A stretch of DNA of 35,451 bases from a virus. Both the position numbers and the translations under genes were made by a program. Below, in pieces: positions 1-35,451 of the stretch. The notes beneath the pieces are model-generated. The model worked only from the letters and a program-made list of their open reading frames with translations. It was not told where the DNA came from and did not search any database. Each line of letters starts with the position of its first letter. The stretch's first letter is position 1. The stretch covers positions 1 through 35,451 of the IMG/VR virus record IMGVR_UViG_3300019487_000066; one strand, 5' to 3'.

Positions 1-1245
1 CATATCATTAAATCTTTGCTGAGCATTTGCTAAATTAGTTCTTGCCCATAGTAAATTTTGTGTATCAGATCCACCAACAGCACCTGGGGCAAAAGCTGCG
101 ATCTCTGCTCTAGCCGCATTTCCCCATCCTTTTTTACCACTATTAATATGTTTATCATATACAGCTTGAATTCTTTGTGCCATTGCTAAATCACCTTCCA
201 CTGGAGCTAATTTAGCACGATTTGCGGCAATTGCCTGATTCAAACCTTCTTTATCATAAGCTAATTGACCTTGTTCGTATCCACCAACTTTTGTAGGATC
301 ATACCCTTGTAAATCACTACCCATTAAACGTTTTAAATTACTAAATCTTTGAAATTGTTCTTGGTTCATTAATTCTTCAGGTCTAGCGGCTTCATTGAGT
401 CCACGGCCTTGAAAACGAACAACGTCGCCTAAATTAACACCATATGTACGATCACCGGCCTGTAATCCCAAGGCCTCTAATGCTTGTCTTGATAAATAAT
501 TTTCAGATGATCCACGTTGTCTTTCTTGTTCAGCTTGTGTTCTTAATGAAGCATCTCTTTCATTTGCAAGTTTTGCGGCTTCTTGGGCGGGAGTTAATAC
601 AGTTTGAGCACCCTCACCTGCACGTTGAGCAACGTTTCTTCCAAATCCTTGAGCTTGACTCTGATATTGTTGTCCAACTTCTTGAGCCCCTTGTTGTGCA
701 GATTGAGCTTGTTGTCCAAGACCACTAACTGATCTACGAGCACTTTTTAAATCTTTTCCACCAGTTGCACCTAAAAGAAGACTATCCAGTCTTTGTTGAC
801 CAGCTTGATATTGATTAGGACCAGCAGCATAACGTTGAAGGAGAGCTTGTCTACCACCAGCGGTTCCAACTTGTTGACCTAAATTTTGAGCTTCTTGAGC
901 TTGTCCTGTTACAGATCCAGCATTTTTAAGACCTAAAGGACCAGTATATCCACCAGCTCTAAATCTATCGAAATCTTTAAAATCTTGTTCATTAACATCA
1001 TCTGGACGACTTAAAACGTCTTCTACACGTTGTCTATTGGCATCGGTATCTAATCTACCAGCCTCTGATTGTTGATTAAACTCGCTCTGAGCCTGTTGTA
1101 ATCCTTGACGAGCCTGTTCACCCGTTTCCTGAATTCCTTGACCCACAGCTTGTCCTAAACGCGTACCACGATTTGCATTCATAATTCTCTGCAAATTGGT
1201 AAAGCCGGACCCTTGTGGTTTTGGTTTATTTATATTAGTTGCCAT
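1..1245 (-). CDS. Q/A/G-rich virion-type protein, C-terminus cut by window edge
   Basis: The frame is open from an ATG at 1243-1245 to the left edge (415 codons, no stop), so the gene is partial. The N-terminus reads MATNINKPKPQGSGFTNLQR. The protein is very rich in Gln, Ala, Gly and Arg, with many short QAQ/GQQ-type segments and no membrane helix, as expected for a long helical, partly disordered internal virion or ejection protein. It is the last gene seen downstream of the tail-hub gene, which is where short-tailed phages usually keep internal virion proteins. Promoter-like element P1 lies directly upstream and leaves a leader of only about 15 nt, in which GAGAAG would act as the ribosome binding site. 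The function is inferred from composition and place only; I recognise no domain. Confidence 0.8.
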   Translation of the reverse strand, partial: MATNINKPKPQGSGFTNLQRIMNANRGTRLGQAVGQGIQETGEQARQGLQQAQSEFNQQSEAGRLDTDANRQRVEDVLSRPDDVNEQDFKDFDRFRAGGYTGPLGLKNAGSVTGQAQEAQNLGQQVGTAGGRQALLQRYAAGPNQYQAGQQRLDSLLLGATGGKDLKSARRSVSGLGQQAQSAQQGAQEVGQQYQSQAQGFGRNVAQRAGEGAQTVLTPAQEAAKLANERDASLRTQAEQERQRGSSENYLSRQALEALGLQAGDRTYGVNLGDVVRFQGRGLNEAARPEELMNQEQFQRFSNLKRLMGSDLQGYDPTKVGGYEQGQLAYDKEGLNQAIAANRAKLAPVEGDLAMAQRIQAVYDKHINSGKKGWGNAARAEIAAFAPGAVGGSDTQNLLWARTNLANAQQRFNDM

Positions 1246-1252
1246 ATAAAGA

Positions 1253-1280
1253 CTTCTCTACTATAACAGTTGTTAAAATA
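1253..1280 (-). promoter_or_regulatory. Putative phage late promoter P1
   Basis: On the minus strand the core TTTTAACAACTGTTATAG is followed by TAGAGAAG. The core is shared with six other minus-strand sites, each heading a minus-strand gene block. Initiation near the G of AGAGAAG would give a very short leader before the ATG at 1245. Confidence 0.6.
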
Positions 1281-1298
1281 TTGATATAATTCAGCATA

Positions 1299-1715
1299 TT
1301 ATGTTCCATAAGCCACTACAGTTATTAAATACTGTTGATCAGATTGTAACCCTGTAATATGATTAATATTTACGATATTGGAGTTCTGCCCAAATGAAAT
1401 AAATGGAGAAGAAGTGGGATAACTAGTTGATATCGTTTGATTAATTACTTTTAATACGTTACAACCCAAAACTCTCATATTTACGTTATCTAGTTGAAAA
1501 CTGGCACTATTTTTAGGAATTCCATTGGCATCAACGATTATAATTACATCCTTGACTGTGCAAAATAAATTATCTTTTAACGAAAGTTTACGATTTAAAG
1601 CTTCATAAAGAGGATCTAAATCGTTATTTATAGTAAACGCTAATGTTTCTATTAGATCCTGATCTTCATCTTTGAAATTCTGTTTTTCTAATCTTTTTAA
1701 TCCAGGTAAACGCAT
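1299..1715 (-). CDS. Hypothetical structural-region protein (138 aa)
   Basis: Starts at an ATG overlapping the stop of the tail-hub gene (TAATG), so translation is probably coupled. It begins MRLPGLKRLEKQNFKDEDQD, an acidic helical N-terminus. A beta-rich second half follows, ending in ITGLQSDQQYLITVVAYGT. There is no signal peptide or membrane segment. Its position between the tail hub and the Q-rich partial gene suggests a small tail or fibre-attachment component, but I do not recognise the family. It is the last gene before promoter P1. Confidence 0.8.
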   Translation of the reverse strand: MRLPGLKRLEKQNFKDEDQDLIETLAFTINNDLDPLYEALNRKLSLKDNLFCTVKDVIIIVDANGIPKNSASFQLDNVNMRVLGCNVLKVINQTISTSYPTSSPFISFGQNSNIVNINHITGLQSDQQYLITVVAYGT

Positions 1716-4700
1716 TAACGATAAGCCCTTGAACTTTGACCTGTTTCTGCAACAAGTGTAATTCCATATATCTTATAAAATTCTCTAGCTATTCCATGTT
1801 CAAATTTAACGACAATATAACGACATCTAACATTATCTCTTGGTATATAACTTCTAAAGGGTGCAGCGTGTGAACCTCCACCAAAGAAACCTTCTCCAAA
1901 ATTCATAAACCCGAATATACCATTGCCATCACCACTAAAAGGAACACGATTAAATTTGGGTTTTAAATCTGAAGCAAAACTAATTGTTGCCGATGTGAAG
2001 GATTTATCTTTAAACATCATGGTAAATTCTCTAACCTGCTTTAAAGACAAAGGATCGTCAAAAGTTGATGGAGAATATATAAAAGATGTTTTAATACTAT
2101 TAAAGATAATCATTGGCCCTTGAATATAGGGCAAAGTCAAATTAACAGTTAATTCTTTTGTAATTTTATTCACTCTAGTGATTACAGATTCTTGAACAGT
2201 TGTTCCAACTGAAGGTTGATAATTACTAAAATTAACTCCAACATCAAGATTTAATTTCTCAATAATTACATTATAACACGTTTGAATATCCCTAAAATCA
2301 GTATCAATAGTTGAGAAACTTCCTGTAGTTCCTGCCGTTAAATTAACATTGACTGGAACACTAAAAGTTGTCGGACTTATAACTGTTACAGGATATGTAT
2401 CATTGATTGGAGGATTAGAATTTGTTCCTGATATAGTTACAATTCTACCAGTATGTAATTCATGGGGTGTGGAAGTAGTGATAATAGTTGGATTTGAAAT
2501 ACTAACTGCCGTTATTGTTCCACTCTTTGTATCAATATTATCGAAATAATTCGAATCAGCAATGCCGGTATCTGCATCTAATTTTTGGGCTAATTCAATT
2601 ATTTTTGTTCTTAAACTAACTCCGCCAATTGCTTCTAGAGTTGAAAAATAATCAGTATCATTAACACTTGTATCAGTATCCAATTTCTTTAAAGTTTGAT
2701 TATATTGATAAATAGTTAATAATTGATTTTGAACTAAAACATCGCCTTCAAATGTATCATCCACTTGAAAAAATTTCAATAATGTGTCAAAATAACTATT
2801 AGGTGCTAATTCATTAGAAATTTCTCTATCGGCATAATCATAACGATTAAATTGTTTACGTTCTTGTTCAATTGCGTTTGTATCACCTGGACCGGCGTAT
2901 AATCTACCATCAGAATTAATAACCCCACATCTATAATCTTTATCTATAGAAGTCCAAGTTCTGGTGATTTGGTCGTATCTATATCCAATTTCAGCATCTT
3001 CATCTGTTGTGGTTTTTACAGTATAAACAATATATGAGTTGTCTGCTTCATACCCAACTCCCCATGTTGCTGTTTTAAAATCAGGATAATTATCAGAACC
3101 TAAACGTAAGAAAATATCATCTAGATTTTTTGTAATAACATCTGTACCAGATTCTGTAATGATAGAGATTCCATGGGTTGTCCAACCGTAGATAACATTG
3201 TTCACAACTGCCAGTGAATCAGGTGGAATGAGTATACAACTACTATCAAATAATGCTGTAACAAACGGTGCAATTTCTCCCGAAATCCTGTATAACCCAT
3301 CTTCTTTAAATACAAATAAACTATCGCGCAAAGGAAATATCCTTAAGATTTCTTTATCTTGAGAACCAACATCTAAGAAATTGACGATAGGCACAGCTTC
3401 TGGTTCTTGAAATTTTGAATAATAAATTCTATTTGGTTTTTCTTCATTATCAGAAAAAACTGCATTACTAGCGATAACAAATGAACCCATTGTTCCAGCA
3501 ACCGTAACATTTACAGGTATACTAAAAGTCGTTGAAGTTACATATGTAATAGAATACAAACCATCAATAGAAGGAGTGGAATTAGAATTAATAATAACAA
3601 CTTGATCTCCATTCTCCATCCCATGAGGACTGGCCGAGGTAATAACGGTTGGATTTGCTACAGAATTTGAAACTATATAATTTTCAGGTCCAATATCGGG
3701 ATTAAAAGATAAACCAGTATTGTCATTATTACCCAATATATAAACTATTCCACTAGATAAATCTAATGATTCCAAAAGAATTTGTCCAGGAACACCACCG
3801 GCAGTTGACAGATAATAAGCGGCAACGATTTCAGAAGAATTTTTATTTATAACTCTTACTAAACTACGAGCCGTTTCATCAACCGCTTGACCAACAGATA
3901 CTAGATTAGATAGTAACACTTGATTCTGAGATGCATCTTCTCCAATACCTTGTGTTAGTACAGAGACTGTAAATCCTGATGTTTCAGCAGTTGCATCTGT
4001 TGTATAACCAGATAGAATATTTGTCACGGTAAAAGTATTTGTTGAAGATACTACACTAAAATCTGCGATGAAAGTAGATAATTTATTGGCACTTTTTTCA
4101 GCAATTTGAGCGTCGGTTTCTGACCCATCAAATACAATTGGAATACTTATTCTTCCAGGAATGTTAGGATCTGTTGTTACACCATTACTATACCACGGGG
4201 TATAAAGTTTACCATCGTTGGCCGAATTTAAAAAGAAATAACTTCCTTCTCCCACTAAATTCAATAAAGATCCGGCAATAGTTGTGAACTGAGTTTGTTC
4301 ATAAGTTCCAACTACAAATTTATAAACATTTGTCGTTGTTCCATTTGTAATAACAATTTGGGGTAATTGATTTTTTACTGTGTGCGTTCCAGTTCCACCT
4401 GAAGTTATATCTACAGGAGAACCATCCTTTTCTAAAGAAATTTGAAACGTGTTTGCGGTTGCATTTAAAATATAATAAGTAACACTTTGAGTTATTCCAC
4501 CAGGTAAATTAGAAGGGATAGCATTACTAAATTCAACAGATTGACCATCTAAATAACCGTGTGCTGTATTTGTAATAACATCGGTTGTTGTATTTACATC
4601 AACGCTTGTGAATGTATTACTGTTTAAGCCCGATCCATAATCAAGAACCATATTTGTTACCCCTAGAAGAGATAACTGTTTACGATGACGAGTTTGTGTA

Positions 4701-6286
4701 TTGGCGTAAAATGTATAATTTTTAAATGTATTTATATCTTTGGCCAAAGGAGGAATATCATTAGCTTGAGTAATTCCTTCACCAGTTGCTTCATTTGTGT
4801 AAAGATTTGCACCCCTAAATTCATCGGGCGTTATATCTTCAATTATAATTTCTTTAGCAGCTAATTCGGCAGTGGTTGGAAATGCCTCATAAACAAGTTT
4901 CATTTCATCGTCTGGCACTAAATCACTTAGAACAGTTGTTCCGGTAGCCTGTGCAATATCCGAACGATAAACTTGAAAAAAATCATTAGATGTTACATTT
5001 TGAGGTATTGTTATGTTTAGTTTTGTATGAACTGTTGTTGTTATATCTAAAACATCAATATATTGAGAAGCTAAGGAATTTGAAATTACATCTTCGGGTT
5101 CTGATTGCAATCTAGTAATGATACTTTGTAGATATGTTTGTATTTCCACTAATTGAGCATTGGTTGTTGGTGTACTTGGAATTGAAGGTTGTGTTATAGA
5201 TCTATATTCATTAGATCTAATAAAAGCAGATCCTGAAACTGTTCCAGCACCATCTGGAGCCGTTTTATTAAAAGAAATAGTTGTAGCAGTTACAGCAGAT
5301 AATGAATATGTTCCATCTAAAGAATTTGTTGCACTATCTGAAAATCCTGATATTTCAATTTTACTTCCAATTATAAAATAATCTGTCGGATCGCCAGTAG
5401 AAAATGTAATTGTAACAACATTACTAGTAACACTAACTGTACTAATATCTAAAGGATAAGATCCAGGGGTTGTTTCGTCTGCATATTTAATATCAAAATC
5501 TAATTTAGCTGCTAATGCTATAAGATTTGTTCGAAGTTCAGAAGCCGAAGCTGTTATAGGAAGTTTTAAAGTTTCAACATAATCACCATCAGTTATTAAA
5601 CTTCCGGTTTGATTAATATCATCTAAAGCACCTAAAATAAAATTAAAATCTTGAAGTTCTAAGGCTAAAAGTGAATTATAAATTTCAGATCTTTGACTAG
5701 GTGTTCCACGAATCAAATTGTTGTTATTATCTCTTTTGAGCCATAAAATTCTATATGCAACAGCACTATCTTGAGGTAAAAATGAAGTTTGATCACCTAA
5801 TTCATAAACAATTTCTGAAGTTAAATCTACAGCTTTAATTCCACCAGCATCAACAATATATCCAGAATCTGTGGTTAATTGAGAAGCATTTTTAGCTGAA
5901 ATCTTTTTTATACCATCATTTGTTGTAAAATATAAGTTACCATTGGCTTCAATACTTTTAATACGAAGTCCTGGTTCAGTTTCTGTATATGAGCCAGAGA
6001 ATTCATTAAAAACTTCTACACCACTTGTAGTTTGTGTTCCGGCATCAAATTCTAATTTATCTGAATAATGGCGAATAATACGATCACGATAGCTAATTAA
6101 TTGTTTAGCTCGATCGGAAGATGTTCCAAATGTTTCCCCGAAGATTTTCATTCCTCTACGAGGTTCAATAACATTTTCATCTCTAATAATTATATTTTTA
6201 GCTTCTATCATGCTCCCAGGTGGTGTTTCCAACTGATTTATTGCGGTATTTAAACCGAGAGCTTTAAGAAGAATACTAGCTGGCAT
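1715..6286 (-). CDS. Tail hub / stabilisation-type protein with four inserted beta modules (1523 aa)
   Basis: The N-terminus (about residues 20-50: QLETPPGSMIEAKNIIIRDE, then EPRRG) and the block at about 950-1065 (PNRIYYSKFQEPEAVPIVNF, then DSLFVFKEDGLYRISGE) are the hallmarks of podovirus tail proteins related to the P22-type stabilisation/tail-hub family. These form the tube below the head-tail adaptor. At 1523 residues it is much longer than usual. The extra length includes four FCCH-like beta modules at about 283-354, 559-638, 874-937 and 1256-1324; the last two are the most alike and share a PHGM/PHEL turn and the ending T(T)FS(I/V)PVNV. It starts at an ATG 4 nt after the adaptor gene. 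The assignment as tail hub rather than T7-like nozzle is by motif memory, not structure. Confidence 0.85.
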   Translation of the reverse strand: MPASILLKALGLNTAINQLETPPGSMIEAKNIIIRDENVIEPRRGMKIFGETFGTSSDRAKQLISYRDRIIRHYSDKLEFDAGTQTTSGVEVFNEFSGSYTETEPGLRIKSIEANGNLYFTTNDGIKKISAKNASQLTTDSGYIVDAGGIKAVDLTSEIVYELGDQTSFLPQDSAVAYRILWLKRDNNNNLIRGTPSQRSEIYNSLLALELQDFNFILGALDDINQTGSLITDGDYVETLKLPITASASELRTNLIALAAKLDFDIKYADETTPGSYPLDISTVSVTSNVVTITFSTGDPTDYFIIGSKIEISGFSDSATNSLDGTYSLSAVTATTISFNKTAPDGAGTVSGSAFIRSNEYRSITQPSIPSTPTTNAQLVEIQTYLQSIITRLQSEPEDVISNSLASQYIDVLDITTTVHTKLNITIPQNVTSNDFFQVYRSDIAQATGTTVLSDLVPDDEMKLVYEAFPTTAELAAKEIIIEDITPDEFRGANLYTNEATGEGITQANDIPPLAKDINTFKNYTFYANTQTRHRKQLSLLGVTNMVLDYGSGLNSNTFTSVDVNTTTDVITNTAHGYLDGQSVEFSNAIPSNLPGGITQSVTYYILNATANTFQISLEKDGSPVDITSGGTGTHTVKNQLPQIVITNGTTTNVYKFVVGTYEQTQFTTIAGSLLNLVGEGSYFFLNSANDGKLYTPWYSNGVTTDPNIPGRISIPIVFDGSETDAQIAEKSANKLSTFIADFSVVSSTNTFTVTNILSGYTTDATAETSGFTVSVLTQGIGEDASQNQVLLSNLVSVGQAVDETARSLVRVINKNSSEIVAAYYLSTAGGVPGQILLESLDLSSGIVYILGNNDNTGLSFNPDIGPENYIVSNSVANPTVITSASPHGMENGDQVVIINSNSTPSIDGLYSITYVTSTTFSIPVNVTVAGTMGSFVIASNAVFSDNEEKPNRIYYSKFQEPEAVPIVNFLDVGSQDKEILRIFPLRDSLFVFKEDGLYRISGEIAPFVTALFDSSCILIPPDSLAVVNNVIYGWTTHGISIITESGTDVITKNLDDIFLRLGSDNYPDFKTATWGVGYEADNSYIVYTVKTTTDEDAEIGYRYDQITRTWTSIDKDYRCGVINSDGRLYAGPGDTNAIEQERKQFNRYDYADREISNELAPNSYFDTLLKFFQVDDTFEGDVLVQNQLLTIYQYNQTLKKLDTDTSVNDTDYFSTLEAIGGVSLRTKIIELAQKLDADTGIADSNYFDNIDTKSGTITAVSISNPTIITTSTPHELHTGRIVTISGTNSNPPINDTYPVTVISPTTFSVPVNVNLTAGTTGSFSTIDTDFRDIQTCYNVIIEKLNLDVGVNFSNYQPSVGTTVQESVITRVNKITKELTVNLTLPYIQGPMIIFNSIKTSFIYSPSTFDDPLSLKQVREFTMMFKDKSFTSATISFASDLKPKFNRVPFSGDGNGIFGFMNFGEGFFGGGSHAAPFRSYIPRDNVRCRYIVVKFEHGIAREFYKIYGITLVAETGQSSRAYR

Positions 6287-6289
6287 ATC

Positions 6290-7522
6290 TTACCAACCTC
6301 TTAAATTGTTGCGTTTTCTCGAAATTAATTTTAAGAAAGTATGACGACCAATAACTTTTTGAGGACTTCCCTCTGATCTATTATCAATTAATTTAGCTTG
6401 ATTTGCTTCCATTTCTTGAATTTTACTCATACTTGATTGTAAACCTTGTTGATCACCCAAAGCCGATAATATCCTAGCCGAAGTTCTTTCAGCTAAAACA
6501 TTGTGTAGATCTGGAGGAATTTGTGGTATAATACATTCGTTGGATAAACAAATATAATCACCAACTATTAGATCTTCTGGTATATCACCAGCACCAAATT
6601 CAATGTTTGAACCAGAAATTCCAGTTATTGGAACTTGTACGTCAAAACTAATAATTTTATGACCAGGTTTAGTTTGTAAAAAATCTATTAAATCACCATT
6701 GGTAATATTGTCAGGAATTTCATTAAATTCAATTCCACTTGTAGAAGCCACTATGAATCCAGATGAATTACTAACTTCAATATCATATTCTTGATTTAGG
6801 AATTTTAAAGTTGCAGTATCGGTAGAAGGAGTTCCATTAACTGCAATAGTTATTCCATTTGTATTAATTGCACCTACCAAATTTGTTGCTGTATCTATAG
6901 ATGTTGCACCAATTTGAAATTCATCAACTCCAGGAGCACCAGCGGTTGCTGTGAAAATTTCATCGTTAATTGTTACAGTATCACCCGCAACAACCGAAGT
7001 ATTTACAATTTGAATTGATTCTGTAAAGTAATTAACAATAGCTGCTCTATCGTTTTTAACTAATTGATTTACTCTAAGATAATATATAAAGTGTAAAGAT
7101 CCAGTGGGTTCTGATCCAATATCTGGAATCAAAACAACATCGTTTCCTTCTAATTTATATTTATACGGAGGAGTTCCTGAACTAGCACCTGTACTGAACA
7201 TATCATCATTTCCCGTAACTCTAGTCATTTCGAAAAGATTACCGGAAACATCTTTAAAATAAAGATCTCTAAATTTCATCCCAATTGCTCTATCGGGAAT
7301 AGCGTATCTACTTCTATTAGTTTTTAAAGGAATATCTTTGGTTGTAACAAGATATTCTTCATGAAACTGTAGTATACTTGGAATCTGAGATGAAGCCATT
7401 TCTTCATTAGCGAAAGCTAAAATATCTTCTTCAGAAAAAGTAGATTGATCTGTTGGGAACATAATCTTACGTTTTACAGATTCAATTAGATCGTCAGATG
7501 TGAGCCATGGTTTAGCGGCCAT
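6290..7522 (-). CDS. Head-tail adaptor / neck protein (410 aa)
   Basis: The N-terminal stretch WLTSDDLIESVKRKIMFPTD then FSEEDILAFANEEM is characteristic of the podovirus neck/adaptor protein that sits between portal and tail hub. Residues about 165-260 contain a beta insert (AGDTVTINDEIFTATAGAPG, then a TNLVGAIN helix). This module recurs in many phage virion proteins and is probably an exposed decoration. The C-terminus is basic (SRKRNNLRGW). The gene lies just upstream, in transcription order, of the tail hub, which fits an adaptor-hub pair. Confidence 0.8.
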   Translation of the reverse strand: MAAKPWLTSDDLIESVKRKIMFPTDQSTFSEEDILAFANEEMASSQIPSILQFHEEYLVTTKDIPLKTNRSRYAIPDRAIGMKFRDLYFKDVSGNLFEMTRVTGNDDMFSTGASSGTPPYKYKLEGNDVVLIPDIGSEPTGSLHFIYYLRVNQLVKNDRAAIVNYFTESIQIVNTSVVAGDTVTINDEIFTATAGAPGVDEFQIGATSIDTATNLVGAINTNGITIAVNGTPSTDTATLKFLNQEYDIEVSNSSGFIVASTSGIEFNEIPDNITNGDLIDFLQTKPGHKIISFDVQVPITGISGSNIEFGAGDIPEDLIVGDYICLSNECIIPQIPPDLHNVLAERTSARILSALGDQQGLQSSMSKIQEMEANQAKLIDNRSEGSPQKVIGRHTFLKLISRKRNNLRGW

Positions 7523-7533
7523 TACTTTTATCC

Positions 7534-7974
7534 TTAGCTATTTTTAAGCATTTCTTCTTTTTTAGCTTGCAATTTTTCCATGAGTCTGTCAACATCTTCA
7601 GGAGATTTGCAATCTTCAGCGGTCATAATTTCAGCATCTTCGGGAGATTCACCCTCGTCACTATCATCATGTTCGGGTTCTGATTTCATTTCTTCTGGCA
7701 TACCTTCAGGTTCAGCATTGGGATCTCCGTTATTAACGTTCTCATCGTTTTGGTTGAGCATTTTTTGTGCTTCACCAATACCATGTTTAAGACCTTCTTC
7801 AGTATTAGAAGCTACACTAACCTTTTTCAAGCCTTTAACTTTACTTCCAAGCATTTCATTGGCCATGTCTCTCATACCATGAATTGCTTTCATCTTAGCT
7901 TCTTTGTCAGAATCAGAAAGATTTTTACCCTCTTTCTTTTTCTTCATTAGCATTTTCATCATTTTATCGTTCAT
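7534..7974 (-). CDS. Acidic low-complexity protein (146 aa)
   Basis: Starts at an ATG with a strong ribosome binding site (AGAAGGAG). The N-terminus is basic and Met/Lys-rich. The middle (about residues 75-125) is almost entirely Glu/Asp/Pro/Ser, and the C-terminus is a short charged helix. It is predicted to be largely disordered. No enzymatic motif is visible. Its place between a fibre gene and the adaptor suggests a virion assembly or chaperone-like role, but this is inference. Confidence 0.8.
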   Translation of the reverse strand: MNDKMMKMLMKKKKEGKNLSDSDKEAKMKAIHGMRDMANEMLGSKVKGLKKVSVASNTEEGLKHGIGEAQKMLNQNDENVNNGDPNAEPEGMPEEMKSEPEHDDSDEGESPEDAEIMTAEDCKSPEDVDRLMEKLQAKKEEMLKNS

Positions 7975-7994
7975 TTTATTTTTCTCCTTCTATA

Positions 7995-10900
7995 TTAATT
8001 ATTAACTTTTGTTATTCTAAAATAATTTCTAGCATCATCAGCATAACCACCACCTGTTCCAAAATGTGGTCTAATTATGTCGCCTCTAAATAATTCTAAT
8101 GTTATAGATGTAGAATCTGGATTAGCTGCCCCTTGTGGAGTAGTTAATGCAATTCTATCAGTTCTTGTAATTGTCGCAATGCTAGTTGTTAACTGTGAAG
8201 AATTCCTACTTAGACCTATATAATTGGCACCAGAAGTTACTTCATCTGTTACTGTTATAAAATATAATCCATCTTCATTAATAGAGAAAGATGCACCTAA
8301 TGTTGCAGAATCTGCGTATGTAATAGCGGTTCCGGTGTTTTTATTAATATTTGTATATCTACGAATAACATCGTTCGTTGATCCAAAACCATTACCTGTA
8401 TCTAACCATACTTCACTACGATTTGATGAGCTTTGAACAGGTACAATAGATTCTGAAACTATAATATCAAAATAACCATCTCCAATTCCACCCGTTGCAT
8501 CATTTTCTCCAATAGAACGACTGGTATTGGTTGCTAAGTCATTACTACCAGCATTAATAGTTAAAACTCCGGTTGTGGGATCATAGGACCAAACTGTACC
8601 AGATGAGCTAGTTGAAGAAATAATTCTTAAATCTGTATATACTAACCCAGTTCTTCCTGAATTAGAATAAAATTGCATAGAATATTGTTTATTTTTACCA
8701 ATAAAAATATCCCATAAAGATATTAATCCAGAAGTTTGTGCTGAAGTATAGTCAGCCGCATGTAATCTAATACCATTATCACTAGATGGAAGAGTTGTTG
8801 GAACTTGATCACTAAATGTATTACTTGTTGCAGTATCTTTTGAACGAGAACGATATTCACCTAAAACTGTTGGAGTTGTTGTAACTCTAGTTCCATTGGC
8901 AATTATATTAGAAATTCTAAAAGTACTAGAATTGGAATTTAAAACATTTGTTGACCAGCCAGAAATCGGAACAATTGCTTCAAATGAATAACTTGTATCA
9001 GTATTAGCAATACTAATATTGCTACTACCAATTAAATCTGCATTTGCTGAAGAAAATCCACCAACAATTGCTAAATTTGTTGTATTGTAAATTTTTACAT
9101 AACCCCATTCTTCTGCACCGGAGGTCCAAGCAGAAGCGGCTCCTACAACATTTTGAGAACCAGTCGTTGAAATATCTATCTTTGTTGTATCAATTGAATA
9201 CCCCGAAGGAAGTGGAAATAAATAATCACCCGATCCACCAGAACCTGCGGAACTTTGTTCAAAATCAAAGCGAATGTGCATATCGCTTCCAACACGTCTC
9301 CAATAAGCATTTTTTCTAACGATTGTACCAGGAGTTGGAGCAGTAGTTACTGCACCAATTGTTAAAGTATATGATTGCCAATCAGACATTGCTGGACCAA
9401 AAGATACATCCTGAGGACCCACAAAAACATCATCAAATGAGAATGTTACTGCGGTTGTGGAAGTTGATGCGAAATGAAATCCAAATCTAATTTGAGTACA
9501 ATTGGCCGGAACATCAAAAGTCATTCTAAGAGTTGATGTATTAACAACGTCATTATTAAACGGGGTAATTACTTGAGAATTTGTTACATCATATACAAAA
9601 GATTTTAAATCCCCTGCTACAAGACTACCTGAAATAATTTTTAGAGGAACTTCAATTGTTGTTGGTTTTCCTCTATATCCAAGAGGAATATTGGCAATAC
9701 AAGAAGCGCCTTCACCTTGTTCGTTAGCGGCACCCTTTGTTACTTTTAACGAGCCAGAACCATCTAGAACTTCTCCACCAGTAGTTGTTCTAACTATTGT
9801 AATACTGGGACTTCCACCAGTCATATCAACCGGAGTAGATCCAGCAGCATCGGCGTAAACAATCCAATTTCCAATACTGGCTTCAGCATTAAAATTATCT
9901 TGATTTACGGGTTGGAAGGTTGTATCGAGAGTGATAAAATTAACTCCACCCCCACCGCCTGATCCAATTGGAATTAAAGTAGATCCATTATCAACATAAA
10001 CTCTTTGTTGATCGGTTGCATATGCAATAACTGCTTCAACTCTAGTTAATGCATCTAATGCACTTTTTGTTCCTTTGGGGAGAATTAATTTTCTACCATC
10101 AGTCATTGTGCTAAAATCAATTGCTTTATTCGTCAATGTTTGAGGGTAATCATTACCAACAAGTGTTGTATTTCCATCGGGCAATGTAATACTTCTTGTT
10201 GTACCAACAGTAATTCCAGAAGCTAATAATCTAGCTTTTTTCGTAGGATCTGTTGTATTAACGATTAAATTATTTGTATCATCTAATTCTTTATTTTGAA
10301 CTCTATTGGCACCAGAGTCTGTAGAAATTCGAGTAAGAATTTGATCATTAAGATCGGGAACAGTTAATGTTCTAGTTGTTGCAGTTGTTATGTTAGCAAC
10401 ATCAAATTGTAATCTTTTTGTATTATCACCATTGTCAATAATGTATGTAGAATTATCAACAAGACTCTTATTGGTTAATGTCTGTGTACCAGTTTCTGTA
10501 ACAGTTCCGCTAGCACCAGCAGGAACTGCCCATGTGCCATCTGCTTTTAAAAATTTCAATGCTGCCGCATCGCCAGAGGCTGGAGCTGGCACTAATCCTT
10601 TTGTTCCACCTGATCCAGAATCACCAACAAAATCATTTAATTCGGCAGTTAATTGTGTAGAAGTTAGATCCAGTGGATCGCCAGTTGAACCAGTATTATT
10701 ACCTTTAAACGTATGTGCTGCCATATTGGCAAGCTTTGCGTTTGTAACAGCATCGTTTGCAATGGTTGCGGGAACTGATCCTGGACCAGTTGCTGTAACA
10801 TCTCCAGTTAAAGCCGTAATAGCAGATCCAGATACGGCATCTATTTGAGCTTGAATTGGACTTGTAACACCAATTAAATAACTAAGTTCTGTAGTTGATA

Positions 10901-11165
10901 CGGCAGACGCTGTTAAAAACCCTGAACTATCAAATTGTGCAGCTTTACTTGCACTAGCTAGAATAAAATTTGAAGAGGTTGAAATTGTTTTGTTTGACAT
11001 GGAAGCAGTGTGAGATTCTGTTAATACCGCCGATGAATCTGTTCCATTATGAAATAATACTTTACTTAGAACTGCGGAAACTTGAATTTCACCTAGTTTA
11101 TCTAGGCTCATTGTTGATTCAGGAACAACTCTTAAACCATGTAGATATTGAAATATATTAAGCAT
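7995..11165 (-). CDS. Large tail fibre-like protein with C1q/TNF-like C-terminus (1056 aa)
   Basis: A modular beta-rich fibre. Residues about 115-160 carry LTGDVTATGPGSVPATIAND, a repeat type shared with the fibre protein at 20014-21906. Residues about 220-345 contain TLTNK-type repeats (GTQTLTNKSLVDNST, TLTNKAIDFSTM) with the RTLTVPDLND and RSITLPDGN blocks typical of phage fibres. Carbohydrate-binding-like beta domains fill the middle. The last 150 or so residues (from about SNRSEVWLDTGNG, with FSINEDGLYFITVTDEV) resemble the C1q/TNF-like trimeric head that often ends receptor-binding proteins. It probably forms trimers and contacts the host surface. It is co-oriented with the adaptor gene and read from P2. 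Confidence 0.85.
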   Translation of the reverse strand: MLNIFQYLHGLRVVPESTMSLDKLGEIQVSAVLSKVLFHNGTDSSAVLTESHTASMSNKTISTSSNFILASASKAAQFDSSGFLTASAVSTTELSYLIGVTSPIQAQIDAVSGSAITALTGDVTATGPGSVPATIANDAVTNAKLANMAAHTFKGNNTGSTGDPLDLTSTQLTAELNDFVGDSGSGGTKGLVPAPASGDAAALKFLKADGTWAVPAGASGTVTETGTQTLTNKSLVDNSTYIIDNGDNTKRLQFDVANITTATTRTLTVPDLNDQILTRISTDSGANRVQNKELDDTNNLIVNTTDPTKKARLLASGITVGTTRSITLPDGNTTLVGNDYPQTLTNKAIDFSTMTDGRKLILPKGTKSALDALTRVEAVIAYATDQQRVYVDNGSTLIPIGSGGGGGVNFITLDTTFQPVNQDNFNAEASIGNWIVYADAAGSTPVDMTGGSPSITIVRTTTGGEVLDGSGSLKVTKGAANEQGEGASCIANIPLGYRGKPTTIEVPLKIISGSLVAGDLKSFVYDVTNSQVITPFNNDVVNTSTLRMTFDVPANCTQIRFGFHFASTSTTAVTFSFDDVFVGPQDVSFGPAMSDWQSYTLTIGAVTTAPTPGTIVRKNAYWRRVGSDMHIRFDFEQSSAGSGGSGDYLFPLPSGYSIDTTKIDISTTGSQNVVGAASAWTSGAEEWGYVKIYNTTNLAIVGGFSSANADLIGSSNISIANTDTSYSFEAIVPISGWSTNVLNSNSSTFRISNIIANGTRVTTTPTVLGEYRSRSKDTATSNTFSDQVPTTLPSSDNGIRLHAADYTSAQTSGLISLWDIFIGKNKQYSMQFYSNSGRTGLVYTDLRIISSTSSSGTVWSYDPTTGVLTINAGSNDLATNTSRSIGENDATGGIGDGYFDIIVSESIVPVQSSSNRSEVWLDTGNGFGSTNDVIRRYTNINKNTGTAITYADSATLGASFSINEDGLYFITVTDEVTSGANYIGLSRNSSQLTTSIATITRTDRIALTTPQGAANPDSTSITLELFRGDIIRPHFGTGGGYADDARNYFRITKVNN

Positions 11166-11173
11166 TTATTACC

Positions 11174-11665
11174 TTAACTTTGTAAAATAGATTGAGCGAC
11201 AAATGTTAATTTTCCCGAATGACTAGAACCACTTAATGCGGTCGTTGAAAATCTAATTTGTCCAGCATCTGTAATATTAAATGAAATTTTACTTTCACTA
11301 TCACCTAATATTCTTTGAGCTAATTGCCATTTATTATTAACAGGACCATTGGGATTATATAGAATTAAGATTTCACCAGATTCTTCAGATTGTTCCAATG
11401 TAGTTGTTCTAAAGACCGCATAACGTATAAAAGCCGATCTAACGGTCGATGTGGGGAAGGATAGAGCAGTTATATCAATATTTGTTCCAGGATTGTAAGG
11501 ATCGAGTATTAGAGCTTGTGGAGCCACATCAAATGCTCCTACCACAGCAGCTAATGCTGCTTCTACAGCTAAACCGAATTGAACCATGGCTTCTGCCCAA
11601 TTAGGGGATTCAGCAGATTCTGGAAACTCTATTAAATTGCCTTGAATATTTATTTCGATAGACAT
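11174..11665 (-). CDS. Small virion/fibre-associated protein (163 aa)
   Basis: First gene after promoter P2. The N-terminal half contains an Ala-rich helix (MVQFGLAVEAALAAVVGAFD) followed by beta-rich sequence ending in SGKLTFVAQSILQS. No signal peptide, and no recognised catalytic motif. It lies 8 nt upstream of the large fibre gene and is probably an attachment or assembly partner; function not recognised. Confidence 0.8.
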   Translation of the reverse strand: MSIEINIQGNLIEFPESAESPNWAEAMVQFGLAVEAALAAVVGAFDVAPQALILDPYNPGTNIDITALSFPTSTVRSAFIRYAVFRTTTLEQSEESGEILILYNPNGPVNNKWQLAQRILGDSESKISFNITDAGQIRFSTTALSGSSHSGKLTFVAQSILQS

Positions 11666-11677
11666 GAATATCCTATA

Positions 11678-11713
11678 AAGATGGTATCTTACATATAACA
11701 GTTGTTAAAATAA
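11678..11713 (-). promoter_or_regulatory. Putative phage late promoter P2 with 5' stem-loop
   Basis: The minus strand reads TTATTTTAACAACTGTTATA, matching the seven-copy element core. It is followed at once by AAGAT-ACC-ATCTT (11678-11690), a 5-bp stem with a 3-nt loop that would form at the very 5' end of the transcript. The next gene starts at 11665. Confidence 0.6.
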
Positions 11714-11748
11714 GGCTAATTTAACAGAAAGAAAGTTTAATGTTATAA

Positions 11749-12354
11749 CTATTGAATTTTATTGGATTTTTTCATCTTTATAACATGGGTATCTTTTATA
11801 GATTTGATATCGTGTTCTGCAATTAAAAGAGGTCTTAAGTTAGTATAATGACAAAGTTTATAAAAATCCTCTTCTATATCAGATTTACCCAAAGGTATAA
11901 TATGGTCTATTTCCCAATAGAGAGCATAGTTTTCCCAAGTCATTCCGGGTTCAAATCTCTGTTCTATATACGTTTTAAGTTCTTCATATGTACATCCTAG
12001 ATATTGTTCAGTTTTATTGGTTTTATTCCATCTTTTAGATTTTAAAGCTCTATTAATTCGACTTCTCATACACTTTTTAAGACGAAATAATTCATCGTTA
12101 TAATATCTAAATTTATCTCTTTTTCTGCTAGAATCTCTAGCTTTTTCAGATCTTTTATATTCTAATTGTCTTTTTTTAACTTCTGGACGTTGGCGATATT
12201 CTCTGCCGTACTCTTTGTTTTTTCCTAATCTATTAGAATTAATACATTTATTACAAGTTCCACGTCTATATACTTTATCTTTATAATAAGCACATTTTTG
12301 AAATTCTTCTATTTCTTTAGTAAGTTTACATGTTTTACATTTTTTTAATATCAT
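11749..12354 (-). CDS. Free-standing HNH homing endonuclease-like protein (201 aa)
   Basis: Two CxxC pairs (C6/C9 and C34/C37) form an N-terminal zinc finger. A very basic helical linker (about 45-110) follows, and then an HNH nuclease core: WEIDHIIPL (D150-H151), N172 in HYTNLRPL and H181. This is the typical layout of phage HNH homing endonucleases with a DNA-binding finger. It sits alone between the capsid terminator and promoter P2, outside the neighbouring operons. It has its own host-like promoter whose predicted start is on the ATG itself, so the mRNA may be leaderless. An independent mobile gene is the simplest reading. Confidence 0.88.
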   Translation of the reverse strand: MILKKCKTCKLTKEIEEFQKCAYYKDKVYRRGTCNKCINSNRLGKNKEYGREYRQRPEVKKRQLEYKRSEKARDSSRKRDKFRYYNDELFRLKKCMRSRINRALKSKRWNKTNKTEQYLGCTYEELKTYIEQRFEPGMTWENYALYWEIDHIIPLGKSDIEEDFYKLCHYTNLRPLLIAEHDIKSIKDTHVIKMKKSNKIQ

Positions 12355-12360
12355 GATAAG

Positions 12361-12389
12361 ATTATAACATATATATTTTTAGAAATCAA
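12361..12389 (-). promoter_or_regulatory. Host sigma-70-type promoter of the HNH gene
   Basis: On the minus strand TTGATT is followed by exactly 17 nt and then TATAAT, with an extended -10 (TGTTATAAT). The start point about 7 nt downstream falls at position 12354, the A of the HNH start codon. It lies between the capsid terminator and the HNH gene. Confidence 0.72.
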
Positions 12390-12418
12390 GTTTCAAGAAT
12401 TGCGCAAAATTTTTATGT

Positions 12419-12451
12419 AAAAAAAAAGGCCTGTTTAATTAAAAACAGGCC
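12419..12451 (-). terminator. Intrinsic terminator after the capsid gene
   Basis: On the minus strand a 9-bp stem GGCCTGTTT/AAACAGGCC with a 6-nt loop is followed by nine T residues. It begins about 20 nt after the end of the major capsid gene. Confidence 0.9.
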
Positions 12452-12471
12452 CTTCTAAATACTCGTTTTTA

Positions 12472-13701
12472 TTAAGTATTAACAATTCCAGTTAAGATAA
12501 CGTTGCGCCCAGGTGCAGCGCAGAACAAAGCTTGATCTGTGTACAGACGAAGCTCGTAAGCAGCGGCGTTCTCAGAATCTTTAAAGAACTGATCACCTTG
12601 ACCAGGACGTTTAAAGGTAATGTCACTTGAACCTACTCTTGACCATTCACTAAGATCGAGCATATAGGCATAACCTTCTTTAACGTAAATGGAAGGTTGA
12701 ATTTCAATCTCACCATTTTGCGAAAAGAATGTCAATGCACGAGAACCGTTTTTGGCTCTTTCTGTGCTATAGCTTGAATCATATTGACGAAGAGCAGCTT
12801 GGTCGTTGTTAAGATTTGCCCATCCGCGAGGATTAACAAGCAATAACAATTTACCTTCTTGACCTTTTTCAACTGGGCGAGCAGCAGCAGAGATGATTTT
12901 AGCAAAGCTAAGAGCACCAGCAACTGAATAGCTGTTACCTTTGAAGATATTAAATGCGGCGACATCAATACCAAACAAAGAACCAGAAGATTGAGTCAAA
13001 ATTTGATGAATACCAGGGAACTCATTTCCATAAGCTCCACCATGCCAAAGCACATCACCGGCAACGATGCCAGGAATAACTGATTCGAGAGTAACAGTTT
13101 TAGCATCCAAATCAACTTGTTTAACTTTAGCTTCACCGCGAGAAACTGCACCAGAAGAATCTCTAACTTCTACAGGCATTTTTTCAGCACCAACCCAAAT
13201 ACCAGGAGCCCATTCGGCTGTAGTAATTGTGATTGTAGCACTTGAAGAAGAAGCAACTGTTGCATAGCCAACTTGACCATAGAACATTTCAGCTTCCAAT
13301 TTCTTTGTCATGGATCTAAGCATATTGCCTACAACATATTTTGTTGCATCCATGAAAGCTTGTTTACTACCTTGTGAACGACTTACAGCGGCAATACCGA
13401 TTAAGCCTCTCAAAAGAGCAGAATTACCTTTAATTGTGGCATCTTTAATAACGCCACTGATTGCAGGACGAAGATTAAATGCATCTTCATCGCTTGAAGC
13501 AAAAGTAATACCATGCTCAAGACCAAGAACAACAGGTTGGTGGTAGCTATTACCAGGCTGTTTATCTTTCGACATAAAGTCGATCATATTTAAAACTTTA
13601 ACACCATCAGGGATAAGTTCTTTTACCTTATCGGCATAGACTTCCTTGAATAGTGCATTCATATCGCCATATTTATTTGCGGCAGCAGTTGCAGAACTCA
13701 T
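12472..13701 (-). CDS. Major capsid protein (409 aa)
   Basis: The length, an N-terminal helix (AAANKYGDMNALFKEVYADK), a central GLIGIAAVSRSQGSKQAFMD helix, a beta-rich P-domain-like core and the C-terminal FCAAPGRNVILTGIVNT fit an HK97-fold major capsid protein. Context supports this: the scaffold gene lies two genes upstream and terminators flank the unit. The gene has a strong ribosome binding site (AAGGAGTAATG). It is read from P3 through the 162-aa gene. Codon use is somewhat more GC-rich than its neighbours, as is common for a highly expressed capsid gene. Confidence 0.85.
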   Translation of the reverse strand: MSSATAAANKYGDMNALFKEVYADKVKELIPDGVKVLNMIDFMSKDKQPGNSYHQPVVLGLEHGITFASSDEDAFNLRPAISGVIKDATIKGNSALLRGLIGIAAVSRSQGSKQAFMDATKYVVGNMLRSMTKKLEAEMFYGQVGYATVASSSSATITITTAEWAPGIWVGAEKMPVEVRDSSGAVSRGEAKVKQVDLDAKTVTLESVIPGIVAGDVLWHGGAYGNEFPGIHQILTQSSGSLFGIDVAAFNIFKGNSYSVAGALSFAKIISAAARPVEKGQEGKLLLLVNPRGWANLNNDQAALRQYDSSYSTERAKNGSRALTFFSQNGEIEIQPSIYVKEGYAYMLDLSEWSRVGSSDITFKRPGQGDQFFKDSENAAAYELRLYTDQALFCAAPGRNVILTGIVNT

Positions 13702-13711
13702 ACATTACTCC

Positions 13712-14200
13712 TTATGCTTGTTCGTCAACAGCGTATTCAACTTCTAAACATAGGTTGTGTGTACCTGATGTTAGAGCAGCAGAGCTGTCAATGGTTAAAA
13801 GAATTTTATCTCCAATTGCATCTAAACCATCAGCATCACCCAACGAAACGTTGAATGTATTACCTGACTCAGATTGAGTTGTAGATTGGCGAGAACATGA
13901 AGCTCTCAAAACTTTTTTAACGGGTTCACTAATTTTCACTAAACAATTCATGATACCAGTTGCATCAGAGGGAGCATCTGTATAAGTAGGTGCTGTTTGA
14001 CCAGGATCTAATGCGCCAGAGGCTTCTGAGATATCATCTTGACCAGTTCCTTCCAAACGTAAAAATAATACGGCTGGATCGTCTACTGATCTTGTTTTAC
14101 TAGCAGGGGTAGCATTGCCGACAACTTGGAACTTCAATACAAGCCTTTGGGCTTTCAACTGAACGTTCTGTACGACGCTGCTTTGTGCATCATAAGACAT
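13712..14200 (-). CDS. Capsid-operon small protein, possible head decoration (162 aa)
   Basis: Starts with MSYDAQSSVVQNVQLKAQRL behind a GGAGAAAAAAA leader. Mostly beta-strand prediction, no membrane segment, three cysteines. It is the first gene of the capsid transcription unit, 10 nt from the capsid gene and under the same promoter P3. Co-expression with the capsid at this position suggests an abundant head or decoration protein, but no family is recognised. Confidence 0.8.
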   Translation of the reverse strand: MSYDAQSSVVQNVQLKAQRLVLKFQVVGNATPASKTRSVDDPAVLFLRLEGTGQDDISEASGALDPGQTAPTYTDAPSDATGIMNCLVKISEPVKKVLRASCSRQSTTQSESGNTFNVSLGDADGLDAIGDKILLTIDSSAALTSGTHNLCLEVEYAVDEQA

Positions 14201-14344
14201 TTTTTTTCTCCTAAATTAATTAAATTACACTTCTAAAACGTTACTTTTCGATAAGCAAAGTCATAAATGTGTCTATAATCTTTTTAAGATATCTACGCCC
14301 TATGAAAGGTAACGTGGAGTCCACTAAAGCAGACAATTATACTT
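14201..14344 (-). promoter_or_regulatory. Structured 5' leader of the capsid operon
   Basis: Gene-free, about 140 nt between P3 and the first capsid-operon gene. A long-range 7-bp helix (GTAACGT at 14309-14315 with ACGTTAC at 14238-14244) encloses a local hairpin, ATCTT-TTT-AAGAT at 14279-14291. GTGG-AGT-CCAC (14314-14324) overlaps the outer helix and is an alternative. No ORF is seen. Confidence 0.4.
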
Positions 14345-14371
14345 TTCTATCATATACAGTTGTTAAAATAA
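14345..14371 (-). promoter_or_regulatory. Putative phage late promoter P3 (capsid operon)
   Basis: Minus strand TTATTTTAACAACTGTATAT then GATAGAAAAG matches the repeated element. It sits directly downstream of the scaffold terminator and upstream of the capsid operon leader. Confidence 0.62.
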
Positions 14372-14422
14372 TGCATTTTTTATGCCAAAATTTTTATTAA
14401 TATATAACTATTTGATTTTATT

Positions 14423-14452
14423 AAAAAAAGGGCCAGCTTCATGGCCAGCCCT
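14423..14452 (-). terminator. Intrinsic terminator after the scaffold gene
   Basis: On the minus strand AGGGCTGGC pairs with GCTGGCCCT (9 bp including two G-U pairs) across a 6-nt loop, followed by seven T residues. The G-U pairs become A-C mismatches on the other strand, so the hairpin is specific to minus-strand RNA. Confidence 0.88.
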
Positions 14453-14457
14453 CTAAA

Positions 14458-14514
14458 CTCTACCACCTTCGCAAGTGATAGAGGTTGCACTCTAATAGTA
14501 TTTTAAGCTATTAG
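14458..14514 (-). other. Two extra hairpins between scaffold stop codon and terminator
   Basis: 14458-14483 folds on the minus strand into an 11-bp stem (CTCTATCACTT/AGGTGGTAGAG, with G-U pairs) capped by a GCGA (GNRA) tetraloop. 14492-14514 is CTAATAG...CTATTAG, overlapping the scaffold stop codon. With the terminator they make three hairpins in a row. Confidence 0.55.
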
Positions 14515-15527
14515 AAGCCGAAATACTTCTTATAATCAATTTTAGCAACTTCTTTGGGTTGAGCACTCTTTCCGCCAGCATCTTTAATTGACGACGCGTG
14601 TGTAGGAGCTGGAGAAGCTTTAGCTTTAGCTACATGTTTCTTTCTCATACGATCAAAGAGTTCTTTTTTAAACATTTCCTCGATTACATCTTCAGGGGCA
14701 GAGTTGATAAATTCTCTAATTTCGGATTTAATATCTTCTCTAACCAATGGAAGAACATCATCGGGTGTAATATCGATATTATTTTCAACACCTAACAATA
14801 GGTAATCACTCATCTTTTTAACAATATATGGAGTAGGTTTTTTAAATTCTGATTTCTCCAAAGCTTGAGTCATGAGATTATCATATTTAATAATTTCATT
14901 CTGAAGAGCAGTTTCTTTGCGTTCTTTTTCTCTTTCAGCCGCTAATTTATCTTTTTCATCTTTAAGCGACTTAAGTTCTGCTTCCATTGCCTCTTTAGCT
15001 CTTTGCTCTGGACTCTTTTCCATATCAGCCAAACGTTTTTCGACATAGCCTTTAACCAAATCGTCTACGTTCATTCCTAATCCACCCTCGGAATCGGCTA
15101 AAACTCCCAATGGATCGCTTGTAAGTCTTTGAATTAACTCAGAAACTTCTTTTTTGAGCTCAGAATATTCGGCCATTCTTTTTTGAGCAGCACGAGATAA
15201 TTGAAGATGTTTTTTAACCTCTTCTTCATTATCCAAATCAAGTTCTAAATCTTCTTCTTTTTGATCAACCTTGATTTTATATTTTTTCTTATTAGCCTTT
15301 TTAGCTGCTTCTTTTTTCTTTTCTTCTTTTGAAGATTTCTCACTAGCAGCTTCTATGGACTCAGGTTGTTCATCTGAATTTTCTTCAGTCTTTTCAGCAT
15401 CTTCAATATTTTCACTACCATCGGTAGATTCTGCTGTTTCTAATACTTCGGTATTTTCAGTATTAGTAGATTCAGCGGCAGGTGCTGAACTTTCTGGGGC
15501 AGGCGTTGAATTTGTTGCTTCGGACAT
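14511..15527 (-). CDS. Capsid scaffold protein (338 aa)
   Basis: The N-terminal 70 residues are an acidic Ser/Thr/Glu/Ala-rich disordered tail. A Lys-rich segment follows, then long charged coiled-coil helices (about 105-225) and a basic C-terminus (MRKKHVAKAKASPAP ... KKYFGF). This layout is typical of phage scaffolding proteins, which act inside the prohead and leave or are degraded. It stands directly upstream of the capsid operon and has its own promoter (P4) and terminator, which allows a separate dose from the capsid. Confidence 0.82.
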   Translation of the reverse strand: MSEATNSTPAPESSAPAAESTNTENTEVLETAESTDGSENIEDAEKTEENSDEQPESIEAASEKSSKEEKKKEAAKKANKKKYKIKVDQKEEDLELDLDNEEEVKKHLQLSRAAQKRMAEYSELKKEVSELIQRLTSDPLGVLADSEGGLGMNVDDLVKGYVEKRLADMEKSPEQRAKEAMEAELKSLKDEKDKLAAEREKERKETALQNEIIKYDNLMTQALEKSEFKKPTPYIVKKMSDYLLLGVENNIDITPDDVLPLVREDIKSEIREFINSAPEDVIEEMFKKELFDRMRKKHVAKAKASPAPTHASSIKDAGGKSAQPKEVAKIDYKKYFGF

Positions 15528-15569
15528 ACTATTTTCTCCTATTTACGCGCATTTAAGCGTGGTTAATAA

Positions 15570-15618
15570 TAGAATCGTCTTCACCATGAAGATAGATTCT
15601 AAAGATAGTTGTTAATTA
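15570..15618 (-). promoter_or_regulatory. Putative phage late promoter P4 with strong 5' stem-loop
   Basis: Minus strand AATTAACAACTATCTTTAGA matches the repeated element (A variant of ACT(G/A)T). The first transcribed bases form a stem-loop at 15570-15601: TAGAATC/GATTCTA outer helix and TCTTCA/TGAAGA inner helix with a 3-nt loop. The scaffold gene starts at 15527. Confidence 0.58.
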
Positions 15619-16170
15619 TTCATCTTTTAATGAATTCATATAAGCTTTTTTAATTTCTTCATCTAATTCTTCTGGAGTTGGTCTATTTGGATTTTGTAAT
15701 AATTGTTGTGAATCTTCTTGAGGTGCCATTAAACTTCTTAAATTTCTATATTTTTGCACATAATTACTATCATCTAAAATTTCTGGAGTAATTTGTTCAG
15801 GGTTTAAATTATGCCCTTTTAACCAACTATATGCAGCCTTTTCTTCATTTCCTTCTTGTTTTTCAAGTGAATGTTTAGCCAATTCTTCAGCTAAATGTTG
15901 TTCAATATTAGGATTTTTTTCTAAAGTTTGTTTTAATACATCTGGGGAAAGTTTATAAAGTTCTACCATTTCAGGTGTAACCTCATTTTTTAATCTTTTT
16001 CGACTAATAATTTCTTTTACAGTATTAGGCATTAAACCGTAATTACCAATAGCTCTATCGCCTTTTTGAAGATTATCTAAAGTAATTTCTGGATGATTAA
16101 AATTCTTACCACCACTAGATTCAATTTGTTTTATTCTTTCCAAAAAATCTTTTATCTTTTTATCAGCCAT
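15616..16170 (-). CDS. Lytic transglycosylase-like (lysozyme-fold) protein (184 aa)
   Basis: Residues about 8-55 read FLERIKQIESSGGKNFNHPE then AIGNYGLMPNTVKEII, the SLT-type signature in which the Glu of IESSGG (E17) is the acid catalyst and the GxYGLMP segment lines the glycan cleft. The rest is helical and rather acidic, with no signal peptide. It may be a virion-associated wall-cutting enzyme for DNA entry rather than the main endolysin, since it sits among structural genes. The gene overlaps the end of a small membrane-protein gene (16152-16307). Confidence 0.75.
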   Translation of the reverse strand: MADKKIKDFLERIKQIESSGGKNFNHPEITLDNLQKGDRAIGNYGLMPNTVKEIISRKRLKNEVTPEMVELYKLSPDVLKQTLEKNPNIEQHLAEELAKHSLEKQEGNEEKAAYSWLKGHNLNPEQITPEILDDSNYVQKYRNLRSLMAPQEDSQQLLQNPNRPTPEELDEEIKKAYMNSLKDE

Positions 16171-16307
16171 ACAATGGTTCCAATCATTAAAATATTCAAA
16201 AATAAAGATGAATAAAATAATCTTTTATATTTTTTTATGGTATAATTGTCCATAAAACTTCTTTTAATTTTAGGATGATTAGGATCTTGAAATATGATTT
16301 TACCCAT
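16152..16307 (-). CDS. Small single-span membrane protein (51 aa)
   Basis: An ATG at 16305-16307, overlapping the end of the papain-like gene by 8 nt, opens a 51-codon frame ending TAA at 16152-16154. The basic N-terminal half starts MGKIIFQDPNHPKIKRSFMD. One hydrophobic helix near the end (SLFLNILMIGTIVWLIKR) would place the tail across the membrane. It overlaps the start of the transglycosylase-like gene by 19 nt. Size and neighbours would suit a holin- or spanin-like accessory, but this is not recognisable by motif. Confidence 0.6.
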   Translation of the reverse strand: MGKIIFQDPNHPKIKRSFMDNYTIKKYKRLFYSSLFLNILMIGTIVWLIKR

Positions 16308-16803
16308 TTTTATTCCTTAAATATTCAGATAATTTTTCATAAATTTCATGTGGTGGAGTAATTGCCAAGTCTATATTTAAATCTGGAACAATATTTTCTT
16401 CAATTAGACATTTATATACTTCATCACACAAAAACGCGTTATCTTTAGCCCATTTATTCTTTTTAGGAAAAGGAATTTTAAAAACTTTTTTTAATAACCC
16501 TCTCCACGCGAAATAAAAAAATCCTGGATAATCATAATCTCGACTATCGTATTTATCAACAATTCTATCCCAAATTCTATCCTCAATTTCAATTGGTAAA
16601 TTAAGTTCAATTAAATGAACAATTTCAAAAGATTTTTGAGCATTTCTAAAAAATTTTGGATGTGTTCCCATTAAATTAGATTCAAACATTAGTCCACCTG
16701 CTGGACTATTAAATACTAGAGCAAAATGACTACAATCGGTTTCTAAACCCCATCTAATTATATTACTCAATACTAAATTACTTTTTGTCCAAATTAATTT
16801 CAT
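16300..16803 (-). CDS. Permuted papain-like (YiiX/NlpC-P60-type) hydrolase (167 aa)
   Basis: The order His-then-Cys marks the circularly permuted NlpC/P60 group (YiiX-like). H26 lies in DCSHFALVF near the N-terminus, E41 follows, and the nucleophile candidate C126 is in AFLCDEVY. An IIRWGLETDCSH opening and a DSRDYDYPGFFYF segment are also typical. Members cleave amide or thioester bonds in peptides or lipids; the substrate here is unknown. It overlaps the preceding 104-aa gene by 4 nt and the 51-aa membrane gene by 8 nt, so all are probably co-translated. Confidence 0.72.
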   Translation of the reverse strand: MKLIWTKSNLVLSNIIRWGLETDCSHFALVFNSPAGGLMFESNLMGTHPKFFRNAQKSFEIVHLIELNLPIEIEDRIWDRIVDKYDSRDYDYPGFFYFAWRGLLKKVFKIPFPKKNKWAKDNAFLCDEVYKCLIEENIVPDLNIDLAITPPHEIYEKLSEYLRNKNG

Positions 16804-17114
16804 AAACTACTTAATATTTGTATTAAACGATTTTTAAATACTTGTTTTCTCTCTTCAGTTAAAAAGGGAGCCATTTCTGGTGTGATCTTTATTGATTCAA
16901 CTGCTTTATATGCTTCCCAAAGAGAACCAGTTGAACTATAATACATTACATCTCTAACAGCATCTACAATTAATTTTGTCTTTCCGGCAGCAGTTATTTG
17001 ATCGATTACGTTCTCTCCACCAAATTCATTTATTAAAACTTGAAATCCTTCTTGCGCTTTTTTTATTTTCGAAGCACCAATTGCTATTAAATATGGTGGT
17101 ACATTAATTGTCAT
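16800..17114 (-). CDS. Hypothetical helical protein (104 aa)
   Basis: Starts MTINVPPYLIAIGASKIKKA; mostly amphipathic helix, no membrane span, no cysteines. It lies between the 60-aa gene and the papain-like hydrolase with a 4-nt overlap to the latter. I do not recognise the family; the position in the fibre and wall-enzyme block suggests a late protein. Confidence 0.75.
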   Translation of the reverse strand: MTINVPPYLIAIGASKIKKAQEGFQVLINEFGGENVIDQITAAGKTKLIVDAVRDVMYYSSTGSLWEAYKAVESIKITPEMAPFLTEERKQVFKNRLIQILSSL

Positions 17115-17116
17115 AA

Positions 17117-17299
17117 TTATTCAAACACCAAAAAGAATTTACCAGTATCAAAATTCTGTAAAGGAGTTAGGTTTTCTTCCGCCATGCCTTTTAACCAGTA
17201 TTTATTTTCACCTACTTTAGAATCTTGAAAACGAATTCCATCGTATGTGTTCCCATCAATCCAATATTTTTGATCACCCTTGGGATCTACAGCACTCAT
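17117..17299 (-). CDS. Short protein with two YW-G motifs (60 aa)
   Basis: Two copies of a KYW(I/L)xG motif (KYWIDGNTYDGI and KYWLKGMAEENL) in 60 residues. Similar YW-G repeats occur in phage structural proteins near fibres. The start ATG overlaps the stop of the upstream fibre gene (ATGA), so it is translationally coupled to it. Function unknown. Confidence 0.7.
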   Translation of the reverse strand: MSAVDPKGDQKYWIDGNTYDGIRFQDSKVGENKYWLKGMAEENLTPLQNFDTGKFFLVFE

Positions 17300-19764
17300 G
17301 AATTTACGCTCCAGTCATCTACATTAATCCAACCCGCAGTTCCGTCGCAGTCAACGTAAAATTGAAATACAGCATCGTCTGTTATAGCAACCGTTGTTCC
17401 AGTTAATAACTCAAATGCTCCATTACCAGCCGCCGTTGAAGTCGCAATTACAGTGTCTGAAGTTATCCCAACTGCTGGATCTGCTTTTAAAATCAATCTT
17501 GGTTGATTACCATTATAAGCAGTGCCATCACCAGCAACAGATTTACGAACATAAACATTTATAACAACAGTTTGTCCATTAGGTACTGCAACCTTTTTAA
17601 GGCTTCCTTGTAATTTATTTGTGGCTTGGGCGTTATTGGGAGTCATTCTAACGGATGGAGAACCCTTATTGAAAATAGTTGTATCAGGTATAATAACTCC
17701 GTATTTTTTTGTTGTTATATGACTCCCAGCAGTTTGTTGGTTTCTAGCTGATGCAATATATGCATTTTCTGTCATATTACCAGCATTAGATAATTTTGTA
17801 GTAGAACTTCTTAAACAATTTCTCAATGTAACTCTTGGCCAAATTAATACACCTGAAACGTTAACATCTCCGGTAGAATGTGTTGTTGTTGCGCCAAACG
17901 TTGAATTATCTACATAAATCTCATAACAATCACCCGCTATATTTAATCCAATTGGGCAGGTTAAAGTTACTCCAGAATTTATTGTCATGTTTTTTAAATA
18001 AATGTTTGCACAATTGGTTCCACCAAAACTAACATTTGCTGTCGCATTACCAAATGATGTTACAGTATCAACTATAAAAGAAAATGCATTCGATAAATTT
18101 AAACCATTTGTGGTATTTCTCCAAGTAGTCACATTACTAATTGTACCCATTGGGTTATTCGTGACGCCCAAAAGATTTACTAAAGAAACACCAATAGTTG
18201 TATTCGAATGTGAAATAAATCCACTTAATGTTCCAAATATTTCAGTTGCGGTCCCAACTGAATCTTGTAATGTTATACCAGCTCCTGTGGCACTTACAGC
18301 AGTTAAATTTGTAATTGTTCCAGTTAAATCAGCGATATTAAAACAAGTCGCTCCGGTTAATATTGCTATATTATTATTTATTGTATACGAACTATTAGTT
18401 GTTGCCGATTGAATTAATGCACTACTTGCTGTATTGTAAAATACATTATTAGTTATTGTATGATTGTTAGCGGTACCAGAATTAATATTTAATCCAATTG
18501 AACTGGCAACATTAAAATCGTGTATGGAGCAATTTGTTATTGTTGCACTACCTGTATTTATACCTAAATCTATACCACGTTTAGATGCTGTTGCAGAACC
18601 CATATTATAAAATTCCATTGAATCGAAATTTATAATTGCTGTTCCTAGTATATTAACATATGTTTGATTTGTCGTGCTTGCACTAAATATTTTAACATTT
18701 CTAGTTAAATTTATTAATTCGCCAGCAGTTGGACTAGTTCCAGAATGTGCATTTGTTATAGCGGTGATTGTTAAAGTTGTACCAGACGCATTTGCTGTAA
18801 GTGCTTTACTTTCAGACTCAGCTTTTGTCCTAGTGGTTGAAGCTAAGGCGATAAGATCTCCATTTAACCACCCCGTACTAACATTTGTAGTTAATGATGT
18901 GGCAGCAGCGGCAGCATCGGCGGCTAAAAATGCACTATTCGTTATAAGTGCTCCACCACCAGTGCAAGTAGAACCTAATCTAGATTCAAATCCAAATTGA
19001 ACGTTTGAACCACAAACAAATTCTAACGATGCTGAACTAGTTGCTGGAACTCTTGTTCCCGCTGGATTTCCCTGTTGATATATTGAATTTGTGTATACGG
19101 TTAAATTTCCACCTAATTTTAAATAATATGCAGTACTTGCTGTTGTCCCCCAGTCCAATGTTCCTCTACCACATATTTGTATATTACCAAACGTGGTTGC
19201 TCCGGCATCGGCATTATCCATAGTTACTGTAAAACTATTTCCGGTTGTTGCTCCAGTTCTTTCCCCAGCTACCACTAAATTATCTCCAGATGCAGGGGCT
19301 TTAGTTGTGGTTGTTCTGAGTAATCTAGACCAATTAGAAGCAGTTGCATCTCTATAAAGAGTAACTTGAGCATTCGTTGACGTCTGAACTTGAACTGTAT
19401 AATTTGTTGCAACTATTAATGATACAGGAGCGGAAAATTTCATAAAAATCCACCCAGTATTTGTCGATCCATTAACTGCGATTATATCAGTAACGTTAAT
19501 TGTTACAGTTGTTCCAATAACTGCTGCGGTTCCATCGTGAAGTCTAACGGAAAAAGTTCCAGTTGGAGCACCACTTCTAGCACTAACTTTAACGGCTATA
19601 CCATCAATTATAATTGCTCCAGGGGTAAATGCCGAACTACTAACAAATGCTGTGGTTGTATTAGTTGTATTTGTCTCAGAATCTAATAATGACGTTGCAT
19701 CTACTAAACTCCAAGTTGCCGCAGTTGTAAAATTTCCTGAACTATTATTTAATAAAGTCGCCAT
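17296..19764 (-). CDS. Fibre protein with G8-like region and parallel beta-helix (822 aa)
   Basis: An N-terminal beta-sandwich (about 1-170) is followed by a Gly/Asn/Thr-rich region. At about 300-350, GWLNGDLIALASTTRTKAES, ITNAHSGTSPTAGE and NLTRNVKI match the pattern that marks G8-type domains. Residues about 365-640 show short, evenly spaced Ile/Thr/Asn strands (ITNCSIHDF, ITNNVFYN, INNNIAIL) of a right-handed parallel beta-helix, as in tailspikes. The C-terminus is a beta jelly-roll-like domain ending AGWINVDDWSVNS. It is likely a receptor-binding or polysaccharide-binding fibre. No glycosidase residues can be assigned by eye. Confidence 0.8.
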   Translation of the reverse strand: MATLLNNSSGNFTTAATWSLVDATSLLDSETNTTNTTTAFVSSSAFTPGAIIIDGIAVKVSARSGAPTGTFSVRLHDGTAAVIGTTVTINVTDIIAVNGSTNTGWIFMKFSAPVSLIVATNYTVQVQTSTNAQVTLYRDATASNWSRLLRTTTTKAPASGDNLVVAGERTGATTGNSFTVTMDNADAGATTFGNIQICGRGTLDWGTTASTAYYLKLGGNLTVYTNSIYQQGNPAGTRVPATSSASLEFVCGSNVQFGFESRLGSTCTGGGALITNSAFLAADAAAAATSLTTNVSTGWLNGDLIALASTTRTKAESESKALTANASGTTLTITAITNAHSGTSPTAGELINLTRNVKIFSASTTNQTYVNILGTAIINFDSMEFYNMGSATASKRGIDLGINTGSATITNCSIHDFNVASSIGLNINSGTANNHTITNNVFYNTASSALIQSATTNSSYTINNNIAILTGATCFNIADLTGTITNLTAVSATGAGITLQDSVGTATEIFGTLSGFISHSNTTIGVSLVNLLGVTNNPMGTISNVTTWRNTTNGLNLSNAFSFIVDTVTSFGNATANVSFGGTNCANIYLKNMTINSGVTLTCPIGLNIAGDCYEIYVDNSTFGATTTHSTGDVNVSGVLIWPRVTLRNCLRSSTTKLSNAGNMTENAYIASARNQQTAGSHITTKKYGVIIPDTTIFNKGSPSVRMTPNNAQATNKLQGSLKKVAVPNGQTVVINVYVRKSVAGDGTAYNGNQPRLILKADPAVGITSDTVIATSTAAGNGAFELLTGTTVAITDDAVFQFYVDCDGTAGWINVDDWSVNS

Positions 19765-19766
19765 AA

Positions 19767-20012
19767 TTATTCTTCACCTTGTTCTTCTTGTTGATCTTCA
19801 ATTGCGGGTTCTTGTTCAAGTTCAATAAGAATTCTTGAAATTTCTTTTTTAGCTTCTTGATATAAAAATTCTTGATCAATTTCATCTGGAGATAATTTAA
19901 AAGTTTTTTCAATTCTATAAGTGGGTTTTCCACCTTCTAAATCTTCTAAAATTAGAGTATAATTAGTTTCACCAAATTGATAATGTTTATTAATATATCT
20001 AGATGTATACAT
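19767..20012 (-). CDS. Small acidic protein (81 aa)
   Basis: The ATG at 20010-20012 (MYTSRYINKHYQFGETNYTL) is preferred: it has AAAGGA upstream and begins just after the stop of the preceding fibre gene. A longer reading would run back into that gene. The second half is Glu/Gln-rich (EQEPAIEDQQEEQGEE). It is placed between two fibre genes; it could be a fibre assembly helper, but no family is recognised. Confidence 0.7.
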   Translation of the reverse strand: MYTSRYINKHYQFGETNYTLILEDLEGGKPTYRIEKTFKLSPDEIDQEFLYQEAKKEISRILIELEQEPAIEDQQEEQGEE

Positions 20013-20013
20013 T

Positions 20014-21906
20014 TTAATTAAATCCTTTAGCAACAGCGACAACGTCCCATTTGGAATCTGTACTATTATATATACAACCCATATAATCAACTTTATTTGC
20101 GCCCGTAGAAAGAACTAATGCTTCTATATCTAATCCAAATCTAAAAATTGCGTTAAATGCTAAAGTTCTTCCACCTGTTCCATCTTGTCTAAATCTATAT
20201 GTTATCTTTTGTCCATTTGTAGGATTTGTTGGAGCACCCAATGTTCTATTAGTCGTTAACGTTACAGTAAATGTATTGCCCAATGATGCATCTGTTGCAA
20301 TAGTTGCGGCATCAGTTAATGCTACAGTATTTAATGTGAATCCAGTATTTGTTCCTGATTCTTCACCATGGGTTGCGAGAGGTCTAACTTCAATAATACC
20401 TGTTGTTGCATCTGATTTTAAAACAATACCAATTCTTTGCCATATACTATTAGGAGATGTTGGTTTTGTTGTCGTCAACGCTCCAGCGGTTGTTGCTGAT
20501 AAATAAACTCTAGAACCAACAACAAATGCAGATGTGTTAAAATTCGATAGATTACCAATTGATAATACTCTTCCGTATGCACCATTAGCAATTGTTTCCA
20601 TTGCTAAACCAAGTGCTGGAACAGTATTTGATGAATCAGCTTTCGCTAATGCAATTGTCAAAGTATTAGATGTTGGGGAATCTGAACCATTTGCATAAAC
20701 AGCTTGACCTTTAGTGATTGTGGAGCCTGTTGTATTCCTCGCAATAAAAATAGTATCTCTCAGAATAGTATTAACTGTTCCTGTTTCATCTAGAAAACGA
20801 AGTCTAGAAAATCCTTGAGATACATCTAAATAAATATTAGCTTTCGTTGCTGCTGGCGTTGATGGTGTAGAAGTTTGTGTAAGTTGTAAAAATGTAGTTA
20901 AGTTTAAAGCATTAAATGTTGGACTAGAAGACGTTGCAATGTCTTGTGGAGTTGCAAATGTTACCGTACCTACACCGTGAGTAACAGTAATTTGATTAGC
21001 CGTACCCAATAAAGACTTGTATTCACCCGCTGTTGCACCGGCATTAACACCTAATACTTGATTGGCTGTCCCTAATGATGCAGGCAATTCTGCGTCAATT
21101 TTTGCTTTATCTGTTGAACTCATGAATCCATGAGCTAATGATGTTGCTAAAGCGTGTAATGTTGGACTTGTTTGAGCACCATGATTATGAACGTGATCAG
21201 AAAGAGCAAAACTTGCAGCGGCCCCTTGAACGTTTGCCGTTCCAATTTGAACTGGAACTCCGCTTGGGATATTATGAACGTGGTCAGACCTAGCGAAACT
21301 TGTTGCAACTCCTTCTGCGTTTGATTGATCTGGAGTTTGGGTTACAACGATAGCTGTTGATAATGCATCAGCACCACCTGGGTTATGACGAGATGCGTGA
21401 GCTTGAACTGTAATACCGTTAAATGTTGCTCCAGTTACTGCACCAACCGCATTGATGTCACCACCAGCATTGATATTTTTTTCTACACCTAAACCACCTT
21501 CGGTTACAATTGCTCCAGTATCTTTATCTGTAGATTGTGTAGTTCCTGAAGAAATTAAATTTACTAAAGTTACAGTGGAAGCTGCAAAATTTCCCGATCC
21601 ATCTCTTTTTACAATTGTACTTGGAGTATTTACCGCTGTTGCAGCTTGAGTATCATTTACAGATGTTGCAATTTCAAGAGCAGTTTTTCCACCCACTGAG
21701 TTAACTGTAGCTGGAACTGATCCTGGACCGCTGGCAGAAACATCTCCAGTTAAATCGGTTATGGCATCAGGTGTCCCAATAGGAACTTCATTACCATCGG
21801 AATCTTGAACATATACTACATCATCAGTTTTAGCATAAAGTAAAATAGCTCCAATTGGTGGTGGAGGAGGTGTTGAACTTACTTCATCTAATCTTATCTT
21901 TGCCAT
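20014..21906 (-). CDS. Fibre protein with HxH metal-site repeats (630 aa)
   Basis: The N-terminus has a proline run (STPPPPPIG) and GAILLYAKTDDVVYVQDSDG, a common fibre start. LTGDVSASGPGSVPATVNSV at about 50-70 is the same module as in the fibre at 7995-11165. ARSDHVHN and ALSDHVHN plus ASRHNPGGADAL (about 170-245) are the His-x-His type motifs that coordinate metal along trimeric phage fibres. An IYLDVSQGFSRLRFLDETG block and a beta-rich C-terminus (about 380-630) follow. Start ATG with AAGGAAATAAA upstream. Likely a trimeric tail fibre. Confidence 0.82.
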   Translation of the reverse strand: MAKIRLDEVSSTPPPPPIGAILLYAKTDDVVYVQDSDGNEVPIGTPDAITDLTGDVSASGPGSVPATVNSVGGKTALEIATSVNDTQAATAVNTPSTIVKRDGSGNFAASTVTLVNLISSGTTQSTDKDTGAIVTEGGLGVEKNINAGGDINAVGAVTGATFNGITVQAHASRHNPGGADALSTAIVVTQTPDQSNAEGVATSFARSDHVHNIPSGVPVQIGTANVQGAAASFALSDHVHNHGAQTSPTLHALATSLAHGFMSSTDKAKIDAELPASLGTANQVLGVNAGATAGEYKSLLGTANQITVTHGVGTVTFATPQDIATSSSPTFNALNLTTFLQLTQTSTPSTPAATKANIYLDVSQGFSRLRFLDETGTVNTILRDTIFIARNTTGSTITKGQAVYANGSDSPTSNTLTIALAKADSSNTVPALGLAMETIANGAYGRVLSIGNLSNFNTSAFVVGSRVYLSATTAGALTTTKPTSPNSIWQRIGIVLKSDATTGIIEVRPLATHGEESGTNTGFTLNTVALTDAATIATDASLGNTFTVTLTTNRTLGAPTNPTNGQKITYRFRQDGTGGRTLAFNAIFRFGLDIEALVLSTGANKVDYMGCIYNSTDSKWDVVAVAKGFN

Positions 21907-21915
21907 TTTATTTCC

Positions 21916-22227
21916 TTAAATTAATACCAATTCTGAATCGCCCAATAAAATAATATCACCCGTTACTAAATCTATATCTGTTCCAATAATTGTGTGCTTA
22001 TCGGGAATAATAACATCATTTAAAATTTCTCTATTAAACACAAAAGCTTGTGCTCTTATATCCCCAGAATCGCCTAATATAGCTAAACTATTTTGTATCA
22101 GTTTTCCAGTTGTTCCATCAAATCTAGTAATTGCATTATCTGTAGAACTAGCTGGACCAAAAACATCTCCACCTTGATTATTCACCAAATCTAGATTGCC
22201 GGTTATTGGATTAAATTTAAAAGGCAT
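21916..22227 (-). CDS. Short fibre-associated protein (103 aa)
   Basis: Begins MPFKFNPITGNLDLVNNQGG then DVFGPASSTDNAITRFDGTT and GKLIQNS. This string is frequent at the N-terminus of phage fibre or structural proteins. Here it is a separate 103-residue protein ending ILLGDSELVLI. It lies between the 163-aa protein and the HxH fibre, with 1- and 9-nt gaps. Role probably in fibre attachment; inference from context. Confidence 0.75.
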   Translation of the reverse strand: MPFKFNPITGNLDLVNNQGGDVFGPASSTDNAITRFDGTTGKLIQNSLAILGDSGDIRAQAFVFNREILNDVIIPDKHTIIGTDIDLVTGDIILLGDSELVLI

Positions 22228-22228
22228 T

Positions 22229-22720
22229 TTATACTACCGCCACATTTAAAATTAAACTTTTCGTTGAATCTGTATAATTAACCGTCGCTGTCTGTTGAAC
22301 TGTTCCAGCAATTCCACCAACTCTAGATGCATAAACTTCTTGGGTTGCGGATGGATATGTTGCTGTTATTGCATCAAATGGTATTGTGAATAATTGAACC
22401 GTTTTTACATTTATACTACCATCTGTATTTATTTCAAGTTCATCACCATCACTGTCGTGTATTGCTAAATTATCTCCATCGGCAGCATCTACAGATATAG
22501 CTAATGAATTAATAACACTAACATCTAAAGCTGTTTTAGGACCAACGGTTGTGGATGTTAAAAAATTTGTTCCATCTCCCAGTCTAACACTATCAGTTGT
22601 ATGACTTAAATCAACCGTTATCGACCCAATAGTTACTTCCGCATCCACGCGAATTCTATTGGTGGGTTCGTCATAGATATTTTGTATGACTTGTTGAAAG
22701 TCTAGTTTAGTGCCAGCCAT
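22229..22720 (-). CDS. Beta-rich structural protein (163 aa)
   Basis: The N-terminus GTKLDFQQVIQNIYDEPTNR then IRVDAEVTIGSITVDLSHTT and VRLGDGTNFLTSTTVGPKTA is a recurrent arrangement in phage virion proteins next to fibres. The middle, DGDNLAIHDSDGDELEINTD, is Asp-rich and might bind calcium (not proven). No membrane span. It is located within the fibre block between the YadA-like protein and the 103-aa protein. Confidence 0.75.
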   Translation of the reverse strand: MAGTKLDFQQVIQNIYDEPTNRIRVDAEVTIGSITVDLSHTTDSVRLGDGTNFLTSTTVGPKTALDVSVINSLAISVDAADGDNLAIHDSDGDELEINTDGSINVKTVQLFTIPFDAITATYPSATQEVYASRVGGIAGTVQQTATVNYTDSTKSLILNVAVV

Positions 22721-22725
22721 TTAAC

Positions 22726-23970
22726 TTACCATGTAGCAGTTGCTACGCGTACCCATGTATCAGTTGCTATACAAACATAAATAAATCCGCTATCCCATGC
22801 AATTTGTCCAGTAACTCCTGTTGCAGATGCGCTAGCTGGAGTATGAGTTACAGGGGATACTAAGAATCCGGCTCTAGTTATATAAAAACCATCAGCTCTT
22901 GTACTAGAATCTCCACCAATACCAACCGTAAATAAATGATCAGTTGAAGCTGGTGCGCCAGGTGTTCCAACAACTGTATTGAATTGCCCAACGGCTAATT
23001 GATCATTAGCGGTTGCTATTGTTCCTTCACCCAATGCGGTTGAATTTGTCCCATCGGCAACTGCTTCTAATCCTTGTGCTAAGGAACTTCCACCATTTGC
23101 TTGAGTACTACTACCAAATGTTACAGATCTAAGACCTGATGCAACTGTTAAATTACCAGATGCAAATGAAGAACCCCCAGATGCTATATTATCTAAACCT
23201 AAATGAAATGAATTAAGACCAGAAGCAAGACCTGTTACGCCTACGCTTGTTGATCTACCAAATGCAGCAGAGTTGATTCCGGTAGCACTAACTGCTCTAC
23301 CTGCGGCAAACGACCTATCATTGGATGCGACGGTTTCTGCTCCCAAAGCTGTTGATGCAAATCCTGACGCTAGAGTTAAATTCCCTAAAGCGGTTGACTG
23401 GTCTCCAGTTGCTTGATTACCCGCTCCAGCGGCAAATGATTCATCTCCAGAAGCTGTATTGCTAGAACCAACATTCAAAGCATTAATGGAATCGTCAAAT
23501 GTAAAATTAGAACTTCCAGCGAATGCACCGGAATTATTAAATTGGACTTGATTGCTTGATCCGGCGGCTCCAGTTATAAATGTTCCCCATGATGTATTTG
23601 TTCCATTTGTTGTTAATGCTTTGCCTGATTGGGATGTTTGTGTTGGTAAAAAAGCATTTAATGCGGCATTAGCGGTTATTTGTCCAGTTCCACCATTCGA
23701 AATTCCTAAAGTTCCAGTGAATGAAATATTAGGAGTGGCTCCACCAGAACTAGCTAAAGGACTAGATGCAGTAACGTTGGTTACTGTTCCTCCACCGCCT
23801 GGAGTTTCCCATGAACTTGTTGAACCATTGGTTGAAAGAAATTTTCCAGCTTGTCCAGTTTGATCTGGCAAGGAACCATTTTCAATTGCATCAACTACAT
23901 CATCTCTAGCTTCGGGAGATCCTAGAGAACTTAATAGTAAATCTTTTGTTTCTTGTGATAATGTTGACAT
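22726..23970 (-). CDS. Fibre protein with YadA-head-like beta-roll repeats (414 aa)
   Basis: Residues 30-130 hold phage fibre repeats (LPDQTGQAGKFLSTNGSTSS, then GISNGGTGQITANAALNA and TTNGTNTSW). Residues about 168-332 are about a dozen 14-residue repeats of the type SxAxGxxxxAxGxxS (for example STALGNLTLASGFASTALG). These match the left-handed parallel beta-roll head of trimeric autotransporter adhesins. The C-terminal part (DHLFTVGIGG ... DGFYITRAGFLVS) is beta-rich. It is the first gene after the portal and presumably forms a trimeric virion fibre that binds the host. Confidence 0.82.
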   Translation of the reverse strand: MSTLSQETKDLLLSSLGSPEARDDVVDAIENGSLPDQTGQAGKFLSTNGSTSSWETPGGGGTVTNVTASSPLASSGGATPNISFTGTLGISNGGTGQITANAALNAFLPTQTSQSGKALTTNGTNTSWGTFITGAAGSSNQVQFNNSGAFAGSSNFTFDDSINALNVGSSNTASGDESFAAGAGNQATGDQSTALGNLTLASGFASTALGAETVASNDRSFAAGRAVSATGINSAAFGRSTSVGVTGLASGLNSFHLGLDNIASGGSSFASGNLTVASGLRSVTFGSSTQANGGSSLAQGLEAVADGTNSTALGEGTIATANDQLAVGQFNTVVGTPGAPASTDHLFTVGIGGDSSTRADGFYITRAGFLVSPVTHTPASASATGVTGQIAWDSGFIYVCIATDTWVRVATATW

Positions 23971-23973
23971 ATT

Positions 23974-26022
23974 TTATCCTTGTGGGGGTAATTGTTGACT
24001 TGCCGTTACAGGTAAATCGGAAAAAGGTGGAGGAGGTTGAGGTAAACCTGGTTGACCTATATTTTGAATTCCTGGACCAGAAATTTGTTCACCGGCTTGA
24101 GCTTGTCCTTGAACCGGAGACATTTGTTCTGGAATATTATTATCTGCCGATTGTTTATTTGGCATAGGTTGTCCATTATTTGCCGGAGGCATTGGGGCTC
24201 CAGGAAATGGAGGTAATTGTTGTTCACCAATCATTTGTAAAATACCAGGGTCAGTTGTTCTCAAGAAGTCAATATGAGCTTGAATGTGATTCAATACATT
24301 TTGAACAAGTTCTGGATTTTCTCTCAAATCTGGGTCAGCAAGAACCGATTGATGTTCTTTAATATGCATACTATGCTGATCAAGCATTGTTGCAAGAGGT
24401 GATTTACCTTCAAGCATCATTTCATTTTCTTTTTTAATACAAAGAAGTTGGCTAATTTCGCCTTCATAAGCAGCATCTAAACTACCCGTTTTAAGAATTT
24501 GAAAATATTGCTCGGGGGTTTTAAGGAGTTTCATCTGAAGAAGTTCATTGGCAATTTCCATACGACCTGCAATTGTTTTCGCAAGAGGATTACCCACATC
24601 AACTACAACACGATTAACATCTTTAATCATATCTCCAGTAAATTCTTTTAATTCTGCTCTATTAGATTTACCAACAAGAGCAACCAATTTAGGTGTAGTT
24701 GAATATTTCTTAAGAATATTAAGAAGAGCAGTTCCTACATCTTCAATCATTTTTACATAATTTTGTTGCAATCTAGATGTAAATTGTAAAGACATTGATT
24801 GAACAAGAGCTAATGCTGTTCCTGTTCTCAAAGAAGCTTCTGGATTACCACGAGATACTGAACTAATACCAGTTAATGTTTCAGCTTCAGATTTAAATAA
24901 ATCGATTGATTTAAAAATCTCTGTGGGGGTGCTTGTTAAATTTAAAGCTTCTGGTTTTACAGTTCCTTTAACAATGTTCATCCCACCTTCAAGACTTTCA
25001 ATACTAAGATTAGCACCTTCTGGAACCCAAACATTAGAAACACCGTGAGTTGATTGATTTGTCGCCAAAGTACTATATAATGAATTTAAATTCTCTTGAA
25101 TGGGATACATATCAAATAAATTTGTATATCCATATGGTGTACCAATAAAATTACCTGGACAGACTCTATAAATAGGGATTTGGTCATAGGGATTTTGCAT
25201 GTCTAATAAAACAGCTTCTGAATCTAAGAAAAGCATATATCTTCCATCAGGAACTGCTTCAGTTTTCTTGTGGTAAAATTCATACACAGGAACATCATCG
25301 GTTTCATCGTTTGTCATTAAATTTAAACGATAACGATAGAGTTCTGTCTTTGTTGGCATTGCTAAAATTTTATCAGTCAATTCTGGATATTTAGCGATAA
25401 GATTATGTCTATTTTGATAAGTTCTAACGAGCATCCATTCATGCTTCCAGCTAGATTTTGTTCCATCAAATACAATATCGAATGGAGAGATTGTAGAAAA
25501 TTCAACTTCTCCTTCATATGTAAAACTTTTTATTTCTTCATTGTAGTCATAAGCTTCGCCAGCAGTTGCATTCCATTCAAGTTTAACAAATCCGGCACCC
25601 ATGAAGATAGACATTTCTACAGCTTCTTTAAGAACGTCTTCTAGATGTTTCTCTCTCATGTAGTAATCAAGAATACCATTTGCGAGATTCGCCTGAGCTA
25701 AAGATTTATAGTCTGTATTAATAGCACGAGCTTCCATTGCTGGACGATTAGCTGTAACCATTACATAGGTATGTTCAGCTAAGTTTCTTAAGTGATTTAC
25801 AGGAAGAACTGTTAGTTCACCTTGTTCTCCGGTGAATGAGATCTCATGATCGGCACCATCAACGTAGATACCATGATATGCTTTCCACATCATTCTCAGT
25901 TTATCTAAATAATTATTTTTCTGTAGATCGTTATAGAAGCTTTCGGCTTTATTTAAAAGAATGCCAGCAACTTCATTACTTTCTTTTACGGCAAAATATT
26001 TATTATCCTGGGATGGTTCCAT
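23974..26022 (-). CDS. Portal protein (682 aa)
   Basis: The length, the position immediately after the terminase large subunit, and the segment order fit a podovirus portal. It has an N-terminal helical wing (LRMMWKAYHGIYVDG), VMVTANRPAMEARAINTDYK, GAGFVKLEWN, and then SPFDIVFDGTKSSWKHEWMLV. The central ISSVSRGNPEASLRTGTALAL helix is characteristic of large phage portals. The C-terminus is a Pro/Gln/Gly-rich tail (about 610-682) probably inside the head. The start codon overlaps the terminase stop (TAATG). It forms the dodecameric DNA gate. Confidence 0.9.
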   Translation of the reverse strand: MEPSQDNKYFAVKESNEVAGILLNKAESFYNDLQKNNYLDKLRMMWKAYHGIYVDGADHEISFTGEQGELTVLPVNHLRNLAEHTYVMVTANRPAMEARAINTDYKSLAQANLANGILDYYMREKHLEDVLKEAVEMSIFMGAGFVKLEWNATAGEAYDYNEEIKSFTYEGEVEFSTISPFDIVFDGTKSSWKHEWMLVRTYQNRHNLIAKYPELTDKILAMPTKTELYRYRLNLMTNDETDDVPVYEFYHKKTEAVPDGRYMLFLDSEAVLLDMQNPYDQIPIYRVCPGNFIGTPYGYTNLFDMYPIQENLNSLYSTLATNQSTHGVSNVWVPEGANLSIESLEGGMNIVKGTVKPEALNLTSTPTEIFKSIDLFKSEAETLTGISSVSRGNPEASLRTGTALALVQSMSLQFTSRLQQNYVKMIEDVGTALLNILKKYSTTPKLVALVGKSNRAELKEFTGDMIKDVNRVVVDVGNPLAKTIAGRMEIANELLQMKLLKTPEQYFQILKTGSLDAAYEGEISQLLCIKKENEMMLEGKSPLATMLDQHSMHIKEHQSVLADPDLRENPELVQNVLNHIQAHIDFLRTTDPGILQMIGEQQLPPFPGAPMPPANNGQPMPNKQSADNNIPEQMSPVQGQAQAGEQISGPGIQNIGQPGLPQPPPPFSDLPVTASQQLPPQG

Positions 26023-27491
26023 TACTTTTTCCTTTTGATATTAAATATCTGTTTATAGATTTCATTAACATCGCCTTGATTAAACTTATTTACATTAGGA
26101 ATAAATAGATCTTGTCTATCGATTCCATAATGAGTAGGATATGGATTCTTATTAAAATTAACAGCTCTTACAAAATATTTCAAAGCATCAACTGCGTCAT
26201 AGTGGCCATGATCGGGGGAACGCGCAAATTTTTCTTTATTTGTGGCACTATTCCATCTAACGTTTTCTAAATGTAATATAAGAGTTTTACATCTAGGATT
26301 GATTATGATTTGTTTAGAGTTAAGTAAAGCTCTCATATGATTCAATGCTGAATCTTTATCGTCTTTTTTAGCGGTAGAAAAATATAACTTATTATTACTA
26401 TATTTTAATATCTCACCAATTGCGATAGGATTAATATCACTAACACGAGAAAGAGGACGTTTAAGTTCGTTAATTTGTTGATCCAACCAAAGCTCATTCT
26501 CTTTATTAATAATTTGTTTAGTAAGACTTTCTAAATTATTATCAGGTTTTTGAAAATCCATAATAATTTCATCTTCAATAACAAGTTTAGCATTTCTGAA
26601 ATCATAATAACCAAAAAGGACTGCGGTTAAATCTTTTCCACCTAAATCCATTGCAACATAATTATCAAAGAAAGGAGGTCTAACCCATTCTTTTACAATA
26701 TCTTTTTTGAGATCATTATTAAATTCAGGAATAACTGATGTATTTGAATCTTTTACGATTTCATTTAAATATTCTCTACGAAATCTTTCGGGTTCCATCT
26801 CATTTATGGCTTCCTCTATCTTTTCAGGAGTCATCAATGGATTGTCGTATATTGTTTTTTCCGTTAAAATCTTTTTAAATTTAGCTTTCTCGATATATTT
26901 AAAGAATAAATGATCTAATTGTGTAGGAATTGTACTAGCTAAAACTGTTTTTCCGCCAGTATGAGTGGTTGTTGGAAATAAAACACCATCTATAACATCT
27001 TCAAGATCATTACAAAAACCCGATTCATCAACGAGATTTAAATGAGATTTAATACCTCTCATCTTTTCAAAATGCTTATTATCAGTACCAGCCAATTGAA
27101 TCTGAGATCCATTGGTGAAATAAAATGTAGATTGTTTAACTTTATATTCAGGCTTCAAATCTTGGGGACAATCATGCATAACCTCTTCAAACTTAGGAAG
27201 AAGAATATTTTCTGCATGTAACTTTGTATCTGTAACCATTTTAATAACAGAATTAGGTTGACGAATGGCTTGTTCTAAAGCTAATATACAAAGAAGGTAT
27301 GTCTTACCACTTTGACGAGCTAAAACCCATACAAGACGTGAACGTTCTGGTGAATTATAGAAAATATCATACATTTCTTTTTGAATGGGATGACATTTAT
27401 AAGAGAGTATACCTCTATACCAGAGTTCCCTTTGAATCTCTTTCTTTGAGAGCGTAGGTTTTTTAATTTCTTTATTTTCAGTGCTCATCAT
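26022..27491 (-). CDS. terL: Terminase large subunit (489 aa)
   Basis: ATPase motifs: Walker A ARQSGKT (58-64), Walker B LNLVDE (151-156) with the catalytic Glu, and coupling motif STIPT (186-190). Nuclease domain: D282 in VAMDLGGKDLTAVLFGYYD and the late HYDAVDALKYFVR (430-442), supplying the metal ligands of the RNase H-like fold. It packages DNA into the prohead through the portal. It overlaps the small subunit gene by 14 nt, and two ATG codons in a row mark the start. The length is normal for the family. Confidence 0.95.
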   Translation of the reverse strand: MMSTENKEIKKPTLSKKEIQRELWYRGILSYKCHPIQKEMYDIFYNSPERSRLVWVLARQSGKTYLLCILALEQAIRQPNSVIKMVTDTKLHAENILLPKFEEVMHDCPQDLKPEYKVKQSTFYFTNGSQIQLAGTDNKHFEKMRGIKSHLNLVDESGFCNDLEDVIDGVLFPTTTHTGGKTVLASTIPTQLDHLFFKYIEKAKFKKILTEKTIYDNPLMTPEKIEEAINEMEPERFRREYLNEIVKDSNTSVIPEFNNDLKKDIVKEWVRPPFFDNYVAMDLGGKDLTAVLFGYYDFRNAKLVIEDEIIMDFQKPDNNLESLTKQIINKENELWLDQQINELKRPLSRVSDINPIAIGEILKYSNNKLYFSTAKKDDKDSALNHMRALLNSKQIIINPRCKTLILHLENVRWNSATNKEKFARSPDHGHYDAVDALKYFVRAVNFNKNPYPTHYGIDRQDLFIPNVNKFNQGDVNEIYKQIFNIKRKK

Positions 27492-27903
27492 TTGGTTTTA
27501 CTTGGTTTAATGCAGCAATTAACTCTGCATCGCTTATATTTTTTCTAACCTCGATAGGTTTTGGAGTCTCTTTAATAGCCATTAATATCTTGCTATATAT
27601 TTCAACGCGTTTTGTTTCTTCTAAAGTTAATTCTCTTTCTTTAGAAATATCTTTTAAACGCCATAGTTGCTCTCTGGCGATAGATTCTTCATCATTTGAT
27701 GCTAATTCAATCAAAGGACTCTTGTTGGGGTTAATAACAGGAACGGTAGAATCTAGTAATTTCTTTAAATGTTTAACTTCTTCGTTCAACTGTTTATTTT
27801 TTTTAGTTAATTCTGTAATGGTTTTTTGTTGAGCTTTAGCAAACGCATGAAGATCAGCATATTCTGTAAATTGTTTAAGGATTTTATCTGTCGCATCGGC
27901 CAT
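27478..27903 (-). CDS. terS: Probable terminase small subunit (141 aa)
   Basis: The N-terminus is a predicted coiled coil (about 15-50: KAQQKTITELTKKNKQLNEE). The second half (EESIAREQLWRLKDISKERE then LTLEETKRVEIYSKIL) resembles the helical region of phage small terminases. It stands directly upstream of the large subunit with a 14-nt overlap. It would recognise the packaging site and regulate the large subunit. The assignment rests on position and helical pattern; no helix-turn-helix is obvious. Confidence 0.75.
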   Translation of the reverse strand: MADATDKILKQFTEYADLHAFAKAQQKTITELTKKNKQLNEEVKHLKKLLDSTVPVINPNKSPLIELASNDEESIAREQLWRLKDISKERELTLEETKRVEIYSKILMAIKETPKPIEVRKNISDAELIAALNQVKPNDEH

Positions 27904-27905
27904 AA

Positions 27906-28196
27906 TTACTTGGCTCCAATTTGCCTAAATCCACCACTTAATTTAAGACTTGCAACATTTGTTTCAATATTTTTAATAGCTTGTTCATGTTTACTAAGTT
28001 CAGCACTTAATTTAGATATGTGTTCTTGAAGATTCTTAATCTTTTTATTTTCAGCTTTATTATCAAAATGAACTGTTAAAACTGCAAGAATAGCACACAA
28101 TCCAACTTCTGAAAGGGATACATTTCCAGTAATAAGCAATTTAGATGAATAAGCGATTAATAATCCCAAAGGGATATATTTTAAGACCTTTTCCAA
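27906..28196 (-). CDS. Two-span membrane protein with C-terminal coiled coil (96 aa), holin-like candidate
   Basis: The start is TTG at 28194-28196, supported by a perfect AAGGAG six bases upstream. Two hydrophobic helices (YIPLGLLIAYSSKLLITG and EVGLCAILAVLTVHF) are separated by a short turn and followed by a charged heptad-patterned coiled coil (about 48-85). This shape suits a small holin or a membrane-anchored lysis accessory. It is the first gene after promoter P5, across from the endolysin gene on the other strand. The lysis role is inferred. Confidence 0.72.
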   Translation of the reverse strand: MEKVLKYIPLGLLIAYSSKLLITGNVSLSEVGLCAILAVLTVHFDNKAENKKIKNLQEHISKLSAELSKHEQAIKNIETNVASLKLSGGFRQIGAK

Positions 28197-28306
28197 GTCA
28201 ATCTCCTTATTGTTAAAATTTCAAAACAAGAAAAATATTAAAGCGTTAACTGCAATATATGGGCTATGCCCTAATACCCCAAAAGAGGCGACCAGCACTA
28301 GCTAAA

Positions 28307-28335
28307 CTTCTCTCTAATACAGTTGTTATTATTTT
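28307..28335 (-). promoter_or_regulatory. Putative phage late promoter P5 (terminase operon)
   Basis: Minus strand AATAACAACTGTATTAGAGAGAAG. The GAGAGA after the AT-rich stretch resembles the purine start of T7-type promoters. The leader from here to the TTG start is about 120 nt and contains GGGC-ATA-GCCC (28261-28271). Confidence 0.62.
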
Positions 28336-28355
28336 AAGTTTTTTTATGCATTTAA

Positions 28356-28372
28356 TTACCAACTATATTATG
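28356..28372 (+). promoter_or_regulatory. Candidate plus-strand copy of the phage promoter (P8), one mismatch
   Basis: TTACCAACTATATTATG differs from the late-promoter core TTAACAACTAT by one base. It is the only near-match I found on the plus strand heading a gene, and lies directly before the two plus-strand frames here. It lacks the following GAGA, so initiation is uncertain. Confidence 0.4.
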
Positions 28373-28560
28373 TGAATCCAAATATTTGTCCCATATGTGC
28401 ATTAAGTTGGCTATTGGAACATCCTACATTAAAAGAATGGAAGAAGTGTGTAACCTGTGGATATTGTTCTAAAATTAATAAAAAAATTGTTTTCATTGTT
28501 TCTGAAATCACCCCAGAGGACAGAAATACCAAGCTCTACAAACTCGATAAAAGAAAATAA
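28372..28560 (+). CDS. Doubtful zinc-ribbon ORF (62 aa) overlapping the endolysin
   Basis: A GTG-initiated frame contains CPIC and CVTC spaced like a four-Cys zinc ribbon (NICPICALSWLL ... KKCVTCGYCSK). It has no ribosome binding site and overlaps the endolysin frame by 104 nt; its C-terminal half looks like out-of-frame translation. It could be a remnant or a real small gene. Kept because of the paired cysteines only. Confidence 0.25.
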   Translation: MNPNICPICALSWLLEHPTLKEWKKCVTCGYCSKINKKIVFIVSEITPEDRNTKLYKLDKRK

Positions 28561-28963
28561 ACGAGAGCTTATAACGCTTATAGATCATTTGACAAGTTCG
28601 GGTAAATACCCTGATCGTATGAACTCACCAGAATGTACAGATGAAGTAAAAGATAGTGCAAAATCATTAATAAATCAAGTAAATCAACTACTTAATGAAC
28701 TTAATGTTGAAAAATGTAAAGTATCTTCAGGATTTAGAACTCAAGAAGCTAATGATACAACAGCTAATGCTGCTAAGAAAAGTAGACATATGACTGGAAA
28801 TGCTTTAGATATTGAAGATTTAGATGGATCTTTAAAAAAACTAATAACTTTAGATCTTTTAGCTAAATATTCTTTATACTGTGAAGATTTTGAACATACA
28901 AAGACATGGCTTCACCTACAAGATATTCCACCGAAGTCAGGTCGTAGAATTTTTATTCCTTAA
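28457..28963 (+). CDS. M15-family endolysin (D,D/L,D-peptidase), up to 168 aa
   Basis: Zinc-peptidase signatures in order: SSGFRTQEAN (about 90-99), SRHMTGNALDIED (H111 and D118 as zinc ligands) and TWLHLQ (H153). It ends PPKSGRRIFIP, as in phage M15A endolysins that cut peptide cross-links of peptidoglycan. The longest frame starts at GTG and would add an N-terminal basic-hydrophobic helix (MDIVLKLIKKLFSLFLK) that could be a signal anchor. There is no clear ribosome binding site, so the start is uncertain; the first in-frame ATG (28619) would be too late for the domain. It is the only plus-strand gene inside the minus-strand late region and overlaps the convergent gene at 28937 by 27 nt. Confidence 0.85.
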   Translation: MDIVLKLIKKLFSLFLKSPQRTEIPSSTNSIKENKRELITLIDHLTSSGKYPDRMNSPECTDEVKDSAKSLINQVNQLLNELNVEKCKVSSGFRTQEANDTTANAAKKSRHMTGNALDIEDLDGSLKKLITLDLLAKYSLYCEDFEHTKTWLHLQDIPPKSGRRIFIP

Positions 28964-29134
28964 CTCCTGAATATCCTTAGCCTTTTTAAGAATAACCTCT
29001 TCTTCAACTGTATCAATTAAGGCTTCTAACTGCTCTTTTGATAGCTGCATTTGCTTATCCAGGGGTATAAAAGCTAGAATAAGCTTATCTAATACCTCAG
29101 AATTAACAAATCTAATACGTTTTACTTCAAACAT
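28937..29134 (-). CDS. Hypothetical small helical protein (65 aa)
   Basis: ATG at 29132-29134, behind GAGG, overlapping the end of the peptidase gene by 13 nt. Sequence MFEVKRIRFVNSEVLDKLIL followed by a charged helix. No motif recognised. It is the last gene of the small-gene operon and its 3' end overlaps the convergent endolysin gene. Confidence 0.7.
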   Translation of the reverse strand: MFEVKRIRFVNSEVLDKLILAFIPLDKQMQLSKEQLEALIDTVEEEVILKKAKDIQELRNKNSTT

Positions 29135-29580
29135 TGAGCCTCAACAATATCTTTAAATTGTTTGTAAACATCGAATTTTGTTCCAGTATATTGTTTATCA
29201 TCATCCATAAAATGATCGGGATCGTTTATATCTGGATGATCGTAAAAATAATGAGTTAATTCATGAAATATTAAGGATACTCTTTCATCCTCATTTAGCT
29301 TATTAAAATGTTTCTCATCTACAACAATTATTACCTTTGTATATAAATTATTGGTAATTTTAGAAGTTCTAGCAACATATTTCTTATCATCAACTTCCCC
29401 GAAATTTAAACTAAACCTCCATGGAAGAAATAAAAAATCTTCTTGACATGTACTTTGAGCAATAAATCTATATCTCTCAAGATATGGTTCTAGTCTTTCA
29501 TCAATTGAATAAAAAGGTGCCACTAAATAAAGAACTATAATACCCAAAATTGAATAATAAACCTTCCTAGTCGTACTCAT
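29122..29580 (-). CDS. Membrane-anchored HExxH zinc peptidase (152 aa)
   Basis: The ATG at 29578-29580 has AGG five bases upstream and is preferred over a GTG two codons earlier. One N-terminal membrane helix (about 8-24, YYSILGIIVLYLVAPFYS) is followed by a soluble domain. This carries H106-E-L-T-H110 in SLIFHELTHYFYDHPDIND, the zincin catalytic motif, with H115, D120 and H123 as candidate third ligands. The topology would place the catalytic domain outside the cytoplasmic membrane. The substrate is unknown; a periplasmic host or envelope protein is plausible. I cannot assign a named peptidase family. Confidence 0.78.
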   Translation of the reverse strand: MSTTRKVYYSILGIIVLYLVAPFYSIDERLEPYLERYRFIAQSTCQEDFLFLPWRFSLNFGEVDDKKYVARTSKITNNLYTKVIIVVDEKHFNKLNEDERVSLIFHELTHYFYDHPDINDPDHFMDDDKQYTGTKFDVYKQFKDIVEAQCLK

Positions 29581-29582
29581 TT

Positions 29583-29777
29583 TCACCTATTTCCAGAACG
29601 TAGTAACTTCATGTTATTCTTAGCTCTTTCACGATTGCACTGGGGGCATAAACTACCGTTCCAAGTTCCACCCTTTTCATCATGATATTTCTTATTTATA
29701 TCATCAAATTTACCAACAAGAATGCGCTTTTTAAGTTCACCACATACCTTACATTTTCTATAATCACTCTCCGTCAT
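29583..29777 (-). CDS. Phage zinc-ribbon protein (64 aa)
   Basis: The start at MTESDYRKCKVCGELKKR is chosen because GGAG lies 9 nt upstream; an ATG five codons earlier has no binding site. Two CxxC pairs (C9/C12, C44/C47) flank GKFDDINKKYHDEKGGTWNG, a layout seen in a family of small phage zinc-finger proteins of unknown role. Probably binds nucleic acid or a host protein. Its start overlaps the 44-aa membrane gene. Confidence 0.75.
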   Translation of the reverse strand: MTESDYRKCKVCGELKKRILVGKFDDINKKYHDEKGGTWNGSLCPQCNRERAKNNMKLLRSGNR

Positions 29778-29898
29778 CTGTAGGAACTCCATAATTTTTA
29801 TAAATAGTGGTTTTTACAATCTGATTCATCTTTCCAATGAGCCATAAACCACCTAATAAATACCCCACCATAATAACCACTAATAATGCAACTCTCAT
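29764..29898 (-). CDS. Small membrane protein (44 aa)
   Basis: ATG at 29896-29898 overlapping the preceding stop codon (ATGA), stop TGA at 29764-29766. MRVALLVVIMVGYLLGGLWL is one membrane helix followed by a short hydrophilic tail ending VPTDDGE. Translational coupling on both sides and a plain membrane helix support a real gene. Function unknown. Confidence 0.65.
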   Translation of the reverse strand: MRVALLVVIMVGYLLGGLWLIGKMNQIVKTTIYKNYGVPTDDGE

Positions 29899-30035
29899 TG
29901 TTCGTCTAATCCTCTTTGATAGTTCTCAATATCCCTTAAATCCATGGCACAATCCGCAACACTATGCCAATCCTCTTCCTCAATCTTTAAACGAAGATAA
30001 TCGAGCATAATCTTTTTCTTCTCTTCAATACTCAT
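29895..30035 (-). CDS. Small helical protein (46 aa)
   Basis: ATG at 30033-30035 overlaps the stop of the HAD-like gene (TAATG) behind GAGGAG/AAAGGG. The sequence begins MSIEEKKKIMLDYLRLKIEE then EDWHSVADCAMDLRDIENYQ; a soluble, charged helical protein. The stop overlaps the next start (ATGA). No family recognised; the coupling makes it credible despite its size. Confidence 0.65.
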   Translation of the reverse strand: MSIEEKKKIMLDYLRLKIEEEDWHSVADCAMDLRDIENYQRGLDEQ

Positions 30036-30403
30036 TACCCTTTATTCTCCTCACCGTGTTCATTAAGATATATAACATTCTTAAAAATCTTTTCAACAGG
30101 TAAATCATCCACAAGCTTTATAGGCTTTGTCTCAATACTATCCACATATTTCTCAAGATTCAATGCTTTAACCACAGTCTCAGCCCATTGAACCCCACCA
30201 TGAGACCACACCCTAATGAAGTAACCTCTTCCAAAATACTGTTTTAACAGCTCTACATGCCCTCTATGGACCTTAAACTCACTAGTGGTACCTGAATAAG
30301 GGTTTCTAAGTTTTAAATCAACCTGAGCTGGATTATGAGCTGGACTCACAAGAGTTAAATCCACATCAAAACAAACAATATTATCGTTATAATTAACTTC
30401 CAT
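30035..30403 (-). CDS. HAD-superfamily phosphatase-like protein (122 aa)
   Basis: Motif I FDVDLTL (nucleophile D13 and D15), motif II serine S67 in VWSHGG, a motif III lysine at K93 or K96, and motif IV LVDDLP (D99, D100). These are the four HAD signatures in the right order in a minimal-length protein without a cap domain. Substrates of phage HAD proteins include nucleotides and polynucleotide 3' phosphates. A 3'-end phosphatase would be interesting next to a ribozyme-processed transcript but that is speculation. Start and stop overlap both neighbours. Confidence 0.8.
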   Translation of the reverse strand: MEVNYNDNIVCFDVDLTLVSPAHNPAQVDLKLRNPYSGTTSEFKVHRGHVELLKQYFGRGYFIRVWSHGGVQWAETVVKALNLEKYVDSIETKPIKLVDDLPVEKIFKNVIYLNEHGEENKG

Positions 30404-30687
30404 TAGTTTACCACATCTCCATTATCTTGAATAACCATAGTTTTCTTTTCAAAATCAATTGTTACAGGGTATACACTAAGCATTGAACTAAGCCACACCA
30501 TAAGATCATCTAGGGTTGAAACTTCAATCTTAATTTCTTTAGGAGCATCATCACTCTGCCTTAAGAGTCTCTCATATTCTTCTAATTCAATCCAACGTGA
30601 TTGTTGTTCTAATGTAGTCATTGTATGTACTTCTTCAGGGGTGAGTAAAGCTCCAAAACCTGAAGCTCTTCTGAGTCTAAAGGTCAT
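30403..30687 (-). CDS. Hypothetical protein (94 aa)
   Basis: ATG overlaps the previous stop (ATGA) and its own stop overlaps the HAD start (TAATG). An N-terminal basic stretch (MTFRLRRASGFGALLTPEE) is followed by an acidic helix (about 26-44) and a mixed alpha/beta end (VSTLDDLMVWLSSML then VTIDFEKKTMVIQDNGD). No motif recognised. Confidence 0.72.
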   Translation of the reverse strand: MTFRLRRASGFGALLTPEEVHTMTTLEQQSRWIELEEYERLLRQSDDAPKEIKIEVSTLDDLMVWLSSMLSVYPVTIDFEKKTMVIQDNGDVVN

Positions 30688-30869
30688 AATTTCACCTTAA
30701 TTTCATGTAATTTTTTAATTATTCTCAATATTAATATTGTAGGAATAAAAAATCCACCAATGAAAAACATACATAAAACATCTAATAAACTAACAGATCT
30801 CACTTTCTTGGTTTCCCAATATGTTAAACCAATCCCAGAAATGATCCAATAGACAATTAATAATAACAC
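30684..30869 (-). CDS. Two-span membrane protein (61 aa), GTG start
   Basis: GTG at 30867-30869 with AGGA five bases upstream. Two hydrophobic helices (LLLIVYWIISGIGLTYW and LLDVLCMFFIGGFFIPTILIL), a short basic loop between, and a Lys-rich tail. Size and topology resemble small holins, but nothing specific identifies it. Confidence 0.65.
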   Translation of the reverse strand: MLLLIVYWIISGIGLTYWETKKVRSVSLLDVLCMFFIGGFFIPTILILRIIKKLHEIKVKL

Positions 30870-30879
30870 ATCAATCCTA

Positions 30880-30984
30880 TTAAAAAAATAATAATTGAAT
30901 ACATTTTAAAGTTAGGGCAACTAAAAGAATTATTAAACTCCAACCCACTATATTTTCAAATAAACCTAAAGTGTTTTTCTTCAT
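30880..30984 (-). CDS. Tiny membrane protein (34 aa)
   Basis: ATG at 30982-30984 overlaps the stop of the preceding zinc-ribbon gene (ATGA); stop TAA at 30880-30882. MKKNTLGLFENIVGWSLIIL then LVALTLKCIQLLFF: a short basic N-terminus and one membrane helix. Credible through the ATGA coupling; function unknown. Confidence 0.5.
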   Translation of the reverse strand: MKKNTLGLFENIVGWSLIILLVALTLKCIQLLFF

Positions 30985-31193
30985 AATCCACGACCTTCTA
31001 CAGAATTAACAATTTCTTCAGGGGTTCTATGGCATTTAGAACATCTTAATCTATTACCCACATATTCCCATGTATGTAAAGGACATATATTATTAACTGA
31101 ACTATAAACATTTGTATTTACAGGAAGAATCCAATTAAGGATAGGAACAACAATGAATATTAGAGCAATAATAACAAGTAATCCGAATAGCAT
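30981..31193 (-). CDS. Membrane-tethered zinc-ribbon protein (70 aa)
   Basis: An N-terminal membrane helix (MLFGLLVIIALIFIVVPILN) is followed by NICPLHTWEYVGNRLRCSKC, in which CxxH and CxxC pairs would bind one zinc, then HRTPEEIVNSVEGRGL. A zinc ribbon tied to the membrane is unusual for a phage protein. No family recognised. Confidence 0.7.
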   Translation of the reverse strand: MLFGLLVIIALIFIVVPILNWILPVNTNVYSSVNNICPLHTWEYVGNRLRCSKCHRTPEEIVNSVEGRGL

Positions 31194-31224
31194 ATAAAGA
31201 ATATACCACTCTTATAGAAACTTG

Positions 31225-31638
31225 TCAACTAGTTTTCACTTGTGTAGAAATAAATTTATAGAAATGCTTACCCTTAGAATCTGTATAATCATACTCATAT
31301 ATCTCTATATCAAATACAGCATGGTAGTCAAAGGGTTTATCACGATCCTGTATAGCATGATGATAAATTGTTGTAGGAGGAAACTCATACAACCAATCTC
31401 TTAACATCGTAATAACATTATCCTTTACCAGATATAAAAGGATCTTAGAACTTTGTGTCATCGAAGAATCATGTTTCTTCTCACCCTTTATAAACCTAAG
31501 ATGCTTTCTACGCTGTTTCACTATATAAGCTTTGTATTTACAATAAAAGGATCTAATTATGACAAGACATAGAAGAGCTATAGAACCTAAGATTATACCA
31601 CCATAAAGAATAATACAGACAATATAACCTAAAGGCAT
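31225..31638 (-). CDS. Membrane-anchored hypothetical protein (137 aa)
   Basis: The ATG at 31636-31638 (MPLGYIVCIILYGGIILGSI) places a long hydrophobic segment at the N-terminus. A TTG 14 codons upstream (31680) would extend the frame but also has no ribosome binding site. After about 30 residues of membrane helix comes a Lys/Arg-rich stretch and a soluble domain ending YDYTDSKGKHFYKFISTQVK. Promoter P6 is upstream, leaving a leader of about 140 nt. Function unknown. Confidence 0.65.
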   Translation of the reverse strand: MPLGYIVCIILYGGIILGSIALLCLVIIRSFYCKYKAYIVKQRRKHLRFIKGEKKHDSSMTQSSKILLYLVKDNVITMLRDWLYEFPPTTIYHHAIQDRDKPFDYHAVFDIEIYEYDYTDSKGKHFYKFISTQVKTS

Positions 31639-31766
31639 GTTTCTATACTCGAATAAACGGTTTCTGGCCAGAGTTATCAAATTGCATTCAATCGAGTATT
31701 CTTGGACAGAATTAACTCTTTATTTTGTTGTAAATTTATTAAATTATACGTTAATTTTTTGAATGC

Positions 31767-31805
31767 GAGTTAACGCCAACTCTTATATACATAGTTGTTA
31801 AATCT
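31767..31805 (-). promoter_or_regulatory. Putative phage late promoter P6 with 5' stem-loop
   Basis: Minus strand ATTTAACAACTATGTATATA then AGAG matches the repeated element. The first transcribed bases form GAGTT-GGCGTT-AACTC (31767-31782). It overlaps the end of the GIY-YIG-like gene. Confidence 0.58.
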
Positions 31806-32317
31806 TAAATCAGATTTTTGAAGAATTTTTTACTCAAATCGTTTATAGCGTATATGGGAGAAATTATTTTTAAATTATTTATTATTGAAGCAAATTCTTC
31901 AGCTTCAGGCATATTATTGAATACTCCAACCACTATATTTGTATAATATGTACTCTTCAGAGTTACATATACAAGACTCTTCTTTATCTTAATAACAACC
32001 TTATATTTAGAAACTTGATTCTCGGCATATAGAGTATACCCCAATTCCTTGTAATATTCAACCCAATATTGATATTTCAATGATATATCAGATCTATCAT
32101 CCTCTATTGTTTCTATAAATTCAAATTCAAGTTTATTACAATCCAATTGCATGTTTCTATAATTATGAACCCCACTACATAACATACCAATATGTCTTGT
32201 AACAGATCTTAATAAATCAATACTCCATGTAATATACAACCTCTTATCTTCTTTATTAATGAAGCAATAAAGACCCATACGAGGTAGGTTATACAAGACT
32301 GTAAATAAGTTTACCAT
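31805..32317 (-). CDS. Degenerate GIY-YIG endonuclease-like protein (170 or 157 aa)
   Basis: Residues 15-70 follow the GIY-YIG plan: GLYCFINKEDKRLYITWSID, then LLRSVTRHIG, then SGVHNYRNMQLDCNKLEFEF. The YIG triad is altered to YIT (T30), which may impair catalysis. The C-terminal part (YKVVIKIKKSLVYVTLKSTY) could bind DNA or be a separate domain. The long reading starts at an ATG only 1-2 nt from the predicted P7 start, giving a leaderless mRNA; an internal ATG at 32276-32278 (MGLYCF) begins exactly at the domain but has no binding site. Possibly a free-standing homing endonuclease or a relic of one. Confidence 0.7.
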   Translation of the reverse strand: MVNLFTVLYNLPRMGLYCFINKEDKRLYITWSIDLLRSVTRHIGMLCSGVHNYRNMQLDCNKLEFEFIETIEDDRSDISLKYQYWVEYYKELGYTLYAENQVSKYKVVIKIKKSLVYVTLKSTYYTNIVVGVFNNMPEAEEFASIINNLKIISPIYAINDLSKKFFKNLI

Positions 32318-32338
32318 CTAATACAGTTGTTAATAAAG
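32312..32338 (-). promoter_or_regulatory. Putative phage late promoter P7
   Basis: Minus strand TTATTAACAACTGTATTAGA is the repeated element; the ATG of the GIY-YIG-like gene follows directly (GATGG), so transcripts would begin on or one base before the start codon. Confidence 0.58.
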
Positions 32339-32339
32339 C

Positions 32340-32444
32340 TGCATCTTACAACGCTTTACAATATCTTTAAAAATAGAAACAAATACAAAAGGTTAAATCT
32401 ATTGTAAAGGTCTAATAGACAAGCTATTAGAGTTATTAGATGCA
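32340..32444. other. Inverted-repeat three-way junction element
   Basis: An outer 7-bp helix TGCATCT/AGATGCA encloses a 9-bp helix CTTTACAAT/ATTGTAAAG (32354-32362 with 32401-32409) and a 7-bp hairpin CTAATAG-ACAAG-CTATTAG (32412-32430). All helices are perfect. It lies just outside the start of minus-strand late transcription; it may be an RNA structure or a DNA cruciform/origin-type element. The strand cannot be chosen because the pairs are symmetric. Confidence 0.55.
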
Positions 32445-32449
32445 ATATA

Positions 32450-32478
32450 TTGGAGATAATAAACTATGTTTCTATAAT
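32450..32478 (+). promoter_or_regulatory. Candidate host sigma-70 promoter for the plus-strand transcript
   Basis: TTGGAG, then exactly 17 nt, then a perfect TATAAT (32473-32478). Predicted start about 32485. It would transcribe the structured leader, the ribozyme and the plus-strand genes. The -35 box is only a partial match. Confidence 0.42.
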
Positions 32479-32500
32479 AAAAATCATGTAAGTATTTGTA

Positions 32501-32860
32501 TTGACTGAGCATTAAGGGCAACACGTACTACGGTCCCTCTACCCCCCTCTACCTTATAGCTGATTTTGACGAGCTGTTTGAACAGAGGGTCGTTGATGAG
32601 TTTACTTCTTCTCTCTCTATCTCTACTATCCTATCTCTATTATCTATTCTCTTGCCTATTCTCTTGGTATACAGCATATGCTATACAGCTTAAGGGAATG
32701 GACGACAGCATTACCTAAGACCTTTTACATACATGCAAATTGCACCTGTCTACATTTTTGACAGTGTATAGAAGTTTGACAGTGTAGTGATTTCACACAC
32801 TTAAAGAGTTTCTGTATATTCTTTTGACAGTGGCGAACTTTTTTACAGATGTGATTTCAG
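32501..32860. promoter_or_regulatory. Control region: TTTGACAGTG repeats, dyads and a pyrimidine tract
   Basis: No gene. It contains three copies of TTTGACAGTG (32757, 32775, 32823), each holding a consensus -35 TTGACA but without a TATAAT at the right distance. A GTGA-TT-TCAC dyad lies at 32787-32796 within a wider AGTGT...ACACT dyad (32781-32801). CTGTT-TG-AACAG is at 32574-32585 and the palindrome AGCATATGCT at 32673-32682. An almost pure pyrimidine run covers 32601-32665. Operators or replication iterons are plausible. Confidence 0.4.
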
Positions 32861-32879
32861 CTACTTAGCACTTGGCACA

Positions 32880-33304
32880 GCGTCTGCAATACTGGTTTGC
32901 AAGCGACGCAATTGTAGAACGTAGCCTCTGTCGTAGACGGCACCGCGATGTAACCAGTGCTTGTCTTGTTTCACCTAGAGGTTGTGCTTGAAGTGAGCAA
33001 GACTGTAAGTCATTGAGGGCGAGAAGCTAGTCGAAAGGTTGAGAGCTAACCTGTCTATGGCATGGGAAGAGTGAACACTCACGAGTACCATTAAGACCTA
33101 ACAGCGTTAGATTAAATACCAAGTGGTCTCAATCTTATACCCTGTACTGAAGTCCTTTCGAGGATTGTATAGAAAATATGGTATTATAGCCGCTGAGAAC
33201 AACGCACATGAGAACAACCCGAGCGATAAGACCCATGTCAAAGTTAGGGCTTATGTGAAATAAACTCAGTGAATTGCTATTGCTAACGTGTCTCGCGTTA
33301 GCAA
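32880..33304 (+). ncRNA. Candidate structured RNA, chain of eight stem-loops
   Basis: No credible ORF. Successive helices are: 32880-32909 (GCGTC/GACGC plus TGCAA/TTGCA), 32963-33003 (11 bp with one bulge), 33036-33052, 33069-33080, 33098-33110, and 33136-33171 (TATAC/GTATA with inner AGTCCT-TTCG-AGGATT, a UUCG tetraloop). Then come 33226-33254 (ATAAG/CTTAT and CCC/GGG with a bulged A) and 33280-33304 (9-bp TTGCTAACG/CGTTAGCAA). The region is visibly richer in G+C than the surrounding genes, a usual sign of structured RNA in AT-rich genomes. The plus strand is preferred because it reads into the ribozyme. Confidence 0.55.
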
Positions 33305-33307
33305 GTG

Positions 33308-33389
33308 AATAGAAGACGAAACAGGGAAATACTGTCAAAAGTATTCCCTGTAGCGTAGTTATTTCACTACGCCTGATGAGTCTAATATT
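33308..33389 (+). ncRNA. Type II hammerhead ribozyme
   Basis: All core elements are present in type II order. GAAA core at 33318-33321. Stem III 33322-33333 with 33340-33350 (one bulged A, loop GTCAAA). U16.1-A17 cleavage site T33351-A33352, then stem I GCGTAGT/ACTACGC (33353-33359 with 33366-33372, loop TATTTC). Core CTGATGA 33373-33379. Open stem II AGAC (33314-33317) with GTCT (33380-33383), extended past a GA/AA internal loop by AATA/TATT (33308-33311 with 33386-33389). Cleavage is predicted between 33352 and 33353, which would free the mRNA of the gene at 33406 with a 53-nt leader. The internal loop in stem II is where type II ribozymes contact loop I. Confidence 0.85.
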
Positions 33390-33405
33390 GTAAAGGAGAA
33401 ATACA

Positions 33406-33675
33406 ATGGAAAATCAAGAGAAGTTAAATTCTATTCAAGCTCAAATTGAGGCTCTTAAAGCTGAAGCTAAAGCTTTAAAGCCGAAAAAAGAGCATACTCT
33501 CTCATTCAAAGTGAATGAGAAAGGTACAATTTCTGTATATGGATTGCAGAAATTTCCAGTGAGTTTGTATCCCACACAATGGGAAAAACTCTTTAAAACT
33601 ATGCCTGAACTCATGAAGATTGTTCAGCCTTTAATTGACGCTGCTAAAGCTGCTGAAGAAGTTAAAACAGCCTAA
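33406..33675 (+). CDS. Early-region phage protein with N-terminal coiled coil (89 aa)
   Basis: First plus-strand gene after the ribozyme; AAAGGAG lies 7 nt before the ATG. Residues 1-27 form a Lys/Ala/Glu coiled coil (LNSIQAQIEALKAEAKALKP). Residues 35-75 carry KVNEKGTISVYGLQKFPVSL then YPTQWEKLF, a pattern known from small phage proteins of unknown role (Gly-Val-Tyr-Gly-Leu ... Pro ... Gln-Trp). Ends in an Ala/Glu helix. Probably abundant, early and soluble; function unknown. Confidence 0.85.
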   Translation: MENQEKLNSIQAQIEALKAEAKALKPKKEHTLSFKVNEKGTISVYGLQKFPVSLYPTQWEKLFKTMPELMKIVQPLIDAAKAAEEVKTA

Positions 33676-33766
33676 TTCGACCTACCCTTCCCCTTACCCC
33701 TACCCTTAAGGTCGAAACGCTGTAGTGAGCCTATTACAGCGTCTGAGAGTGTATCTTTCACTGAGG
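33676..33766 (+). other. Intercistronic hairpins; C-rich loop is a G-quadruplex motif on the other strand
   Basis: An 8-bp hairpin TTCGACCT/AGGTCGAA (33676-33683 with 33709-33716) carries a C-rich loop whose complement reads GGGTAGGGGTAAGGGGAAGG G, i.e. four G-runs of 3-4. Next is ACGCTGTA/TACAGCGT (33717-33724 with 33735-33742) and a weaker AGTG...CACT hairpin before the GAGGAG binding site of the next gene. No T-run follows, so these are not ordinary terminators. Confidence 0.55.
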
Positions 33767-33776
33767 AGACCATAAG

Positions 33777-34178
33777 ATGATGACATATGATCGTGCTAGA
33801 GAGTTGTATAACTCTGCTAGAAATAAAGCTAAAGGAAAGCCTATAGGAAATAATCTTAGGCTTGTTAAAGTTTGTATGGTTGATAAGTATTACGAGCAAG
33901 AGGATGTAGTGATTACATTGCCTGTATATGGGATTGTTTATCACGACACTGTAATTGTAAAGATATATCCTTGTGATGCACCGTTTAATGAATATAGGAT
34001 ATATAATGGTGGATGGTTCTCAATAACAACAAAGAAGAATATTAATAAGTTTATACCCTATACTGTTGTTCAACGAAAGGGTGAATGGTTTGTTCAAGTT
34101 GAAGGTAATCTTAAACCGTTTGTTGAAGGTTTAAAGTTGAGGATAAAATTAAATGTATTTCTGGCACCTATTGTTTAA
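33777..34178 (+). CDS. Early phage protein, zero-frame product (133 aa), with -1 slippery site
   Basis: GAGGAG stands 8 nt before ATGATG. Residues 4-118 match a common phage family: helical RARELYNSARNKAKGKPIGN then NLRLV, a beta core with YGIVYHDTVIVKIYP, GGWFSITTKKNINKFIPY and EWFVQVEGN..PFVEGLK. After codon 120 the zero frame gives only LRIKLNVFLAPIV and stops. The slippery heptamer T TTA AAG at 34130-34136 is in exact X XXY YYZ register, and a -1 shift there continues as VEDKIKC... (see 34130-34351). Either this is programmed frameshifting (191-aa product) or a recent frameshift mutation. Confidence 0.82.
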   Translation: MMTYDRARELYNSARNKAKGKPIGNNLRLVKVCMVDKYYEQEDVVITLPVYGIVYHDTVIVKIYPCDAPFNEYRIYNGGWFSITTKKNINKFIPYTVVQRKGEWFVQVEGNLKPFVEGLKLRIKLNVFLAPIV

Positions 34179-34351
34179 CTAATAGCGAAACTTACTCAGT
34201 TAGAGATATTAATAAACAACTAATTAAAATAAGATGTGATGATGGGTGTTTCGACTGGTTTAATATAAAAAGATTCATTAAAGTAAATGAATCATTAACA
34301 GAATCAGATATGTTAGACAATATACAACGCAATGTAAAGGATGATGTATGA
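34130..34351 (+). CDS. -1 frame extension of the 33777 gene (71 codons, SH3-like domain)
   Basis: Open in the -1 frame from just after a stop at 34124 to TGA at 34349-34351. It has no ATG, GTG or TTG until an ATG at 34310, so it can hardly be translated alone. The sequence VEDKIKCISGTYCLTNSETY then SVRDINKQLIKIRCDDGCFD and WFNIKRFIKV resembles the small SH3-like barrel often found as a phage C-terminal domain (V-x-D-K-V-K-C ... L-T ... Y-x-V ... D-D-G). Its stop overlaps the start of the next gene (ATGA), which indicates that ribosomes normally arrive here in this frame. Confidence 0.7.
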   Translation, partial: FKVEDKIKCISGTYCLTNSETYSVRDINKQLIKIRCDDGCFDWFNIKRFIKVNESLTESDMLDNIQRNVKDDV

Positions 34352-34557
34352 TAACAGTAAAACTTAATGATGTTGCTTATCTATCGCGTATCACTACTAT
34401 TGATAGATATGGTAAGGAAAAATGTGGACCCTTAATTCACACCTTCACAAAGTCTATGGCTAATGTTTATAGAGATGAGTTTGAAGCAATGAAAGATGTA
34501 CAGACCTTTAAGAATTGGGTTAAGAAAGAATTTAAATTTGAATTAATTAAGGGGTAG
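34348..34557 (+). CDS. Hypothetical early protein (69 aa)
   Basis: ATG overlaps the TGA of the -1 frame extension (ATGA) and AAAGGATG lies upstream. Sequence MITVKLNDVAYLSRITTIDR, then HTFTKSMANVYRDEFEAMKD and a Lys-rich end. Soluble, mixed alpha/beta. No motif recognised. Confidence 0.75.
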   Translation: MITVKLNDVAYLSRITTIDRYGKEKCGPLIHTFTKSMANVYRDEFEAMKDVQTFKNWVKKEFKFELIKG

Positions 34558-34561
34558 TAAT

Positions 34562-35341
34562 ATGAGTTGCAAAGTATATAGCTTAGATGTATTCCGTCGA
34601 ACAAAGAATAAACAATCATCCCTTATAACTTTAGCATCTAATAATATAGTTAACAATACAGACTTTAACTTTCAATCTATTATAGATATGTTATCATCTA
34701 TATTTGGCAACGATCAACCCGAAGGTGGAGTTATATACAATGACCCGGTAGAAGAAAATTATATTGATGCTTATGGTAGAGGTTGTATTCATAATTCTAT
34801 ATTTCAATACCACCCTAAAGAAGGTTCAAACGAACCTTGGAATAGACCAATGCCATTTCCTAGTGATATAAATAAGATATATAAAGCCATTGAAAAGAAT
34901 AAGGGTAAGACAATGTACTTAGGGTATAAGTCAGACCCTCTTATGTGGATGGATGATAGGTATAAGATAACAAAAGAAATTATAAGATATGCAACATTAT
35001 ACAATGTTATTCTCATCATTAATACAATGAGTGATCTATGTGCTTATGATGATTACATTCACTTAATAAAAGAAGGTAAACATATTATTAATATGAACAT
35101 GAGCTTGAATGATGGGAATGAAGAATTAGAACGACGTCTAAGCCCTGGTGCTCCAAGTTTATTACGTCGTAATAAAGCAATTGAGAAGTTAAGAGTTAAT
35201 GGTGTTGAAGTTACAATACAAGAGTTTAAAACAATTGAAATAAAGCATAAGCGATTTGCATTAGCTATGGGTGGTAATGTTGGAGATGTCATTAAGAGTG
35301 GAGATAAGAATATTATATCCTCTATAACGCAATGGAACTAG
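34562..35341 (+). CDS. Radical-SAM-like protein lacking the CX3CX2C Fe-S motif (259 aa)
   Basis: The order of conserved blocks follows the spore-photoproduct-lyase/Rv2578c-like radical SAM group. These are YGRGCIHNSIFQYH (72-84) where GCxHxCxYCY is expected, MYLGYKSDPLMWMDDRYKIT (118-137), and TKEIIRYATLYNVILIINTM then SLNDGNEELERRLSPGAPSL (181-200) with LRRNKAIEKLRVNGVEVTIQ. In the cluster-binding segment only C75 remains; the other two positions are S79 and Q82, so a [4Fe-4S] cluster could not be bound in the usual way. It therefore looks like a barrel that lost its chemistry or uses another cofactor. Start ATG behind AAGGGG. Early gene; role unknown. Confidence 0.68.
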   Translation: MSCKVYSLDVFRRTKNKQSSLITLASNNIVNNTDFNFQSIIDMLSSIFGNDQPEGGVIYNDPVEENYIDAYGRGCIHNSIFQYHPKEGSNEPWNRPMPFPSDINKIYKAIEKNKGKTMYLGYKSDPLMWMDDRYKITKEIIRYATLYNVILIINTMSDLCAYDDYIHLIKEGKHIINMNMSLNDGNEELERRLSPGAPSLLRRNKAIEKLRVNGVEVTIQEFKTIEIKHKRFALAMGGNVGDVIKSGDKNIISSITQWN

Positions 35342-35387
35342 AGTTCTAGTCCCTAGCGTTTAAGGTGTGTAAGAGTTAGGAGAGATT

Positions 35388-35451
35388 ATGAAAAAAGATG
35401 TAGCAATGAAGTGGGTTAAAGAATTAAGATCGGGTAAATATAAACAAGCAA
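35388..35451 (+). CDS. Phage protein N-terminus, cut by right edge
   Basis: ATG at 35388-35390 behind TTAGGAGAG opens MKKDVAMKWVKELRSGKYKQ and runs off the window. The W-x2-x-LRSGKYKQ start is common among small phage proteins of unknown function whose next segment usually holds a CCxG-type motif, not visible here. Plus-strand early region. Confidence 0.75.
   Translation, partial: MKKDVAMKWVKELRSGKYKQA

Follow-up and report, generated by a model that had tools for sequence, protein, structure and literature searches.

What does a self-cleaving RNA do at the head of a phage gene set? The role of prokaryotic hammerheads has been called an open question (PMC6155905). Type II hammerheads that flank genes in phages go back in the literature to 2011 (PMC3088659). 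The window (the whole 35,451-nt stretch of DNA that was analysed, IMG/VR record IMGVR_UViG_3300019487_000066) is a tailed-phage fragment with a plus-strand gene set that runs divergently from the structural block; of the early timing given to this set in the initial annotation, the divergence is all that the window shows. The initial annotation placed a complete type II hammerhead ribozyme at 33308–33389 on the plus strand, here termed HHR1, and its coordinates, invariant core, and three stems were all verified. Direct reading of the core gave GAA at 33318–33320, A15.1 at 33321, U16.1 at 33351, A17 at 33352, and the CTGATGA segment at 33373–33379; predicted cleavage falls at 33352/33353, directly after the U-A dinucleotide that had been assigned there. 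A17 is rarer than C17 at hammerhead cleavage sites. Stem I has 7 bp (GCGTAGT/ACTACGC, 33353–33359/33366–33372), stem III has 12 bp with a single bulged A, and stem II has 4 bp (AGAC/GTCT, 33314–33317/33380–33383) followed by a 2×2 internal loop and an outer helix (AATA/TATT, 33308–33311/33386–33389). This structure is both the minimum free energy (MFE) fold and the centroid, with a z-score of -5.7, and was equalled by 0 of 200 shuffles. By eye, loop I (UAUU) can pair with the AAUA 3′-adjacent to stem II, in competition with the outer stem II helix, and a U at position 1.7 is invariant in alignment A3.

The same hammerhead grammar, applied to the remainder of the window, revealed another type II hammerhead, HHR2, at 33704–33777 on the plus strand (helices 33705–33776), with predicted cleavage at 33743/33744 following C17 (33743). 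The annotated ribozyme is therefore not solitary, its neighbor having been overlooked. In HHR2, stem I is TGAGAG/CTTTCA, stem II is GGTC/GACC with an additional outer helix (CTTA/TAAG), stem III has 11 bp, and the core segment is CTGAGGA (33761–33767); the predicted structure is the MFE fold (z -2.9). Both elements contain C3 U4 G5 A6 N7 G8 A9, G12 A13 A14, A15.1-U16.1, and H17, and in both MFE folds stems I and III are loop-closed and stem II is open.

To assess chance occurrence, 60 Mb of Markov sequence was generated to match the dinucleotide composition of the window; in it, a descriptor specifying the exact core and three stems gave 0.009 type II matches per window, none with stems this strong. 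The Rfam type II covariance search suggested in the initial annotation was run and RF02276 did not report HHR1; across the Rfam hammerhead models, both HHR1 and HHR2 went unreported at the gathering threshold and at E values up to 10. Because no Rfam hammerhead family reports either ribozyme, two covariance models were built: R1 from 12 type II hammerheads found in the window or in related phages, which is biased by the choice of its members on structure, and R2 from 106 ribozymes of other phage contigs. The out-of-sample model R2 recovered HHR1 at exactly 33308–33389 (47.1 bits, E 1.2e-9) and HHR2 more strongly (53.7 bits, E 3.1e-11), with nothing else matched in the window; E values from R1 and R2 are rough. 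The miss by RF02276 is attributed to model sensitivity, because most complete type II hammerheads in other phage contigs escape that model too, while R1 finds its accepted members. R1 also recovers the three hammerheads in phage contig L152 that belong to RF02276, which provides a link to the named family. Hammerheads of the relatives were not reported by RF02276 at gathering score. Most of the phage type II hammerheads in this analysis thus escape current Rfam hammerhead models, and the phage-trained model recovers 106 hammerheads in 60 contigs. Rfam matches to freshwater-2, S15 leader, NsiR9, and JA01 in the window were weak, below cut-offs, and chance-like, and were rejected.

A core pattern silent on the stems was then scanned over IMG/VR and gave at least 102 matches in at least 80 loci. 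Among the matches listed, stem I has at least 6 bp in 102/102, stem II at least 4 bp in 97/102, and stem III at least 4 bp in 90/102, and 88/102 are complete ribozymes by all criteria; 71 of the 88 complete matches listed sit 13–92 nt upstream of an ATG preceded by a Shine-Dalgarno (SD) sequence. The reversed core pattern had no match in the same listed loci. Stems that fail to covary had been named at the outset as evidence against the ribozyme; covariation is seen in this listed stem-blind sample, with 98.5% of cells paired versus 31–42% when slid, the alignment being fitted to structure. This set offsets selection bias for hammerheads at large and not for the clade to which the window belongs, where covariation in alignment A3 is biased because the R1 members and descriptor matches were picked by structure. 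Arrays of up to eight matches in 4 kb occur among those listed, and type II arrays were seen in the phage contigs L152 (892–4790, minus strand, eight matches), L169 (10790–13088, plus strand, five), and L141 (9654–11598, minus strand, four), most of which Rfam misses; in eight loci from the stem-blind search, Rfam reports three hammerheads. A separate observation concerns phage contig L193, where a 66-nt RNA (6081–6146, minus strand) matches only both ends of tmRNA (the tRNA-like domain, with no reading frame).

No DNA similarity of the ribozyme region to phage records was found. The same virus is also represented by a 76.6-kb IMG/VR contig, which differs at 14 SNPs in 35 kb and, because none of them lies inside a ribozyme, adds no covariation. 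Portal protein alignment with Proteobacteria phage MWH-Nonnen-W8red 1 led to 80 IMG/VR loci, including this contig; the portals of the other 79 are 35–66% identical. About 1.27 Mb of related loci was scanned with strict and then relaxed (score 14 or more) hammerhead descriptors, the latter with a null expectation of ~1.1 matches/Mb. Matches occurred only in the syntenic place and strand, 5–10 kb upstream of the portal gene and on the opposite strand. Ten lineages carry hammerheads, with one to three ribozymes each (the window, L010, L013, L031, L040, L043, L045, L058, L090, and the L019/L020/L021/L023/L082 group); their portals are ~53–66% identical to that of the window, and all fall within one supported 41-row clade of the portal tree. 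No hammerhead was detected in three clade members in which the region is covered (L012, L026, and L039), indicating that the element is dispensable, and none was detectable in eight loci outside the clade with the region covered. Place and strand are kept while topology shifts: L031 has three hammerheads (a type III with a one-base insert after A9, a type III, and a type II), L090 has one type II and one type III, and the L019 group has two type II elements with a one-base insert after A9 and covarying stems. L043 and L045 each contain one further, less regular hammerhead with a long stem III. In L043, the hammerheads at 1678–1804 and 1182–1313 (minus strand) hold inserts of 50–80 nt in their stem III loops, one with an ATG reading frame. 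Taken together, the R2 match, synteny in ten lineages, and covariation in the stem-blind sample make the assignment of HHR1 as a type II hammerhead well supported.

The two ribozymes bracket a single gene. ORF1 (33406–33675, plus strand) encodes 89 aa, predicted to form a coiled coil and a small β/α domain; its AlphaFold model (pLDDT 75) combines three strands and two helices with a long N-terminal helix. The model gave no significant fold match in the PDB, and the window protein gave no significant Pfam or PHROG match. ORF1 is homologous to the hammerhead-bracketed ORFs of L031 (E 2e-10), L045 (1e-4), and L043 (linked via L045 at 4e-6), so that with the window the bracketed gene is shared by four phages; a profile also detected a homologue in L090, where it is unbracketed. 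The hammerhead pairs of L090 and the L019 group bracket ~260–310 nt with no obvious ORF inside, and those in L090 (6215–6613, minus strand) and L019 (3017–3358, minus strand) resemble excised structured RNAs, with GAAAGTCC and GATAAGAC motifs. ORF2 (33777–34178, plus strand; 133 aa, weakly Kyano_Gp96-like) starts directly after HHR2, and the HHR2 core/stem II segment CTGAGGAGACC includes its SD. Farther downstream, 34562–35341 on the plus strand encodes a 259-aa protein that weakly resembles phage proteins with a DNA repair photolyase/radical SAM annotation.

Upstream of HHR1, the element TTGGCACAGCGTCTGCAAT (32872–32890, plus strand) resembles a sigma-54 -24/-12 promoter and is conserved upstream of the hammerheads of relatives. 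It matches TGGCAC-N5-TTGCA with GG-N10-GC spacing, a pattern picked after the repeats had been seen. Within 1.5 kb before the first ribozyme, the sense strands of 11 loci carry 18 GG-N10-GC elements, against three in ~400 kb elsewhere. The P value of this strong enrichment should not be read at face value, because the pattern was picked post hoc and the phages are related. Sigma-54-like elements lie upstream of hammerheads in the window, L010, L013, L040, L043, L045, L058, L019, and L023. In 14 clade records there was no sigma-54 DNA-binding domain and no activator domain above cut-off, so RpoN and its activator would have to be those of the host. Three copies of TTTGACAGTG (32757–32832, plus strand) precede the promoter-like element and may be activator sites; the HHR1 stem III loop contains the reverse complement, ACTGTCAAAA (33331–33340). 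Only one further TTGACAGT occurs in the 76.6-kb relative.

Between the promoter-like element and the HHR1 cut lies a predicted noncoding leader of ~450 nt (32899–33352, plus strand; start approximate). The proposal that HHR1 sets the 5′ end of the mRNA and frees an upstream RNA fits this layout, and both events would be natural consequences of HHR1 cleavage. That the released RNA is a specific structured RNA is in general unsupported: folding z-scores across 32800–33175 are unremarkable, though G+C is raised (up to ~0.50 versus ~0.30). With those z-scores and no Rfam match, the upstream region was also rejected as a named noncoding RNA, and blastn showed no clade-wide sequence conservation there except within the L019/L023/L082 group. 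The comparison drawn initially with RNase III sites overlooks the main point, namely that one ORF is bracketed by two ribozymes.

We favor, with a probability of about 0.78, a reading in which two self-cleaving hammerheads divide the transcript and free a single-gene ORF1 mRNA from the leader and the downstream operon. HHR1 and HHR2 would cleave the plus-strand RNA during transcription, at 33352/33353 and 33743/33744, and because they bracket ORF1, three pieces would result: the ~450-nt leader, a 391-nt ORF1 mRNA (33353–33743, plus strand), and the downstream mRNA. The boundaries of the 391-nt RNA follow from the predicted cleavage sites, its 5′-OH end beginning in the HHR1 stem I hairpin and its 3′ end lying in the HHR2 stem III hairpin. 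Established hammerhead chemistry predicts a 5′-OH and a 2′,3′-cyclic phosphate at each cut; the former would sit in a stem I hairpin with the next start codon 53 or 33 nt downstream, and the latter would be closed by a stem III hairpin. With cuts that leave hairpin-capped ends, the ribozymes could act as built-in processing sites that need no protein nuclease to fix the ends and stoichiometry of the mRNAs. Cleavage activity, the nature of the product ends, and an effect on expression are what we infer from this architecture. The two-ribozyme arrangement is kept at this position in related phages, and its conservation suggests that RNA self-cutting, and not a protein nuclease, divides the phage transcript. 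Given two ribozymes, a conserved gene, a promoter-like element, and ten divergent lineages, the processing hypothesis is directly testable. A broader version, in which the whole clade has an early-type operon that is driven by sigma-54 and cut by hammerheads, with types II and III swapped, the gene kept, and some cores serving as ribosome-binding sites that gate translation, is considered doubtful.

Gating of translation by cleavage was also weighed as the primary function: the open helix of the ribozyme would hide the SD and self-cleavage would free it, as in engineered switches, for which SD-masking hammerheads offer a precedent (PMC10381313). The HHR2 core/stem II holds GAGGAG 8 nt upstream of the ATG, CTGAGGAG followed by ATG also precedes both the ORF2 homologue of L043 (38% identity) and an ORF in L045, and in L031 and L090 an SD lies inside stem III of type III ribozymes. 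However, predicted SD accessibility is nearly equal in the intact and cleaved states (0.69 to 0.72 for HHR2, with most others alike), and in HHR1 and several others the SD is outside the ribozyme. This reading, attractive as it is for HHR2, is ranked low because folding gives no change in SD accessibility, and we regard it as unlikely.

Still less probable is a circular or ligated product, in which the ends of the bracketed RNA would be joined after excision by reverse cleavage or RtcB. Tandem hammerheads are the arrangement of circular-RNA elements, and in L043 and L045 both ribozymes have the same stem II, which would allow a hybrid closing ribozyme there. In the window, HHR1 and HHR2 are not copies of one another and the hybrid stem II would have only one base pair, which makes a circular product unlikely; splicing and circles were sought in other tandem hammerheads and went undetected (PMC3088659). 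That the elements are inactive relics or chance folds is very improbable. Four of 18 consensus hammerheads tested in 2011 did not cleave (PMC3088659), but chance expectation is far too low, two ribozymes lie 390 nt apart, and across divergent relatives the cores are intact while the stems change. Transcript division by two active ribozymes remains the preferred reading.

The literature search found no later paper on this phage clade, most subscription journals being outside its scope. The window ribozymes resemble RF02276 Hammerhead_II (Perreault et al. 2011, PMC3088659) in their order (GAAA, stem III, H17, stem I, CUGANGA, with an open stem II), invariant core, and phage context, but differ in their longer stem III and in the A17 of HHR1. 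For tandem hammerheads next to prophage genes, cleavage has been published in vitro and, for one set, in vivo (PMC3088659). As in those arrays (e.g., the ardA region of Agrobacterium; PMC3088659), several hammerheads here bracket single genes; hammerhead-flanked genes had earlier been called not constant or non-conserved (PMC3088659; PMC6155905), whereas in this clade four phages have homologous bracketed ORFs. HHphage of haloviruses HF1/HF2 is likewise a hammerhead that lies shortly before a phage start codon, with a transcript 5′ end mapped close to its cleavage site (PMC3088659), but it is a single element with a variant core from phages of extreme halophiles, in contrast to the two canonical cores described here. 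In engineered SD-masking switches of the Wieland and Hartig type (PMC10381313), a 5′-UTR ribozyme also has the SD within or close to its open helix; the window ribozymes are natural, and folding predicts no SD release. Relative to known type II hammerheads, the conserved bracketed gene, the topology swaps, and the common sigma-54-like promoter are new here.
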